Shown: positions 1 to 64,000 of the stretch, one piece after another
Position numbering within the stretch: position 1 is the first letter of the stretch
Layout of the letters: every line of letters begins with the position of its first letter
NCBI GenBank assembly: GCA_028818225.1
Contig: JAPPOG010000042.1
Coordinates: 1 to 64,000, forward strand
From: Gammaproteobacteria bacterium
GTDB taxonomy: Bacteria; Pseudomonadota; Gammaproteobacteria; Pseudomonadales; Pseudohongiellaceae
Direction of reading: 5' to 3'
DNA: 64,000 bases
Notes under the pieces: generated by a model
Seen by the model: the letters and a program-made list of their open reading frames with translations, nothing else
Database searches by the model: none
What the model was told of the DNA's origin: nothing
Translations under genes and position numbers: made by a program

Positions 1-1
1 T

Positions 2-916
2 CCCTATGTGCATTATGCGGCTGCTATTCAGAAGCTCTATGAAGATATTGCTGCTGGCCTCGTTACACACTACCTGGGTGATGTGTTAGAGGAAACCGGC
101 AGGCTTGCGGTTGCAGGCACAGGATCGATGAATATTCGCCTTAATCATCGTCTTAGTAGATTACCGCAGGTCAAGGAATACATCGTGCATCCAGCCTGTT
201 CCGATGCAGGAACTGCCATTGGTGCGGCATCCTACTCAGTGCGACAACAGGGGATAGCCATCGAACCTGTGCCAAATATGTTTCTTGGCCCAAGCTTCAC
301 CAACGATCAATGCATAGATGCCTGCCTGATCCATCGGGACAAACCGGAGTGGGAAGTGCTGCCATTTCCCCATGAGAAGGCCGCTGAGATTTTGGCTAAC
401 GGACAACCCATAGCATGGTTCCGGGGTAAGATGGAGTTTGGTGCCCGTGCCCTGGGAAATCGCAGCATACTTGCAAATCCAAACCAGCTCGGCATTATCG
501 ATGCGATAAATCACCAGGTTAAATTTCGTGAACATTGGCGGCCATTTTCGCCAAGCATTCTCGATTCAGTTGCCAACGATTTTCTGCCAAAAGATCACCA
601 GGATGAATACATGTGTATGAGCTTGCCGGTGAGCGCTCGTTGGCAACAACGCTATCCGGTGGTCGTCTATGAAGACGGGACCACGCGGGCTCAGGTAGTG
701 AAGCAAGAAAGTAATCCGGATTTCTATCGACTGTTGCAAGCGTTTCAGGATCGGACGGGCCATGGCCTCTTAATCAATGCCACACTGAGCCGACCCGGTG
801 AAGCGCTCGTGTGTACGCCCGAAGATGCAGTAAACATGTTTATGGGTACCGACCTGAATTACATGATTATGGAAAATGTACTGGTTACCAAGCGTAAAGA
901 ATCAGACACCTGGTAA
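2..916 (+). CDS. Carbamoyltransferase (NodU/CmcH family), 5' end outside window
   Basis: This is the C-terminal part of a NodU/CmcH-type O-carbamoyltransferase. The frame is open from base 2, so the gene begins upstream of the window. Visible landmarks are AGTGSMNIRLNHRL, HPACSDAGTAIGAA and, near residue 140, WFRGKMEFGARALGNRSIL, which is the signature of the C-terminal carbamoyltransferase domain. The family transfers a carbamoyl group from carbamoyl phosphate, through an adenylate, onto sugar or antibiotic hydroxyls. Next to lipid A, heptose and Kdo genes, decoration of a surface polysaccharide is the likely role, but this is inferred from context. The acceptor cannot be told from sequence. 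Confidence 0.88.
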   Translation, partial: PYVHYAAAIQKLYEDIAAGLVTHYLGDVLEETGRLAVAGTGSMNIRLNHRLSRLPQVKEYIVHPACSDAGTAIGAASYSVRQQGIAIEPVPNMFLGPSFTNDQCIDACLIHRDKPEWEVLPFPHEKAAEILANGQPIAWFRGKMEFGARALGNRSILANPNQLGIIDAINHQVKFREHWRPFSPSILDSVANDFLPKDHQDEYMCMSLPVSARWQQRYPVVVYEDGTTRAQVVKQESNPDFYRLLQAFQDRTGHGLLINATLSRPGEALVCTPEDAVNMFMGTDLNYMIMENVLVTKRKESDTW

Positions 917-952
917 AGGGTGTGGAACCCTGATGACTCAGGCACTATACAT

Positions 953-2461
953 TCAGGGACTTACGCGCTTATAGATAGCCAGCTGCTGATCGCTCAGACT
1001 TGGAAATGCCGCTTGTAACTCGAGCAATGGTTTAACCGCGGTGCTTTCCACCAGCTCAGACATTTCGTAATGCATTTCTATGGCGATCAAATCATCTTGC
1101 CTTGAGTTTCGAATCTCAGCCTCTGTTATTAATCTGAACACCTGATCATAGTCTTCAACTTTTCCGCTGTAATAGGCAACGGCGTGGTTATTGGTTAACA
1201 AACCTGCACTGCTAGTTGCTTCGGCAGTAATCCAGTCAACAGAATCAAATATGAATGCTTTTGATTGACCAAAACTGATAAAAGAATCGAAAGCACAGTA
1301 ACCAAAGAAAAGAATGACAACCCGCATGCCTGTATTCTTGAGTGAGCTTTTCTCCAGCTCTTTAATAATATTGGCTATAACCAATGGCACTAATAACACC
1401 AGCATTAAGCAAAACAGCATGGCATAGCGACTGGATACATAGCGGGTAATCAGAATAAATGTAAAGACGATGACTACATTGGTGATCAGAAAAAACAATA
1501 TCGGCAAATATAGATTGCGTTTTACTTTTAGCATGCGTTTGTAACCACCGTAAACCAGCAGCCAGAAAAAGGGTCCGCCGATGCCAGAAAAAAGTTTCAC
1601 AACCAGAATTGCCAGCAAGCCTGTGAACAGAAACAAGCTGACGTAAGGCCCGGAATAGGAAGAAGCATACTCGCCGAATATCGCGCTACTGAGAGCGGAG
1701 CTGTCAGCCTCATTTGGATTAAAGGTGCTGTTTATGAAAGGCTCATACACCGAGAGAAAGTCTCTAAGTAGCGCGGGGATGCTAATGCCAATAATAGCCA
1801 GCACAATGACAGCAAAAACAATAATGCCTACTGCAAGCCCCATAGCCCGGGCAAAGTAGGCGCGTCGCTTATCTGCTCCCAAAGAATAATCAAGCAGTAA
1901 TACAAACGGTGTAACGATGAGGTAAATAATTGCTTCTGGTCTGAAACTCGCGGCGAGTAACAGAGTTAATCCAAATACAATCAGGTTGGAGTACTTATAA
2001 TAGTTATAAAAGAGTAAAAACTGCCAGAGAGCCAGTAGCGAAAGTGCCCAGTAGCCTATGTCTCGTATTATGTCGAAACGAAACTCATTAAGCTGGGGAT
2101 AAAGCAATATACTGAGGGCAGCCAGTATTCCCACCAGCCTGGAATCATCAATGAGTTTTACAATACTTAAAAAAGCATAGACCAGAACCGCGAAGAAAAA
2201 GGAGTTGATCAAGTACGCGGCAGTGATCAGGTCAAACCCTAACTGGCTTACCAGAGCAATCAGCAAGGAGTAACTTGCCCATGCATAATGTTGCACTGCC
2301 GCACCAACTCCGTCTGCCAGGGCTATTTCTGCCGTGCGGATGTAAGCATAGGCATCGTCGTTAGGCGCTCTTTCAACCAGGAAAATTAATAGCGATATGA
2401 ACAAGCTGATAGCAACAGCTATTAGTCGCGTATCAATTAATTGCCAGTTGAATCTACTCAC
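953..2461 (-). CDS. Polytopic membrane protein, GT-C glycosyltransferase-like
   Basis: This is a 502-residue integral membrane protein with about ten to twelve hydrophobic segments and a soluble C-terminal tail of roughly 90 residues. After the first membrane segment comes ERAPNDDAYAYIRTA, an acidic first periplasmic loop of the kind found in GT-C fold glycosyltransferases (ArnT/PMT/GT39), which use polyprenyl-phosphate sugars. It lies 22 bases downstream of lpxL on the same strand, so the two are probably co-transcribed. A role in adding a sugar to an envelope polymer is inferred from fold and neighbours. No specific family was recognised with certainty. Confidence 0.6.
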   Translation of the reverse strand: MSRFNWQLIDTRLIAVAISLFISLLIFLVERAPNDDAYAYIRTAEIALADGVGAAVQHYAWASYSLLIALVSQLGFDLITAAYLINSFFFAVLVYAFLSIVKLIDDSRLVGILAALSILLYPQLNEFRFDIIRDIGYWALSLLALWQFLLFYNYYKYSNLIVFGLTLLLAASFRPEAIIYLIVTPFVLLLDYSLGADKRRAYFARAMGLAVGIIVFAVIVLAIIGISIPALLRDFLSVYEPFINSTFNPNEADSSALSSAIFGEYASSYSGPYVSLFLFTGLLAILVVKLFSGIGGPFFWLLVYGGYKRMLKVKRNLYLPILFFLITNVVIVFTFILITRYVSSRYAMLFCLMLVLLVPLVIANIIKELEKSSLKNTGMRVVILFFGYCAFDSFISFGQSKAFIFDSVDWITAEATSSAGLLTNNHAVAYYSGKVEDYDQVFRLITEAEIRNSRQDDLIAIEMHYEMSELVESTAVKPLLELQAAFPSLSDQQLAIYKRVSP

Positions 2462-2483
2462 GATATTGCTCGTTAATTACTCA

Positions 2484-3425
2484 CTAATAGGGTCGTGCTG
2501 ATTTACCAGCGGCTTGAGTCTTAAATCTTTTATGCAACCAGAGATATTGATCCGGTTGCTTTCTGATAGCTTCTTCCACCAACTTATTTATAGTTATGGC
2601 GTCTTCTTCCTGGTCACCAGTCGGGTAATTTTCCAGCGCTGGACTGAAGTGCAAATGATAACCTGAGTTATCTTTATTTCGATAATGACTGTAAAACACT
2701 ACTGCTGAGTCATTAAATTCCGCGAATCGACTGGTTGCGGTAATTGTTGCCGCTTCTACTCCGAAGAATGGAACGAACACGGAATGCTTTGCCCCATAGT
2801 CCTGATCCGGTGCATACCAGAGAATGTGTCCCTGTTTTAAGCTACGCATTGCACCTCTAATGTCTTTTCGGTCCAGCACTGCGGGATAATGTCTGACCCT
2901 ACCGTTATACATCGCCGCATCGAATAATGGATTTTTGTTGCCACGATAAGTCACATCCATTTTCTTAAAAAGGTTAAAAAGAAATCCTCCGAACTCGATT
3001 GTGGTGAAATGGGCACAGAGCAATAACACGCCTTTTCCCTCAGCCAGGGCGGTCTCGAGATTTTCCAGTCCGGTTACCTCCACGCGATCTCTGTATTCCT
3101 CCGGATTCCGGTGCCAGGCGATGGCAATTTCGATCAGGCCAATTGCATTGGAAACAAATGTTTTGCGGGTCAGTTGCTTGCGTTCGCCTTCGCTGAGTTC
3201 CGGAAAACACAGGCGTAAATTTACGTCACAGATATGTCGGCGCTGCCGGGCGAGGTAGTACGTGAATACCCCCAATAGGTGCCCAAGCTGCATTTGCACA
3301 GGAAAGGGTAAATAGGCCACTGCCTTCATTAGCCCGAGCGCAAACCAGGTCGGCCAGTACCGAGGAGCAAGGAAGCCACCCATGGGGCGGTATTCAGGAG
3401 TGAAATCAGGCTGAGGCATCGCCAT
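2484..3425 (-). CDS. lpxL: Lipid A biosynthesis acyltransferase (LpxL/HtrB family)
   Basis: This is a 313-residue Kdo2-lipid IVA late acyltransferase, which transfers a secondary acyl chain from acyl-ACP onto lipid A at the inner membrane. A hydrophobic segment lies near residues 28-58. The HX4E catalytic motif is seen as LCAHFTTIEFGG near residue 138. The family pattern follows: WYAPDQDYG, VPFFGVEAATITATSRFA and the C-terminal WLHKRFKT. Length matches the family (about 305-315). The next gene on the same strand is the GT-C-like protein, and hldE lies divergently, so this is an LPS cluster. LpxL cannot be separated from LpxM or LpxP by sequence alone. Confidence 0.92.
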   Translation of the reverse strand: MAMPQPDFTPEYRPMGGFLAPRYWPTWFALGLMKAVAYLPFPVQMQLGHLLGVFTYYLARQRRHICDVNLRLCFPELSEGERKQLTRKTFVSNAIGLIEIAIAWHRNPEEYRDRVEVTGLENLETALAEGKGVLLLCAHFTTIEFGGFLFNLFKKMDVTYRGNKNPLFDAAMYNGRVRHYPAVLDRKDIRGAMRSLKQGHILWYAPDQDYGAKHSVFVPFFGVEAATITATSRFAEFNDSAVVFYSHYRNKDNSGYHLHFSPALENYPTGDQEEDAITINKLVEEAIRKQPDQYLWLHKRFKTQAAGKSARPY

Positions 3426-3653
3426 TACTTACCAGGGCCACTGTGTTTGAGATCCTTCTTGGGCAGGCGCGAATTGTAGCAGAAGCCTCGGAGCTTCACA
3501 TTTTCGGGATTTATTGCCCTAAAAACGGCGATAATCTTTCTAATAACCCACTTTATAGGGAAAAATCGGCTTATAAGGGTTATAAATCCCCACTTATTGC
3601 TTGAAACTGCAAAATCTCAGTGCCGGGCTGTCCCGCTAAATCCAACTTTGCTG

Positions 3654-3662
3654 TGGTATGAT
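3654..3662 (+). promoter_or_regulatory. Candidate extended -10 promoter for hldE
   Basis: TGGTATGAT fits an extended -10 element (TGn followed by TATGAT) 45 bases before the hldE start. No good -35 hexamer sits at 16-18 bp. The 282-bp gap between the divergent lpxL and hldE starts also contains a 7-bp inverted repeat, ATAACCC/GGGTTAT. Confidence 0.3.
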
Positions 3663-3707
3663 CAGCCGCCATGAACTGGGGCCCTCAGGCCCGACTGGAG
3701 ATAGGCA

Positions 3708-5138
3708 ATGAAACTGGAGATGCCGGCATTTCAGGACACTCGGCTATTGGTAATCGGCGATGTCATGTTGGATCGCTACTGGCATGGTTATGCGTCACGG
3801 GTTTCTCCGGAAGCTCCGGTTCCGGTAGTGCGAGTCGGTAACGAAGAGAATCGGCCCGGTGGGGCAGGCAACGTGGCCTTGAATATAGCAGCACTGGGCT
3901 CCGCTACTCGACTAATCGGCATTGTCGGTAATGACGAAACTGGTCAGGAGCTTAACTCCCGACTGAATGCCGCCGGCGTATATTGCGACTTCCTCGAAAC
4001 TAATGAAAAACCAACGATCACCAAGCTGCGTGTCATCAGTCAGCATCAACAGTTGATTCGGCTCGATTTTGAAGAACCATTTGAGCAACCAGATATCGCG
4101 GGGCTTTTTGAAAAAGCCAGAGCACTTATCGATGACACACAGGTTTTGGTTTTATCCGATTACGCCAAAGGAGCATTGCAGGGAATTGAGCAGTTAATTG
4201 AATTGGGGCGAAGTCGCGGAATCCCGGTAATAGTCGATCCTAAAGGCTCTGATTTTTCAAAATATCGCGGTGCTACCTTAATCACGCCCAACCTTTCCGA
4301 GTTTGAAGAAGTCGTTGGTGTCTGTGAGCATGAAGAAGAGTTGGTCAATAAGGGATTGAAACTGGTCAGTGATTTAAATCTTGAAGCCATGCTGATTACT
4401 CGGGGTGAACATGGCATGACCTTGATTCGCCCTGATTCTCCTGAATTACATTTACCCGCAAGAGCGCAGGAAGTGTTTGATGTAACCGGTGCCGGTGATA
4501 CCGTCATTAGTGTGTTAGCTGCAGCGATGGCCGCTGGCGAAAACCTCGCGGACTCTACCGCGTTGGCAAATCTTGCAGCCGGACTGGTAGTCGGAAAATT
4601 AGGTACTGCGGCAATAAGTGGTCCGGAACTGCGTCGGGCAATCCTGGCCGAACAAAATTCCGGTCGTGGTGTTATGACATCTGAGCAATTAATTTTTGCT
4701 GTGCAGGATGCCAAGGCTCATGGCGAGAAAATAGTTTTTACTAATGGCTGCTTCGACATTATCCATGCAGGACATGTCGGTTATCTTTCAGAAGCGAAAG
4801 CACTGGGTGATCGGCTGATAGTTGCAATAAATAATGATGAGTCAGTTCGTCGAATTAAAGGGTCAGGTCGCCCAATTAATCCGGTAGAAAGACGTATGGC
4901 AGTTCTGGCAGGATTAGAAGCGGTGGATTGGGTCGTAAGCTTTTCTGAAGACACGCCAGAACAGTTATTGGAGCAGCTGCAACCAGAAGTTCTGGTCAAA
5001 GGGGGTGACTACACCTTGGATGAAGTAGTTGGTGGCGACTATGTGCAGTCATACGGTGGCGAAGTTAAGGCTCTGGAATTTCTCGATAATTGCTCTACAT
5101 CAGCTATCGTGGAAAAGATGAAAGAAGTGGGGGAGTAG
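3708..5138 (+). CDS. hldE: Bifunctional D-heptose-7-phosphate kinase / heptose-1-phosphate adenylyltransferase
   Basis: This 476-residue fusion makes ADP-heptose for the LPS inner core. Residues about 1-315 are a PfkB/ribokinase-type kinase with GGAGNVALN near residue 52 and the anion-hole/catalytic motif VTGAGDTV near residue 261. Residues about 340-476 are a cytidylyltransferase-like domain with FTNGCFDIIHAGH (HxGH motif) and KGGDY. Length and domain order match HldE of E. coli (477 aa). The ATG start has a GGAG ribosome site. It is divergent from lpxL and convergent with the aldo/keto reductase gene. Confidence 0.96.
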   Translation: MKLEMPAFQDTRLLVIGDVMLDRYWHGYASRVSPEAPVPVVRVGNEENRPGGAGNVALNIAALGSATRLIGIVGNDETGQELNSRLNAAGVYCDFLETNEKPTITKLRVISQHQQLIRLDFEEPFEQPDIAGLFEKARALIDDTQVLVLSDYAKGALQGIEQLIELGRSRGIPVIVDPKGSDFSKYRGATLITPNLSEFEEVVGVCEHEEELVNKGLKLVSDLNLEAMLITRGEHGMTLIRPDSPELHLPARAQEVFDVTGAGDTVISVLAAAMAAGENLADSTALANLAAGLVVGKLGTAAISGPELRRAILAEQNSGRGVMTSEQLIFAVQDAKAHGEKIVFTNGCFDIIHAGHVGYLSEAKALGDRLIVAINNDESVRRIKGSGRPINPVERRMAVLAGLEAVDWVVSFSEDTPEQLLEQLQPEVLVKGGDYTLDEVVGGDYVQSYGGEVKALEFLDNCSTSAIVEKMKEVGE

Positions 5139-5164
5139 GCTCTCTAAGCCCCCAATACTTTTTT
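5128..5164 (+). terminator. Candidate terminator at the 3' end of hldE
   Basis: TGGGGG at 5128-5133 pairs with CCCCCA at 5149-5154, with a smaller GGCT/AGCC stem inside, followed by AATACTTTTTT. The hairpin overlaps the stop of hldE and the last codons of the convergent reductase gene. Confidence 0.5.
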
Positions 5165-5932
5165 CGCAAGGCGCACATTGTCTTTCAGATGCATCGGATT
5201 AATGGTGCCGATGATAATGCTGTTGACACCTTCTCTGTTAAGTATGAAGTCGAAATTTTTTTCCAACCCGTTTTCGCCTTCCTTGCAATCATGACCACTA
5301 TTCAAGGCTTTCTTGATCAATACTCCCTTGTTGTTTGCCAGCGCATGATCGATTACTGCTTCGTCATCGATATAACCTGGATTGTAAGTAACCATAACTA
5401 CATCCAATAAATCCACCGCCCTTAAACCTCCCTCGACACTCTTGGTAGACATGCCAATGGCACCAATAACACCGGCATCCTGAAACTGCACTAACGCCTC
5501 AATACATTCCATTGTTTCAATAATTGCCAAGTCGTTGCCATCGGAATGGATGAGCACAAGATCGAGATAATCCGTATTCAGATTATGCAAACTGCGCTCT
5601 ATGCTCCGTTTTACGTGATCTCTGGAGAAGTCATGTGACGACTTACCGCTGATGAATTCCTCTCCCACTTTGGTGCAGATTCGCCAGTCTTCGCGGTCCG
5701 TTAACAGACGACCCAGACGCTGTTCACTACTGCCATAGGCAGGCGCGGTATCGAGTAAATTTATGCCGAGGGATTTTGCCTGGTCAAGCAAAGCGACCAC
5801 CTCTTCATCTGAAGGAATCGCGAAGCTGCTGGGATACTTCACTTCTTCATTACGACCAAACTTGACCGTGCCTAATCCGAGACAGGAAACACTAAGGCCA
5901 GTCTGGCCAAGCTCACGTTGTGGTAATGACAT
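5144..5932 (-). CDS. Aldo/keto reductase family protein
   Basis: This 262-residue protein is an NAD(P)H-dependent aldo/keto reductase with a TIM-barrel fold. The tetrad positions are visible: Asp and Tyr in LLDTAPAYGSSEQRLGRLL, Lys in ICTKVGEEF and His in LVLIHSDG. It is somewhat shorter than typical AKRs (about 280-330). It starts six bases after the stop of the FAD oxidoreductase, so the two form a minus-strand operon. The substrate is not predictable. The C-terminal motif NSIIIGTINPMHL is typical of the family. Confidence 0.85.
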   Translation of the reverse strand: MSLPQRELGQTGLSVSCLGLGTVKFGRNEEVKYPSSFAIPSDEEVVALLDQAKSLGINLLDTAPAYGSSEQRLGRLLTDREDWRICTKVGEEFISGKSSHDFSRDHVKRSIERSLHNLNTDYLDLVLIHSDGNDLAIIETMECIEALVQFQDAGVIGAIGMSTKSVEGGLRAVDLLDVVMVTYNPGYIDDEAVIDHALANNKGVLIKKALNSGHDCKEGENGLEKNFDFILNREGVNSIIIGTINPMHLKDNVRLAKKVLGA

Positions 5933-5938
5933 TGGAGA

Positions 5939-7141
5939 TCAATTCCAGTAAGCCGAAGCAGCTTCGGGTTTGTCTAACAACTCTCTGAGTGTATTCAATG
6001 CATCACTACTATCGATTGCGGTCGTAGATTCTTCCTTTATTGTATTCACTACTTTATCGGCCATGGAGGGTGTAAGAGTAAGTTTTGTCGGCCAAGCGAA
6101 AATCATATTTGATTCGCTGGCTATAAAAGCATCGTCTGGTCGGTAGTTGTTTTTAATATTAGCTTCGGCTCGATTGATCAGAAAGCTTCCCCAGCTGGCT
6201 TCGCTTGTATCAATCCATGGAAATAGTTTTGCCAGTAAATGCTGAGCAGCGGCGATTTGCGTTTCGCTATCCTTGTTCACTCCTTTTTCAGCGAGGTCAC
6301 CACCCAAATACCAGACCGTTTGCCCATGAATATCGGTATGGGAAGTCACCGTAAGCTTTGGCGTCAGGCTAAAGTCATCTCCCACGCAGTGCACGAACAG
6401 CTGCGGCAAATTCACTTGCTTTAAATAAACCATATGCAAGGGTCTTATTTGGGCTGCCGCAGATTCAATTCCAGTCTGTTCAATGAATTTCGCATTGCCT
6501 TCCCCGGCACAAAACACAAATTGCTCGGCTGCTATTTCAATTAGTTTGTCTTTACAGCTGATTAGCAAATGGCATTTTCCATTTGCCGGGTTTTTAGTGA
6601 ACTGATAATTGCCTTCGTCTAAAGCAAACAGATTATTTGTAACTGTGCTCGCAAGCCGCTTTAAAAGCTCATCTGTATCGACTACAAAATCCGGTAGTTT
6701 ATAGAGGGTGCCTTCAGCGGACTCATGACTAAAAAATTCCGGATAGTCGGACCGCGCAATGGCTTCGACTCGACCCACCAGACTTTTACTTCCCAGAAAA
6801 GTTTTCAACTTGGAACGCAGGCTGCCATCAGACCACATGTAATAGTGATCGCACAGTATCGGTACTCCGGTTAAATCCAGATCACCCTTGCCGCTTAAAC
6901 AGCTGCGCCAATAGGCAGGCATCCCGGCGATGACATTTGCTGCACCAGTCAGTGTTCCACTCAGGGCATATTTCAATCCACCATGAATTATCCCCTGGGA
7001 GGCGAGAGTCTGACCCCCGCCCAGCGCGCCGGTTTCAAACAAGAGAGGATGATAGCCATCGTTTATCAATCGATTAAGCAACCACAGGCCTGCTACACCA
7101 CCGCCAAAAATGACGATGTCTGTTGAATAGCGTAATGTCAT
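5939..7141 (-). CDS. FAD-dependent oxidoreductase (DAO family)
   Basis: This 400-residue flavoprotein opens with a Rossmann FAD-binding motif, IVIFGGGVAGLWLLNRL, at residues about 10-26, followed by GALGGGQTLASQGIIHGG, which is characteristic of DAO/glycine-oxidase-like enzymes. The reaction and substrate are not evident. It is first in a two-gene minus-strand operon with the aldo/keto reductase and is divergent from waaA across 117 bases. No membrane segment or signal peptide is seen, so it is probably cytoplasmic. Confidence 0.8.
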   Translation of the reverse strand: MTLRYSTDIVIFGGGVAGLWLLNRLINDGYHPLLFETGALGGGQTLASQGIIHGGLKYALSGTLTGAANVIAGMPAYWRSCLSGKGDLDLTGVPILCDHYYMWSDGSLRSKLKTFLGSKSLVGRVEAIARSDYPEFFSHESAEGTLYKLPDFVVDTDELLKRLASTVTNNLFALDEGNYQFTKNPANGKCHLLISCKDKLIEIAAEQFVFCAGEGNAKFIEQTGIESAAAQIRPLHMVYLKQVNLPQLFVHCVGDDFSLTPKLTVTSHTDIHGQTVWYLGGDLAEKGVNKDSETQIAAAQHLLAKLFPWIDTSEASWGSFLINRAEANIKNNYRPDDAFIASESNMIFAWPTKLTLTPSMADKVVNTIKEESTTAIDSSDALNTLRELLDKPEAASAYWN

Positions 7142-7258
7142 TGGTTACCTTTACTTATTGGCTGATTGCTTCGCTGATACTATGAAAGCGACTAGAGTAT
7201 ATCGATATCATTCCCAATTTCCTAACAGCACCGCCCGCATATAAGGTCTGCTTTAATC

Positions 7259-8536
7259 ATGTTTCGATATCTCTATAGTCTATTTTTAATTCTGGCTGTG
7301 CCTCTGATTCTTCTGCGCCTGTACCTGCGTGGATCGCAATCGCCAGGTTATCGTCGACGAATCGCCGAACGCTTTGGGAGACTCAGTCCTTCGGCAAATT
7401 TCGACAGTAATAAGATGACGCTGTGGATTCATGCGGTGTCCGTGGGAGAAACTGTTGCCGCACAACCCTTGGTTAAGCAACTGAAGGCGACCTATCCTGA
7501 AGCCCAGCTTCTGCTTACCTCCATGACGCCAACCGGAGCCGAACGAGTTGAGTCGTTGTTCGGGGACTCAGTGTTTCATTCATATCTCCCTTACGACTTG
7601 CCCACTGCCGTTAATCGTTTCTTGAATCGCGTTAATCCAACTCTGCTTATCATCATGGAGACTGAGCTGTGGCCAAACCTGTTATACCAGTGCCGTAAGC
7701 GAGACGTTAAAACATTACTAGCCAATGCCCGCTTGTCGGAAAAATCCGCGTCGGGCTACTCGAAATTTCCTGGTGCTAGTAGAACCATGTTGCAATCGCT
7801 TACTGCTATTGCGGCTCAAACTGAAGCTGATGCCAAACGCCTGGAAGCATTGGGAGCTAAGGGTGAAAACATTTTCATCACTGGAAGTTTGAAATTTAAT
7901 GTTGAACAAGATATCGATAAAGCTGTAACTGATCCATTCTTTGAATCGATCAACAAAAGTGGGCGGACAGTTGTTATTATTGCCAGCACCAGGGAAGGGG
8001 AAGAGGAAAAAATTCTCGGCGCAGTTAGCGAAACCCTGAACACAAATCCCGAAGTACTATTCCTGCTAGTGCCTCGACATCCGGAGCGTTTTGATGAAGT
8101 TGCAACATTGCTTCAAGGTGCTGGATTAAGTATTCAGCGCCGTACTCAACAACAGGAAATCATCCCGGATGTTCAGGTCATCCTCGGTGACAGCATGGGT
8201 GAAATGAGTGCCTACTATTCTGTTGCTGCGATTGCTTTTGTTGGCGGCAGCCTCGTGGATACCGGCTGCCAAAATGTATTAGAGCCAGCCGCCCACTCTT
8301 TGCCGGTATTGGTAGGACCATCCCAGTTTAATTTCGCGCAAATTTGTAATCAGTTGGAAGCAGCGGGTGGATTAAAGACAGTGACAAACGCAGACAAGCT
8401 TGCCGCTGAATTGAATGAGTTACTCAACAATGATATGCGGCGACAGGAAATGGGTAGGGCTGCAAGATCGGTTATCGATGCAAACCAACAAGCCTTGCCG
8501 GCATTAATGAAAGTTATAAAGGATTTGTTGAGCTAA
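7259..8536 (+). CDS. waaA: 3-deoxy-D-manno-octulosonic acid transferase
   Basis: This 425-residue Kdo transferase (WaaA/KdtA, GT30) attaches Kdo from CMP-Kdo to lipid IVA. It has an N-terminal membrane anchor (residues 1-20). The catalytic glutamate lies in WIHAVSVGETVAA near residue 60, and METELWPNLL near residue 128 is diagnostic. The C-terminal GT-B half contains FVGGSLVDTGCQNVLEPAA, which binds the nucleotide sugar. Length matches E. coli WaaA (425). With lpxL and hldE this completes a lipid A-core set. It ends four bases before the convergent pepQ. Confidence 0.96.
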   Translation: MFRYLYSLFLILAVPLILLRLYLRGSQSPGYRRRIAERFGRLSPSANFDSNKMTLWIHAVSVGETVAAQPLVKQLKATYPEAQLLLTSMTPTGAERVESLFGDSVFHSYLPYDLPTAVNRFLNRVNPTLLIIMETELWPNLLYQCRKRDVKTLLANARLSEKSASGYSKFPGASRTMLQSLTAIAAQTEADAKRLEALGAKGENIFITGSLKFNVEQDIDKAVTDPFFESINKSGRTVVIIASTREGEEEKILGAVSETLNTNPEVLFLLVPRHPERFDEVATLLQGAGLSIQRRTQQQEIIPDVQVILGDSMGEMSAYYSVAAIAFVGGSLVDTGCQNVLEPAAHSLPVLVGPSQFNFAQICNQLEAAGGLKTVTNADKLAAELNELLNNDMRRQEMGRAARSVIDANQQALPALMKVIKDLLS

Positions 8537-8540
8537 AGGA

Positions 8541-9866
8541 TTACTCAAAAGGCCTGGTAAGGTTTTGTGCACCGTCCGCTGTCACCAGCACATTGTCTTC
8601 AACTCGAATTCCACCACAGGGATACAGTTCGTCAACCAGTTTCCAGTTAATCGCCTTTCCTCTAAGGCTGGATCTTTCCGCTTCCAGCAATAAGGGAATG
8701 AAGTAACAACCGGGCTCGATAGTAAACACCATACCTTCTCCCAATTCTCTGGTATTGCGCAGTGCTGGTGAATGCTGTGGTGGCGATTCCTGCGCACCGT
8801 TTATATCTTGTTGATGTCCACCTACATCATGAACCTGAATCCCCAGTAAATGGCCAACCCCATGGGGCATGAACAGGTGCGAGGTTTCGTTTTCCATTAA
8901 TTCATCAGCCGTTCCCCGGCAGATATCCAGATCAATTAACAACTGGCCAATCTTGTGCAAGGCAGCAATATGGATGTCGGTATAGATAATCCCCGGTTTC
9001 ACCATGGCGACCAATGCCTGCTCAATTTCCTCCATGCCCCTTAGCAAGTCCTTGAAAGATCGATGAACGCCTTTTTTAACGCTGGTGCGAGTTACATCTG
9101 AGCCATATCCGTTGACCCGGCAGCCTGCATCGATCAGTAATACCTGGCTGTTATCTGCATTACCACGTTTCTTATACTGGTAGTGCAAGATTGCCGAGTT
9201 TTCATCCAGGGCGACTATATTTGTGTAAGGGCTCTCGTCTTCCAGCATGCTGCAGGCATTCAAATAGGCCATATGAATCTCATATTCGTTGCCACCAGCT
9301 AGAAATTTTTCTTGCGCGGCTTTATGACCCCCCACTGCGATCCGGTTTGCTTCCTTTAACTGGGCGACTTCATAGGTCGACTTATAGGCCCGCTGATAAT
9401 CAAGATAGTGAATCATCGATTGGGGATTTATTGCAGAAGCACCAATTCCAAGTTCTTTTGCACATTCAGTATTGGGCCCGAGATAAGCGAGCGCGGTCTC
9501 CGGTAAATGATTCATGATCTCATGGACAGAACCAAGCCGAATAATCTGAAAACTGTCCGCCCACCAACTGGTGTTCTCAATGCTCTGGTCGTGCCAGTAA
9601 TCGTCCGGTATAACCTGGAAATAAATAGGTTGCTGCCCGGGACGGAAGTAGGCGAATTGATCTGGCCGGTTTACCGGCAGCCAGTGCAGGTAGTGGCCAT
9701 AAGCCTGAAAAGGAATATTGCGATCATCGGCATAGTAATAGGCCTCACTGCCGCTATGCACCAGCAGTGCTTCTATTTTCTCCCCTTGCTCATTATAGCG
9801 GGCCAATACCTGCTCATAATGATTGCAAAGGGCATCGATATGCTGCTGGAATGATTCTGTACTCAC
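8541..9866 (-). CDS. pepQ: Xaa-Pro dipeptidase
   Basis: This 441-residue M24B metallopeptidase is a prolidase that cleaves dipeptides with C-terminal proline. The C-terminal pita-bread domain shows the five metal ligands: the two Asp in LIDAGCRVNGYGSDVTRTS, His in HGVGHLLGIQVHDVGG, Glu in FTIEPGCYF and Glu in GGIRVEDNV. Length matches E. coli PepQ (443). It is convergent with waaA and divergent from the MAPEG gene. Confidence 0.94.
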   Translation of the reverse strand: MSTESFQQHIDALCNHYEQVLARYNEQGEKIEALLVHSGSEAYYYADDRNIPFQAYGHYLHWLPVNRPDQFAYFRPGQQPIYFQVIPDDYWHDQSIENTSWWADSFQIIRLGSVHEIMNHLPETALAYLGPNTECAKELGIGASAINPQSMIHYLDYQRAYKSTYEVAQLKEANRIAVGGHKAAQEKFLAGGNEYEIHMAYLNACSMLEDESPYTNIVALDENSAILHYQYKKRGNADNSQVLLIDAGCRVNGYGSDVTRTSVKKGVHRSFKDLLRGMEEIEQALVAMVKPGIIYTDIHIAALHKIGQLLIDLDICRGTADELMENETSHLFMPHGVGHLLGIQVHDVGGHQQDINGAQESPPQHSPALRNTRELGEGMVFTIEPGCYFIPLLLEAERSSLRGKAINWKLVDELYPCGGIRVEDNVLVTADGAQNLTRPFE

Positions 9867-9942
9867 AATAAGTTCGTGTCTGTCGTACTATGAGGCTGCG
9901 AATTATACTGCTGAATTGAGAAAATCAAATAGGGGGGAATTC

Positions 9943-10347
9943 ATGATTTATCCAATGTTTTTCTTGGTGTTGCTAACCTTTTCCGTACTGCTATTGACAC
10001 TCAGAGTCCGCATTCGGTCTGTGCAGAGGGGTGACGTTGCCCTGAGTTACTACTCCCTGATGGATGGCTCGGAAGTACCAGAAATTGTCACCAAAACTAC
10101 CCGACAGGTAAGCAATCTGTTTCAAGTACCGGTGCTGTTTTATGTGGCGGGTGTACTTTACCTGAGTCTGGATATAAGCGGCACATTGCCGGTGACGTTT
10201 GCCTGGGTCTTTGTTGCCGCACGGGTATTGCACAGTCTGATTCATCTCACTTACAACAATGTCCTGCATCGGCTTGTAGCCTTTGGTATTGGCAATTTGG
10301 CAGTACTTGCCATGTGGATAAGTATTGTTTCGGCAGTGAGTGCATAA
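9943..10347 (+). CDS. MAPEG family membrane protein
   Basis: This 134-residue protein has four predicted membrane helices and resembles bacterial MAPEG (membrane-associated eicosanoid/glutathione metabolism) proteins. The start chosen is the ATG behind the AGGGGGG purine run. The frame stays open upstream, but those codons lie in pepQ's promoter side and read unlike protein. Conserved features are the RSVQRGDV stretch after helix 1 and ARVLHSLIH near residue 105. Some relatives are glutathione transferases, but activity here is unproven. Confidence 0.75.
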   Translation: MIYPMFFLVLLTFSVLLLTLRVRIRSVQRGDVALSYYSLMDGSEVPEIVTKTTRQVSNLFQVPVLFYVAGVLYLSLDISGTLPVTFAWVFVAARVLHSLIHLTYNNVLHRLVAFGIGNLAVLAMWISIVSAVSA

Positions 10348-10414
10348 GCGCCTTGCGTACCCAAAGTGTTTTTTCAATTAATCCTGTACAACAGCAAATG
10401 CTGGGGAGAAATTA

Positions 10415-10729
10415 ATGTCAGATATTCCGGTCTTTATGGTCGCCAACCTTGTAGTTCACGATGCCGATGAATATAGAAAGTACGAAAAGGGTTTTTTTCC
10501 TATCCTTAAACGCTTTGATGGTGAGTTCATTACCTTCGATGATGGTCACGAACACCTGGAAGGCACTGTTCCCCTGCAGGGGCGGGTAATTATCTTCAAG
10601 TTTCCATCAGAGCAAGTTGCCAAAAGCTGGTACAACGATGAGGAGTATCAGGCTTTATCGGAGTTTCGCCGCGCCGGTACTACCCTGGTGTCACTCACCA
10701 TGGTGCATGGCCTGCCACCACGGGAATAG
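10415..10729 (+). CDS. DUF1330 domain protein
   Basis: This 104-residue protein fits the DUF1330 family, small dimeric ferredoxin-like alpha-beta proteins of unknown function. Recognisable features are FMVANLVVHDADEYRKY at the N-terminus, FDDGHEHLEG in the middle and KSWYNDEEYQALSEFRRAGT toward the end. A GGGGAG ribosome site precedes the ATG. It lies 67 bases after the MAPEG gene on the same strand. Confidence 0.8.
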   Translation: MSDIPVFMVANLVVHDADEYRKYEKGFFPILKRFDGEFITFDDGHEHLEGTVPLQGRVIIFKFPSEQVAKSWYNDEEYQALSEFRRAGTTLVSLTMVHGLPPRE

Positions 10730-11000
10730 CAATCACTGCAGATCAGCCTATAGATGTTATAGAGTTGTCGGGAGATAGCTGCAAACTTGGTGGTTTATTG
10801 ATCTTTCTACAGGAATTGCTCCTGGACTCTCTCAGAAGTTCACTAATTACAACCAAAAGTTGGTTAGCGTTATTGCAAGTTTTCGATTTACAGGGAACGA
10901 TGTCAGGTTTTTGTCCTCGAATACAGCACCCATTCCGATATGCGTTTCGTCACGACAGAGCAGGCGAAATGTGAATGGGCGAATCAAAAGGAGAAGTTAT

Positions 11001-11321
11001 ATGATCAGATCAACAACCCCAACACTGCAGGGCAGGGAAATCGTCGATTACAAAGGAGTGGTTGTCGGCGAAGCGATATTAGGTGCGAACATCTTTAAAG
11101 ATATCTTTGGCGCGGTAAGAGATATTGTCGGTGGTCGAGCCGGTGCCTATGAAGATGAATTGGGCAAGGCGCGGGACATTGCCTTTCAGGAAATGGAATA
11201 TGAAGCTCGTGCCATGGGTGCTAATGCAGCAGTAGGGATCGACATCGACTACGAAGTCATCGGAATTAAAGGTGGCATGATGATGGTTAGTGTGAGTGGC
11301 ACTGCGGTAACAATCAAGTAA
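11001..11321 (+). CDS. YbjQ family (UPF0145) protein
   Basis: This 106-residue protein matches the YbjQ/UPF0145 family in length and motifs: [32 protein letters not shown] and [17 protein letters not shown]. The family forms small oligomers; function is unknown, although some members are annotated as heavy-metal binding. The ATG at 11001 is chosen because AAAAGGAG precedes it at good spacing. The 271 bp upstream (10730-11000) contain no convincing gene. Confidence 0.88.
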
Positions 11322-11417
11322 GCACTCCAATTGGCGAAACTCACTATTCTGAACTATATTAGTTTGCGACCTATCTATTTCTGAACATTGCTGACAAGTT
11401 AAGGATAACGCCCAGTG

Positions 11418-12398
11418 ATGAATGCATTCGAAAAGCACCAGTTAGTTGCACCTGTCTGCGGGAGTCTTGTGAGCAGGGCAAAAGAGCTGCGAAATTGGAC
11501 TCATAATCTGCTCGCCCTAAAGCGCCGGCCTCTGCAGTATTTGGCACCTTGCAGTTCCAAGGTTTTGAACTATGGAAGAGCCCAGCGAATAGGCTCTAAT
11601 TGTCTCTTCGAAAGAGATAGCGTTCTTTCTGCTATTGCGTTCTATTTGCGAGAGCCAATAGCAAGTACCCAGCAAATTCTTAAGAAAAACGTTAACTATG
11701 TCAGGCGTAATGAAGAATTTAGAAATAAGAAACAATCTTTAAAGCGGCTAAATTCACAACTAAATTCATTTGAATTCATCGATCGTGAAAACTATTTGCA
11801 ACTTCAAAGCTGCAATCAGAGTTCGAGAATAGTCTGCTCTTTCCATTTTGGTGATTTTATCTATGGGTTAAATGCACTAATGTGTTTGGAGAGTCCATCA
11901 CAAAAACGGATCTTCCATAGCCAGCAAAGAGCGAGCAAAGACTATTTTCATAATATCAAGCTTAGTTTTGGTGATCGGGCAGTACTTGATAAGAATCAGC
12001 TAACGACTTGTGCTTCGAATGTATTGCAAATTCTCTATCAGTTAAGAGTACAACCAACCACACTAGTCATGTTCTGTGATTTGCCAGGAAATTTCGGGCA
12101 ATCCTGTGAAGTATCTTTTTTAGGCAGAAAAGCTTTCTTCCCCAGGGGAGTGGCGACTCTTGGCCTGTGTGCTCAGATCCCAATAATTCCGGCTATTTCA
12201 TTCTCAGTATCGAATACAAACTATGTGAAAGTTTTTGCTCCGATATCGCCAGTAAAAGCGCAAGATGAAACCAGGGAAAAGGCGGTAAGCAGAATTATTC
12301 AGGATCTGGTTTGCATACTAGAATCATTTGTCCAGCTATTTCCTTACCAATGGAAATTTTTGCAAGCGCTACCAAACTATTTTTACAAAGCAACATAA
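11418..12398 (+). CDS. LPLAT/HtrB-like acyltransferase of an ACP-HlyD cassette
   Basis: This roughly 326-residue protein resembles the LpxL/HtrB lysophospholipid acyltransferase superfamily, though it is diverged. The catalytic HX3D-like motif is CSFHFGDFIYG near residue 138. The substrate-pocket pattern follows as FCDLPGNFG, VSFLGRKAFFPRGVATLGLCAQIPIIP, and a terminal PYQWKFLQALPNYF. It is the first gene of a tight operon with an acyl carrier protein and a HlyD-like protein, so it probably moves an acyl group from that dedicated ACP onto a cargo or lipid. The acceptor is unknown. Codon use is visibly more AT-rich than neighbouring housekeeping genes, suggesting acquisition. Confidence 0.65.
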   Translation: MNAFEKHQLVAPVCGSLVSRAKELRNWTHNLLALKRRPLQYLAPCSSKVLNYGRAQRIGSNCLFERDSVLSAIAFYLREPIASTQQILKKNVNYVRRNEEFRNKKQSLKRLNSQLNSFEFIDRENYLQLQSCNQSSRIVCSFHFGDFIYGLNALMCLESPSQKRIFHSQQRASKDYFHNIKLSFGDRAVLDKNQLTTCASNVLQILYQLRVQPTTLVMFCDLPGNFGQSCEVSFLGRKAFFPRGVATLGLCAQIPIIPAISFSVSNTNYVKVFAPISPVKAQDETREKAVSRIIQDLVCILESFVQLFPYQWKFLQALPNYFYKAT

Positions 12399-12419
12399 AT
12401 TTCCACGAAGGAGATCGCA

Positions 12420-12674
12420 ATGGAGACAATCGATGTTCGATCAATAGTTTTACAAAAAATTGCGGACCATACTTCAGTTAATTTCTCTGATGTCAGTCTG
12501 AAGCCAGACTATAGAATTACAGAATTGGGTCTGGATTCATTATCTCTTTTGGAAATTCTATATGAATTGGAAGATTTCTTTGCAATAACTGTTGAATCTG
12601 AAAACCTGTATAAACTTGCAACAGTGGATGATCTTGTTGCTGTGGTGATCAGCACTCTGGCAAACGTCACTTAA
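12420..12674 (+). CDS. Acyl carrier protein, stand-alone
   Basis: This 84-residue ACP carries the phosphopantetheine attachment site ELGLDSLSLLEILYELED, with Ser40 as the attachment residue. It has a strong AAGGAG ribosome site and sits 21 bases after the acyltransferase and 10 bases before the hlyD-like gene. It is not the housekeeping AcpP, because the fab neighbours are absent and the motif context differs. It most likely delivers acyl groups to the adjacent acyltransferase. Confidence 0.9.
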   Translation: METIDVRSIVLQKIADHTSVNFSDVSLKPDYRITELGLDSLSLLEILYELEDFFAITVESENLYKLATVDDLVAVVISTLANVT

Positions 12675-12684
12675 GCTGGAATCC

Positions 12685-13689
12685 ATGAAAGCGCATCACG
12701 AACTGCTTCGCAGTGAAGTAGTGCGATACAGATCTGACAGAAGCAGTACTGCAGTACTGATAAAACAAGATGTACTTTTAAATATCATTCTGTGGCTATC
12801 CGTATTCTTTTTGCTAGGAGCCATAATCGCACTTTGCTTTATGCGCTACAAAGAGACCGTCAAAGTTCGAGGAAGCCTGGAACCAGTTGGAGGAACAATA
12901 AAAGTAGTTGCTCCGCGAAATGCTGTTGTTAGGGACATTAAGATTAGTTTTGACCAGCAAGTTTCTGCTGGACAAGTTTTGGCAACATTGGAAATAACTA
13001 ACTACGATGGCAAAGGTAACTCGAATCAAGAATTACTAATCAGTGAGCTGGCTGTTGAACAAGATTTTCTGGAAGCAGAAATAGCGTTACAGAAAACACT
13101 GCAACAGCAAATTCTGCTAAGTAATAATTTGGAGAAGGCTAACTGGGAGAAGGAACTGGGAGCAGTTGGGGCTGAGTTATTAATCATCGAGGAACAAGTT
13201 GCAATTAGCGCTAGCACACTCAGCTCTCTTGAGGTGCTGCTACCAAGTTCCGGAGTTTCCCGCGCTCAGTATGACCAAAAGCAACTGTCTCACTTGACCT
13301 TGCTCAGAGAAAGGAATGAGGCTCAACGTCGCCTGGTTCATTTGCAGCAACAAGTGCGAGCAGTAGAGATTAATCTTTCCACTACAGTTTTGCAGCAGCG
13401 CATCAATGAACTTCAATTAATGCGTGACAAATCTCGCTACGAATATGAGATTGAGAAAATTATTGATGGCTCGAAACTCATATCCGTGGTTGCTTCACAA
13501 GCAGGTTATGTGGCGGCAATAGCAGTTGAGGTTGGTCAATCGGTGTCTACAAACGAACCACTGGTCTACCTAAATCCAGAAAATTCACGCTTGCATGCAG
13601 TGCTCTATGTTCCTTCCCGAGCAGTTGGAAAAATGGCGCCGGGACAAAATCTTTTACTGAAATATGATGCGTTAGAAAGAGCTGAATGA
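12685..13689 (+). CDS. HlyD/CvaA-type membrane fusion protein, C-terminally truncated
   Basis: This 334-residue periplasmic adaptor belongs with HlyD-family proteins of type I and bacteriocin exporters. One membrane helix lies at residues about 30-55. It is followed by a lipoyl-like half, VRGSLEPVGGTIKVVAPR, a long coiled coil (about 115-260) and a return to the barrel, QAGYVAAIAVEVGQSV. The sequence stops at LLLKYDALERAE, where relatives continue with an RYDAFPYQKFG-like segment and about 80-90 more residues. No ABC transporter follows. The gene therefore looks cut by a deletion and the exporter is probably not functional. Confidence 0.75.
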   Translation: MKAHHELLRSEVVRYRSDRSSTAVLIKQDVLLNIILWLSVFFLLGAIIALCFMRYKETVKVRGSLEPVGGTIKVVAPRNAVVRDIKISFDQQVSAGQVLATLEITNYDGKGNSNQELLISELAVEQDFLEAEIALQKTLQQQILLSNNLEKANWEKELGAVGAELLIIEEQVAISASTLSSLEVLLPSSGVSRAQYDQKQLSHLTLLRERNEAQRRLVHLQQQVRAVEINLSTTVLQQRINELQLMRDKSRYEYEIEKIIDGSKLISVVASQAGYVAAIAVEVGQSVSTNEPLVYLNPENSRLHAVLYVPSRAVGKMAPGQNLLLKYDALERAE

Positions 13690-13771
13690 AAAGCTGGATA
13701 AAATTCAGGATCAAATTGAAAACCTGCGTAAGATGCGCAACTCTCACATCGACGTGCAAGACAAGCCTTAG
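13676..13771 (+). pseudogene. Orphan C-terminal fragment fused behind the truncated hlyD
   Basis: In another frame than hlyD, just over its stop, an open stretch reads KELNEKLDKIQDQIENLRKM and ends in NSHIDVQDKP-stop. It is a well-formed coiled-coil tail with no start codon or ribosome site, bounded upstream by an in-frame TAG at 13673. It looks like the end of an unrelated gene brought here by the deletion that removed the rest of the exporter operon. Confidence 0.4.
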
Positions 13772-13783
13772 AATACTTCTTGA

Positions 13784-16756
13784 TTATTCTTCGTAGCTTT
13801 CAATTGCCGGACAGGCACAAAATAAATTTCTATCCCCATAGACATTATCGATACGATTGACCGTTGGCCAGTATTTGCTATCCATGCTACCGCCCATAGG
13901 AAAAGCCGCCCGAGCTTTGCTATAAGGCCGATCCCATTCATCATCTACCATGTCATGCATGGTATGCGGCGCCTGTTTTAACGGGTTGTTATCGGCATCA
14001 ATCTTGCCGGATTCCACTGCAGCAATCTCCTGACGGATATGAATCATGGCATCGATAAATCTATCGAGTTCTTCTTTCGATTCGCTCTCTGTTGGCTCGA
14101 TCATCAGCGTACCGGCAACAGGGAAAGACATGGTAGGTGCATGGAACCCAAAATCCATTAAGCGCTTGGCAACATCTTCTTCACTGATTCCTGAGGATTG
14201 TTTTAGGGGACGCATATCGATAATACATTCATGAGCTACCATGCCACTGGCGCCGGTATAGAGCACCGGATAATGGGGAGCCAGTTTCACCGCGATATAA
14301 TTGGCGTTAAGGATTGCCACCTGGGTTGCCTTTAATAAACCTGCATCACCCATCATGGCAATATACATCCAGGAGATTGGCAGAATGCCGCAACTACCCC
14401 AGGGTGCTGCCGATACGGCAGTGTTATCCGCATTCGGGCCTTGTATGCCGATTACTGAATGATTGGCGAGATAAGGCGCTAAATGTTTTTGTACGCCAAT
14501 TGGGCCCATTCCCGGACCGCCGCCTCCGTGAGGAATACAAAAAGTTTTATGCAAGTTAACATGGGAAACATCGGCACCAATCTCTGCCGGCTTCGCTACG
14601 CCCACCTGGGCATTCAGGTTGGCTCCATCCATGTAAACCTGTCCGCCATTGTCATGAATAATCTGGCAGATTTCTTTTACTGCTTCTTCATAAACGCCAT
14701 GGGTGGAAGGATAAGTAATCATTAAGGCGGCGAGATAATCGCTGTGTGCTGCGGCTTTTGCTTTTAAATCCGCCACGTCGATGTTGCCGTCATCATCACA
14801 GGCTACCAATACTACCTTCATACCGATCATCTGGGCACTGGCGGGATTAGTGCCGTGTGCTGAACTGGGAATCAAACAAATATTGCGATGCGCTCCCCCC
14901 TGGGCAGCAAGGTACTTTTGAATTGCTAATAAGCCAGCATACTCTCCCTGAGCACCGGAATTTGGTTGCATGCTAATGGCATCGAAGCCGGTAATCTCCG
15001 CTAGCATATCTTCCAGTTCCGTAATCATCTGTTGATAACCACTCATTTGTTCCAGCGGCGTAAACGGATGGGGCTTGGCAAACTCTGGCCAGCTAATGGG
15101 AATCATTTCTGCAGCGGCGTTGAGTTTCATGGTGCAGGAGCCCAATGGAATCATTGCGTGGGTTAAAGAAATATCCTTGTTTTCCAGACGCTTTATGTAC
15201 CGCATCATTTCCGTTTCGCTGTGATAGCGACTGAAAATTGGATGCTGCAGGTAATCACTCTGACGCAGCAGATAATCTGGAATGACTGGCGCTATCTTGC
15301 CCTGTGTAATTTCTCCGTCGATTGTTGTTATTGAAAGCTTTTCACTATCTTGGCCCAGCAGAACTTGCCACAGTCTTTCCACATCTTTCTTGGTAGTGCA
15401 TTCATCGAGACTGATTCCAACCATGCCATGCTCAGCCAGTCTGTCCATGCGCAAATTGATACCAGCCAGCGTGCAACGCTCGGTCAGGGCCTGCACTGCA
15501 TCGTCAGCGATTTTTATGGTGAGAGTATCGAAGTAATTATCATTTACGATCGTCAGATTCGATTGCTCGATGCCCTTGGCGAGAATTGTTGTCAGGCGGT
15601 GAATGCGTTGAGCGATTTTCTTGATGCCTTCCGGACCATGATACAAGGCATAGAGCGCTGCGATGTTTGCTAACAAAACCTGGGCAGTACAGATATTACT
15701 GTTCGCTTTTTCTCGACGAATGTGTTGCTCACGGGTTTGCAGGGCCATACGAAAGGCCTGCTTCTCGCGCGCATCTACTGACACGCCAATAATGCGCCCG
15801 GGAACCGCTCTTTTGTATTCATCTTTCGTAGCGAAATATGCAGCATGGGGTCCACCATAACCCATGGGTACACCGAAACGCTGGGTGCTGCCGGTAACTA
15901 CATCTGCACCCATTTCGCCCGGCGGTTTAAGCAGCGCAAGGCTCATCAAATCGGCAGCAACAATAGCAATTGCTTTGTGCGCGTGAAGATCGGCAATTAC
16001 TTCGGTGAGGTCTGCAGCATCTCCGAGCATTGAAGGGTACTGAAAAATTGCACCAAACAATTCTTCGCTATTTATGGCATCGACACCACCGATTACCAGT
16101 TCCCAGCCGAAACACTTCGCCCGGGTCTTGATCACATCAATGGTTTGGGGAAAACAATTCTCGTGAACAAAAAATTTGTTGGCATTGCGATTCTTGCTTA
16201 CCCGCTTGGCCAGCGCCATGGCTTCGGCAGCGGCGGTTGCTTCATCCAACAGGGAGGCATTGGCCAGGTCCATGGCCGTCAGGTCCAGGGTTAATTGTTG
16301 GAAGTTAAGCAAACACTCCAATCGCCCCTGGGAAATTTCAGGTTGATAAGGGGTATAGGCTGTATACCAACCAGGATTTTCCAGCACATTGCGCAGGATA
16401 ACATTGGGAGTAATGGTGTCGTAGTAACCAAGACCAATGAAGGAACGGGTCTGCTTGTTTTTGGCGGCTATGGCTCTCAGTTTTGCCAGCGCTTCGTTTT
16501 CTGTGATTGGGTCGCCCAGTGCTAAGGGTTTCTCCGTCAGAATAGGTGCGGGAACCGACTTATCGATCAGCGCTTTCAGGGAATCGAGACCGAGCACTCC
16601 CAGCATGGCGGCAATCTGTGCATTATTAGGGCCGATATGGCGTTCAATGAATTCATCCTGGTATTGCAGCGTTTCCAGGGTCGGGGCTGAATCGTTTTGA
16701 GCGGTGTTGGATGGCATGGAAGAACTTTTCGCTGGCGTCTGCATAAATCCTGTCAA
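13784..16756 (-). CDS. gcvP: Glycine dehydrogenase (decarboxylating), P protein
   Basis: This 990-residue P protein decarboxylates glycine and passes aminomethyl to lipoyl-GcvH. The single-chain form has both homologous halves; the PLP lysine is in [19 protein letters not shown] near residue 730. The N-terminal FIERHIGPN motif is typical. The length is slightly longer than E. coli (957) because of an extra N-terminal tail of about 25 residues; an internal ATG at PSNTAQ is an alternative start. It is the last gene of the minus-strand gcvT-gcvH-gcvP operon and is convergent with the truncated hlyD. Confidence 0.97.
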
Positions 16757-16859
16757 CTTGGCATGGGTTGATTTAACAAAACCAAACCTCGGAACGCCTG
16801 CTAAGCATTCCGGGATTCAATCGAACTAAGTAAAGCGGTATCAGTATTTATTCGTCTGT

Positions 16860-17249
16860 CTATTCGTCATCGCAATGATCGGAATAGCTATCGGCGTCCA
16901 GCAATTCCTGCAATTCAGCCTCGTCGGTGACCTTCATCTTGAAGAACCAGCCATTTTCATAGGGAGACGAGTTAACCACTTCGGGAGCATCCACCAGGGC
17001 ATCATTTACTGCGATGATTTCTCCGGAAACCGGACTATAAATATCGGAAGCGGCTTTAACCGATTCCACTACTGCCACTTCATCTTTTGCATTTACGCTG
17101 GAACCAGGTTCGGGGAGTTCAACGAACACGATATCGCCCAGGGCATCTTGGGCGTGATCGCTGATGCCAATGGTTGCTGTGCCATCATCGTTTACACGAA
17201 TCCACTCATGGGTTGACACATATTTTAAATCGTCAGGAATGTTACTCAC
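16860..17249 (-). CDS. gcvH: Glycine cleavage system H protein
   Basis: This 129-residue lipoyl carrier shuttles the aminomethyl group from GcvP to GcvT. The lipoylation lysine is Lys65 in [14 protein letters not shown]-terminal [11 protein letters not shown] and C-terminal NGWFFKMKV are family signatures. It lies between gcvT (54 bases upstream) and gcvP (about 100 bases downstream) on the minus strand. Confidence 0.97.
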
Positions 17250-17303
17250 GCACTGACCATCTTAATTATTCCTTCCCGGGTTGAGCCTGAAATGCTCATT
17301 GAT

Positions 17304-18392
17304 TTAATCGAATACCTTCTTACCGAAACGCACAAAATTAGGTTTGACAATTCGTACCGGTGTTAGTGTGCCACGCAGGTCAACTTCGCAGTATTCGCTG
17401 TTGATCGGGATTCTAGCTAAAGCGATTGAATGCTTCAATGTGGGCGAAAAAGAGCCGCTGGTAATGACTCCTTCACCCTTATCGGTGATTACTTTTTGGC
17501 CCTCTCTCAGCACTCCACGGCCATCAAGGACCAAGCCGACTAATTCCGGTAGTTCTCCTGCGTCGCGTAATTGCTTGTGGGCGATTAGCGCTGGCTTGCC
17601 GATAAATTCACGTTCTTCTGGTTCGTAGGCAATGGTTTGTTCCATGTTCGCCGCCAGTGGAGAAGTACTTTCATCCATGTCATGGCCATACAGGTTCATG
17701 CCAGCTTCCAGTCGCAAGGTATCCCGCGCACCGAGCCCAATAGGTTTTATGCCCACTGCTAAAAGCCTGTCCCACAAGTCGGGCGCTTCATTAGCTGGAA
17801 ATATAAACTCTACGCCCTTTTCGCCGGTGTATCCGGTGCGGGCGACGAACCATCGATCTAATTCAATACCTCTGAAGTTGCCGAGTGCTCGGATCTTCTT
17901 GGCATCATCTTCTGCCACGACTTCACAAACTTTTTCGATCGAGTCAGGCCCATGCACTGCCAGTATGGCCAATCGCGGCCTCTCCTGCACCGATACCCGG
18001 AATCCATCGGTGTTCTGAATCATCCAGCGCAGATCTTTGCCACGGGTAGCACAGTTCACCACGACGCGATAGCCGAAGCTCATGCGATAAACGATCAGAT
18101 CGTCCAGCACATTGCCGTCATGATTAAGCATGGCGCTATAGAGGGCACGGCCTTCTTCATCCAGCTTCGCCACGTCATTAGCCAGCAGGTATCGGAGGTA
18201 TTTTTCTGCGTCCTCCCCGCTCACATCCACGACGGTCATATGGGATACGTCGAAAACACCGGCAGCAGTTCTAACCTGCTTATGTTCTTCGATCTGGGAG
18301 CCGTAGTTAATGGGCATATCCCAGCCGGCAAAATCTACAATTTTGGCGCCGGCATCGAGGTGTTTTTGATAGAGAGTGGTTTGTTGGCCCAA
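17304..18392 (-). CDS. gcvT: Aminomethyltransferase, T protein
   Basis: This 362-residue T protein transfers the methylene group from lipoyl-GcvH to tetrahydrofolate. Recognisable elements are VDFAGWDMPINYGSQIEEH, GVFDVSHM, ARTGYTGEKGVEF and LGARDTLRLEAGM. The frame starts with TTG (GQQTTLYQKH follows, as in E. coli) and no ATG or clear ribosome site lies upstream before an in-frame stop, so the start is unusual. It heads the gcvTHP operon, behind two strong hairpins in its leader. Confidence 0.94.
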   Translation of the reverse strand: MGQQTTLYQKHLDAGAKIVDFAGWDMPINYGSQIEEHKQVRTAAGVFDVSHMTVVDVSGEDAEKYLRYLLANDVAKLDEEGRALYSAMLNHDGNVLDDLIVYRMSFGYRVVVNCATRGKDLRWMIQNTDGFRVSVQERPRLAILAVHGPDSIEKVCEVVAEDDAKKIRALGNFRGIELDRWFVARTGYTGEKGVEFIFPANEAPDLWDRLLAVGIKPIGLGARDTLRLEAGMNLYGHDMDESTSPLAANMEQTIAYEPEEREFIGKPALIAHKQLRDAGELPELVGLVLDGRGVLREGQKVITDKGEGVITSGSFSPTLKHSIALARIPINSEYCEVDLRGTLTPVRIVKPNFVRFGKKVFD

Positions 18393-18418
18393 CGCGGTGT
18401 ACTACGAATCAAAGAATT

Positions 18419-18484
18419 AGCGAGAGCGTAATACTACCTATTAGCTCTCGCTTTTGATAGCGCTGCGGGGGTGAGAGCAGCGCT
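18419..18484 (-). promoter_or_regulatory. Two tandem hairpins in the gcvT leader
   Basis: Two perfect inverted repeats lie 27-92 bases upstream of gcvT. AGCGAGAGC (18419-18427) pairs with GCTCTCGCT (18444-18452), and AGCGCTGC (18459-18466) pairs with GCAGCGCT (18477-18484). The first is followed on the plus strand by TTTT. They could be a terminator for the decayed stretch upstream or an attenuator for gcvTHP. The conserved glycine riboswitch core was not found. Confidence 0.4.
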
Positions 18485-18713
18485 TATAAGAACTCTTCTG
18501 GTGCTTCTTCCCGGGTATCTTCGCCGGGGGGCTGCGCATTGTTAGCAGCTGCCGCTTATTAGCATCGGTGTTGTTCAGTTCCGCCTGGCTTGTTATGGTC
18601 TTTTCGCCCTGGCCCCAACATCGATAGAACTAGTTATCTGCTTCGCTCAGTCGCGCCTCAAGAATATCCAGTAGCGCATCATTGGCCGATGGGAATGCAT
18701 CGAATGGGCCAAT
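18484..18713 (-). pseudogene. Decayed coding remnant upstream of gcvT
   Basis: Protein-like fragments occur on the minus strand without any usable start. GPFDAFPSANDALLDILEAR runs from 18713 to a TAG at 18630. Then QAELNNTDANKRQ appears in the same frame after the stop. A third piece, NAQPPGEDTREEAPEEFL, ends at TAA (18484) in a shifted frame. Together they look like the last 75 or so residues of a gene with a stop and a frameshift. The family was not recognised. Confidence 0.3.
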
Positions 18714-18879
18714 ACACAGAAACGGAGGGGGCTAATTGGAAAAGCACTCTGATTGAGACATGGATGTCGACATTCATCGTAGGCGAATGCGAGGAGGGAT
18801 TTTCCAGAAGAGTCGCGTCTCTGCGCCCGAAAATCCCGACGACCAAGCTAATTTTCAGGGAAGAAAATTAGCGGAACAA
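18714..18879. other. Intergenic stretch with inverted repeats, no gene seen
   Basis: This gap lies between the decayed fragment and the end of the DUF5916 gene. It contains GGGATTTT (18797-18804) and its complement AAAATCCC (near 18830-18837) spaced by about 25 bases, and the palindromic-looking ATGGATGTCGACATTCAT. This resembles a short dispersed intergenic repeat unit, but only one copy is visible in this window. Confidence 0.3.
18848..18871 (-). terminator. Hairpin downstream of the DUF5916 gene
   Basis: CTAATTTTC and GAAAATTAG form a perfect 9-bp stem with a 6-base loop, beginning nine bases after the stop codon of the minus-strand DUF5916 gene. The stem itself is A/T-rich and no long T tract follows, so it is only a moderate terminator candidate. 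Confidence 0.4.
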
Positions 18880-21147
18880 TCAGGGCTGCCAGGCGTAGGA
18901 GAATTTGGCGAAAAACGTGCGATTGGTGTATTCGAGGGAATTGTAGATGTCGTCTTCGAAGCCGGTATCGGAGTAGCCAATGAAGAAGCGCGTCGCCGCA
19001 TTTACCCGGTAGCTATAGAGTAGTTGTGTGCCGAGGTCACGAGTGCGGCTGTCTACCGGAAAAATATAATTGCTCTGGTTTCGTTCCCGATCTTCGTATT
19101 GCACTGTCAGGCGAATAAAGCTGCGGGCATCGAATTGATAGGTCGCCCTAATGTCGGTGAGATTTGCCGTAAACAAATGATCACCATTGGATTCAAAATT
19201 CTGGTATTGATGTCGAACGTCTAACAACAAGTGTCGACCAAATCGGTATCGAATTCGCGGACCCCAGCGTTCCGAATAACCCAAACGGGTATTGGCAAAG
19301 TCAACGACATCTTCGTAGCGAATCAGAGTGCTGAGAGTTAAATTAGGTGTCGGTGAGAATCCAATATTGATCATATTGAATTGCTCGTCGAAGTATTGCC
19401 CGTTCCAGTAAGTTTCACTGCCGCCGAACAATCCGTTTAGATAGGATTGCATGGGCCCATTCATGTTAAGAAAGAATTCTGTTTCTTCCTCTATTTGCAA
19501 TCCCGATTGATCTTCCGTGCGATCATAGTCTGCAGCAAAACGAATGCGGCTAAAGAAACCATCGCCATCCCAGCGCCAGGTATGCCCGATAGTCGCAACA
19601 ATATGTTTGAAGTCGACGCGATTGATGAAACCAAGATCCGCTCGAAAATCTTCACCCCAATCGTAGTAACCAATGCGCCAATCCCAATTCCGATCATTGT
19701 GTTGATACTCAATGACATGGCTGCTATCGCTAATACTGGATTCCTGTGCATACCGGTTTTGAACCATCAATGGATAATCTGATTCAGAGTGCATGCTTTG
19801 AATTGTAATGGTGTCGGAATCCGTAGGGCGCAAGGAGGCGTCGATACTTACTACGGAATTGCTGTAATCTCCGCCGCGCCTGTCAGTGACAAGTACACCG
19901 ATGGCCGAGTTGTCAAAAACATCCATGCGGTAGCGACCGATTGCTACCTTGCTGGTCATGTCCTCAAGAGATGCGATACGAGAACCTAAACTTCCCGGAA
20001 TGATAAAACTGGTAGTCTCATCGTTGGCGGCCAGTAAGCCATAAGTATGGTCGCCGGTTTTACCAGTGAGTTTCAGGCCATATTCCGGTGAGGCAATAGT
20101 TCTTGTATGAACCAGGTTTTCACGGGTATCGAAATAATCTGCACCATCGAGAAAAAATGTTCGACGCTCGGGAAAAAATAAGCTGAAAGTATTGTTTACA
20201 TCCAGTTGCGTACTATCTGCTTCCACTTGAGAAAAATCAGGATTCACTGTCGCGTTCAAATAAATGTCCTGGGTGATTCCCCAACGGATATCCATGCTCG
20301 CTTCAGGATCAAAGTCTTCTCGCTTCCAGTCACCTACTGCGGGATCTCGGTTCTCAATGGAGGAAGCCGTAACGGTTGGAATGATTTCCAGATTGCGGCC
20401 GGATTCAAGATTTTCAAATCCTTGTATTTTACTTATTTGGCACAGGTAACAGGAAACATCGCGATCCATTTCCTGGCTGCGTATCCTTGTCTCCCGGTCG
20501 CGGGGGTAGTGACGGCTTATATCGATTCCCCAGGTTTGAATCGATTCGCTCTCATCGAAGCGAAGTTGTTTTAGGGATATCGCAAGTTCAACGGTGTAGC
20601 CGGTATCGGTTATCTGGCCAACGCTGTCCCAGATTGCGTTCCAGGAAGAGTCTTCGCGACCGTTTACATCATCGTAGATTGCATCGATCTGGACACCCAA
20701 AGGATTAACGAAGAACTCAAAGGCCCGACGCTCGTCATTAAAGGTATCGAGGGTGATGCCAATCCAATCATCATTCCAGGCACTATCTCTATCCCGATAA
20801 ATCGCACGAATCTGGCTGGGATTGGGGTCCTCTGCTATGAATGCCACATAGAGCACCTCACCATCTTCCATTAACAGTGCTTCGGCAGAGACTTCAGCTT
20901 CGGCGTTATCGCCAGGGGCAATCTCGATGTTTACTGGTATCCGAGAGGCAGCGCTCCATTCGCCTGGTGCAAGCACACCATCGATCATGGGAGCCTCGGA
21001 TATGCGGGGAATAGAGAAGTCGACAACTGTTTGGCCAGTAGCCAGGGTAGAAATCAGTAGAAAAACTGATCCCAGATAACAACATACAAGGGAAGGGATA
21101 CTGCTCTTGGTAAACACGCGTTTACTCCGTTCTAAACCTCGACTCAA
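18880..21147 (-). CDS. DUF5916 / CBM9-like outer-membrane protein
   Basis: This 755-residue secreted protein starts with a hydrophobic signal segment (about residues 18-38, ending near LATGQ). A CBM9-like beta-sandwich follows: ISEAPMIDGVLAPGEWSAA, VLYVAFIAEDPNPSQIRA, DSAWNDDWIGITLDTFND. The rest (about residues 240-755) is rich in alternating aromatic strands, ends in KFSYAWQP, and looks like an outer-membrane beta-barrel as in DUF5916 proteins. Function is unknown; members often sit beside carbohydrate or peptide uptake genes, but none are here. A minus-strand terminator separates it from the upstream peroxiredoxin-like gene. Confidence 0.75.
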   Translation of the reverse strand: MSRGLERSKRVFTKSSIPSLVCCYLGSVFLLISTLATGQTVVDFSIPRISEAPMIDGVLAPGEWSAASRIPVNIEIAPGDNAEAEVSAEALLMEDGEVLYVAFIAEDPNPSQIRAIYRDRDSAWNDDWIGITLDTFNDERRAFEFFVNPLGVQIDAIYDDVNGREDSSWNAIWDSVGQITDTGYTVELAISLKQLRFDESESIQTWGIDISRHYPRDRETRIRSQEMDRDVSCYLCQISKIQGFENLESGRNLEIIPTVTASSIENRDPAVGDWKREDFDPEASMDIRWGITQDIYLNATVNPDFSQVEADSTQLDVNNTFSLFFPERRTFFLDGADYFDTRENLVHTRTIASPEYGLKLTGKTGDHTYGLLAANDETTSFIIPGSLGSRIASLEDMTSKVAIGRYRMDVFDNSAIGVLVTDRRGGDYSNSVVSIDASLRPTDSDTITIQSMHSESDYPLMVQNRYAQESSISDSSHVIEYQHNDRNWDWRIGYYDWGEDFRADLGFINRVDFKHIVATIGHTWRWDGDGFFSRIRFAADYDRTEDQSGLQIEEETEFFLNMNGPMQSYLNGLFGGSETYWNGQYFDEQFNMINIGFSPTPNLTLSTLIRYEDVVDFANTRLGYSERWGPRIRYRFGRHLLLDVRHQYQNFESNGDHLFTANLTDIRATYQFDARSFIRLTVQYEDRERNQSNYIFPVDSRTRDLGTQLLYSYRVNAATRFFIGYSDTGFEDDIYNSLEYTNRTFFAKFSYAWQP

Positions 21148-21231
21148 ACTCTCGCGCGTGAAAAAGTAAGCCGAAGTGTAATCGACATCGGCAAATCAAT
21201 CTTTGGCATTTTGTAACTAAAATACAGACGC

Positions 21232-21266
21232 AAAAAGACAGGGAGCGTTGCGCTTCCTGTCTTTTA
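21232..21266 (-). terminator. Strong terminator after the selenoprotein candidate
   Basis: AAAAGACAGGGAGCG (21233-21247) and CGCTTCCTGTCTTTT (21251-21265) form a 15-bp stem with a TTG loop. Read on the minus strand it follows the stop of the peroxiredoxin-like gene directly and ends in CTTTTT, the classic intrinsic form. A flanking A/T run also allows use from the plus strand. Confidence 0.8.
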
Positions 21267-21274
21267 GTCTTGGC

Positions 21275-21859
21275 CTAGAGGTTTGACGCGGCTTCCATAA
21301 CGTTTTCGAAATCCGGTCGTAGTCGATAGCCTTCCTCAGCAAACTTGGCGCGAATTACTCCATCGGGGCTGATTAGAAAGATTCCAGGGTGGGGAACACC
21401 GTAAGCGCGAGAATCGGGCTCATAGTCTTCATTCAATATTCCCAAGGCATTCACATGGGTTATATCGGCGTCTCGCAAAAGTGTAAATTCGATGCCTTCA
21501 TCTTCTTCCACTGACTTTAAAATTTCAACGGAGTCGTAAGTCATCGCAGCGATGTTAACGCCCATTGCTTCAAATTGATTACTGATCTCGGTCAGCTGCA
21601 CGAGCTGATTCTTGCAGAATGGTCACCAGTCGAAAGAGCGGCTCAACATAAAGAGCAGGCCCTTTTCTCCAACAAGGTCTTCAAAAGTTTGAACCGTGCC
21701 ATTTTGATCTTGAGCTGAGATATCAATAATCGAGGAGCCCACTGGAAAATCTGGAGCCCACACATAATCCTGTGCATTCGACAGTTGAAATGCGTCAACA
21801 AAAATCAATACAAGTAATGCCTTGCCTAGCAGCACAATCCGTTGACGGAATAAGTGCAT
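21275..21859 (-). CDS. Peroxiredoxin-like (AhpC/TSA) protein with in-frame TGA, probable selenoprotein
   Basis: Reading through one TGA gives a 194-residue exported thioredoxin-fold protein. The ATG at 21859 is chosen because AAGAGG lies seven bases upstream. Residues 1-28 are a signal peptide (LLVLIFVDAFQLSNA). The body reads LLFMLSRSFDW-TGA-PFCKNQLVQL, where Cys-type relatives have DWCPFC, so the TGA (21623-21625, codon 79) falls exactly on the redox cysteine and gives a UxxC motif. After it come ITHVNALGILNEDYEPDSRAYGVPHPGIFLI, typical of the family, all in frame. A hairpin fitting the bacterial SECIS model follows. A Cys-to-stop mutation is the alternative. A strong terminator ends the unit. 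Confidence 0.8.
21592..21608 (-). other. Candidate bacterial SECIS hairpin
   Basis: In the mRNA, UCAGCU and AGCUGA form a 6-bp stem closing the 5-base loop CGUGC. The loop begins 23 bases after the U of the UGA codon and its second base is G. Both features agree with the bacterial SECIS model (apical loop roughly 16-37 bases downstream, G in the first two loop positions). The stem lies inside the coding sequence, as expected for bacteria. Confidence 0.6.
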
Positions 21860-21995
21860 AGTTTTTCCTCTTAAACTAGCTATTTTCATTCAGCGCGAAT
21901 TATCAAAATCACACCCCGTAATAATAATACCCGACTAAGAGATAATTTATTACAGAGAAAGTGGAGATTACTGCATGGAAGGTGTTGAATAGGGT

Positions 21996-22691
21996 TTAAT
22001 CGAGGCCCGATAAAAAGCGTTCACCCCTTGGCAAATAGCTATTCTCACTATCAAGTGAAAACACTACAGAGGAAGAACGACCAATAATTTCTTCCCGGGG
22101 AACGAAGCTGTAGGTTCTGCTGTCGGCGCTGTTATCCCGGTTGTCGCCCAGCACGAAATACTGGTCTGCAGGAACCACAGTCGGGCCATAGCTGCGACCT
22201 CTTCGATTCACAAAACCACGAGATAGCCTGGCCTGGTGTGTTTTTTCCGGTAGGTGCTCTTCGATGATCACCGAGGCCCCCTCTTGGAAAAGCACTTCGT
22301 AGTCGGCGGCAACCCCATTTATAACAAGAGCGTTGTTTTGCATGAAAATAGTGTCGCCAGGCACTCCCACAATGCGTTTAACCATTCGCTTGTCGGCTAC
22401 CTTGGAATCGATGATTACAATATCACCACGGATCGGATCCGAAACTTCCGCCAGTGAAATTTCAGTAAATGGAATTTTTACGTCATAGGCTAATTTGTTT
22501 ACCCAGACTTTATCGCCATCTAGAAGCGTAGGCAGCATTGATGCCCCGGAGATTGAACTCAGATCGGCGATGGCGCTCTTGAAGAAAACGATGCAAAACA
22601 AAAGGGCAAAGAACTGCCGATTTTCCTTCCAGAAGACCCGCAAATAACCTCGCATACGCTTGGGCAGTCTGTGATTCTCTAATTCGTCCAC
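21996..22691 (-). CDS. lepB: Signal peptidase I
   Basis: This 231-residue S26A serine protease cleaves signal peptides at the periplasmic face of the inner membrane. A membrane segment spans about residues 27-45. The nucleophile Ser51 is in SGASMLPTLLDGD, the general-base Lys in MVKRIVGVPGD near residue 107, and box E is VLGDNRDNSADSR. It is shorter than E. coli LepB (324) and not next to lepA or rnc, so it is probably a second, accessory-type signal peptidase. Confidence 0.88.
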   Translation of the reverse strand: MDELENHRLPKRMRGYLRVFWKENRQFFALLFCIVFFKSAIADLSSISGASMLPTLLDGDKVWVNKLAYDVKIPFTEISLAEVSDPIRGDIVIIDSKVADKRMVKRIVGVPGDTIFMQNNALVINGVAADYEVLFQEGASVIIEEHLPEKTHQARLSRGFVNRRGRSYGPTVVPADQYFVLGDNRDNSADSRTYSFVPREEIIGRSSSVVFSLDSENSYLPRGERFLSGLD

Positions 22692-22922
22692 AAGAAATTC
22701 TCTACTACTATAGAATAAAATTAGCGGTGCAACCGGCTTATGTCAACGCATGTATATCTTAATTTACGCAGATTCAATCTGCAAAAACCTGCCCCTGAAC
22801 AGACGCAAAACTGCTAGCATAAGCGCGCTATCAGGGTGTGCAAGGGGCTTTTATAGATCCCGTATTGGTCAGGTTTTATTCTTTCTATCCCGCTGTTGCA
22901 AAAAACTGATGGGTCCAATAAC

Positions 22923-22938
22923 CTGTACACCTGTACAG
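22923..22938 (+). promoter_or_regulatory. LexA (SOS) box upstream of lhr
   Basis: CTGTACACCTGTACAG is a perfect CTGT-N8-ACAG, the gammaproteobacterial LexA core. It is 40 bases upstream of the lhr start codon, in the right place to overlap a promoter. No second copy was noticed in the window. LexA control is inferred from this match and the DNA-repair role of the gene. Confidence 0.65.
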
Positions 22939-22977
22939 TGGTTTGCACTAAATCCACGGTGAAATGGCACCCTTTCT

Positions 22978-25900
22978 ATGGCATTAGCGACTTTTCATCC
23001 CGCCAGCGCGAACTGGTTTGCATCCCGGTTTGGTGAGCCGACCCGCGCTCAGGCCGAGGCCTGGCCTGCTATTAAGGCAGGCAAGCACACCCTGATATCT
23101 GCCCCGACCGGCAGTGGTAAGACCCTGGCGGCTTTCTATGCCGCCATCGACAGTCTGGTGCAACGTGGTGTGGAAGGGAAGCTGGACGAGGGGGTACATA
23201 TACTCTATGTCTCCCCCCTTAAGGCATTGAGTAATGACATCCACAAAAACCTGGAGCTGCCCCTCAATGGTATAGCCGAGCAGCTTCATTTATTGAGAGT
23301 TGCGCCGGTAAACATTTCCATTGCAGTGCGCACGGGTGATACCCCTGCCAATGAACGGCAGAAGATGGCCAGGAATCCACCCCATATCCTGGTAACTACA
23401 CCAGAGTCTCTCTATTTGTTACTGACCAGCGCCAGTGGACGATCCATGTTATCCACCGTCGCCACTCTGATCGTGGATGAGATACACGCTCTGCTCGGGG
23501 ACAAACGAGGCTCACATTTATCACTATCCATTGAACGCTTGCAGAACCTGGTTAGAAAAAACTCCGGCCAACATTTACAGCGTATTGGACTTTCCGCCAC
23601 CCAGAAGCCCATCGATATGGTGGCGAAATACCTGGTTGGCAATGCAGAAATAAATGCAGGCGAAGCTGCTTGTGAAATTATCAACAGTGGTTTTCGACGC
23701 GAAATAGATATTAGTCTGGAAGTGCCAGGCTCACCTCTCTCGGCACTCATGAGCAATGAAGTATGGGAGGAGCTCTATAAACGGTTGGTTGATCTAATCC
23801 ATCAACATGACACGACTTTAGTATTTGTAAACACGCGAAGGCTTTCTGAACGTTTAGCGGTCGCACTTTCGGAACGGCTGGGTGATAAGTCTGTGTGTGC
23901 CCATCATGGCAGCATGAGTAAAGACTTGCGCCATGATGCTGAACAAAAACTCAAAGCAGGTGACTTAAAAGTTCTGGTTGCAACCGCTTCCATGGAATTG
24001 GGCATTGATATCGGATCGGTTGACCTGGTAGTACAGTTTTCATCACCAAAAAGTATTGCGACTTTTTTACAGAGAGTTGGGCGCAGTGGCCATTCAATTC
24101 ATGGCACCCCAAAGGGTATTCTATTTCCCTTAACCCGCGATGACCTGGTGGAATCAGCAGCCCTCCTCCACGCAGTTAAACAAGGTGAACTCGATAAGAT
24201 TGTAATGCCGGAAAAACCAATGGATATTTTGGCGCAGCAAATTGTTGCTGAAGTTTCCGCGAATCCATCTGCATCGGATTGTGATGATGACGGTTGGGGC
24301 CTGGATGCGCTTTATAGCTTGTATAAAAACGCTTACTCCTATCGAGATTTAAGCCGTAAAGAATTCGATAAAGTAATAGAAATGTTGGCGGAGGGATACA
24401 CCACCCGCCGAGGTCGGCGTGGAACCCATCTGCATCTGGATGCTATCAACAATAAGATTAGGGCGCGCCGTGGTGCCAATCTGATTTCCATTACCAATGG
24501 CGGTGCCATTCCGGACATGTTTGATTACCAGGTGGTATTGGACCCGGAAGATATAGTCGTTGGTAGTCTTAATGAAGACTTCGCTTTAGAAGCATTACCC
24601 GGTGATGTTTTTACTTTAGGTACTCACGCCTGGCAGATGTTAAGAGTCGATGGACTAAAAGTCAGAGTGCGGGATGCTGATGGCATGCAGGCCACAATTC
24701 CTTTCTGGTTTGGGGAAGGTATAGGTCGAACCCAGGAGTTGTCCGGTTCTGTTTCCAGCATAAAACAAACTATTGCCGACCTGCTTATAAGCGATTCGGC
24801 GAATGGGGCAGTGCAGTTTCTCATTGATGAAGTTGCACTGCCGCGATCCGCTGCATTGCAAATGGTTGAGTACTTGCAATCGGGGATGAATGCTTTAGGT
24901 GTCATGCCTACTCGTGAATCGATTGTTATGGAAAGATTTTTCGATGAAGTCGGTGATATGCATGTGGTGATTCATTCGCCCTATGGTAGTCGCCTTAATC
25001 GGGCCTGGGGGTTGGCGTTACGAAAACGATTTTGTAAGTCTTTTAATTTCGAATTACAGGCAGCGGCTAATGAAGACAGTATTGTTATTTCTTTAGGCTC
25101 TGTTCATAGCTTCCCACTAGATGATGTATTCAGATACTTGCAAAGCGCAACGGTAAGGGAGGTCCTGATTCAGGCCATGCTGGATGCGCCCATGTTTGAA
25201 GTGCGTTGGCGCTGGAATGCAACCCGTTCCCTGGCAATTCAGCGCAATCGCAATGGCAAGCGAGTGCCTCCACAATTTCAGCGAATGGATGCAGAGGATC
25301 TGGTGGCGCAAGTTTTTCCAGACCAGATTGCCTGTCAGGAAAACATAACCGGGAAGCGCGATGTTCCCGATCACCCCCTGGTAAACCAGACTGTGAGTGA
25401 TTGTCTAACGGAAGCGATGGACATCACTGAGCTTGAAGAATTGATACGTAGTATCGAAGGCGACGAGTTAACGCTAATTGCCAAGGACTTGAGGGAACCA
25501 TCGCCCTTTGCCCAGGAGATAATTAATGCCAGGCCCTATGCGTTTTTGGATGATGCACCTTTCGAAGAGCGCAGAACCAATGCTATCCGCAACCGCAGTT
25601 GGGCCGACCCGGCAGAAGCAAAAGATTTTAGCCTGTTAGATGCAGATGCCATTGCCCGGGTAAGAGAGGAGGCCTGGCCCTATGTAAGCAGGGCAGAAGA
25701 ATTACACGATGCACTGTTATCGCTTGGCTATATCACCGAAGCGGAGTTCATGCAGCATGAGTATCAACGCTGGCAGGCACAACTGGAAAGCGAGGGGCGG
25801 CTGGTCAAACTTCAAAGTCATCCCAATAAGGTTTGGATCGCTACAGAATCTTTTCCTCAATTCAAAGCCCTGTTTCCAACCCTGACTGAACAAGTTGAGC

Positions 25901-27465
25901 TGCCAGAGAGTTTGCGTAATCAGGATTGGACTGAAGAGAATGCCCTGGTTGAAATAGTAAGAGGCAGGCTCGAAGGCCTGGGCCCGGTTTTGCCTTCTAG
26001 AATAGCCGCAGAATTAGGCCTGGATTGCAAACAGGTCGATGCTGCATTGATTGCGCTGGAGGTTGAAGGTTTTGCTTTTCAGGGAGATTTCACCAGAAGT
26101 CATGACATTACCGTTGATGAAGAAAAAGAATCCAATGAAGAAAAGGAATGGTGTGAACGTCGATTACTGCAACGTATACATCGATACACCATCGATGCAC
26201 ATCGCAAAGCGATTAAACCTGTTTCTCTGGAAACCTTTACCGAGTTTTTATTTGATCAGCACCAACTAATTCCCATTACTGAAAATAGTACGGGGCAAGA
26301 ACCTGTTCTGGATGGTCAAACCAAACTGCAGAGTACTCTGGGTTTATTGGATGGAATAGCCTCGCCAGCTGCCTCCTGGGAAGCAGATATTTATCCCGCA
26401 AGAATCAAAAATTACGACCCGAACTGGCTGGATGTTATGTGCATTAGTGGCAAGGTTGCCTGGGGCCGTTACAGTTTGCCGATTAGTTCAAGTCGCCCCG
26501 GCAAGAGGAAATCCAGCGGGCCAGTGAAAAGTACTCCAATTACATTAGCCAGTCGTCAAAACCTCGATATTTGGCAGGCCCTGGCTAAATCACAGCTAAC
26601 TGACGAAGCCATAGAGTTCGGCGGAGTGACTTCCCGCATTGAGGAAGATTTGGATAATCATGGCGCGAGCTTCTTCGATCAGATTCAATCACGCACCGGA
26701 TTATTAAAAACTCAGTTGGAAGAAGGGTTGGCTGAACTGGTTAGCTATGGCCGTGTTTGCAGTGACAGTTACACAGGACTGCGTGCTCTACTAACACCCG
26801 CCAACAAGAAACCAAGTGCCCATAAACGCCGCAATCGCAAAGCCATGTTTGGTGTTGAAGACGCCGGGCGCTGGAGCCTGCTAGATACTTTCCAGCAGGA
26901 ATCAATTGCGGAAGCAGCTAACCAGAAAAGATCTTATAAATGGGAAGTTTTAGACGAAGAACAAATCGAAAGGCTAATCAGTATTTACTTGCAGCGATGG
27001 GGCGTTTTGATTCGCTCTTTACTAGAGCGAGAATCATTCGCACCACCCTGGCGAATTCTCTTAATGCACTTACGCAAACTGGAATTACGGGGAGTGTTGA
27101 GAGGCGGTCGCTTTGTCGCAGGAGTCGGCGGGGAGCAATTTGCTTTTCCTGAAACTGTCGATGCTCTGCGAAAATTTAGTAAAGATAAGAGAAGCAACGG
27201 AAGCCCGATCAACAAACCTTATTTCTGTTTAACAGCAAGCGACCCTCTAAATTTACTGAATCTCACCTTACCTAATCGCAAATTACCGCGTTTGTTAAAG
27301 AATAGGGTGCTTTATCAGGGCGGAATCCCTATCGCGATTCTTGAGAGTGGTGAAGTGCATTACCTGCGAGAAATCGACCCACAGCAGCGATGGAAGGTTA
27401 ATCAGCTGTTACGCAAGCGCAATTTTCCTGTACGACTTCGCAGTTACCTCGGCGTTCAGCGCTAA
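22978..27465 (+). CDS. lhr: Large helicase-related protein (ATP-dependent DNA helicase)
   Basis: This 1495-residue superfamily 2 helicase is an Lhr protein. Motif I is SAPTGSGKTLAAFYAA near residue 40, motif II is VDEIHALLGDKRGSHL, motif III is LSATQKP and motif VI is FLQRVGRSGHS. The winged-helix and Lhr-core follow to about residue 870, and the long Lhr C-terminal region runs to the end. E. coli Lhr is 1538 aa, so this is full length. Lhr translocates on ssDNA and unwinds RNA-DNA hybrids in repair. A LexA box lies in front and a hairpin terminator behind. Confidence 0.95.
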   Translation: MALATFHPASANWFASRFGEPTRAQAEAWPAIKAGKHTLISAPTGSGKTLAAFYAAIDSLVQRGVEGKLDEGVHILYVSPLKALSNDIHKNLELPLNGIAEQLHLLRVAPVNISIAVRTGDTPANERQKMARNPPHILVTTPESLYLLLTSASGRSMLSTVATLIVDEIHALLGDKRGSHLSLSIERLQNLVRKNSGQHLQRIGLSATQKPIDMVAKYLVGNAEINAGEAACEIINSGFRREIDISLEVPGSPLSALMSNEVWEELYKRLVDLIHQHDTTLVFVNTRRLSERLAVALSERLGDKSVCAHHGSMSKDLRHDAEQKLKAGDLKVLVATASMELGIDIGSVDLVVQFSSPKSIATFLQRVGRSGHSIHGTPKGILFPLTRDDLVESAALLHAVKQGELDKIVMPEKPMDILAQQIVAEVSANPSASDCDDDGWGLDALYSLYKNAYSYRDLSRKEFDKVIEMLAEGYTTRRGRRGTHLHLDAINNKIRARRGANLISITNGGAIPDMFDYQVVLDPEDIVVGSLNEDFALEALPGDVFTLGTHAWQMLRVDGLKVRVRDADGMQATIPFWFGEGIGRTQELSGSVSSIKQTIADLLISDSANGAVQFLIDEVALPRSAALQMVEYLQSGMNALGVMPTRESIVMERFFDEVGDMHVVIHSPYGSRLNRAWGLALRKRFCKSFNFELQAAANEDSIVISLGSVHSFPLDDVFRYLQSATVREVLIQAMLDAPMFEVRWRWNATRSLAIQRNRNGKRVPPQFQRMDAEDLVAQVFPDQIACQENITGKRDVPDHPLVNQTVSDCLTEAMDITELEELIRSIEGDELTLIAKDLREPSPFAQEIINARPYAFLDDAPFEERRTNAIRNRSWADPAEAKDFSLLDADAIARVREEAWPYVSRAEELHDALLSLGYITEAEFMQHEYQRWQAQLESEGRLVKLQSHPNKVWIATESFPQFKALFPTLTEQVELPESLRNQDWTEENALVEIVRGRLEGLGPVLPSRIAAELGLDCKQVDAALIALEVEGFAFQGDFTRSHDITVDEEKESNEEKEWCERRLLQRIHRYTIDAHRKAIKPVSLETFTEFLFDQHQLIPITENSTGQEPVLDGQTKLQSTLGLLDGIASPAASWEADIYPARIKNYDPNWLDVMCISGKVAWGRYSLPISSSRPGKRKSSGPVKSTPITLASRQNLDIWQALAKSQLTDEAIEFGGVTSRIEEDLDNHGASFFDQIQSRTGLLKTQLEEGLAELVSYGRVCSDSYTGLRALLTPANKKPSAHKRRNRKAMFGVEDAGRWSLLDTFQQESIAEAANQKRSYKWEVLDEEQIERLISIYLQRWGVLIRSLLERESFAPPWRILLMHLRKLELRGVLRGGRFVAGVGGEQFAFPETVDALRKFSKDKRSNGSPINKPYFCLTASDPLNLLNLTLPNRKLPRLLKNRVLYQGGIPIAILESGEVHYLREIDPQQRWKVNQLLRKRNFPVRLRSYLGVQR

Positions 27466-27931
27466 TTCCAATCCTCCAATAACAAAAATCCCGCTGCTAC
27501 TTGCGCAACAGCGGGACTTTCTACCGTATGGGAGCTAAGGAATATCAACAGAGTTAATCATTCCCCTCCAGCTATTCAACCAGAATTTCTTAGCTGAAAT
27601 AACCGGAGGCTCCCTTAATAGATTGACTATTGATGGGATCACCTCCTTGGATTGCCAGGGTCGCATCGGATGCCAGGCGGCCCCCCCTGATTAGAACCGC
27701 TAACACAAGTCGTGGCTTTTTATATAACAGCATTGACCAAGAGTAAAGTTTCTGTGATTGAGTAATTTTTGAGCAGGGGGTCACACTTTTAGCATTCAAA
27801 ATCCGTATCCTTGATATTTAGGATTTGGGCGAAGCTTGACCAAGGCCGGTTGATTCGTCGTCCACATTGGAATAAACGCGACTTTTAGTAATGAGAAGGA
27901 TTGCGCTGAGTTCGGCAAGTTAGATAGAGCA
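27466..27931. other. Intergenic region between lhr and pilZ-like gene
   Basis: Apart from the terminator, no confident gene is seen. A minus-strand frame at 27590-27799 could encode a short peptide ending GGDPINSQSIKGASGYFS, but it has no clear ribosome site or known family. An ATCCTTGATATTTAGGAT-like partial palindrome sits near 27809-27826. Confidence 0.35.
27489..27516 (+). terminator. Terminator after lhr
   Basis: TCCCGCTG (27489-27496) and CAGCGGGA (27509-27516) form an 8-bp GC-rich stem with a 12-base loop, preceded by AAAAA and followed by CTTTCT, 24 bases after the lhr stop. Confidence 0.7.
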
Positions 27932-28300
27932 ATGATTGAAAGAAGACAAAACAGACGAATAAAAGTAGATTTCTGGGCGAGCTTGAAGCATCCCCTGCTT
28001 GGCACCGTTACCGGAGAAATTCAGGACATGTCAGTAAGTGGACTGTCTTTAATGCTAGATGAAGAAACGAATTTCTTCGTCATGATGGAATTGGATGTAA
28101 GAATTCACGGGGAAGGGTGGGATGACACTATGCCCTCACTTCCTGTGCAAGTCGTACGCGTTCAACATCGAGAAATTGGGATACGCTTCTTGGATAATTG
28201 CGACGATTTCTGGATGCCACAAAACGATGCTGATTATACACTTGGCATGCAAGACAACGATTTCATTGAAGAGATTGAAGGGTACCATGCGCGCATCTAA
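27932..28300 (+). CDS. PilZ domain protein
   Basis: This 122-residue single PilZ domain has the c-di-GMP binding elements: an RxxxR motif in ERRQNRRIKV at residues 3-12 and the DxSxxG motif in IQDMSVSGLSL near residue 33. PilZ proteins act as cyclic-di-GMP receptors in motility, surface attachment or polysaccharide export. It is convergent with the DUF6164 gene by one base. The partner is not obvious from its neighbours. The start is an ATG in the intergenic region without a strong ribosome site. Confidence 0.85.
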   Translation: MIERRQNRRIKVDFWASLKHPLLGTVTGEIQDMSVSGLSLMLDEETNFFVMMELDVRIHGEGWDDTMPSLPVQVVRVQHREIGIRFLDNCDDFWMPQNDADYTLGMQDNDFIEEIEGYHARI

Positions 28301-28660
28301 TTAGAATGATAAGAAAAACTGCAAAGAAAAATATAAGACCGCGATAACCAAGCCCATATAAACCATAAAACGAAGCGGTTCTTCCAGAAAGCTATGCCAC
28401 ATTGTTTTGGTTTCACCTCTTTGTCTGCTTATTTCAAACTCTTCTCTTACTCGTTCGATTCTTTGCTTCTGGTATTCATCAATTAACTCTCTTGCCTGCG
28501 TAAACTGATCGTTTCTTTTTGCCCATATAGCAGGAACAGAAATTCCCCAATTTCCCGCATGAGTTTCAAAGTATTCAATGCCATTTTCATCCAATAAATC
28601 CCGCACTTCCTGTGCTTCATCTTCTGGCACATAGCGCATTTTGAATAAGAGTTTGGACAT
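28301..28660 (-). CDS. DUF6164 family membrane protein
   Basis: This 119-residue protein begins LLFKMRYVPEDEAQEVRDLL, a small ferredoxin-like domain, followed by a basic helix (EYQKQRIERVREEFEISRQR) and a C-terminal membrane segment (MVYMGLVIAVLYFSLQFFLSF). This layout matches DUF6164 proteins, of unknown function. It overlaps the end of the pilZ gene by no more than the stop codon and is divergent from the TraB/GumN gene. Confidence 0.75.
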   Translation of the reverse strand: MSKLLFKMRYVPEDEAQEVRDLLDENGIEYFETHAGNWGISVPAIWAKRNDQFTQARELIDEYQKQRIERVREEFEISRQRGETKTMWHSFLEEPLRFMVYMGLVIAVLYFSLQFFLSF

Positions 28661-28752
28661 ATTAATTTTTGATGTAGTTTTGCTTTTAATAAGAACTAGC
28701 GCATACTAACTTAAATCCTACCTAGTGGCAGATATCTTAATAGGGTCAAGTC

Positions 28753-29637
28753 ATGAAATTTACCAGGAATATGAGAACACTAGTCAGCACACTTCTTTCT
28801 CTTTGTTTCGCATTATCTGTAAATATTGCCCAGGCAGATTCAGCCGTTTGGCAAGTAAGCTCAGGCTCAAACACGGTATACCTCGGTGGAACCGTGCACT
28901 TATTAAGACCGAGTGACTATCCTTTACCGGAAGAATACGAACAAGCCTATCAGGCTTCGAGTGAAATTTATTTTGAAACTGATCTTAGTGCGATGATGGA
29001 TTTGTCGGTGCAGGCGCAAATGCTGCAACAACTTACCTATCAAGATGATCGCACCCTCGAAGCTGTGCTTTCCGAAGAAGCCTATACTGCGCTCTCAAAC
29101 TACATTGCCGGTATTGGCATGCCAATGATGATGATGGAAAAATTCAAACCAGGTATGGTAATTAGCACATTGCAGGTTCTGGAATTTCAGCGTATCGGCT
29201 TTACCCCACAGGGCGTGGATGCCTATTTCAATACCCGGGCCATTGGAGATGCAAAATCACTTGGTCAATTGGAATCAGTAATGGAGCAGATTGGATTCCT
29301 TGCATCCATGGGGGAAGGTAATGAAAGTGAATTCATTCTGCTCTCTCTGGAAGATCTGACTGAAACTGCTAACGTGATGGATGACATGATTGCGGCTTGG
29401 CGTGATGGCAATAACGATCGTCTGGCAGAGCTCTTCGTGAACGAAATGCGCTCTGAAGCCCCTGAACTCTATGATTCACTTCTGCGGCAACGTAACCTGA
29501 ACTGGGTTCCGCAAATAGAACAGATGCTGTTAGACGATGACACAGAATTCGTTCTGGTCGGTGCTGCACACCTGGTTGGAAGCGATGGCTTGCTTGAGTT
29601 ACTGCAAGCGAAAGGATACTCAGTGAACCAGCTGTAA
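28753..29637 (+). CDS. TraB/GumN family protein
   Basis: This 294-residue secreted protein has a signal peptide (residues 1-28, ending IAQA) and the TraB/GumN fold. The GX2H motif is VYLGGTVHLLRPSDYPLP, near residue 45, and the C-terminal motif is FVLVGAAHLVGSDGLLELL. The GX2H histidines and acidic residues are thought to be metal-binding and peptidase-like in the wider Tiki/TraB superfamily. The precise role is unknown. It is followed by a strong terminator. Confidence 0.88.
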   Translation: MKFTRNMRTLVSTLLSLCFALSVNIAQADSAVWQVSSGSNTVYLGGTVHLLRPSDYPLPEEYEQAYQASSEIYFETDLSAMMDLSVQAQMLQQLTYQDDRTLEAVLSEEAYTALSNYIAGIGMPMMMMEKFKPGMVISTLQVLEFQRIGFTPQGVDAYFNTRAIGDAKSLGQLESVMEQIGFLASMGEGNESEFILLSLEDLTETANVMDDMIAAWRDGNNDRLAELFVNEMRSEAPELYDSLLRQRNLNWVPQIEQMLLDDDTEFVLVGAAHLVGSDGLLELLQAKGYSVNQL

Positions 29638-29671
29638 GTTTGAGCTGTAGCTAATGCTGGGTCATAAAAAA

Positions 29672-29701
29672 GGGAGATAGTGGCCTATCTCCCTGTTTTT
29701 T
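29672..29701 (+). terminator. Terminator after the TraB/GumN gene
   Basis: GGGAGATAG (29672-29680) and CTATCTCCC (29685-29693) form a perfect 9-bp stem with a TGGC loop, followed by TGTTTTTT. An AAAAAA tract precedes it, so it may also end the convergent SutA-like gene. Confidence 0.9.
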
Positions 29702-29714
29702 CAGGAAATATCTC

Positions 29715-29894
29715 TTAAGAACTGGTTTTATGACTTAACACAATCTGGCGTGGACCACTGGTGGAGGTCTGACCACTTACACCGGAAGGAATTTGTTGAA
29801 CTTTACCACCAGCCTTCAAAAAAGCTTCGATATGTTCTGCTAAGTCGTCGCGGGTACTAACCACCGCTTCTTTTTTTGTTGCTTTATTAGACAT
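29715..29894 (-). CDS. Small protein resembling the C-terminus of SutA
   Basis: This 59-residue polypeptide (64 from an alternative ATG at 29909) contains STRDDLAEHIEAFLKAGGKV followed by QQIPSGV. This closely recalls the conserved C-terminal RDxLAxxxEEFLxxGGKVQEI motif of SutA, the small Pseudomonas RNA-polymerase-binding factor used in slow growth. The acidic N-terminal arm of SutA is missing. The assignment is from remembered similarity and covers one motif, so function is only suggested. Confidence 0.55.
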   Translation of the reverse strand: MSNKATKKEAVVSTRDDLAEHIEAFLKAGGKVQQIPSGVSGQTSTSGPRQIVLSHKTSS

Positions 29895-30089
29895 AACTCC
29901 ACTACTCATTGCGCCAAAAGTTCACAAGTATACATGAAACGCCTTATCTCGGCTAATTGACGGCGCTTGAGGGAATATTGTTTGGTAACTTACCCCTAGC
30001 CTGAACAGTTTTAACAAGCCTAAAAAGCGGCTTAAACTCAGGGTTGGTCGGCGTGCTGAAGTTACTCTATTGGGACTTGATCTCGATCT

Positions 30090-30398
30090 CTAACGAGGTT
30101 GCGAACCAAGTCTTTTTCTTGGTCTGACAAAATAGTCGGAGTAGTAATCTTCTGGTAAATCACCGACTAATTCATCCATCGAAGCTTTATAAATTACTTT
30201 CATTTTGGCCAGTAATTCCAGATCCAGATGACAACCGTAGTTTCGAATTGTTTCGATATCTTCCAACTGTTTACGCGAGACTCCGAGCAACCGCGCGCCT
30301 TCGTTCATTGAGTAACCGGCATTCAATCTTAATTGTCGAATGTTTTTCTTCACGTTCACCGTGATAGGTGAAAATTTTGAGTATTGAGGATAATCCAT
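30090..30398 (-). CDS. XRE-family helix-turn-helix regulator
   Basis: This 102-residue protein has a Cro/CI-type HTH at residues about 16-72: VKKNIRQLRLNAGYSMNEGA, RLLGVSRKQLEDIE, and LLAKMKVIYKASMDELVG. It is a probable DNA-binding regulator with an Arg-rich tail (VRPRKRLGSQPR). No operon partner is apparent; the gaps on both sides are about 180-190 bp. The target is unknown. Confidence 0.8.
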   Translation of the reverse strand: MDYPQYSKFSPITVNVKKNIRQLRLNAGYSMNEGARLLGVSRKQLEDIETIRNYGCHLDLELLAKMKVIYKASMDELVGDLPEDYYSDYFVRPRKRLGSQPR

Positions 30399-30589
30399 AG
30401 TTTCATATGCTCCTCGGTTTATCAGTTTTGTTTCTAAATTGCTGTTCTGAAATGCCTGGCAATCAGAGTGGATTCAAGCTAGCACAACGCAATTCCTATG
30501 ATAAATTTTTCTTGAAATTAGTGGGAAACAGGCCTGTTTTTACAATAACTAGTCAACAGGAATTGCAAATTTCAAAATAGAAATCGATC

Positions 30590-31633
30590 CTAAGACCGAA
30601 GTTTCTCGGAAAATTTCCTGATTGCAGTTTTGAACCAGCGCTGCGTCCAGGTCTCTTGCTTGAAATCGAAGTGGGATTGGGCGTTCTCCACGTAAGGCTG
30701 CATATTGTTCTTCATATAGGCAAGCGCACCGTCCTCAGTAATATCAGCAAGGGTGTTCTTGTAATCATTCAGCAGCACTTCATCGAGAATAGTGTAACCG
30801 GTTTTCCCCACTGCTCCGGCTGTACCTATGCCGGTCTCCGCAATGGAACCAGCGTGTACTGAAAGCATTCCCAATACCTGCTCCATACTGAGATTTTCCT
30901 TTTTTGCGACCTGGCTAATCTGATCCCAAATCGATTCAAAGCGAGGAATAAGATTTGCTGAGTTACCGGCCAGGTTCGAAGTAGAGGCGCGTAATTCATC
31001 GGCAAGTTCTACAATCTCGACTTTTGAAAGAGGGGGGGTATCGATAGCAGTTGCGCCCTGGCGCCCCATTTCTTCGATCGACTGTAAAATCTGTTCCAGC
31101 GATGCTGGATTACTGTCTTTAGAAATTACCTCATTTTCCTTCAGATAATGTACCAGTCTTTGTAAAAATACCTGCCCACCCTTTGCGGCATCTGAAGCAA
31201 TTGCAAATACCCAAACTGGAGACAAGTGCATGGTCAACAAACCTGCCGCTTCCAGGCTGGTGCCCAGCATCTTTCGATGAATGAAGTTATCTTTTAACTC
31301 CATTTCGTGAGACACGTTATTCACACCTGCCAAGTTTCTAATTAAAAATGTCTGGAACATGCCCAGTGTAAATTTATAGCTCGCTGTACTTTTTATCGCG
31401 CTCGGAATAAGTGTCTTCGATAGTAATAGAGTGCTGCCCCCCACTAAGGCACTTAATGCCCGTGCTGAACGCTCCGGTATAGACAATGAGAGACTCAAAT
31501 AGTGGTTAAGGGTGGCCAGGTAGCTTTCGGAATTTTCGACCGAAACCGGCAGATGAGAAACTTCTTCTGAATTTTCTGGCGAAAGCTGCTCTTTCAGCCC
31601 ATTTGCCTGATCGCCTGATTCATCGATTGCCAT
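30590..31633 (-). CDS. Conserved hypothetical protein, 347 aa
   Basis: No family was recognised. The protein has an acidic N-terminus (EQLSPENSEEVSHL), then hydrophobic stretches (ALSALVGGSTLLLS near residue 62, FTLGMFQTFLI near 88, AAGLLTMHLSPVWVFAIASD near 128) and a largely helical C-terminal half with GTAGAVGKTGYTILDEVLL. It may be membrane associated. It is divergent from the FKBP gene. It reads as a normal intact gene with an ATG start and no frameshift. Confidence 0.7.
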   Translation of the reverse strand: MAIDESGDQANGLKEQLSPENSEEVSHLPVSVENSESYLATLNHYLSLSLSIPERSARALSALVGGSTLLLSKTLIPSAIKSTASYKFTLGMFQTFLIRNLAGVNNVSHEMELKDNFIHRKMLGTSLEAAGLLTMHLSPVWVFAIASDAAKGGQVFLQRLVHYLKENEVISKDSNPASLEQILQSIEEMGRQGATAIDTPPLSKVEIVELADELRASTSNLAGNSANLIPRFESIWDQISQVAKKENLSMEQVLGMLSVHAGSIAETGIGTAGAVGKTGYTILDEVLLNDYKNTLADITEDGALAYMKNNMQPYVENAQSHFDFKQETWTQRWFKTAIRKFSEKLRS

Positions 31634-31758
31634 AGCGGCAGTGTGCCATTCAAAGAATTCTTATACTAGTCAGATTTCCAGAAAACGAGAGGGGTATAGT
31701 GAGATAGTTGCTCAATTTGCTAATATCCCTTTCCCGATCATAACTTTGATTTTGCAAT

Positions 31759-32325
31759 ATGGCTGAAACGTATAAAAAACAGGGCTCATCTGAATCTTCT
31801 ACCACCGAAAGCTCAGAAAATATTATTGAGAGAAACAAAGTTGTCGCATTCAACTATCGTTTGTGCGAAGTCCTTCCTGATGGTGCACATTCCGAGTGGA
31901 TGGAACACACCAAGGAGGGGGAGCCACTTTATTACCTGCATGGATTTCAAAATGTTGTAGTCGGTTTGGAACAAGCCCTGACAGGCAAAAAACAGGGTGA
32001 CAAAATTGAGATTACATTGAAACCGGAAGAGGCCTATGGTTTAAGAAATCCCGAAGCTATGCAACGCGTACCGCTAAAGCATTTACAATTTCCTATAGGC
32101 GTTAAAAAACCCAAAGTAGGAGGACTAGCAAGAGTCAGATCAGAGAAGGGCTGGCACAATGTCATAATCATAAAGTCCGGAAAGTTTCATGCTGATGTTG
32201 ATTTCAATCATCCCCTGGCAGGACGTACGCTGCATTATGAGGTTGAAGTTATTGCTATTAGGGATGCGAGCGAAGAGGAAATAGCACACGGCCACGTACA
32301 CGGGCCCGGTGGCCACCAACACTAA
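31759..32325 (+). CDS. FKBP-type peptidyl-prolyl isomerase, SlyD-like
   Basis: This 188-residue protein has an FKBP fold with a SlyD-type insert: FNYRLCEVLPDGAHSE, YYLHGFQNVVVGLEQALTG, KPEEAYG and VDFNHPLAGRTLHYEVEV. The C-terminal tail HGHVHGPGGHQH is His-rich and likely binds Ni or other metals, as in SlyD. It differs from E. coli SlyD by an N-terminal Ser/Glu-rich extension of about 28 residues. It probably acts as a cytoplasmic prolyl isomerase/chaperone. It is convergent with the cyclase-domain gene. Confidence 0.88.
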   Translation: MAETYKKQGSSESSTTESSENIIERNKVVAFNYRLCEVLPDGAHSEWMEHTKEGEPLYYLHGFQNVVVGLEQALTGKKQGDKIEITLKPEEAYGLRNPEAMQRVPLKHLQFPIGVKKPKVGGLARVRSEKGWHNVIIIKSGKFHADVDFNHPLAGRTLHYEVEVIAIRDASEEEIAHGHVHGPGGHQH

Positions 32326-32342
32326 GAAGTGAACTGAATCTT

Positions 32343-33617
32343 TTAGCTATGGACTTCTTCCTGCTTTTTGTTCACCGCTTCCAATACATGCGGTAATACC
32401 TTTCGATTAACTACTACTTCGTAGTAAGGTTCATCGGAATTGGGGTTATCGTGAATCTCGTTTTCTTTCCATAACCCAACTTTTCCTTCCCTAATCACCA
32501 GGTCTTTCTTGCGCCCATTCATGTCCGGATACTGACCTACATGAAACAGGTACTCTTTGGAATTAAGTTTCATGCGCAGGCTTTTTAGCGGAATCTCGGT
32601 CTTCAGTTTTTTAAAGGCAAGGTCATCAATGTTAATTCCATTTACGTTGTAGCGCAGAAAATGTTGGCCTTTCTCTCCCTTCTTAGTATCTCCCTCAGCG
32701 ATTTGCAGTACATCTACATTGAACAAGCTCTTCTGGATTGCAGCACGCAGGTTCCAGGAACAACCTGACATACGATCTGCCAGACCAATGGCTTCGGATA
32801 TCATGATTGGATGATCACCATCATAAAGAAAGCGGGGTGCCTCTTTGGAATAACAGATGCCTACTCCCAGTTCGAGAAGTGGCAGGCCCATTTGCGTGGA
32901 GTAGCGGTTATTCGAACCGGTGATTTTTAACATGTCTTTGGCATAACCGCAGGACCTTGCTACGGAGAACCATTGTTGCGGAGCATGCTCATATTCAAGA
33001 AAGCTGAGAATAATTGCGTCGCCTTCGATGAATACTTTATTGGCACCATAGGTTTCCAGAATCTTATTGATTGGATTAAAGAATTGGGTACTAAAGTAAG
33101 AAGCTGGACTCAGGCCCTTCGCTTGCAGTTCATCGGTTACTGTAGTCGAGCCGCGCACATCCGCTTTTAAAATGGTGTGATGGACTATTTTGGCGTCATC
33201 TTCTTCAATTTCCGCACTGGTGGGCATTAGGTAAAGCGTGCCAGCGCTTTTCGATAGCTTTATATCGTCTGCCGTAGTAAGGAGGCTAATTCGATTAAAC
33301 GCGCGATGAGCGAATCTAAAATATTTAAGTTGTTGCCGAAAACGACTGAAGTCCAATAACAGCTTAAGCGAATCGTTGGCATCGGCTTTTGATATCTGAT
33401 CTCTTATCTTTTCTTGCAGAGATTCAAGAGATTTAACTTGTTCAGTGGAGAGTTGGTTGCCGCCTGTAATGCTAGCCTGTACTTTTTCAATATCTATCTT
33501 GCCGGACAAAAATTGGCAAACTATTTTCAAGTCGACGAATTCAAGAATTGTTGGATGTACAGAGCGTCGCATGTAATGCGAAGCAAGTAACTGAGGCAGT
33601 GCTTTATCCTTTCGCAA
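32343..33617 (-). CDS. Class III nucleotidyl cyclase-like domain protein (3' part of a split gene)
   Basis: This 424-residue frame holds a cyclase homology domain at about residues 140-290. HTILKADVRGSTTVTDEL places the first metal Asp, and KVFIEGDAIILSF the second, so both metal ligands are present. Substrate-specifying residues are uncertain, so activity is not proven. The frame's first codon is TTG, with AAGGAG 12 bases upstream. It overlaps the preceding gene by 91 bases in another frame. The overlap sequence reads as a natural continuation of that gene (KTLKEFSKLLRKDKALPQLL), so I consider it the second half of one frameshifted gene. Confidence 0.6.
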   Translation of the reverse strand: MRKDKALPQLLASHYMRRSVHPTILEFVDLKIVCQFLSGKIDIEKVQASITGGNQLSTEQVKSLESLQEKIRDQISKADANDSLKLLLDFSRFRQQLKYFRFAHRAFNRISLLTTADDIKLSKSAGTLYLMPTSAEIEEDDAKIVHHTILKADVRGSTTVTDELQAKGLSPASYFSTQFFNPINKILETYGANKVFIEGDAIILSFLEYEHAPQQWFSVARSCGYAKDMLKITGSNNRYSTQMGLPLLELGVGICYSKEAPRFLYDGDHPIMISEAIGLADRMSGCSWNLRAAIQKSLFNVDVLQIAEGDTKKGEKGQHFLRYNVNGINIDDLAFKKLKTEIPLKSLRMKLNSKEYLFHVGQYPDMNGRKKDLVIREGKVGLWKENEIHDNPNSDEPYYEVVVNRKVLPHVLEAVNKKQEEVHS

Positions 33618-34669
33618 GAGTTTGGAAAACTCCTTAAGGGTTTTTCCAGCACCTTAAATTCTCGCCTCTTTCCCCACCATTTACCGAATCCATGCTCCTT
33701 GCGAAACTGCGCTAATATCTCTGAGTTTTTTTGAATATTAAATAGTAGTTCGACATTCTCGGGAATTTCAAACCAGCCAAAAGATTCTGCGATGGTTGTT
33801 TTAGTATCTTCAGCCTGACCCAAGTAAGCCTGAAGCATGAAAAGCCCGCCGAGCTCATCATGAATTTCAGTAGTTACACTCTCATCCGAGCTCTGGGGTT
33901 TTAGAGGAGCTATTTGGAGCTGGGTCATGCGTTTGTTAAGAAGCTTCTCGACTTTATCATTTAATTCGATAAATCCAGAGTCTTCCGCATTCCAACTCCA
34001 CATACTGAATTCGTTTAATAGTAACGCAAGCGAACTAAGTTCTGATGTGTAAAGCAGAGGGTTAATTAGTAAATTGGCTGCATAGGCGTATTCTTCGCCC
34101 AGGAATTGCTCACGTATTGCGAAGAGTTGTCTCTCTTCGACACGTTGCAATTGGCTAAAGACCTGCTTATTAACATTATAAAGAATATTGTCGTAGTTTT
34201 TCTTTAGCCAGAATAGTCGCTGATCTGTGGCAAGAGATTCTGAGGATCCTCGATTTCGGTTTTCGGAGAGTCTGGACTTAACATTTCTAAGTTCATTGTC
34301 AAGACTCTTTCGCGTGAACTGCAGAATATGCTTGATAGTAGCAAACTGCAGTAAACAGATTTCATCGGCTTTAAGATCAGTCTTAACGCGATGGATCAAA
34401 ACAGTCATTAAATCGAGATATCTATCTCTGAGTTTCTCAAATTGTCTCGAGTTATCCCAATTCTTGGGTCGCGGAACTGCAACTTGCGAAACTAAAAGCG
34501 CGATAAGTTTTTTGACATCAGAAGAGAATCTTTTACTGAGCCTGACATCAATGTGGTAGTTATCAATACCTTTTGCCAGAGTGTCAATTGTAATTTCAAT
34601 TGATTGACCTGGCTTAACCATGTCATAAATGTTAGATGCTGCTTCTGAACTTTTTTCTGCTTCTTCCAT
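33527..34669 (-). CDS. N-terminal part of the split cyclase gene, uncharacterised helical region
   Basis: This 380-residue frame is helix-rich with a possible regulatory role; no domain was recognised with certainty. It begins MEEAEKSSEAASNIYDMVKP and includes a PilZ-unrelated, predominantly alpha-helical body. Up to KRREFKVLEKP the sequence looks native. After an A5 run (plus-strand T5 at 33641-33645) it becomes Cys-rich and unlike protein (SFPNSCERIKHCLSYLL), while the overlapping frame reads well. A -1 shift there would give one protein of about 800 residues ending in the cyclase domain. Confidence 0.55.
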   Translation of the reverse strand: MEEAEKSSEAASNIYDMVKPGQSIEITIDTLAKGIDNYHIDVRLSKRFSSDVKKLIALLVSQVAVPRPKNWDNSRQFEKLRDRYLDLMTVLIHRVKTDLKADEICLLQFATIKHILQFTRKSLDNELRNVKSRLSENRNRGSSESLATDQRLFWLKKNYDNILYNVNKQVFSQLQRVEERQLFAIREQFLGEEYAYAANLLINPLLYTSELSSLALLLNEFSMWSWNAEDSGFIELNDKVEKLLNKRMTQLQIAPLKPQSSDESVTTEIHDELGGLFMLQAYLGQAEDTKTTIAESFGWFEIPENVELLFNIQKNSEILAQFRKEHGFGKWWGKRREFKVLEKPLRSFPNSCERIKHCLSYLLRITCDALYIQQFLNSST

Positions 34670-34902
34670 TGATAACTAGCACCGCAATTTGTTTTGCAAA
34701 ACCTGGGCCGCTTAGCAGCATTGGTATTTAAACTGAAAATACCAGAACTTCACTGTAACTGCGTGATTCTTGGCACATTATACAGAATGTACTTAAAAAT
34801 CAGCTAGTTGTAGAATTTTACAGCAGACAAAAGGCGCTAACCGAAGAAACGCTATACCTTGGTGTTTTAGACTGCTCCATACACAAAATATAGTGTTAGG
34901 AG

Positions 34903-35397
34903 TTAGCCATGCCCTTTATTTCCCAGATTCTCCACGTAGGTGGTTAATTCTTCGAATAGTCGAACAGCCTTTTTTCGCTCACAATACTGAAGAAAGCGGC
35001 TGAACAAACTGGTCATTCCCGAGAACTCAAACTCCATGCTAAGACGTAATTCCACGTTGTACTCCTCACTGGGGCCATTAAAGACAAAACTATAGCCGAG
35101 GCGCCTATTCTGCGATTCCACAATGAAATCGATTCGTTTGCCCGGATCCCAGTGCGCGATATGCCAACATTGTGTGCCACTACTGGTCGTAACATCCAGC
35201 TTGCTGCCCCGCCCCACTGATCCTGCATCAGTGCGGGTAACTGTACGGATGTTACTTGACCAATTTGGCCAGTTTTCGAAATCGGTAAGTTGGCCCCACA
35301 GGAAATCGCGACAGTCTGCGATCGGGCCAATAAAGCGAGAGAGCGTGGCGCCCGGAGTAATAGTCGAAGTATGCTGGCTCAGGTGGTATTGGCCCAT
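34903..35397 (-). CDS. SRPBCC-family protein
   Basis: This protein of about 164 residues (from the ATG at 35397; a TTG at 35454 is the alternative start) resembles START-like SRPBCC/polyketide cyclase proteins. Cues are FLWGQLTDFENWPNWSSNI, VGRGSKLDVTTSSGT and a C-terminal helix FEELTTYVENLG. These proteins form a helix-grip pocket for hydrophobic ligands. No ligand or partner is visible. No ribosome site clearly favours either start. Confidence 0.65.
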   Translation of the reverse strand: MGQYHLSQHTSTITPGATLSRFIGPIADCRDFLWGQLTDFENWPNWSSNIRTVTRTDAGSVGRGSKLDVTTSSGTQCWHIAHWDPGKRIDFIVESQNRRLGYSFVFNGPSEEYNVELRLSMEFEFSGMTSLFSRFLQYCERKKAVRLFEELTTYVENLGNKGHG

Positions 35398-35454
35398 AGC
35401 TGATTGCTCGCGTTTACTGTTTGAGATTAAGCCCCTGGTGTAGTTGGCGACCAA

Positions 35455-35681
35455 TTAGCGAAAAAACCAAAGCTCAATTTTTGATATCTTCTAACTCACT
35501 GAAAACAATGCAAATAATTCTTAACTAATGCTTACCTCACCCTGCTGCCAAGGTCGTAGGAAGCGACATTGCAAAGAAGTCCTGGATAAGCTGAAAATTA
35601 TCCGCCAGACATAGTTAACAATCGGATCAAAATCCGCGTTTTTGTCAGATACCGCTTATTGCCAAGAGCGAGAGTCAAATA
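35455..35681. other. Gap before the PspB-like pseudogene
   Basis: This stretch contains no gene or site I can support. It forms, with the pseudogene and leader up to 36034, about 580 bases without an intact coding sequence. Confidence 0.5.
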
Positions 35682-35923
35682 ATGGCAGAATTTACACCAT
35701 TTATAGTTGCCATTGTTTTTTCCTGCAGAGCAACCAACGTCCATACGCCGCATCAAACGGAGCGCTTTAAAGTCGGCGTGGATGACCTGTAAGTGGACTT
35801 ACCCAAGGAAAATCAGGTGCTTAAAGAGCGCGCCAAAGCGCTGGAAGAGCGTGTGCGGGTTCGGCAGAAATTGTCACGGGAAAAGTGCATCGGTTGAAAG
35901 AAGAAATAGATTCACTGTACTGA
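35682..35923 (+). pseudogene. Decayed PspB-like small membrane/coiled-coil gene
   Basis: An ATG at 35682 opens AEFTPFIVAIVFSC, a short hydrophobic segment, but the frame meets TAA at 35790 after GVDDL. Reading on in frame gives VDLPKENQVLKERAKALEER, and a one-base shift near 35860 gives AEIVTGKVHRLKEEIDSLY ending at TGA 35921. This composite matches the pattern of PspB-like proteins (N-terminal membrane helix, then VLKER..LE.IVT...L.EEID coiled coil). At least one stop and one frameshift mark it as broken. Assignment to PspB is from the pattern only. Confidence 0.5.
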
Positions 35924-36034
35924 CAACTCTTGTTGGGAACAAGCCAGTTTGTTGTGATAAGGTTTGGGGTCTTTACACAGTTAAATGCATGTCCGAAACT
36001 TCGACAGAAATTCGGCCCCAGAAGAGAGATAAAA

Positions 36035-37201
36035 ATGAATCCCAAAGATAAAGGTCGACGCGATGTCCTAAAAGGTGCCCTCGGCACAGGTGTACTCGCT
36101 GCAGGTGCAGCGACAGTACCGAACTTGTTATTTCCTGCTCTGGCTCAGGGCGAAAGATTAATCCCGTTTACTGATGATGCCTCTGCAGCATTTCAGTGGC
36201 GGCCAATTGAACCCAACACTACCCATTGGCAAGACACCAGAGAAATCACTTCATTCTTTACCTCCAATGAGGATTTCTACCTGGTTCAACATTACGGTCA
36301 GCCGGAAGTTGATAATGATTCTTACCGCTTGAAAGTCACTGGGATGGTTGACAATGAATTGGATCTGTCCCTCAGCGATTTAATGAACGGTGATGTTGTC
36401 GAGCAACAAGTCGGCTTTGAATGTGGCGGCAATAGCCAGCGACTTCTATATGGATTGATTGGCAATGCGAACTGGCGTGGTACCACCTTAACCAGCATTC
36501 TTGAACGGGCTGGCATCCAGGAAGGCGCGAAGGAAATCGTTTTCTTTGCAGCTGATGTCGCGACAGAAGAAATTCGAGGCAGGGAAGTTGATAAAGCATT
36601 CGCACGTAGCCTTTCGATTGAAGACGCAATGCGACCGGAAAACATGCTGGCCTTCGAAATGAACGGCGAGCCACTGCCGCATTATCACGGCAAACCGGTT
36701 CGTCTCCTAGTTCCTGGCTGGTACGGAGTCGCCAATGTGAAGTGGCTAACCCAGATTCATGTCCAGGATACTCGCTACATGGGCAGATTTATGGGCCGGG
36801 ATTATGTCACCTTAAAACGCGTAAACGTCGGTGGCGTTGAACGCTGGGTTGAGAATTCTGTTACCACGCTTAATTTAAAATCGGCCATCGTAAGAGTGGT
36901 GGAGAGCGGTGGGAATTACAGCGTACAGGGGTTCGTTTTGAATGATGGAACGCCGCTTGAAAGTGTCGAAGTGAAGATCGACGATGGTCCATGGCAGCGA
37001 GCGCAATTGAATCCAAGAAACACGAGATATTCCTGGAAATTGTGGAGCTTTGATTGGGACAATCCAAGTCCCGGAGAGCACACACTCGTTTCTCGGGTAA
37101 CTGATGTTGACGGCAATGTGCAACCAACAAACGAAGAGCTACCAGAAAAAGTTAGTTTCTGGGAGGACTTTGGTCAGTTTCCGCGCCAGGTAACGATCTA
37201 G
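36035..37201 (+). CDS. Sulfite oxidase/SoxC-like molybdopterin enzyme
   Basis: This 388-residue protein starts with a Tat signal (KGRRDVLKGALGTG, then LAAGAATV), so it is exported folded with cofactor. The oxidoreductase molybdopterin domain shows the Mo-binding cysteine in VGFECGGNSQRL near residue 130, PHYHGKPVRLLVPGWYGVANVKWL near 230, and an Mo-cofactor dimerisation domain at the C-terminus (VEVKIDDGPW). It is probably a periplasmic sulfite dehydrogenase, but a c-type cytochrome partner (SoxD) is not adjacent. The ATG at 36035 is chosen to include the Tat motif. A hairpin terminator follows. Confidence 0.85.
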   Translation: MNPKDKGRRDVLKGALGTGVLAAGAATVPNLLFPALAQGERLIPFTDDASAAFQWRPIEPNTTHWQDTREITSFFTSNEDFYLVQHYGQPEVDNDSYRLKVTGMVDNELDLSLSDLMNGDVVEQQVGFECGGNSQRLLYGLIGNANWRGTTLTSILERAGIQEGAKEIVFFAADVATEEIRGREVDKAFARSLSIEDAMRPENMLAFEMNGEPLPHYHGKPVRLLVPGWYGVANVKWLTQIHVQDTRYMGRFMGRDYVTLKRVNVGGVERWVENSVTTLNLKSAIVRVVESGGNYSVQGFVLNDGTPLESVEVKIDDGPWQRAQLNPRNTRYSWKLWSFDWDNPSPGEHTLVSRVTDVDGNVQPTNEELPEKVSFWEDFGQFPRQVTI

Positions 37202-37221
37202 ATCTCACCTAGCAAAAATTC

Positions 37222-37265
37222 AAGGGACCAGTTCGATTGCCTCATGGTAATTGAATTGGTCCCTT
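37222..37265 (+). terminator. Hairpin between sulfite oxidase-like gene and polB
   Basis: AAGGGACCA (37222-37230) and TGGTCCCTT (37257-37265) form a 9-bp stem, with further TTCGATT/AATTGAA pairing in the loop. No long T tract follows, so it is a moderate terminator or possibly an element of the polB leader. Confidence 0.5.
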
Positions 37266-37279
37266 AGTATTCTGGAGAC

Positions 37280-39661
37280 GTGTCTTCAGTCTCTGAACAA
37301 TGCAAATCTCTGAACGCTTTTCTACTAACCCGGCAATGGCTCGAAACCAATGCGGGCCTGGAATTGGTATTCTGGTTTGCTTCTGAAGCGGGCCCACTTC
37401 GTTTGCATCTCCCAAAGCAAGAAGCAGTTTGCTTTTTCCCTACAGAACAAACAGCATCAGTTGAAAAAATTCTTTCCGGTCAGAAGGGCTGGCGCACTAA
37501 TTCTACCGAGCTAAATAATTTTGCTGGCGAGCCAGTATCCGCCCTGTATTTTGCCAGCCAGCGCAGCTTATTCGACAATCGTGACCGATTGAGCATTCGG
37601 GACATTTACTTATTGGAAGCCGATATCAAACCAACGGACCGGTTCCTGATGGAACGTTTTTTGACCGGTGGAGTATCAATCCAGGCTGAGCTTCAGGAAC
37701 GAACTGACTACAAGAACTTAATCAATGCGCGGTTAAAACCTTCCGACTTTCGCCCTGAGCTAAAAGCTATCTCCATTGATATAGAAACTGATTACGATGT
37801 TGAGCAGCTTTACTCGATAGCCATTTATTCAGCGACTGACTCAGTTGTATTAATGCTCGGTGAAGGCAATGACAAGCGGGTCAAAACGGAGGATTATCAT
37901 TATGAACTGGAATTCTTTGCTAACGAGAAAGAACTCTTACGGGGATTTATCAGAAAAGTTGAGGAGATAAACCCTGATGTGTTGATGGGTTGGCATGTTG
38001 TCAATTTCGATCTGAAAAGTTTGCAGGAATTTGCCGATAGAGCTGGCATTGAACTGGCACTTGGCAGGAATCGGGAGCCAGTGAGCTGGCGCCAGCCCAG
38101 AAACAGTGACCAGCGTTACTATGCTCTGGTTCCAGGCAGAGTTGTTCTCGATGGCATTGAACTGATGCGTTCAGCAACCTATCAGTTTGAAAACTTCTCG
38201 CTGGAGCACGTTTCCAGGATACTGCTCGATAGAGGCAAACTCGTAGAGGACGTAGATCAGCGCGGCCAGGAAATCACCAGACTCTTCCAGCAAAACAAGG
38301 AAGCTCTGGCAAACTATAACCTGGAAGATTGTCGCCTTGTTTGGGACATTTTCGAACAGGAGAACTTACTTGGATTTGCCATAGAGCGCAGCCAGTTAAC
38401 GGGACTGGAACTCGATCGCTATGGCGGATCGGTCGCCGCTATCGATTTTCTCTATTTGCCGCGATTACATCGAAAGGGATTTGTAGCACCTGCCCTGGAT
38501 CAATTGAAATCGGCTAACATGAGCCCGGGCGGTTATGTCATGCAATCTATCCCCGGTATTCATGACAATGTCATCGTATTGGACTTCAAGAGCCTCTACC
38601 CTAGTATCATTCGCAGTTTTCATGTCGATCCACTGGCACTTATTATTGGTCTTAGTGAAGAAGACCCAATCGAAGGTTATGACGGCGGCTTGTTTTCTCG
38701 CGACCAATACATTTTGCCGGAACTGATCGAGCATCTCTGGTCGGCCAGAGATCAGGCCAAGGCAAACAAGAATGCGGTCTTATCCCAGGCGATAAAGATC
38801 ATTATGAATTCTTTCTATGGTGTGCTGGGCACAACGGGCTGCAGGTTCTTTGATTCTCGTCTGGTTAGCTCCATCACGAAGCGCGGCCATGAAATTATTA
38901 TTGAAAGTAAGAAATATATAGAAGAAAGAGCTTATCAGGTTATTTACGGTGACACCGATTCTGTCTTTGTCTTGCTGGGGGAAATTGCGACAGAGGACGT
39001 TGCTGCAATCGGTGAGCAGTTAGCTGCCGACTTAAATCAGTGGTGGACGGAAAAACTTGAGCAAGAGCAGGGCATAAAGAGTTATCTGGAGATTGAATTC
39101 GAAACCCATTATAGAAAATTCCTGATGCCAACGGTACGAGGGTCCGATGCTGGGAGCAAAAAGCGTTACGCTGGTTTAATAAATGACGACCAGATTCAAT
39201 TCAAAGGACTGGAAACAGTTCGAAGCGATTGGTCACCGCTGGCAAGGGAGTTTCAGCAGGTATTGTATAAAAAAATCTTTCTTAACGAGCCCTATGAAGA
39301 ATATGTGAAAGATGTTGTTGGCAGGCTTTTAGATGGGGAGTTTGAAGATGAGTTGATATTGCGCAAACGACTGAGACGCAAACTCGATGACTATGTAAAA
39401 AATGTTCCTCCTCATGTGCAGGCAGCACGCAAAGCAGAAGCTATTCGCGAAGAGAAGAAATTACCGAGCCTCTATAAAGCAGGGGGATGGATTGAGTACA
39501 TTATGACCAGTAGTGGGCCTGAACCGAGGCTATATCGCAGTGCCCCAATCGATTACGATTTTTACATAGAGAAACAATTAGCGCCTATCGCTGATTCCAT
39601 ACTAATCTTTAAGTCATCCTCCATGGATGACATTCTTAACCAACAAATTGGACTATTTTGA
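37280..39661 (+). CDS. polB: DNA polymerase II
   Basis: This 793-residue family B polymerase carries proofreading and polymerase domains. The exonuclease Exo I motif is AISIDIETDYD near residue 172. Polymerase motif A is LDFKSLYPSIIRSF near residue 436, motif B is KIIMNSFYGVLG, and motif C is YGDTDSVFV near residue 557. Length matches E. coli Pol II (783). The start is GTG at 37280 behind GGAG. Pol II takes part in translesion and repair synthesis and is SOS-controlled in E. coli, but no LexA box was seen here. Confidence 0.95.
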   Translation: MSSVSEQCKSLNAFLLTRQWLETNAGLELVFWFASEAGPLRLHLPKQEAVCFFPTEQTASVEKILSGQKGWRTNSTELNNFAGEPVSALYFASQRSLFDNRDRLSIRDIYLLEADIKPTDRFLMERFLTGGVSIQAELQERTDYKNLINARLKPSDFRPELKAISIDIETDYDVEQLYSIAIYSATDSVVLMLGEGNDKRVKTEDYHYELEFFANEKELLRGFIRKVEEINPDVLMGWHVVNFDLKSLQEFADRAGIELALGRNREPVSWRQPRNSDQRYYALVPGRVVLDGIELMRSATYQFENFSLEHVSRILLDRGKLVEDVDQRGQEITRLFQQNKEALANYNLEDCRLVWDIFEQENLLGFAIERSQLTGLELDRYGGSVAAIDFLYLPRLHRKGFVAPALDQLKSANMSPGGYVMQSIPGIHDNVIVLDFKSLYPSIIRSFHVDPLALIIGLSEEDPIEGYDGGLFSRDQYILPELIEHLWSARDQAKANKNAVLSQAIKIIMNSFYGVLGTTGCRFFDSRLVSSITKRGHEIIIESKKYIEERAYQVIYGDTDSVFVLLGEIATEDVAAIGEQLAADLNQWWTEKLEQEQGIKSYLEIEFETHYRKFLMPTVRGSDAGSKKRYAGLINDDQIQFKGLETVRSDWSPLAREFQQVLYKKIFLNEPYEEYVKDVVGRLLDGEFEDELILRKRLRRKLDDYVKNVPPHVQAARKAEAIREEKKLPSLYKAGGWIEYIMTSSGPEPRLYRSAPIDYDFYIEKQLAPIADSILIFKSSSMDDILNQQIGLF

Positions 39662-39681
39662 TTTCAGAGGTTTATTGAATC

Positions 39682-40194
39682 ATGACCACCTACTTAGTAC
39701 TTACTGCAATTGGCGAAGATAAACCCGGACTGGTTGAGTCACTGGCCGAAATAATTGCAGATAACTCTGGTAACTGGCTGGAGAGCAGCATGTCGCAGCT
39801 AGCAGGCAAGTTTGCTGGCATCCTTCGGGTTAGTGTTAATGACAATGATGCAGACAAGCTCGTTGCAGCGCTTGATGGGATTTCTGATCAATTGAAGCTG
39901 GTCATAGAACGAGTTGATGGTGTAACAGGCTTGGAAACACCTCAAACCGTTGAACTCAACCTGGTAGGCAATGATCGGCCAGGGATTATTCGTGAAATAT
40001 CCCATGCGCTGGCTACGCTATCCGTAAACGTGGAACAACTTTCAACCGAATGTGTCCCAGCACCCATGTCCAGTGATGTTCTGTTTAAAGCGAAAGCAAA
40101 CCTGAAAGTACCTGGTGGACTGGAATTGGAAGTCTTGCAACAAGAGATCGAAAGACTGGCAGACGACTTAATCGTCGAAATGCAGCTGAGTTAA
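39682..40194 (+). CDS. GcvR-like tandem ACT domain protein
   Basis: This 170-residue protein has two ACT domains: YLVLTAIGEDKPGLVESLAE at the N-terminus and LNLVGNDRPGIIREISHAL at about residue 93. The first resembles GcvR, the regulator that binds GcvA and blocks gcv transcription when glycine is low. It is 20 bases after polB. gcvA was not seen nearby, and gcvTHP is 21 kb away. The gene's stop overlaps the convergent imelysin gene by four bases. Confidence 0.75.
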   Translation: MTTYLVLTAIGEDKPGLVESLAEIIADNSGNWLESSMSQLAGKFAGILRVSVNDNDADKLVAALDGISDQLKLVIERVDGVTGLETPQTVELNLVGNDRPGIIREISHALATLSVNVEQLSTECVPAPMSSDVLFKAKANLKVPGGLELEVLQQEIERLADDLIVEMQLS

Positions 40195-41432
40195 ACCGGT
40201 TGGTAGAGGCTGATTTTTATTTGTTCCAGATAATCGATCATATTAGTGAGCAAGTTAATACATTCGACCACTGCAAACTCTGCTTCAGCGGACACCAAAG
40301 TATCAGCGCTCACTTCCAAGGTACTATAGAGCAGAACCAGACACTCTTTACTCGCATCGAAATTCTGGTAGAAAAATTCTCCAAAATCCGCAGACAGTGA
40401 AACAAGAATAGAGTCCAGTTTTTCAACATCATCATCAGAAATTTCCAGTAATAATCTCTCTACGCTACTCAATTGAGCGGCGACAGCATTCTGAGTAGAA
40501 AAACTAAATGGTGACTGAATACTCTCGTAGTAGTCACCGTTCAGCATTGGGTAGAGAGATCTTACTAATACTTCTTCTGTTAGCATGGATGTCATCGCTT
40601 CCAGCAGCAAAATTACCATCTCGGTGCTATTAAGGTCACTTAGCCCTGCCTGAAAGCTTCTGCTGCCTGCCGTCCAGATAGCGCGACTACTATTAAAATC
40701 ATCTAGCAGTGATTCACCATTCAGCCCCAGCATCTGCCGCCTGCGGTTATTGCTAAGCTGCTCCAGTTCCATGCCATTTTCAATTTCTGCCGTACTGAGC
40801 TCCCTCACTATAAAGTAGTCAGATGGCGGTCGTTCAGACTGGCGATCCGGATTTTCTCCCCAGATTAAAAATTCCAGTACATGAAAGCCCAATGAGGCCT
40901 CTGCCAGATCGAACATGCCATGTTGTTCCTGTAATGTCGGGATATCTAGAGAGACATTAATATCGTTAACAATGCCGCTGTCTTGATAGCCGGCAACGTA
41001 GTCAACATAGCCAGGCAGTATTGGCCAATGGTTCATTTGATACTGTAGTTGATAGAGGGCGAGTGTATCCTCTTCTGCAAGAATTAGTTCTGCAAAATAA
41101 CGATGCAAGGTAGTTAGCTCATAGCTGGAATGGGTGGTTAGCCAGCTACTGCGCATCTCATTCATCGTGTCGGAATGCGGATATTCCAGGAAAGCGCTAA
41201 TCTGCTCGTTGAGCCTGCTGAGTTCTGAGGCAAGCACATCATAATCGGCCTCTATCTGCTTGAGGTATCCGGCCATGATGCTGCGAATAGGTGAGTCATA
41301 CGCAGGATCGAGGACAGGGGCGACATCTCCAATGCCGGCACCACCATTAGAGCTTCTAGCTGTTTCCGGCTGTTCCTCATAACTGCAGGCAGCCAGCAGA
41401 ATCACCATTGAGACGAGTGCTATTCTCAGCAT
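40191..41432 (-). CDS. Imelysin family lipoprotein
   Basis: This 413-residue protein has a lipoprotein signal (LVSMVILLAAC, lipobox LAAC with Cys16), so it is anchored to a membrane by acylation. The imelysin/EfeO-like M75 signature is GFHVLEFLIWG near residue 188, preceded by NHWPILPGYVDYV. Imelysins are associated with iron uptake, but no catalytic activity is established. It stands alone on the minus strand, upstream of a 32-base gap to the HAD gene. Confidence 0.8.
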   Translation of the reverse strand: MLRIALVSMVILLAACSYEEQPETARSSNGGAGIGDVAPVLDPAYDSPIRSIMAGYLKQIEADYDVLASELSRLNEQISAFLEYPHSDTMNEMRSSWLTTHSSYELTTLHRYFAELILAEEDTLALYQLQYQMNHWPILPGYVDYVAGYQDSGIVNDINVSLDIPTLQEQHGMFDLAEASLGFHVLEFLIWGENPDRQSERPPSDYFIVRELSTAEIENGMELEQLSNNRRRQMLGLNGESLLDDFNSSRAIWTAGSRSFQAGLSDLNSTEMVILLLEAMTSMLTEEVLVRSLYPMLNGDYYESIQSPFSFSTQNAVAAQLSSVERLLLEISDDDVEKLDSILVSLSADFGEFFYQNFDASKECLVLLYSTLEVSADTLVSAEAEFAVVECINLLTNMIDYLEQIKISLYQPV

Positions 41433-41464
41433 CTTTTTTTCCCGAATTGCGGGCTACCTGCTAT

Positions 41465-42133
41465 TTACCCACGCAGGCTCAGCGTTTGCCAACCTTTTTC
41501 GACTGAAATTTTGGCCAGTTCCTGGTCTGGGTCTACGGCTATCGCCTCGTAGGCTTGTTCAAGCAGGGGTAAATCATTAATCGAGTCAGAGTAGAATACG
41601 CTGTTTGCCAATGACAGATCAGAACCAAGGCTCTTCAACCAGAGTTTTAACTTCTCTACCTTACCCTCCTGGTAACAAGGTATGCCAGCAATTCTCCCGG
41701 TAAGTTTCCCGTCTAATAATTCGACATCAGTGGCCAATAGTTGCTCTACGCTAAATAGCTTTGCTATGGGGTCGGTGATAAAACTGTTTGTGGCAGTAAT
41801 GATGACTGTGAAGTCGCCTTGCTGTTTATGTGCGTTAACCAGATCAAATGCTTTATCTATCAACAGAGGCTGCACCGCTTGTTGCATAAAGTGCTCATGC
41901 AGCTTGGCTCTCTCGCTTGCAGAATAGGCAAGTATGGGTCCTAAAGTAAATGCAACATAGGCATGGATATCCAGCTCACCATTTAAATAGTCTTGATAGA
42001 AACTATCGTTCTTCTGTCGATGTGAGGATTCATCCACTAACTGTTGCGCAATTAAGAACTCTCCCCATGCATGGTCGCTGTCACCGGCGAGCAGGGTGTT
42101 ATCCAAGTCGAAGAGAGCAAGGCGCTGGGGCAT
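41465..42133 (-). CDS. HAD-IB family phosphatase
   Basis: This 222-residue hydrolase (from ATG at 42133) starts with LALFDLDNTLLAGDSDHAW, which contains the nucleophile Asp and general acid Asp of the HAD superfamily. Motif II is the FTVIITATNSF segment, and motif IV is VFYSDSINDLPLLEQA. This layout fits the SerB/HAD-IB subfamily (phosphoserine phosphatase-like). The family substrate is uncertain. It lies divergently from rppH, as seen in other gammaproteobacteria. Confidence 0.85.
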   Translation of the reverse strand: MPQRLALFDLDNTLLAGDSDHAWGEFLIAQQLVDESSHRQKNDSFYQDYLNGELDIHAYVAFTLGPILAYSASERAKLHEHFMQQAVQPLLIDKAFDLVNAHKQQGDFTVIITATNSFITDPIAKLFSVEQLLATDVELLDGKLTGRIAGIPCYQEGKVEKLKLWLKSLGSDLSLANSVFYSDSINDLPLLEQAYEAIAVDPDQELAKISVEKGWQTLSLRG

Positions 42134-42342
42134 GGCTGGGTCCAAAATGCGGATTATAGCGTGGCCATGAGCCCATCTCTCATAAATCTCACCTCGATTT
42201 TACTCTGCTTATTGGTCGTGATTATTAAGATAAGTTATTGAATAAATTGAAGAAAAAGCAGTTTAGCCATACTTTCGCCATTGATCAGGTTGGAAATTAT
42301 GTGAAACAATAGCTGCATATATTTGTCTAAGGATTGATAGGT

Positions 42343-42831
42343 ATGATTGATTCAGAGGGCTATCGCCCGAATGTGGGAATTGTAATTTGTAATCAGCTCG
42401 GTGAATTGCTGTGGGCTAAGCGCATCGGTCAGGCAGGATGGCAGTTTCCTCAAGGCGGCATTAAAGAAAGCGAATCTCTGGAGCAAGCTCTTTATCGTGA
42501 GTTGGATGAGGAAGTTGGTCTCGCTGAAACGGACGTCAGGATTCTTCATCAAACTACAGACTGGCTGCATTACCGGCTGCCTGAAAACTATATTCGTTAT
42601 CACAAAGATCCGCTCTGTATTGGGCAAAAACAAAAGTGGTTTTTACTCAGCCTTGAAAGTGATGACAGTAAAGTTGAACTAAGCAGGAACGGAACTCCAG
42701 AATTTGATGATTGGCGTTGGGTTAATTACTGGTATCCGGTCGAACAGGTAATCGAATTCAAGAGAGATGTATATCGCAGGGCTCTAGAAGAATTAGAAGA
42801 CCCGCTTAATAACTACATAAATCAACAATAA
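42343..42831 (+). CDS. rppH: RNA pyrophosphohydrolase
   Basis: This 162-residue Nudix enzyme removes pyrophosphate from the 5' end of mRNAs, which starts RNase E-dependent decay. The Nudix box is [20 protein letters not shown]. Also typical are [14 protein letters not shown] at the N-terminus and [10 protein letters not shown]. The ATG at 42343 has an AAGGA ribosome site. It is slightly shorter than E. coli RppH (176). It precedes ptsP, which is its usual neighbour. Confidence 0.93.
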
Positions 42832-42957
42832 TAAAGTTCTGTGCGGTAAAGAGAACATCCACCATCTAAGCTATGCTGGAAAAATCGAGTCTCTTTCTCA
42901 GGAAAGAGTTCTCACAATACGGCCTCAGCATTTGTTCTGGTGGAACAAGGAATAGAT

Positions 42958-45231
42958 ATGCTCGATCAATTGCGAGGTATCGTACAAAGAGTCAATGCAG
43001 CGAAAGATTTACAGTCTGCGTTGGACATTATCGTGCTGCGCGTTCGAGAAGCACTCAATACCCAGGTCTGTTCCGTTTATCTTTTCGATACCGATATCAA
43101 TAGCCATGTACTCATGGCTTCCGAAGGGCTGAACAAAGAAGCAATAGGTCATGTTAGTCTCGAAATCGGCGAAGGATTGGTTGGCCTTGTTGCAAAGCAT
43201 GCCGAGCCTATCAATCTCCAGGATGCTTCATCTCACCCCAGTTATCACTATATCGAGGAAACCGGGGAGGAAATTTTTCATGCCTTTCTCGGTGTCCCCA
43301 TAATTCACCACCGCTCCGTATTGGGTGTATTGGTTGTTCAGCATGAAGAGCGACGTGCGTTTGATGAAGGGGAAGAGGCATTCCTGATAACTCTCTCTGC
43401 GCAGCTGGCTGCCATTATTGCACATGCCGAGGCGACAGGTGCGATACAGGGAATAAGCCCTTCCGGGCATAAAGTTTCGGATACAGTATTTACCGGAGTT
43501 TCTGGTGCATCCGGCGTCGCCATTGGAGAAGTGGTAGTAGTATTCCCGCCCGCCGATTTAAGCCTGATTCCCGAAAGAAAGACTAAAGATATAGAAAAAG
43601 AAATTGAGTTCTTTAACTCCTGCCTGAATTCGGTGCAGGAAGATATGCGTGAACTAAATGCGCAGATTGCTGATCAGATTGCCGAGGAAGAACGGCAACT
43701 ATTCGATGTCTATGTGAGCATGTTGGATGATGACGCTCTGGGTAATGAAGTGGTCGAAAGAATCAAGATGGGGTCCTGGGCTCAGGGTGCACTGGCTTAT
43801 GTTGCCAAGGAGCACATAAGAAATTTTGAAATGATAAGTGATGACTATTTGCGTGAGCGCTCAGTCGACATTCGTGATTTATGTAGCCGTGTTCTTTTTT
43901 ATCTTCAGCAAAAAGAGCCTATTACTCCCACTTATAAGGAAGACACTATTCTGGTCAGTGAAGAGTTAACTCCAGCAATGCTTGCTGAAGTGCCAAAGGA
44001 GAAACTGAATGGACTCATCTCCATAAAAGGATCAGGAAATTCACATGTCGCTATTCTTGCGCGCACAATGGGCATCCCCACGGTAATGGGTGCAGTGGAT
44101 TTACCTCTGAACCAACTGGACGGCAGACAAGTCATTGTCGATGGATATAAAGGTGAGGTAATCAGCAACCCTTCGGACATAGTTCTAACCCGATTCAGAA
44201 ATACAATTAAAGAGCAAGATGAACTTATCGCAGGATTAGAAGACCTTAAAGATCTGCCTTGTGTTACCGCTGATGATCATCGCGTAAATCTTTGGGTTAA
44301 TACGGGATTGATCTCTGATGTAATGCATTCTCTCGATCAAGGCGCGGAAGGTATCGGTCTGTTCCGGACTGAAGTGCCTTTTTTGTTAAGTGAACGTTTT
44401 CCCTCTGAACAAGAGCAAACCGATCTTTACCGAGAGCAACTGGAAACTTTTGCACCAAAACTTGTAACCATGCGTACTCTCGATATCGGTGGAGACAAAG
44501 ACTTATCTTATTTTCCAATTGACGAAGAGAATCCATTCCTCGGATGGCGTGGTATCCGGGTAACACTGGATCATCCGGAAATATTCATGGCCCAGGTAAG
44601 GGCAATGTTGCGCGCCAGCATTGGTCTGGAAAATTTGCAGATCATGCTGCCCATGATCAGTAACATTAATGAAGTGAATGCGGCGATGCGGTTAATCAAG
44701 CGCGCCTACCGGGAACTCGTGCAGGAACGACTCGATATAAAGTTTCCACCAATCGGTGTGATGATCGAACTTCCTGCAGCGGTGTACCAGACTCGAGCCC
44801 TGTCCAAACTGGTGGATTTCATTTCGGTAGGGAGTAATGACTTAACTCAATATTTGCTAGCAGTAGACAGAAACAATCCAAGGGTAGCCAATCTCTACTC
44901 GGCGTTTCATCCAGCCGTGTTGAAAGCACTCTACCATGTAGTCTCCGAAGCGCAGCGCGAAGAAAAACCGGTAAGTATATGCGGAGAGATGGCCGGCGAT
45001 CCTGGGGCAGCAGTGCTGTTAATGGCAATGGGTTTTGACATTCTCTCCATGAACGCAGCAGCTTTACTAAAAGTGAAGTCTGTTATCCGCAGCGTGAGTC
45101 TGGAGGCCGCGCAAGATCTGTTGGATCAGGTTATGCAAATGGACGATGCGCAGATGATTCGCTCCGCGGTCGATCTGACACTTTACAATGCTGGTGTCGA
45201 CAGACTATTACGTTCTTCCCGAACTAATTAG
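42958..45231 (+). CDS. ptsP: Phosphoenolpyruvate-protein phosphotransferase PtsP (EI-Ntr)
   Basis: This 757-residue protein is the enzyme I of the nitrogen-related PTS. A GAF domain spans about residues 1-160. PEP-utilising domains follow, with the active-site His in KGSGNSHVAILARTMGIPT near residue 361, GIGLFRTEVPFL near 470, and the PEP-binding motif VGSNDLTQYLLAVDR near 632. The start is ATG 42958 after AAGGA. Downstream PtsO/PtsN are not in this window. It overlaps the convergent GNAT gene by eight bases. Confidence 0.95.
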   Translation: MLDQLRGIVQRVNAAKDLQSALDIIVLRVREALNTQVCSVYLFDTDINSHVLMASEGLNKEAIGHVSLEIGEGLVGLVAKHAEPINLQDASSHPSYHYIEETGEEIFHAFLGVPIIHHRSVLGVLVVQHEERRAFDEGEEAFLITLSAQLAAIIAHAEATGAIQGISPSGHKVSDTVFTGVSGASGVAIGEVVVVFPPADLSLIPERKTKDIEKEIEFFNSCLNSVQEDMRELNAQIADQIAEEERQLFDVYVSMLDDDALGNEVVERIKMGSWAQGALAYVAKEHIRNFEMISDDYLRERSVDIRDLCSRVLFYLQQKEPITPTYKEDTILVSEELTPAMLAEVPKEKLNGLISIKGSGNSHVAILARTMGIPTVMGAVDLPLNQLDGRQVIVDGYKGEVISNPSDIVLTRFRNTIKEQDELIAGLEDLKDLPCVTADDHRVNLWVNTGLISDVMHSLDQGAEGIGLFRTEVPFLLSERFPSEQEQTDLYREQLETFAPKLVTMRTLDIGGDKDLSYFPIDEENPFLGWRGIRVTLDHPEIFMAQVRAMLRASIGLENLQIMLPMISNINEVNAAMRLIKRAYRELVQERLDIKFPPIGVMIELPAAVYQTRALSKLVDFISVGSNDLTQYLLAVDRNNPRVANLYSAFHPAVLKALYHVVSEAQREEKPVSICGEMAGDPGAAVLLMAMGFDILSMNAAALLKVKSVIRSVSLEAAQDLLDQVMQMDDAQMIRSAVDLTLYNAGVDRLLRSSRTN

Positions 45232-45784
45232 TAGTTTTCTGAAATCGTTCTCTACAAATCTTGTAAACAACATGTTCCCGTAAACCCGTAGCTGCAGCTA
45301 CTTTTGGATGATCAAAATTTTTACCAGCATCATGCATACCAAGCCTTTCCATAACCGCCTGGGAGCGAATGTTGTTTACTGTGGTGATTGCAACCACTTC
45401 CTCCAAATTCAATGTTGTAAAAGCGAATTCGAGACAGGCTCGAGCCGCTTCAGTTGCGTAGCCAGAACCCCAGTATTCCTTTGCAAGACGCCATCCTACT
45501 TCAACACAATCATCAATTGGCAGATCGTCTACTCGATTCAAGCCCACCAGGCCCATAAAAGCGCCATCAGAAAGTTTTTCCATAACCCAGAAACCCCAGC
45601 CATTTTCTTCTAACTTTTTTTGATACTTGCTAGCGGCTTCTTTACTTTCATCTTGGCCAAGAACACTGGGAAAAAATTCCATGACAGCTTCGTCCGCATT
45701 CAATGTAGCAAAAGGCTCAAGGTCTTTTTCTTTCCACTGTCTGAGTCGCAATCGAGGAGTTTGCAGTTGATGAACAAGTGCCAT
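45224..45784 (-). CDS. GNAT family acetyltransferase (RimJ/RimL-like)
   Basis: This 186-residue protein begins LQTPRLRLRQWKEKDLEPFATL, the common opening of RimJ/RimL-type GNAT enzymes, and has the acetyl-CoA loop in EYWGSGYATEAARACLEFAF near residue 100 and NIRSQAVMERLGM near 142. Target amine is unknown. It belongs to the minus-strand block inserted between ptsP and lgt. Confidence 0.88.
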   Translation of the reverse strand: MALVHQLQTPRLRLRQWKEKDLEPFATLNADEAVMEFFPSVLGQDESKEAASKYQKKLEENGWGFWVMEKLSDGAFMGLVGLNRVDDLPIDDCVEVGWRLAKEYWGSGYATEAARACLEFAFTTLNLEEVVAITTVNNIRSQAVMERLGMHDAGKNFDHPKVAAATGLREHVVYKICRERFQKTTN

Positions 45785-45798
45785 TTATGTGTAATGGT

Positions 45799-46395
45799 TT
45801 AGAAAAAATTTACAATGCCTGATTCGAGAGAATATTCAGCACCGACAATTTTTAATCCTTCCTTAGCCACTTTTTGCTGAAGAATCTCAGATTCATTGGT
45901 GATTCTTTTAATTGTAGATTGCACATTTGCCCTTACCGCTTTTTCAATTTTAGTTTCCAGGGGGTCTTCAGCTGTAATGCATGAAGAAATACCAGGTTTA
46001 ATGCTGTCTACAATTACTTGAAGATTTGGCGTTAAATCCTGGCCAGGGTTTTCCAGCTCCCTGATTGTTGCCTTGATAGCGCCACAGGAGGAATGCCCCA
46101 GCACTACGACTAGCTTTGAGCCAAAATTTCTGGCTGCGAATTCAATACTTCCTATTTGGGTAGGGGTGGCAACATTACCAGCTACTCTGATCACAAAGAG
46201 TTCACCCAGACCTTGCGCAAAGATCAATTCTACTGGTACTCGGGAATCAGAACAGCCCAGAATAATTGCAAATGGTTGTTGCTGTTCAACTAACTTTAAT
46301 CGGCGTTCTTCATCGACTTCAATTGGAGTTTCGCCACTGCGAAACTCTTTGTTTCCTTGTTTCAGGCGCAGCAACGCAGTTTCAGCATCAAGCAT
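45799..46395 (-). CDS. Beta-class carbonic anhydrase
   Basis: This 198-residue enzyme interconverts CO2 and bicarbonate. The zinc ligands and dyad are visible: Cys and Asp-Arg in LGCSDSRVPVELIFAQG near residue 48, and His and Cys in LGHSSCGAIKA near residue 100. The length is normal for the bacterial beta class. It begins inside the 3' end of the decayed ferritin-like gene, which takes the place that an encapsulin gene would be expected to hold. Confidence 0.93.
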   Translation of the reverse strand: MLDAETALLRLKQGNKEFRSGETPIEVDEERRLKLVEQQQPFAIILGCSDSRVPVELIFAQGLGELFVIRVAGNVATPTQIGSIEFAARNFGSKLVVVLGHSSCGAIKATIRELENPGQDLTPNLQVIVDSIKPGISSCITAEDPLETKIEKAVRANVQSTIKRITNESEILQQKVAKEGLKIVGAEYSLESGIVNFF

Positions 46396-46699
46396 GGGGA
46401 ACTCGGTAATGACTGTTTGTGGGCTATGAGAGCATCTGTAAGAAGAAAATCGTTAACATTCTTATCCAGAACATTATCGCAACGCCTTATCCATTCGAAA
46501 ACCCTAGCAGCAGGTTCTTTCTTTTCGTCTCGAACATGAATAAGAATGGCTTTCAACTCTTCATCCTGGTAGGCATCGACTGCAGATTGTACACATCCAC
46601 GTCCTCCATTTCTTCCATCAAAGAACTGATTGCACGATCCATGTCTCTAGACTCACCTGTCTTTTGATCTACTGGTCTGTGACATCCTGTATTCGCCAT
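46396..46699 (-). pseudogene. Encapsulated ferritin-like protein (EncFtn), frameshifted
   Basis: Starting at ATG 46699 the frame reads ESRDMDRAISSLMEEMEDVDVYN and then hits TGA at 46553. Skipping one base near 46581 restores VDAYQDEELKAILIH and then DEKKEPAARVFEWIRRCD, ending about IAHKQ. This matches the EncFtn pattern ETxDxHRAIxSxMEELEAVDWYDQRVDA...ILAHNRDEEKEHAAM. Beyond the deletion, W38 has become Val, E62 Lys and H65 Pro (R. rubrum numbering), so two ferroxidase ligands are lost. No encapsulin shell gene is near. It is a decayed relic. Confidence 0.72.
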
Positions 46700-46778
46700 T
46701 TCTTATTGGTTCCGCAACGCACACCATCTCGTGCCATTGTAAGACACGAGACTGTTATACCCAATACCAAGTTATGTT

Positions 46779-47333
46779 CTAGGAATCGTCAGCAATCAGG
46801 GAGGGATAGCTCGCTAATACCGAGCGGAAGGCCTGAGTAAAAGCCGGTCGCGCCCGATCTTCATGCATATACTCCCCGGGAGAAACCTGGTGTATACGGC
46901 TTATTGTGCCGCCCCAGACTGCGTTGTTAGTGGCTGGTTCGATCATCTCTATTTCGATGCGGGCAATATAATCGAGTTGTACACTAATGGATTCAACCCG
47001 CACAAAAGGATCTACATCCTGTTGTTGGGAGTTCAGATTTATGTGGTTGTATCTGAGTATCACGCGCAGATCATTCATCTGATCATTGCGTTGCATTCCT
47101 TTCTCCTGAAACGCCGTATCGAATTCCGCGGTAACATAATCGCGCAGAAATAGTGGCATGTTTTCGGTACTTAATCCGTATTCGGAGTACTCAGAATAGG
47201 TGCCCGGACAACAGAGAGTAAGGTTTGTACCAATCTGCATTGCGTTCTGCACGCATCCAGCAAGTGTTGCTGTCATGCCAATAAATATAATCGTTAGCGC
47301 TTTGCGGAAAAACATCGAGAAACTCCTCCTCAT
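46779..47333 (-). CDS. Putative lipoprotein, DUF4136-like
   Basis: This 184-residue protein has a lipoprotein signal with lipobox LAGC (Cys27) after a hydrophobic stretch. The mature part (VRVESISVQLDYIARIEIEM, NNAVWGGTISR) has the beta-strand pattern of DUF4136-type envelope lipoproteins. Family assignment is tentative. It belongs to the minus-strand block between ptsP and lgt. Confidence 0.65.
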   Translation of the reverse strand: MRRSFSMFFRKALTIIFIGMTATLAGCVQNAMQIGTNLTLCCPGTYSEYSEYGLSTENMPLFLRDYVTAEFDTAFQEKGMQRNDQMNDLRVILRYNHINLNSQQQDVDPFVRVESISVQLDYIARIEIEMIEPATNNAVWGGTISRIHQVSPGEYMHEDRARPAFTQAFRSVLASYPSLIADDS

Positions 47334-47405
47334 TCCTGCTTAAATCATTTCCTCAGCATACTCATGGGAAGAGTTGGTTCTTTGATCCAGCTTAATAAAA
47401 TGGGT

Positions 47406-47999
47406 TTATCCTTTCTCTTTGAGCGCGTCGATCATGGCATCTGCCAGTATTGTATTACCCAGGCCTTGCAGTTCCGCGATTATGTTTTTGCGTTCATTGT
47501 CAGTGCGATTCTGGGAAAGTTTATGTTTAGCCTGAACTTCGGTGATTTCTATTTCGATACCAATAATCGCATCTAGCATTCTTGCCTGATACTCGCCATT
47601 CCATGGATTCTCTGATCCTGCTTCATGCGCGGCACTTAAATTTTCTACCATGTCTGACATTCTTTCTTTGTCCTCAAAAACACTTGCTTTACCGTAGACA
47701 TGTACTACCTGGTAATTCCATGTGGGCACTCCTGCCTTGTCATACCAACTTGGACTGATATAGCCATGAGGACCGTGAAACACCGCAAGCACCTCCTGTC
47801 CGCCTATTTCGCGCCACTGGGGGTTTGCTTTTGCAATATGACAAAGCAAAAAAATGTTTTTATCGTCGAATAGAAAAGGTAGGTGAGTACAAAAGGATTT
47901 GCCTTCGACGGCAGAGATTAATTCACCAAAAGAAAACTGGCTGATAAAAGAGAAGCTGTCTGCATCGGCAGGAGAAAAATGGTCTGGAACATACATGGG
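47406..47999 (-). CDS. FMN-binding PaiB-type protein
   Basis: This 197-residue protein (from ATG at 47999; another at 48014) matches the PaiB family: MYVPDHFSPADADSFSFI, PFLFDDKNIFLLCHIAKANPQW, FHGPHGYISPSWYDK and PTWNYQVVHVYGKA. The split-barrel fold binds FMN-like ligands; PaiB of Bacillus represses sporulation and protease genes. The role here is unknown. It is 12 bases downstream of the NRDE gene. Confidence 0.85.
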   Translation of the reverse strand, partial: PMYVPDHFSPADADSFSFISQFSFGELISAVEGKSFCTHLPFLFDDKNIFLLCHIAKANPQWREIGGQEVLAVFHGPHGYISPSWYDKAGVPTWNYQVVHVYGKASVFEDKERMSDMVENLSAAHEAGSENPWNGEYQARMLDAIIGIEIEITEVQAKHKLSQNRTDNERKNIIAELQGLGNTILADAMIDALKEKG

Positions 48000-48026
48000 C
48001 AGCCCCGCGGTCAAAAAGTTTGTTGA

Positions 48027-48812
48027 TCAGGAGGGTTTTGAAAACTGGTAGTAGTGACGCTCTGTGGCCTCAGCAGAGGCATTATAGTTTTGCTCACTAA
48101 ATCGAATTTCACCATTTGCGCTGGCAATTATTGCAGTTGAACACAATGTTCCATAACCGCGATTAGTATTCATTATGAAAGTAGAAGCAAGCGCTCTTTC
48201 TATTTCCGGGGAAACCCCTGTATCCGGCAAATCTTCGTCTGCCGATAATTCTCGGTGATTCATCATAGCGATTAAATGATCTGTATTGAGCGCATGGCTA
48301 TCTTTGAATAGTTGTCGCAGATCTTGCCGACCACGATTAACTTTAGGCCAGTCTGAATTGAGTAAGCCATTGGATAAACCGTAAATGCCGGGTTCCAGTT
48401 TATTCACCAGATTTTCCAGGTTATTTACATAATACATATCGCTGCCATCGCTCAGCAGCAAGTTAAAACCGGCATACTGATCAAATCGACTGGTCAGACT
48501 CTCTGCAAAATCTTTGGCAGAGAGTGTACCCTGCAAAAAATTAAATGGCAGTTCTCCTCTGGATAATGGTGCCTGCTCGGCCTGGGAAGGGTCCCTGATG
48601 TTAGTTACTGCACTGAAACGGCCTGAGTCAGACAAACCTAGCCAGGTTCCACCTGCAAGCAGGTCCTTGCCTGCCAGAATCGTTTGCCTGTTGACGCCGG
48701 ACTCCCAGAATGCTGCTTGTTGGGTAGGGCGGGAAAAAAACTCATCCCGGTTAGCTGCGACTACCAGGGGAAAACCGGACTCAGCCTGATGAGCAAAAAT
48801 GATAAGACACAC
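48027..48812 (-). CDS. NRDE family protein (TANGO2-like)
   Basis: This 261-residue protein begins CLIIFAHQAESGFPLVVAANRDEFFSRP, which contains the NRDE motif, and shows ILAGKDLLAGGTWLGLSDSG and GYGTLCSTAIIAS. NRDE proteins are a widespread family of unclear biochemical role; the eukaryotic homologue TANGO2 is implicated in lipid and heme handling. It is first in a pair with the PaiB-like gene. Confidence 0.9.
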   Translation of the reverse strand: MCLIIFAHQAESGFPLVVAANRDEFFSRPTQQAAFWESGVNRQTILAGKDLLAGGTWLGLSDSGRFSAVTNIRDPSQAEQAPLSRGELPFNFLQGTLSAKDFAESLTSRFDQYAGFNLLLSDGSDMYYVNNLENLVNKLEPGIYGLSNGLLNSDWPKVNRGRQDLRQLFKDSHALNTDHLIAMMNHRELSADEDLPDTGVSPEIERALASTFIMNTNRGYGTLCSTAIIASANGEIRFSEQNYNASAEATERHYYQFSKPS

Positions 48813-48940
48813 TTCTAATTTTCTCTCAATCTTTATCGCATCGCATAACCGACTAAATTTTCGAGGGTCATGCTACCTTAATTACCCGCGCAATGATGCA
48901 TTCTTGCTATACTTTGCCATGAAGTTGATAGGTAAATCTG

Positions 48941-49774
48941 ATGACGGATTTACCAGACAGTGGATATTCGAAATCAGTGTTGACCTTTCCTCAATTTGAT
49001 CCTGTTGCTTTTGCTATAGGACCCATCAGCATTCACTGGTATGGAGTGATGTATATCATCGCCTTCGCAGGAGCTTGGGGGCTCGCCAGTTATCGCAGTA
49101 AAAAGATTCCAGACCAGTGGAACGCCGAACAAATTTCAGATTTAGTCTTTTACGGTGCCCTCGGAGCTGTATTGGGTGGTCGTATTGGCTCGGTGTTTTT
49201 CTATAACTTCGATCGATTTCTAAGTGATCCAATCTGGTTGTTACGGGTGTGGGAAGGGGGCATGGCGTTTCATGGCGGTTTACTGGGGGTATTGATTGCT
49301 TTCTATCTCTATTCGAAATCCATTGGGAAGGGCTTTTGGGAAACTATCGATTTTATTGCCCCATTCGTTCCCTTTGGCTTGGGGGCAGGCAGACTAGGGA
49401 ATTTCATTGGTGGAGAGCTCTGGGGTAGGCCGACTGAAGTGGCCTGGGGCATGGTATTTCCCCATGTAGATAATCTGGCTCGCCATCCTTCCCAACTCTA
49501 CCAGGTGGCACTTGAAGGGGTAGCATTGTTTATCATTGTCTGGTGGTTCTCATCGTCACCCAAACCTCGCATGGCTGTTGCTGGAGTGTTTTCCCTCACT
49601 TACGGTTGCTTCCGTTTCTTTGTTGAATACTTCAGGGAGCCAGATTCACATTTGGGTTTTGTTGCACTGGATTGGATGACGATGGGACAATTGTTATGTA
49701 TACCAATGATTATTGCCGGACTCGTTTTACTCTATCTCGCCTATTCAAATGGAAACAAGCTAGCCCCAGGCTAA
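48941..49774 (+). CDS. lgt: Prolipoprotein diacylglyceryl transferase
   Basis: This 277-residue inner-membrane enzyme transfers diacylglycerol from phosphatidylglycerol to the lipobox cysteine of prolipoproteins. Seven hydrophobic segments are evident, and the family signatures are IHWYGVMYIIAF, WEGGMAFHGGLLGV and GLGAGRLGNFIGGELWGRPT. An extended N-terminus (DLPDSGYSK) precedes the usual LTFPQFDPVAF, so a later start is possible. It leads the plus-strand lgt-thyA-folA operon. Confidence 0.94.
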   Translation: MTDLPDSGYSKSVLTFPQFDPVAFAIGPISIHWYGVMYIIAFAGAWGLASYRSKKIPDQWNAEQISDLVFYGALGAVLGGRIGSVFFYNFDRFLSDPIWLLRVWEGGMAFHGGLLGVLIAFYLYSKSIGKGFWETIDFIAPFVPFGLGAGRLGNFIGGELWGRPTEVAWGMVFPHVDNLARHPSQLYQVALEGVALFIIVWWFSSSPKPRMAVAGVFSLTYGCFRFFVEYFREPDSHLGFVALDWMTMGQLLCIPMIIAGLVLLYLAYSNGNKLAPG

Positions 49775-49798
49775 GCACAGGATTGGACGCACTTACAT

Positions 49799-50650
49799 AT
49801 GAAGCAATACCTAGCCCTATGTCAGCGCATTATTGATGAGGGCAACTGGATCGAAAACAAGCGAACCGGGAAGAATTGTCTGACAGTAATCGATGCCGAT
49901 CTGACCTACGATGTCGCTAATAACGAATTTCCGCTGGTTACAACTCGAAAAAGCTTCTGGAAGGCAGCCATCGCCGAATTTCTCGGCTACATTCGTGGCT
50001 ATGACAATGCCGCTGACTTTCGAGCGCTAGGTGCAAAAACCTGGGATGCCAATGCCAACGATAATGAGGCCTGGTTGAATAACCCCGCGCGAAAGGGTGA
50101 AGACGATATGGGTAGGGTCTATGGAGTGCAGGGTCGTCGCTGGCAAAAACCAGATGGATCAACATTAGATCAACTGCGCAAAATCGTCGACAACTTGAGC
50201 GATGGGTTTGATGACCGTGGGGAAATTCTTACCTTTTATAACCCTGGCGAGTTTGAATTGGGCTGTTTGCGACCTTGTATGCACACACATACCTTTTCCT
50301 TATTGGGTGATACCCTTTATCTAACAAGTTATCAACGATCCTGCGATGTACCTTTGGGGCTGAACTTTAACCAGTGCCAGGTATTTTGGTTTCTGGCAAT
50401 AATGGCCCAGATAACCGGTCATAAACCTGGCAAGGCCTACCACAAGATTGTGAATGCCCACATCTATGAGGACCAGGTCGAACTCATGCGGGATGTGCAG
50501 CTAAAACGCGAGCCTTTCGATCCCCCAAAATTACACATTAATCCAGATATCAAGTCGCTCGAAGATATTGAAACTTGGGTCACCATGGAAGATTTTTCCG
50601 TCGAGGGTTATCAGTATCACGATGCGATTGCCTACCCATTCTCTGTGTAA
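49799..50650 (+). CDS. thyA: Thymidylate synthase
   Basis: This 283-residue enzyme methylates dUMP to dTMP with 5,10-methylene-THF. The nucleophile cysteine is in [17 protein letters not shown] near residue 160, the dUMP phosphate site in [15 protein letters not shown], and [12 protein letters not shown] follows. The N-terminal [12 protein letters not shown] differs from the E. coli ENDRTGTGTLS pattern but keeps the RTG. Length is slightly above E. coli (264). It is 24 bases after lgt. Confidence 0.96.
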
Positions 50651-50657
50651 TTAAAAA

Positions 50658-51164
50658 ATGAAGCTCGCCTTAATTTGTGCCATGGCTGAGAACCGAACTA
50701 TCGGACGCAACAATAGTTTGCCCTGGCATTTATCGGAAGATCTGAAATATTTTAAGCGAACCACTATGGGTAACTGCATCATTATGGGTCGCAAGACCTG
50801 GGAGTCTATTGGCCGGGCGTTGCCCGGAAGAACCAATATTGTGATCAGTAGCAATCCAGGCTTCAAAGCGGAGGGAGCCAGAGTAGTTGGATCTCTTGAT
50901 GAAGCAACTAATCTTGCTAAAAGTATTTCCATTATCGATGGTTCGGAAGAAGCATTCATAATAGGTGGTGCAGGACTATATAAAGAAGCGCTACCCCATG
51001 CTCAACGTTTTCATTTAACCCGGGTGCATGCGGAAGTGGATGGCGATACTTTTCTTGCAGAGTTCGATGAAGATGAATGGGATGAAGTTTTGCGGGAAGA
51101 TTTCAGTAAGAACGAATCCAACCCTTACGACTACAGCATCTGCCTGTTAGAGAGAAAGAAGTAG
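50658..51164 (+). CDS. folA: Dihydrofolate reductase
   Basis: This 168-residue enzyme reduces dihydrofolate to tetrahydrofolate, the partner of thymidylate synthase. The substrate pocket is LPWHLSEDLKYFKRTTMG, NADPH binding is IMGRKTWESIGRALPGR, and FIIGGAGLYKEALP completes the active site. It starts seven bases after thyA stops. Standard E. coli length is 159. Confidence 0.96.
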   Translation: MKLALICAMAENRTIGRNNSLPWHLSEDLKYFKRTTMGNCIIMGRKTWESIGRALPGRTNIVISSNPGFKAEGARVVGSLDEATNLAKSISIIDGSEEAFIIGGAGLYKEALPHAQRFHLTRVHAEVDGDTFLAEFDEDEWDEVLREDFSKNESNPYDYSICLLERKK

Positions 51165-51168
51165 AAAC

Positions 51169-52320
51169 TTATAAACAGTTTTTACTGACTAGTTTTCTCA
51201 GCACATCGATACTGGGATTAATCATCTCCAACGACATATATTCATCAGGTTGGTGAGCCTGGTCGATGTTTCCTGGCCCCATTACAATGGTATCCATACC
51301 CAATTCTTGCAGAAACGGGCCTTCAGTTCCGAATTGAACGGCTATTCCGCTATGACCAGTCAGTTCTTCGGCCGCTTTTAGTAAGGCGCTGTTTTCCTCT
51401 GCAAAAAATGCGGGTACACCTGAGAAAATTTCTTCCATTTTGAAATTTATGCCAAGCGATTCAGTTACCTGCTTTACTCGTTTCTTTATATCTTCTCGCA
51501 CAGTGTCAATGTTCATACCTGGTGTTAAGCGTACGTCAAATTCAAGTTCGCAATGACCACAGATACGATTTGGGTTATCACCACCATGAATAGCGCCAAG
51601 GTTTAAAGTGGGATAAGGAATTGCAAACAGCTCAGAGCTGTATTTTTCTTTCAATTGATTGCGATAGCTAATCAATTCCGCAATAACCTGGTGCATGGCA
51701 TCCAGCGCATTTTTACCTAGGGATGGGTCGGAAGAGTGGCCACTTTCTCCGAGCAATCGAATGCTATCCATCATAATGCCTTTATGAGCCCTCACCGGCT
51801 GCAATTCAGTTGGTTCACCGATGAGTGCTGACCTTGCTTTAGGTCGACCCAGTTCCGCCAGAGTTTTTGCGCCGAGCATGGATGATTCTTCATCCGCCGT
51901 TGCCAAAACAATAAGCGGTTCCTTAAAGTTTTCATCGAGTAAGGGCGTTATGGCTTCCATTATAATGGGGAAGAAGCTTTTCATGTCAGTAATGCCCAGG
52001 CCGAAAATTTTATTATTCTGTTCGGTGAGCTTAAATGGATCAACCGACCAGAGAGCTTCATCGAAGGGCACAGTATCTGTATGACCGGCAAGCACCAGAC
52101 CGCCCGGTCCAGCGCCTTTGGTAGCTATCAGATTGAACTTGGTCTGCTCTGCATTGCAGGGAATGATTTCACAACTAAAGCCCATAGATTCGAAAGCATT
52201 TGCCAGGTAATCAATTATCGGTTTGTTACTCATGTCCAGCAGTTTGTTTGCCGAACTCACACTTGGCAGACTGACCACCTTATCTATTAGTTGCAGTAAA
52301 CCTGGCAGTGTTGAAGACAT
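51169..52320 (-). CDS. argE: Acetylornithine deacetylase
   Basis: This 383-residue M20 metallopeptidase-family enzyme converts N-acetylornithine to ornithine in arginine synthesis. Zinc-binding elements are LVLAGHTDTVPFDE near residue 77, GLGITDMKSFF and ATADEESSMLGAK near residue 140; EPTELQPVRAHKG is typical of ArgE. Length equals E. coli ArgE (383). It is convergent with folA and followed downstream by nothing in its own orientation. Confidence 0.92.
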   Translation of the reverse strand: MSSTLPGLLQLIDKVVSLPSVSSANKLLDMSNKPIIDYLANAFESMGFSCEIIPCNAEQTKFNLIATKGAGPGGLVLAGHTDTVPFDEALWSVDPFKLTEQNNKIFGLGITDMKSFFPIIMEAITPLLDENFKEPLIVLATADEESSMLGAKTLAELGRPKARSALIGEPTELQPVRAHKGIMMDSIRLLGESGHSSDPSLGKNALDAMHQVIAELISYRNQLKEKYSSELFAIPYPTLNLGAIHGGDNPNRICGHCELEFDVRLTPGMNIDTVREDIKKRVKQVTESLGINFKMEEIFSGVPAFFAEENSALLKAAEELTGHSGIAVQFGTEGPFLQELGMDTIVMGPGNIDQAHQPDEYMSLEMINPSIDVLRKLVSKNCL

Positions 52321-52338
52321 GTAGATTGATTTGTTTGC

Positions 52339-52692
52339 TCAGGAGGGCGCTGAAAGTTTGGCAATCATGTCAGTCTTGGCTGCCATGATGAAGTCATTAA
52401 CATGTAAGCCATTTATCTTGTGTGTCCACCAAAATACAGTGACTTTCCCCCATTCAGTCATAATCGATGGATGGTGATTTTCACGATCAGCAAGATTGAC
52501 GATTTTATAGGTAAACTTAAAGGCATCTTTGAATTCGATGAAATGGAATTCTCTAATTAGCTTTTCAACGCCGTCATGAAACTCCCGGCGCCAGGCGGGA
52601 ACGCTTAACATCAATTCGTTTGCTTCTTCTTCTGTGACAACAGGAGCGCCAAGCTGGCAGGCTTCACAATGTTTTTCGTATAAGGCTCCCAT
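52339..52692 (-). CDS. phhB: 4a-hydroxytetrahydrobiopterin dehydratase
   Basis: This 117-residue pterin carbinolamine dehydratase has the active-site pattern DRENHHPSIMTEWGKVTVFWWTHK. It recycles the cofactor of phenylalanine hydroxylase; the hydroxylase (phhA) was not seen nearby. Its start shares one base with the stop of hemW, so the two are translationally coupled on the minus strand. Confidence 0.93.
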   Translation of the reverse strand: MGALYEKHCEACQLGAPVVTEEEANELMLSVPAWRREFHDGVEKLIREFHFIEFKDAFKFTYKIVNLADRENHHPSIMTEWGKVTVFWWTHKINGLHVNDFIMAAKTDMIAKLSAPS

Positions 52693-53849
52693 TAAAGAAA
52701 TTCCTCGATAACGCTATTGAGAAACCGGTATCCCCTTGGAGTCGCAGAGATAAAGATGTCTCTCTCAACGTTTTTCATTTGTATTAGTTCTCTTTCGACC
52801 AAAGATTCTACTCTCTTTACTATTTCATCGAAACCCAGTCCGGTTCTGGATTCGAATTGCGCACGACTAAAACCAGCTCGCAACCTGAGTGAATTCATCA
52901 TGAATTCTATGGCCATTTCCTGCTTGGCAATTTCTTGTATCTCTGCGTCTCTGCCGTTTATCGCATTAAGATATTGGTTTGGCTGTTTCATTTTATGGGT
53001 TCTAATTAGCTTCGATTCCTCGATAAGAGTCAGCTTACCATGGGCACCTGCACCGATGCCGATATAATCTCCAAAGCTCCAATAGTTCAGATTGTGAGAA
53101 GAAGCATTGCCTGCTTTGCTGTAGGCAGAGACTTCATATTGCTGGTATCCATGATTTTCTAACAGGGCCTGGCCATTATCCTGAATGTCCTCGAGGACGC
53201 ATTCCTCAGGTAGGGTAGGAGGGCGACTATAAAACACGGTATTGGGTTCGATGGTAAGCTGGTACCAACTGAGGTGGGAAGGTTCACAATCAATTGCTTT
53301 TTGTATGTCTTTTAACGCCTGTTCTGATGACTGGCCAGGCAATCCATGCATTAAATCTATGTTGAAGTTTTTAAATCCAGCTAGCTTTGCAATTTCGATG
53401 GCCCTTAAAGCTTCCGCGGCATCATGAATTCGCCCTAGCCGTTTCAAACATTCATCGTCAAAGCTCTGCGCTCCAATTGAGAGCCGATTAATTCCCGCCT
53501 CACGATAGCTGTCAAAACGCGCGGCTTCAGCAGTGCCTGGATTGGCCTCCAGGGTGATTTCAATTTGCTCTGAAAATGGGAGCTTCGATTCAATATCTTT
53601 TAACAACCGGCTATAAGACTTTCCGTCAAACAAACTTGGTGTGCCGCCGCCGATGAAAATGGAAACGAGTTCACGATCATTGTTTTCCAGGCGCGCAACT
53701 TCATGATTAAAATCATCGAGTAAGGCATTGATATATTCGAGCTCTGGTAGCGGTGATCCTGATTCATGGGAATTGAAATCGCAGTAAGGGCATTTACGTA
53801 TACACCATGGGATATGGATGTAGAGGCTTAAGGGAGGTCTTTCCAACAT
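52692..53849 (-). CDS. hemW: Heme chaperone / radical SAM protein HemW
   Basis: This 385-residue protein carries the radical SAM CxxxCxxC motif in IPWCIRKCPYCDFNSH near residue 17 and the substrate pattern FIGGGTPSLF. It resembles HemN but lacks the N-terminal extension and one cysteine, which fits HemW, a heme-transfer chaperone rather than a coproporphyrinogen oxidase. It overlaps rdgB by 22 bases, as in other gammaproteobacteria. Confidence 0.92.
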   Translation of the reverse strand: MLERPPLSLYIHIPWCIRKCPYCDFNSHESGSPLPELEYINALLDDFNHEVARLENNDRELVSIFIGGGTPSLFDGKSYSRLLKDIESKLPFSEQIEITLEANPGTAEAARFDSYREAGINRLSIGAQSFDDECLKRLGRIHDAAEALRAIEIAKLAGFKNFNIDLMHGLPGQSSEQALKDIQKAIDCEPSHLSWYQLTIEPNTVFYSRPPTLPEECVLEDIQDNGQALLENHGYQQYEVSAYSKAGNASSHNLNYWSFGDYIGIGAGAHGKLTLIEESKLIRTHKMKQPNQYLNAINGRDAEIQEIAKQEMAIEFMMNSLRLRAGFSRAQFESRTGLGFDEIVKRVESLVERELIQMKNVERDIFISATPRGYRFLNSVIEEFL

Positions 53850-54430
53850 TGTATAAGTTGGCGCAATGCCTGGCCGCGATGGCTTAAGGAATTTTTAGTT
53901 TCTGGGTCCAGCTCTGCCGATGCGCAATCATGAGTGGGGACATAAAACAGGGGGTCATAACCAAAACCGTTTTCGCCACTTTCTTCGAACAGGATACGAC
54001 CTTCCCAGGTACCCTGACAGATAAGTGGCATTGGGTCTTTTTCATGCCGCAGAAATACAATGACACACTGAAAGCGGGCGGTACGCAGGAGATCAGGCAC
54101 TTGCTCAAGTTCTGATAAAAGTTTGGCATTATTTTCACTATCAGCAGTCGACCCTTTTATTCCTGCATAGCGAGCCGAATAAATTCCAGGCTCACCATTT
54201 AACGCATCCACTTCAATACCGGAATCGTCAGCTATGCTCGGTAATCCTGTTTCAACACAGGCATGCCGTGCCTTGATCAATGCGTTCTCGACAAAGCTGA
54301 GCCCGGTTTCAGCAACTTCGCTGACATTGAATTTCGATTGAGGAAGTAGCTCAATGCTTTTTTGGTCGAGAATGGCCTGCAGTTCTCGAAGCTTTCCCTG
54401 GTTACCACTGGCTAGAACTATTCTCTGCAT
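53828..54430 (-). CDS. rdgB: XTP/dITP diphosphatase
   Basis: This 200-residue Ham1-family enzyme removes non-canonical purine nucleotides (XTP, ITP). The N-terminal substrate pattern is VLASGNQGKLRELQAIL, the active-site stretch is IADDSGIEVDALNGEPGIYSARY, and GFGYDPLFYVP is a core motif. The ATG at 54430 is chosen to match the usual N-terminus; the frame stays open upstream into metW. It is 11 bases after the metW stop. Confidence 0.94.
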   Translation of the reverse strand: MQRIVLASGNQGKLRELQAILDQKSIELLPQSKFNVSEVAETGLSFVENALIKARHACVETGLPSIADDSGIEVDALNGEPGIYSARYAGIKGSTADSENNAKLLSELEQVPDLLRTARFQCVIVFLRHEKDPMPLICQGTWEGRILFEESGENGFGYDPLFYVPTHDCASAELDPETKNSLSHRGQALRQLIQCWKDLP

Positions 54431-54441
54431 GAGTCCTTCTG

Positions 54442-55035
54442 CTAGTCCCTGGTAATATGATAAATCGCAATCTCGCCAAGAAAATTTGGCCAGCTCTTCA
54501 TTGCCCAACTGCCTTGATGTTGAGAGTCGACTACAGTTCGGGTAAGAACCTTGATGTTTTTATCACGACAGAGCGCATCGAAATCTTTCACAGTACAAAA
54601 ATGAATATTCGGCGTGTCGTACCATTGGTGCGGCATAAACTTCGAAACGGGCATACGACCTTTAGTAGAAAGATAGAGTCGGCTTTTCCAATTTCCAAAG
54701 TTTGGAAAAGTAACGATGCCTTTCTTACCAATACGCAGCATCTCATCAATTAATTTATCGGGGTTGCTTAGTGCCTGCAATGTTTGTGCGAGTAATACAG
54801 TTTCGAAACTATTGGTTTGAAAATTTGAAAGCCCATGATCCATGTTTTGTTCGATGACGTTAACCCCATTCTCTATGCAGCGTTGAATATTATCCTCATC
54901 AATTTCTAAACCGATCTCTTTAACTTGTTTAGAGGTCTTCAGAAAATGCAGTAGTGTGCCGTCACCACAACCAAGGTCTAATACGCGGCTGTTAGGTTCT
55001 ATCCACTGTTGAATAATTTCCAGGTCAGGACGCAT
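54442..55035 (-). CDS. metW: Methionine biosynthesis protein MetW
   Basis: This 197-residue SAM-dependent methyltransferase-fold protein begins [20 protein letters not shown] and continues [11 protein letters not shown]; the motif is MetW-specific. MetW partners MetX in homoserine acylation. The ATG at 55035 has a strong AGGAGGT ribosome site. It overlaps the 3' end of metX by 11 bases, so the two are translationally coupled. Confidence 0.92.
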
Positions 55036-56221
55036 TGCCGCAGACCTCCTTATGCACTCGTTGTAGGTAGCCTTTGAATGCATTTATGTAGCGAGGAATT
55101 GGTAACAGAAAGGCATCGTGACCCTGGTCTGCTTCTACTTCCAGATAAGTCACTTCTCTTCCGGCTTTTAACAATTCATTCACCAATTCACGGGAGCGCT
55201 CTGGTGGAAAGCGCCAATCAGTGCTGAAGGAAACCAGCATAAACTTACAATCGCTATTTTCGAATGCCTTACTTAGATCGCCTTCGTAGTCCACTGAAGG
55301 ATCAAAATAGTCAAGGGCTTTAGTCATTAGCAAATAAGTATTGGCATCAAAGTTTGCAGAGAACCTTTCACCCTGGTAGTGCAAATAGCTTTCAACCTGA
55401 AAGTCCACATTAAATCCGAAACTAAGTTTTCCCGTACGCAAGTCGCGGCCAAAGTTATTGCCTTCATTCTCAAAGTCAGAAACGGTCTTTCCGAATTTGG
55501 TACGCATCGCGCTGTCAGAGAGATAAGTGATGTGTCCAACCATGCGGGCGAGAGTTAACCCCTGTTTAGGATAAGTATCATGTTCCAGGTAGTAACCATC
55601 ATGAAAATTTGGGTCGGCAGTGATCGATTGCCTCGCCACTTCATTAAAGGCAATATTTTGAGCAGAAAGCTTAGGAGCTGCCGCAATACAAATTGCGCTG
55701 GCCAATCGTTCGGGATAACTAATAGCCCAACGCAGTACCTGCATACCTCCGAGGCTGCCTCCGACCACCGCAGCCCACTTGGAGATTCCAAGCCTATCCA
55801 TCAGCATCGCCTGGCTTTTAACCCAATCCCTAACTGTGACCACTGGGAAGTCCGGCCCCCAGTATTTACCAGTTTCCGGATTGATAGTGGCGGGCCCCGT
55901 TGTGCCACCACAACCACCGAGATTGTTCATGCTTACCACGAAAAACAAATTAGTATCGATGGCTTTACCGGGCCCAATGCAGGTATCCCACCAGCCGGGC
56001 TTCTTATCGTCTTTTGTATGGAAACCCGCAGCATGGTGGTCGCCACTCAATGCATGACATACCAGAACCGCGTTCGACTTTTCGCTGTTTAATTCGCCAT
56101 AGGTTTCATAAACGATATCGCAGGCGGGCAGGACTTTACCACTGCGTAGCGTCAGCGGATCATCGATATGGAGATGTTGTGGTTCAACAATTCCAACGGA
56201 GTCTTCAGGTATTTCAACTGC
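55025..56221 (-). CDS. metX: Homoserine O-acyltransferase MetX
   Basis: This 398-residue alpha/beta hydrolase makes O-acyl-homoserine for methionine synthesis. The nucleophile elbow is [15 protein letters not shown] near residue 155, with [15 protein letters not shown] before it; the C-terminal His lies in [12 protein letters not shown]. The ATG at 56221 gives the usual start; an upstream TTG would add 12 residues. The MetX/MetW pair in gammaproteobacteria is commonly succinyl-specific, but acyl specificity cannot be settled here. Confidence 0.93.
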
Positions 56222-56287
56222 CATTTTGATTACGTTGCAAATTCCTAGAGCTTGCAAATAAAGTTCAGCGCTCTGCCGATTGAAATA

Positions 56288-56887
56288 TCAAAGGCCAATC
56301 ACAACCAGAGCGATATTTTGATTTACACCAAAGGATTGATAAATGATGTTTCGAATTAATCCGATTCCAATGAAGATAAAAATTGGCGAAAAGTCGAGCC
56401 CACCCATTGGTGGTATGACTTTTCTCACAGGCGCCATAACTGGCTCGGTTAATTGCCAGATCAATCTGAGAAATGGATGAGGATTCATATTTCCCGAAAA
56501 CATCATGACAAAAGACATGATGATGGAGGCAATAATGGCATAGTAATAAATCATGATGATGAAATGAATTACACCAACAAATGCCCAGGTAACTACAAAG
56601 CTGACAGAAGGAATACTGCCACCATAGAGAATGATCAAGCTGCAAATTGCGGCTGCTTGTACAACTAGAGCCAGAATCAAACTGGAAAAATCGATGCCCT
56701 TATAACCCGGTATAAAACTTCTAAATACTCTGACGGCAGGGTCGGTAATTTTTACTACAGATTGTGAAATAGGATTATAAAAATCTGCTCGTGCGACCTG
56801 TAATAGGAAACGAAGGATTACCATCAGTAAGTAAATACCTACCAAGGCATTAAATATCAGTGCGGCTGAACTTCCTGCTACTTCCAT
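56288..56887 (-). CDS. YggT family membrane protein
   Basis: This 199-residue protein contains two YGGT repeats with about four to five membrane segments, each with an RxFRSFIP or PVRKVIPPMGGLD element, and NPISQSVVKITDP. It stands between metX and proC in the conserved pilT-yggS-proC-yggT cluster. YggT proteins are linked to osmotic stress tolerance or cell division; the mechanism is unknown. Confidence 0.9.
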   Translation of the reverse strand: MEVAGSSAALIFNALVGIYLLMVILRFLLQVARADFYNPISQSVVKITDPAVRVFRSFIPGYKGIDFSSLILALVVQAAAICSLIILYGGSIPSVSFVVTWAFVGVIHFIIMIYYYAIIASIIMSFVMMFSGNMNPHPFLRLIWQLTEPVMAPVRKVIPPMGGLDFSPIFIFIGIGLIRNIIYQSFGVNQNIALVVIGL

Positions 56888-56898
56888 TTCTTAACTCA

Positions 56899-57738
56899 CT
56901 ATGTATTCGAATTCTTTGCCAATTCAATTGAACGATTTTTAGCGGCAGTCAATGCTTTTAATACCAATTCTCTGAGTTCGCCTTCTTCAAAAGTATTAAT
57001 TGCTTGTTCTGTTGTTCCACCTGGAGAAGTCACTTTGCGCCGAAGTTCTGCTGCTGAGTCACTGCTTTGTATTGCCAGGTCCGCCGCACCCAAGGCAGTC
57101 TGGTGGATTAGCTGCCTGGCAACATCTTCTGGTAATCCCAATTCAGTAGCAGCGTCTTGCATTGCTTCCATAAAAAGAAAGTAGTAAGCAGGCCCGCTAC
57201 CGGATACAGCCGTCACTGTATCGATATCTGCTTCAGAACCTACCCAAACACTTATCCCTACAGCATCTACGAGTGACTTCGCCAGTTCCTTTTGCGTATC
57301 GCTAACAAATTCGTTGGCAAATAAGCCAGTAGCACCTTTGCCAATTAGTGCGGGTGTGTTGGGCATACATCGAACAATCGAAGTTTCGCTGCCAAGCCAA
57401 TGTTGTAACTGCTGGATTGTGGTACCTGCAGCGATTGAAACAATCAAACTGGAAGCAGAATCCAAACTAATTCCATTACAAACTTCTTCCATCATCTGTG
57501 GTTTTACGGCAAGCACAATTACATCTGCGTCATTCGCTAGAGATTGGTTGTCTGCTGTCCGTATTCCGCACTCGGAACTTAAAACCTGCAGCTTTTTGTC
57601 GTCTACATCAGCGGCGATAATCGATGAAGGACAAGAGCCTTTGGCAAGTAAACCACGAATGAGACTATCCGCCATATTGCCTGCGCCAATAAAGCCAATT
57701 GTGGTGTTTTCCAAATTTTCTCCAGTTTGTTGTTTCAA
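56899..57738 (-). CDS. proC: Pyrroline-5-carboxylate reductase
   Basis: This 279-residue NAD(P)H enzyme catalyses the last step of proline synthesis. The Rossmann motif is TIGFIGAGNMADSLIRGL, the substrate motif is VRCMPNTPALIGKGATGLF, and the C-terminal signature is KVTSPGGTTEQAI. Length matches E. coli ProC (269). It is in the yggS-proC-yggT operon, 11 bases before yggT. Confidence 0.96.
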   Translation of the reverse strand: MKQQTGENLENTTIGFIGAGNMADSLIRGLLAKGSCPSSIIAADVDDKKLQVLSSECGIRTADNQSLANDADVIVLAVKPQMMEEVCNGISLDSASSLIVSIAAGTTIQQLQHWLGSETSIVRCMPNTPALIGKGATGLFANEFVSDTQKELAKSLVDAVGISVWVGSEADIDTVTAVSGSGPAYYFLFMEAMQDAATELGLPEDVARQLIHQTALGAADLAIQSSDSAAELRRKVTSPGGTTEQAINTFEEGELRELVLKALTAAKNRSIELAKNSNT

Positions 57739-57796
57739 TAGAAAAACCGTTTGCTGTCAGCAGATATTCTATCCCATTAGCGCTGGATAAGCGTAA

Positions 57797-58480
57797 TCAG
57801 GATCTCGGCCCAAACAGCGCAGTTCCCAGCCTGAGCATTGTCGACCCTTCAGCAATTGCCGCTTCATAATCATTGCTCATACCCATCGACAGTGTATCCA
57901 TCGCTGGAAACAGCTTTTGTAAGCGCTGATACTCTTCTGCTAATACGCGAAAACACTCGCGTTGCTTTTCAAAATCTTCCTCTGGGGCAGGAATTGCCAT
58001 TAAACCGCGCAATTGCAGGCGAGGTAGTTCATCAACAGTTCTGCATAAAGTCTCCACATTTGCCAGGTCTGTGCCTGATTTGGAAGCTTCTTGGGACAGA
58101 TTTACCTGGATACATACGTTTAAACTTGCCTTGTCTGGAGACCGCTGCTCACTCAAGCGCTGGGCAATTTTCTCTCGTTCAACACTCTGAACCCAGTCGA
58201 AGTTTTCCGCTATGCCCCGGGTTTTATTGGACTGGATAGGCCCAATAAAATGCCAGCTCAAATTCAGATCCGCCAATGCCGCTATCTTTTTCTCCGCTTC
58301 CTGCAGGAAATTTTCGCCGAATTCGGTGATGCCCGCTGTCGCCGCGACTCGAATCTTGTCCTCGGCATGACGCTTGCTGACGACGAGTAGGTTCACGCTC
58401 GACTCGGGGCGGCCGTATTTTGCTTCGAGCTCCCGAATCTTCTGGGCTGTAGCGGATATATTTTCTGCTATATGGGTCAC
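57797..58480 (-). CDS. YggS family pyridoxal phosphate homeostasis protein
   Basis: This 227-residue PLP-binding protein has the lysine in NLLVVSKRHAEDKI near residue 34, HFIGPIQSNKTRGI near residue 78 and LSMGMSNDYEAAIAEGSTMLRLG at the C-terminus. It is a single-domain alanine-racemase-like fold that buffers PLP without enzyme activity. It is divergent from pilT, the conserved arrangement, across a 178-base gap. Confidence 0.93.
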   Translation of the reverse strand: MTHIAENISATAQKIRELEAKYGRPESSVNLLVVSKRHAEDKIRVAATAGITEFGENFLQEAEKKIAALADLNLSWHFIGPIQSNKTRGIAENFDWVQSVEREKIAQRLSEQRSPDKASLNVCIQVNLSQEASKSGTDLANVETLCRTVDELPRLQLRGLMAIPAPEEDFEKQRECFRVLAEEYQRLQKLFPAMDTLSMGMSNDYEAAIAEGSTMLRLGTALFGPRS

Positions 58481-58658
58481 GTTTTAAGGCGTTTCTGCAG
58501 GTTTCTAGTCTGGGATATTCCCAAAAGGACAGGTACTATAGGTGACGCTGTTACTCCTTTCCAGTGATTGTGGGGCAGCTGAAATCTGGAATTAGTCAAT
58601 TTTCCGATTTCCGCAAAATCAATACCAGAAAAAACTCACACTGTTACAGGTTAGACAC

Positions 58659-59693
58659 ATGGATATTACAGAACTATTGGGATTTAGCGTAAAACAGGGC
58701 GCTTCAGATTAGCACGTGACCGCCGGTATGCCACCACTGATTCGAGTGGATGGCGATATTCGACGAATCAATGTTCCGGAAATGGATCATAAAGAAGTCC
58801 ATGCGCTTATTTATGAAATAATGAATGATAAGCAGCGTAAAGATTATGAAGAATTTCTGGAAACAGATTTCTCTTTCGAAGTTCCCAACCTCGCCCGCTT
58901 TCGTGTTAATGCGTTTGTTCAAAATCGTGGAGCTGGCGCAGTATTTCGGACCATTCCTTCAAAAGTGCTTTCCATGGAACAGTTGGGAATGGGTGACGTG
59001 TTCAGACAGATCTCCGATGTTCCTCGAGGCCTGGTCGCGGTAACTGGACCGACAGGTTCAGGCAAGAGTTCAACCCTCGCCGCTATGATGGATTACATCA
59101 ATGACACCAAATATGAGCACATCTTAACGATCGAAGATCCTATAGAATTTGTTCACCAGAGCAAGAAGTGCCTGGTAAATCAACGTGAGGTTCACAGGGA
59201 TACTCATGGGTTTAACGAAGCCTTGCGTTCAGCACTGCGTGAAGACCCGGACATTATTCTTGTAGGTGAGCTTCGAGACCTGGAAACGATCCGATTGGCA
59301 TTAACAGCTGCCGAAACAGGTCACCTGGTATTCGGCACACTGCATACCACATCTGCGGCAAAAACTATTGACCGTATCATCGATGTATTTCCAGCAGCTG
59401 AGAAAGACATGGTACGTTCCATGTTGTCGGAATCACTGCAAGCTGTTATTTCACAAACCTTGTTAAAGAAGCCGGGCGGTGGTCGAGTTGCTGCACATGA
59501 AATCATGATAGGTACGCCAGCGATTCGAAACCTGATTCGCGAGGATAAAGTTGCGCAGATGTATTCGGCAATTCAGACTGGTGCGTCGGTTGGTATGCAG
59601 ACTTTGGATCAGTGTTTGAAAGAGCTTCTGCAGAAGGGCGTGGTTACGCGCGAGGATGCGCGGTCCAAGGCCAAAATGCCCGAAAACTTCTGA
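58659..59693 (+). pseudogene. pilT: Type IV pilus retraction ATPase PilT with in-frame amber codon
   Basis: Reading from ATG 58659 gives MDITELLGFSVKQGASD then TAG (58710-58712) and then HVTAGMPPLIRVDG, so the amber codon replaces the conserved Leu of the GASDLH motif. The total length would be 344 residues, equal to PilT. The remaining domain is intact: Walker A GPTGSGKSSTLAAMMDYI near residue 135, Asp box LTIEDPIEF, Walker B ILVGELRDLE and the AIRNLIRE motif near residue 290. A GTG at 58716 could start a 325-residue product lacking the first strand, but no ribosome site supports it. Sequencing error, mutation or suppression are all possible. Confidence 0.85.
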
Positions 59694-60107
59694 TCTAAAA
59701 TTCTGAGAGGTTATACTACTTCGTTGCAGCTGCGCTCGGGGGCTGCGCCTAGCTGGATGGTATGGCTCATGGGCTCGCGTAATTGCGGCAGATACTCCTT
59801 AGTCTCAGAAATTTATATCTGGATGTTTAAAAATCATTTCTAGCTAGAATCTTTATGAGGGCATTGCGCCCTCGCTCTTTTCTTGCCTACCAACTCGGGA
59901 AGTGACATATCTGGAAGCGCTAATGGTGCGACAGGCAGGACTCCGGTAGTGCCCCTCGGAACTCACTGTAGAGCGCCGTGCGCGACTTACTCGTAAAACT
60001 TCTACCGGAGAAATTCTAAGAATCGTCATTTCATAGGTTTTCTTGTAACAGGGCAAGTTACAATACAACGAGGCGCTTCGACGCAAAACCCTCATACCCA
60101 AAAACAG
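59694..60107. other. Intergenic region between pilT and ruvX
   Basis: No gene or RNA was recognised in this 414-base gap. It holds one weak hairpin (59857-59873). In related genomes pyrR/pyrB often follow ruvX on this strand; none is here. No tRNA signature was found on either strand. Confidence 0.4.
59857..59883 (+). terminator. Candidate terminator downstream of pilT
   Basis: GAGGGC (59857-59862) and GCCCTC (59868-59873) form a 6-bp stem with a 5-base loop, followed by GCTCTTTTCTT. It lies about 165 bases after the pilT stop. Confidence 0.45.
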
Positions 60108-60560
60108 TTAAACCTGAGTGTTATATTCGGTAAACCAGTTCTCGAGAATAATCTGAGCTGCTATGTCATCGATAGCAGTTTTTTTCTTGCTGCCTTCATC
60201 TTCCATAACTTGTTCAATCGCGGCTTTTGAAGAGAGACGTTCATCCATGCCGTAGCAGCGAATATTGAATCTGCCGTCTATTCGGTTTGCGAATTTAACT
60301 GCGCGCATTAACAGTTCGCTTTCACTGCCATCCAGGTTATAGGGAAGGCCAACTACGCAACAATCAGGTTTCCATTCTTCCAGAAGTTTTTCTATCTGGT
60401 CCCAGTCCGGAATACCGTCTTTCGCTTTTAATACAGTCACGGATTTAGCGGATGCTGAAATACTTTGGCCGAAGGCAACTCCAATACGTTGAGTGCCATA
60501 ATCAAACGCCAATGCAGCAACTGGATTACTACAGTCATTGGGGAGGAGATCAATTGCCAT
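60108..60560 (-). CDS. ruvX: Holliday junction resolvase-like protein RuvX (YqgF)
   Basis: This 150-residue RNase H-fold protein begins with the catalytic pattern ALAFDYGTQRIGVAFG, with Asp near residue 20, and ends with KKKTAIDDIAAQIILENWF. YqgF/RuvX is implicated in 16S rRNA maturation and possibly in Holliday junction processing. It lies 22 bases after yqgE on the minus strand. Confidence 0.92.
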   Translation of the reverse strand: MAIDLLPNDCSNPVAALAFDYGTQRIGVAFGQSISASAKSVTVLKAKDGIPDWDQIEKLLEEWKPDCCVVGLPYNLDGSESELLMRAVKFANRIDGRFNIRCYGMDERLSSKAAIEQVMEDEGSKKKTAIDDIAAQIILENWFTEYNTQV

Positions 60561-60582
60561 GGAAAGAATTCAAATTCGAAAC

Positions 60583-61161
60583 TCAGGAGTGGCCGGCTTC
60601 CGGAGAGATCTGTTGTATGTTGATTCCAAGCAGGGCTGCCGCGTCATTCACTTTAGACGCGTAATCCTTGGAGAAAATCAGTTCGGAGTTTGCGGGCGCC
60701 GTTAACCAGGCATTCTCACTAATCTCTCTTTCCAGTTGGCCAGCGTCCCAACCCGCACAACCAAGGGCAACGAGATAATTATCAGGGCCACTTCCCGTGG
60801 CGATATCCTGTAAGATCGTTTTGGAGGTGCAAATGGTAATCTCAGGAGTAACCGAAATCGAAGATTCCCATCGGTTTTCAGCATCGTGAATTATGAATCC
60901 CTTATCACGTTCCACCGGCCCGCCAGCGAGAACATGCTCCATGTGAAATTTGCCTTCATCCACATCGCAGACGATATCCAGTTCATCAAATATATCTGAA
61001 ACACATGCCTGTAACGGTTTGTTAATTACAATGCCCAGGGCGCCTTCTTCGTTATGCTTCCACAAATAGGTCACAGTGTTTGCGAAGTAGGAATCCATTA
61101 GTTGGGGCATTGCAATAAGAAACTGGTTTTCCAGACAATTGTCTGGCGCGCTGTCAGACAT
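60583..61161 (-). CDS. yqgE: YqgE/AlgH family protein
   Basis: This 192-residue protein matches YqgE/AlgH: ENQFLIAMPQLMDSYFANTV at the start, GALGIVINKPL, VLAGGPVERDKGFIIHD and GCAGWDAGQLEREISENAWL. The family is conserved next to ruvX; the role is unknown. It sits between tonB and ruvX, the usual order. Confidence 0.93.
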   Translation of the reverse strand: MSDSAPDNCLENQFLIAMPQLMDSYFANTVTYLWKHNEEGALGIVINKPLQACVSDIFDELDIVCDVDEGKFHMEHVLAGGPVERDKGFIIHDAENRWESSISVTPEITICTSKTILQDIATGSGPDNYLVALGCAGWDAGQLEREISENAWLTAPANSELIFSKDYASKVNDAAALLGINIQQISPEAGHS

Positions 61162-61180
61162 TACAAATACCGAAAACTAT

Positions 61181-62056
61181 TCAGAAGCTGGTTAATGCGT
61201 TTCCTTCATGGAAGCGCCAGGTACGAATGATCTCGAGTATATCAGCTTCGGCACGCATTGCCTCGGGAAATGGATCGAATGGTGCGGCAAGGTGAACAAT
61301 TTCTACCGCAGCATTGTCCAGAACGGTTTGACCTGAGGATTGCAAAACGCGGATTTCATCTACTTGGCCATCGGGCAGCAGTGCTACCAGCATTCTCAAG
61401 CTGCCGTAAATCTGCTCCCGTCTTGCTTGCTCGGGATAATTAATATTACCGACGGCTTCGATGCGGCGTCGCCAGTTGTCCAGGTAAAGCGCATCGCGAC
61501 TCTTCTGGGTAGAGGCAGACGATATGGTGTATCGGCGTGGGCGTTTAGCATAGGCTTGCCGTTGTAAATCAAGTTGGGCCTGTAAACTAGCTATTGCCAA
61601 ACTTAAATCGTCCGGCGATGTTTCCTCGGTAATCGGTTGTTCCTCTTCAGGCGCCAGTTCTTCTAATAACTGTCTGGTTTGATCTTCATTTGCAAAAGCA
61701 GAAACTACTGCCAAGTCCTGTTCAATAATTTCATTCACAATTTCCGGTGACGTGGGAACAGGAACTACTTCTTGAATTACATCGTCATTAAAATCTGATT
61801 CAAATGGCGTACTTGGTGCAGCTCTTTCTTCGAGATTGCCGCTCCCGATTTGGTTTTCCTGTGCGAGAAAATCTGCCTGCTCAGGTTCAATTTCACTTCG
61901 GTATTGTGCCATTGTGATTTCTAATACGGGCGCACTGTTTAGCTCTTCGAGGTAAGAGAAGCCTACGCCTAGAATAATAATGGCGTGTACACAGGCAGAG
62001 AGAAAGACGGTAAAACCGAACCGTTCCTTTGAAAGTTCGACATCAGTTTGAGCCAT
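61181..62056 (-). CDS. TonB family energy transducer
   Basis: This 291-residue protein has an N-terminal membrane anchor (TVFLSACVHAIIILGVGF, residues about 16-33), a Glu/Pro-rich linker (about 40-190) and a C-terminal TonB domain with EQARREQIYGSLRMLVALLP and VLQSSGQTVLDNAAVEIVHLA. It would carry proton-motive energy to outer-membrane receptors, or act in a gliding/motility role as reported for some relatives. No exbB/exbD lie near. It falls between gshB and yqgE as in Pseudomonas-like genomes. Confidence 0.85.
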   Translation of the reverse strand: MAQTDVELSKERFGFTVFLSACVHAIIILGVGFSYLEELNSAPVLEITMAQYRSEIEPEQADFLAQENQIGSGNLEERAAPSTPFESDFNDDVIQEVVPVPTSPEIVNEIIEQDLAVVSAFANEDQTRQLLEELAPEEEQPITEETSPDDLSLAIASLQAQLDLQRQAYAKRPRRYTISSASTQKSRDALYLDNWRRRIEAVGNINYPEQARREQIYGSLRMLVALLPDGQVDEIRVLQSSGQTVLDNAAVEIVHLAAPFDPFPEAMRAEADILEIIRTWRFHEGNALTSF

Positions 62057-62107
62057 AGACTGGTTTTCGGTTACCTCGTTCGAGTAAAAGATTAAGTAAT
62101 ACTAATG

Positions 62108-63061
62108 CTATACCGCTTCGAGTTTGCTTTGGATACAGTCCATTAAATCACCGGCGATTTCCAGATTCTGAGCCCGATCGATTTCTCTAACGCAGGTCGG
62201 ACTCGTAACATTTATTTCTGTGAGATAGTCACCAATGACATCCAGCCCTACAAATAGTAAACCTCTTTCTTTTAATGCAGGGCTAACTTCATCACAAATC
62301 CAGCGATCCCTATCGCTGAGTTCCTGGGCGATTCCATTCCCACCAGCAGCCAGATTTCCTCTTGATTCACCAATAGCGGGCACTCTTGCTAAACAATAAT
62401 TAACCGGTTCTCCGTCAATTAATAATATGCGCTTGTCTCCATCGGTTATTTCCGGAATGTATTTCTGCGCCATAATTTGACGCTGACCTCCCTCTGTTAA
62501 TGTCTCGATGATCACACTCAAGTTCGAATCATCTTTTTTAGCTCTGAATATAGAGGTGCCACCCATTCCATCAAGTGGTTTATATATTACATCTTCGTGT
62601 TCTTGGTGAAATGCCTTTAATTTGTTTTCTGCCGAGGCTACCAGAACAGGAGGGCAACATTGTGGAAACTGGGTCGCAAAAAGTTTCTCGTTGCAGTCTC
62701 TCAGGCTTTGCGGATCGTTTACAATAAGAGTGCCTTCGGACTGAGCCCGCTCTAATAAATAGGTTGAATAAATATAGTCTAGATTAAATGGAGGATCTTT
62801 GCGCATCAGGATTACATCTAGCTCCGCCAAGGCCTGGTCTGAGTGACTTCCGAGTTCAAACCATTTATTTTCATCATCCATAACAGAAAGAGTGTGCATG
62901 GCCGCTCGGGGAGACCCTTGATCCATGTATAAATCAGACTGCAACATATAGTGAATCACCCAGCCACGCTTCTGCGCAGCGAGTAACATCGCCAGTGTCG
63001 TATCTTTTTTAACAGTGATGGAGTCTATGGGGTCCATCACTACGCCAAGTTTTATGCTCAT
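62108..63061 (-). CDS. gshB: Glutathione synthetase
   Basis: This 317-residue ATP-grasp enzyme joins gamma-glutamylcysteine and glycine. Motifs are LGVVMDPIDSITVKKDTTLA at the N-terminus, DVILMRKDPPFNLDYIY, ATP-grasp KPLDGMGGTSIFRAK near residue 160 and EINVTSPTCVREID at the end. Length matches E. coli GshB (316). It opens the gshB-tonB-yqgE-ruvX operon. Confidence 0.96.
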   Translation of the reverse strand: MSIKLGVVMDPIDSITVKKDTTLAMLLAAQKRGWVIHYMLQSDLYMDQGSPRAAMHTLSVMDDENKWFELGSHSDQALAELDVILMRKDPPFNLDYIYSTYLLERAQSEGTLIVNDPQSLRDCNEKLFATQFPQCCPPVLVASAENKLKAFHQEHEDVIYKPLDGMGGTSIFRAKKDDSNLSVIIETLTEGGQRQIMAQKYIPEITDGDKRILLIDGEPVNYCLARVPAIGESRGNLAAGGNGIAQELSDRDRWICDEVSPALKERGLLFVGLDVIGDYLTEINVTSPTCVREIDRAQNLEIAGDLMDCIQSKLEAV

Positions 63062-63195
63062 TCCCCGTTCCTGTTACCAGTTACACCTTGAGTTTTGACT
63101 CTTCTACAGCCCATCGAAATAGTGAGGCGAGATCATATTACACCTTAATCGGGGAAGCGATTCCACAATCTGTAAGTTTCCGATCTTAAACAAGT

Positions 63196-63225
63196 TTTTC
63201 GCTATATCGGCAAACCGTTTATAAT
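63196..63225 (+). promoter_or_regulatory. Candidate sigma-70 promoter
   Basis: A perfect -10 TATAAT (63220-63225) lies 31 bases before the GTG start of the next gene. A weak -35 (TTTTCG, 63196-63201) is found at 18-bp spacing. Confidence 0.4.
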
Positions 63226-63255
63226 ACACACTTTCGAGAAAGGATTTAGTGAAGA

Positions 63256-63783
63256 GTGAAGGCGATAGTATTTACCTGGGGTATTGGTGGTGTTCTCTTT
63301 ATCTTGCTTTTCGCAATTTATCGACTTACGCCAATGGCTCTGGCGCTGGAAAATTTTCCAATGTCATTTCTTCATTGGTTCGCACTAATTTTTAGCATTG
63401 TGTACATGGCTTATGCGGAAGGCTACAAGGGATTCCATCTTGGTTTCGCGCCGAGGGTCGTATTGCGTGCAATTTATCTCCAGGAGAATCCAAGAATATC
63501 CCATGTCCTGTTAGCACCGATTTTTTGTATGGGGTTTATCTATGCGACCAGAAAGAGACAACTGTTATCAATAGGGCTCACCCTTATGATCATATGTTTC
63601 ATTATTCTGGTAAGGCTATTGCCGCAACCCTGGCGGGGTATATTGGATGCAGGTGTAGTTGCCGGATTAAGTCTGGGTGTTATTTCAATCTTGTATTTCC
63701 TTTATCAAGCGCGAAACCATCCAACAACGATTTCAGTAACAGCCGAAATTCCAGGAGATGACTGGCGATTACAATCTCACTAG
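63256..63783 (+). CDS. Hypothetical membrane protein, 175 aa
   Basis: This 175-residue protein has about five hydrophobic segments, starting with FTWGIGGVLFILLFAIY, and a polar tail ending GDDWRLQSH. A central SIVYMAYAEGYKGFHLGFAPRV stretch precedes the third membrane segment. No family was recognised with confidence. The start is GTG at 63256, with AAAGGA about ten bases upstream. It is followed after 30 bases by a glycosyltransferase on the same strand. Confidence 0.65.
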   Translation: MKAIVFTWGIGGVLFILLFAIYRLTPMALALENFPMSFLHWFALIFSIVYMAYAEGYKGFHLGFAPRVVLRAIYLQENPRISHVLLAPIFCMGFIYATRKRQLLSIGLTLMIICFIILVRLLPQPWRGILDAGVVAGLSLGVISILYFLYQARNHPTTISVTAEIPGDDWRLQSH

Positions 63784-63813
63784 TGCAGGCATACGAAAGA
63801 GTAATATTAATAT

Positions 63814-64000
63814 ATGAGCAAAGAAGAAAAAGAAAAAAGCTGCGCTATAGTTGTGAGCTATAAGCCAGATATAACTGCCCTTCTAAAGTTACTCGGCCAA
63901 CTTAATAAGGAAACAGATTTTATTGTAATCGATAATGGCTCTTCAGAGATTGGACGGCTCGCGGAGTCGATCATAGTCTATGATCGTTGTAGGGACCTGG
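63814..64000 (+). CDS. Glycosyltransferase family 2, N-terminal part (cut by window)
   Basis: The ATG at 63814 opens a Lys/Glu-rich start and then CAIVVSYKPDITALLKLLGQ and DFIVIDNGSS, the classic GT-A start (VxVVSYxPD, DNGSSD-like) of a family 2 transferase, as in rhamnosyltransferases. The gene runs off the window edge. Its donor sugar cannot be told. Confidence 0.75.
   Translation, partial: MSKEEKEKSCAIVVSYKPDITALLKLLGQLNKETDFIVIDNGSSEIGRLAESIIVYDRCRDL

Follow-up and report, generated by a model that had tools for sequence, protein, structure and literature searches.

The window analysed here, a stretch of 64,000 nucleotides, belongs to a 3.47 Mb assembly of 89 contigs from a bacterium whose family is that of Pseudohongiella. 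On its minus strand, at 21859..21275, lies a gene that, on the strength of sequence comparison between genomes, very probably encodes a selenoprotein with selenocysteine (Sec) at the UGA of codon 79. Translated from the ATG at 21859-21857 to the TAG at 21277-21275, with its single in-frame TGA (21623..21625, minus strand) read as Sec, the unbroken frame specifies 194 residues of a probably exported AhpC/TSA-like UxxC oxidoreductase, an assignment based on translation, Pfam matches and orthologues. The active-site context is SFDWUPFC, in which Sec79 forms the motif U79-P-F-C82 together with the protein's single Cys, Cys82. Both the Pfam AhpC-TSA match (PF00578; 75.6 bits, cut-off 26, residues 40-171) and the Redoxin match (46.3 bits, cut-off 26.6) span the TGA. 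These results bear out the proposal of an earlier note on this DNA that two open frames joined by one TGA form a single AhpC/TSA-like protein, and that the frame continues across the stop to GVPHPGIFLI; the strand, which that note left unstated, is the minus strand. Mechanical ORF calling breaks the gene at residue 78 into ORFs of 88 and 108 residues, and standard annotation will therefore probably miss it.

A GAGG lies upstream of the ATG at 21859, and orthologues such as L140 and L143 begin at the matching Met. Read by eye, the N-terminus begins with charged residues and contains a hydrophobic stretch followed by SNA-Q, and residues 1-29 (21773..21859, minus strand) form a probable signal peptide with cleavage after SNA. 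The structure model described below places a helix at residues 3-23, with a pLDDT of about 60-70 there, and the N-termini of relatives are similar. The signal peptide that had been proposed is likely on this by-eye reading, and we hold with considerable confidence that the protein would be exported.

The upstream neighbour on the same strand (21996..22691, minus) is a signal peptidase I-like gene of the S26 family (Peptidase_S26, 131.8 bits, cut-off 22.9), and directly downstream, at 18880-21147 on the minus strand, lies a gene for a 755-residue DUF5916/CBM9-like protein. We surveyed the neighbours of 137 loci with flanks of 1.5 or 3 kb, in which absences mean little. An S26 signal peptidase gene adjoins 29 of the 31 genus loci; it may be no more than a neighbour of the selenoprotein gene. 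The DUF5916/CBM9-like gene recurs at a further 20 genus loci and at a single locus, L079, with a Cys codon in place of the TGA (a Cys locus). The gene lhr adjoins 21 of the 31 genus loci and seven Cys loci, and three of these seven, L062, L063 and L076, come from genomes named Pseudohongiella. Because lhr stands beside both versions, the Cys loci next to it are probably true orthologues.

A search of 293 genomes of the order (E <= 1e-20) gave matches in 28. Translation of 29 loci from this search, with the paralogue on contig C89 of the window's own genome excluded from the set, gave TGA at 17 (in 16 genomes) and Cys codons at 12, all at one column, so that Cys is the residue in 12 of 12 order homologues lacking the TGA. 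Of the loci with the TGA at this column, 14 lie outside the genus. Within the genus, the search matched 72 of 84 genomes and gave no hit in 12; five had the paralogue only, and the partial matches in G341 and G337 end short of the codon. Target-type orthologues spanning the codon occur in 65 genus genomes, and all 65 contain one TGA, the position of which was inspected in 31 of them; conservation of this kind across the genus argues against a read error. Both Cys relatives and TGA in close strains, which the earlier note had named as things to look for, were thus found. A class-wide search (369 genomes, E <= 1e-20) recovered the own genome and eight others, the latter all without an in-frame stop. 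Further Cys loci were collected with one Cys-codon pattern, by which only Cys versions were retrievable, as the best 80 of 270 relatives.

A tree of 55 chosen rows, comprising all 29 loci from the order together with 8 of the 28 additional genus loci and 18 of the set of 80 Cys loci, requires four changes between Sec and Cys, at least three of them on supported (starred) branches. That the two residues exchange at this column is shown by the alignment of the TGA and Cys loci. A second clade (L048, L055, L049-L051, L053, L054, L056, L057), in which the N-terminus resembles a membrane anchor by eye, is likewise divided, into two Sec and seven Cys versions. In the part of the frame beyond the TGA, comparison of the target with 26 genus orthologues gave totals of 529, 388 and 1533 changes at codon positions 1, 2 and 3, respectively, counted over up to 105 codons with no gaps allowed in 27 of the 31 genus loci (26 comparisons). 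The dominance of third-position changes indicates that the downstream half is translated and under purifying selection, and hence that the whole frame is coding.

Past the TGA lies a SECIS-like hairpin (21592..21608, minus strand) with a 6-bp stem and the loop CGUGC at 21598-21602, for which covariation and synonymous freezing provide the evidence. The stem starts 15 bases past the UGA and the NGUNN loop lies 20 nt from it; the earlier note had described the stem and loop correctly, and its starting point of 17 bases needed correction. According to a recent review (PMC13188914), bacterial SECIS elements have an apical loop of 3-9 nt, a stem of 4-16 bp, a distance of 16-37 nt from the UGA, a G within the first two loop positions and a minimum free energy of -7.5 kcal/mol or below. 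In loop size, stem length, loop G and distance from the UGA the target hairpin falls within this consensus, in agreement with the geometry previously claimed for it, and the energy of the hairpin alone, -6.0 kcal/mol, is weaker than the consensus value. When a 56-base stretch was folded alone it preferred a different hairpin (-8.9 kcal/mol; z 0.37, with a fold of equal or greater stability in 125 of 200 shuffles). Folding of the single sequence thus counts against the hairpin and would by itself have misled; the evidence in its favour comes from comparison.

Among the 17 Sec loci of the order, which as related sequences are not independent and from which the loop rule itself was derived, 99.0% of cells are paired, both sides change at three of the six pairs, and the covariation score is 0.500 against a shuffled mean of 0.191, with none of 500 shuffles reaching 0.500. 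Two of the five covariation measures were not above shuffles, namely the number of pairs with changes on both sides (250 of 500 shuffles as high) and that of further pair types (444 of 500). Slid versions of the hairpin pair at most 42.2% of cells in these loci, and RNAalifold recovers the same six pairs unprompted. One locus, L043, lacks the outermost pair, and the five inner pairs are intact in all 17, compared with 2 of the 12 Cys loci; the loop GU is likewise present in 17 of 17 Sec and 1 of 12 Cys loci. In the Cys loci 75.0% of cells are paired and the covariation score of 0.104, compared with 0.112 for shuffles, amounts to none. The 80 further Cys loci, some of which share a genome with one of the 12, include 12 that keep the five pairs and seven that have the GU, and none with both.

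Within the genus, the five hairpin codons of the 31 loci have a mean synonymous entropy of 0.16, compared with 1.32 for the 90 others, and are the lowest-entropy five-codon stretch. The five inner pairs are present in 29 of these loci (L147 and L159 break one), all six in 27 (L157 and L163 break the outermost) and the GU in all 31. Across the window, an NGUNN hairpin with at least four pairs occurs at 62 of 13,792 codons (0.45%).

The machinery for selenocysteine insertion is encoded in the same genome, where selA, selB, selC and selD, the genes that the earlier note had proposed searching for, all exceed their Rfam or NCBIfam cut-offs: tRNA-Sec scores 62.4 bits (cut-off 47, Rfam; ARAGORN calls it tRNA-SeC with anticodon TCA), selB 398.3 (cut-off 242.25), selA 581.5 (cut-off 267.9) and selD 281.2 (cut-off 125; the last three NCBIfam). 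With the Cys homologues and the TGA conservation described above, this means that none of the conditions which the earlier note had listed as refuting its reading was borne out. The selD sequence (L028, G000:C28:68968-69885) makes up the C-terminus of a fused 815-residue frame that carries a pyridine-nucleotide oxidoreductase domain ahead of it (TIGR03169, 425.2 bits, cut-off 310). The frame stays below the cut-off of TIGR04369 (490.6 against 700), whose name designates fusions that are related to SelD but distinct from it. Fusions of Ndh and SelD have been reported (PMC2398784).

In the order, selA is present in 39 of 293 genomes, including 16 of the 16 TGA genomes and 5 of the 12 Cys genomes, and in the genus it is present in 76 of 84. 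The main result against the selenoprotein reading is that 5 of the 65 genus genomes with the TGA (G296, G325, G332, G347 and G354) gave no selA match. Draft incompleteness is the likely cause, which fits the 79-92% completeness of these assemblies. Fragmented selA sequences occur in G328:C12 and G370:C4 through error, strain mixture or decay, and G370 also has a nearly full selA copy on C11.

Other accounts of the TGA must be weighed against these observations. Reassignment of UGA, or readthrough with another amino acid and no selenium, would agree with the purifying selection on the frame beyond the TGA, but TGA terminates 10 of the 32 mechanical ORFs of at least 250 residues in the window, which marks it as an ordinary stop that has not been reassigned, and the hairpin is absent from all ten. 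Cys in every order homologue without the TGA, and the presence of selA, selB, selD and tRNA-Sec, also count against this account, which we regard as very improbable. The existence of Cys homologues would suit an ordinary Cys gene that has acquired the TGA by nonsense mutation or through a sequencing error, yet the single TGA in all 65 genus orthologues, its recurrence at the same column in loci beyond the genus and the selection on the downstream half reduce the probability of such an event to a negligible level. The chances are equally slight that the locus encodes two separate proteins, the second beginning at the GTG at 21601: this codon follows soon after the TGA, within the 108-residue ORF, and all 31 genus loci have GTG there, but other Sec homologues include some with GTT, GTC or GGT, the Cys homologues are single proteins, and a thioredoxin fold minus its first strands would be unlikely to fold. 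Nonsense mutation, read error, codon reassignment and a split gene were rejected on the grounds of TGA conservation, selection and codon variation, which leaves translation of the UGA as Sec as the preferred reading.

We next consider the function of this putative selenoprotein. An AlphaFold2 model built from 54 sequences (the target and 53 from the set of 80 Cys loci), with Sec modelled as Cys, has a mean pLDDT of 90.2 and a pTM of 0.81. The best VIA-align matches are the peroxiredoxins Bcp4 (Z 23.4) and AhpE (Z 22.7), and Foldseek also places peroxiredoxins first, with ResA variants from rank 25. In a profile alignment to Aeropyrum PrxQ (2cx3), the Ser and the Cys of SxxC are matched by Sec79 and Cys82, respectively, and the Arg of KRAVF by Pro158; in a profile alignment to ResA, Sec79 and Cys82 both match CxxC. 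Pro158 is invariant in the 54 sequences and at least 90% conserved in 29. In peroxiredoxins, as described in PMC2757866, TxxC no longer has the N-terminal Cys of thioredoxins, and the place of the cis-Pro is occupied by an Arg. Sec79 thus corresponds to the N-terminal position of CxxC and the Thr/Ser of TxxC, which is not the resolving-Cys position to which the TGA had been assigned; the UxxC motif and the redox Cys of homologues at the exact position held up.

Comparison with known families gives a mixed picture. AhpE/Bcp-type peroxiredoxins have the same general fold (Z 22-23 over some 150 aligned residues) but have TxxC where the target has UxxC, with Sec three residues before the column of the peroxidatic Cys, and their Arg is replaced by Pro158 in the alignment to a PrxQ. 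The site of peroxiredoxins proper, TxxC or TxxU with the active-site Arg, was not found in the target, and the NCBIfam peroxiredoxin models all score below their cut-offs, the highest being PRK09437 at 40.7 of 140 bits. The CxxC of ResA, TlpA and DsbE aligns with the UxxC, and the position of Pro158 on the Arg column suggests that their cis-Pro position is kept. ResA is an exported protein. The target differs from ResA and DsbE in scoring below both NCBIfam cut-offs (29.4 of 170 and 21.5 of 123.15 bits), and a selenoprotein-linked model among the matches, the SelL-related redox protein NF040769, scores 39.8 bits against a cut-off of 120. Because Sec79 stands at the Thr/Ser of TxxC and Pro158 replaces the Arg, we lean toward a predicted ResA-like thiol:disulfide oxidoreductase rather than a peroxidase. 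A selenoprotein that is a true peroxidase, reducing hydroperoxides with a thiol donor and not disulfides, would be in keeping with the structural ranking of peroxiredoxins above other folds and with the AhpC-TSA match over its cut-off; this makes peroxidase activity possible, but the residues at the catalytic positions and the low PRK09437 score render it rather unlikely. The earlier description of the protein as peroxiredoxin-like was accurate for the AhpC/TSA domain and the fold, and the active site is more ResA-like.

The target belongs to a known selenoprotein type, "Prx-like UxxC", recognised since the first ocean metagenomes, and is probably the "Prx-like 1" of the Global Ocean Sampling (GOS) survey, to which we matched it by description. 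Membership in the type (PF00578; reference members such as WP_010940744.1) was assigned here by domain and motif, the target having an AhpC-TSA match of 75.6 bits together with U79-P-F-C82. With members of this type it shares AhpC-TSA, UxxC instead of TxxU, a bacterial-type SECIS and Cys homologues. The type is represented by 22 sequences from the Sargasso Sea (PMC1088965) and 225 from GOS (PMC2398784), in line with the earlier statement that Sec-containing Prx-like proteins are established from marine metagenomes, and the type also appears in reviews (PMC9312934, and a table in PMC13188914, 2026). The available portions of this literature contained nothing on export or on the bacterial family of the target. 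In the open-licence literature we found neither selenocysteine in Pseudohongiella or its family nor a periplasmic UxxC selenoprotein with a signal peptide.

The genome contains other candidates for Sec-containing redox proteins. Its 21 PF00578 matches include five with one TGA: the target, a TxxU peroxiredoxin with FTGGU (C73:41006), the target paralogue with SADWUPYC (C89:28160, minus strand; L003, G000:C89:28160-28624; about 406 residues), a WASWUGC protein (C22:37705; NF041054 243.7, under the cut-off of 300) and an HWUPYC protein (C73:68140; no NCBIfam match). A UGSC-family protein on C28 is the sixth UGA gene (NF041046 143.9, cut-off 125). The TxxU peroxiredoxin, WASWUGC, HWUPYC and UGSC genes are loci L002, L008, L009 and L170:3425-3955 of the own genome. 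The C-terminal tail of the C89 paralogue is DsbD_N-like (27.9 bits, cut-off 25), similar frames, likewise containing one TGA, turn up repeatedly in the genus, and it is possibly a new selenoprotein architecture. All six UGA genes can form a hairpin with a five-base NGUNN loop 17-22 bases past the UGA, with six pairs in five of them and four in the C22 gene; in the C89, HWUPYC and UGSC genes a three-base loop with one extra pair is stabler than the NGUNN form. Comparative testing was done on the target, and among the five other genes the C89 type was checked in the genus. Since the open scan covered only 98 kb and the window, six UGA redox genes is a minimum.

Together these comparisons suggest a mechanism in which we infer Sec insertion, export, redox chemistry and substrate. 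The ribosome would insert selenocysteine at UGA codon 79 via SelB and tRNA-Sec, guided by the hairpin that starts 15 bases past the UGA and its NGUNN loop. After export, the peroxiredoxin-type thioredoxin domain would work with Sec79 and Cys82 as its sole redox pair, its likely role being that of a periplasmic thiol:disulfide (or thiol-dependent) oxidoreductase. Sec79 would attack the substrate, Cys82 would resolve the intermediate as a selenenylsulfide, and a thiol donor would reduce the selenenylsulfide.

These findings point to a genus of Gammaproteobacteria in which six or more redox genes contain a UGA. The organisms richest in selenoproteins are predominantly anaerobic according to a review (PMC13188914), and this genus is probably aerobic. 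As a speculation to which we give little weight, the genus may run an exported Sec disulfide relay composed of the target, the C89 protein with its DsbD_N-like fusion and the exported Sec peroxiredoxin of C73, with a shared NGUNN SECIS; the target family may represent a surviving stage between thioredoxin-like oxidoreductases with CxxC and peroxiredoxins with TxxC, a peroxiredoxin scaffold in which the CxxC and the cis-proline position have been retained. The genus set, with its 65 TGA orthologues, covariation, synonymous freezing and Cys homologues beside lhr, represents a natural experiment in the exchange of Cys and Sec, and also bears on what SelB requires in the SECIS loop.
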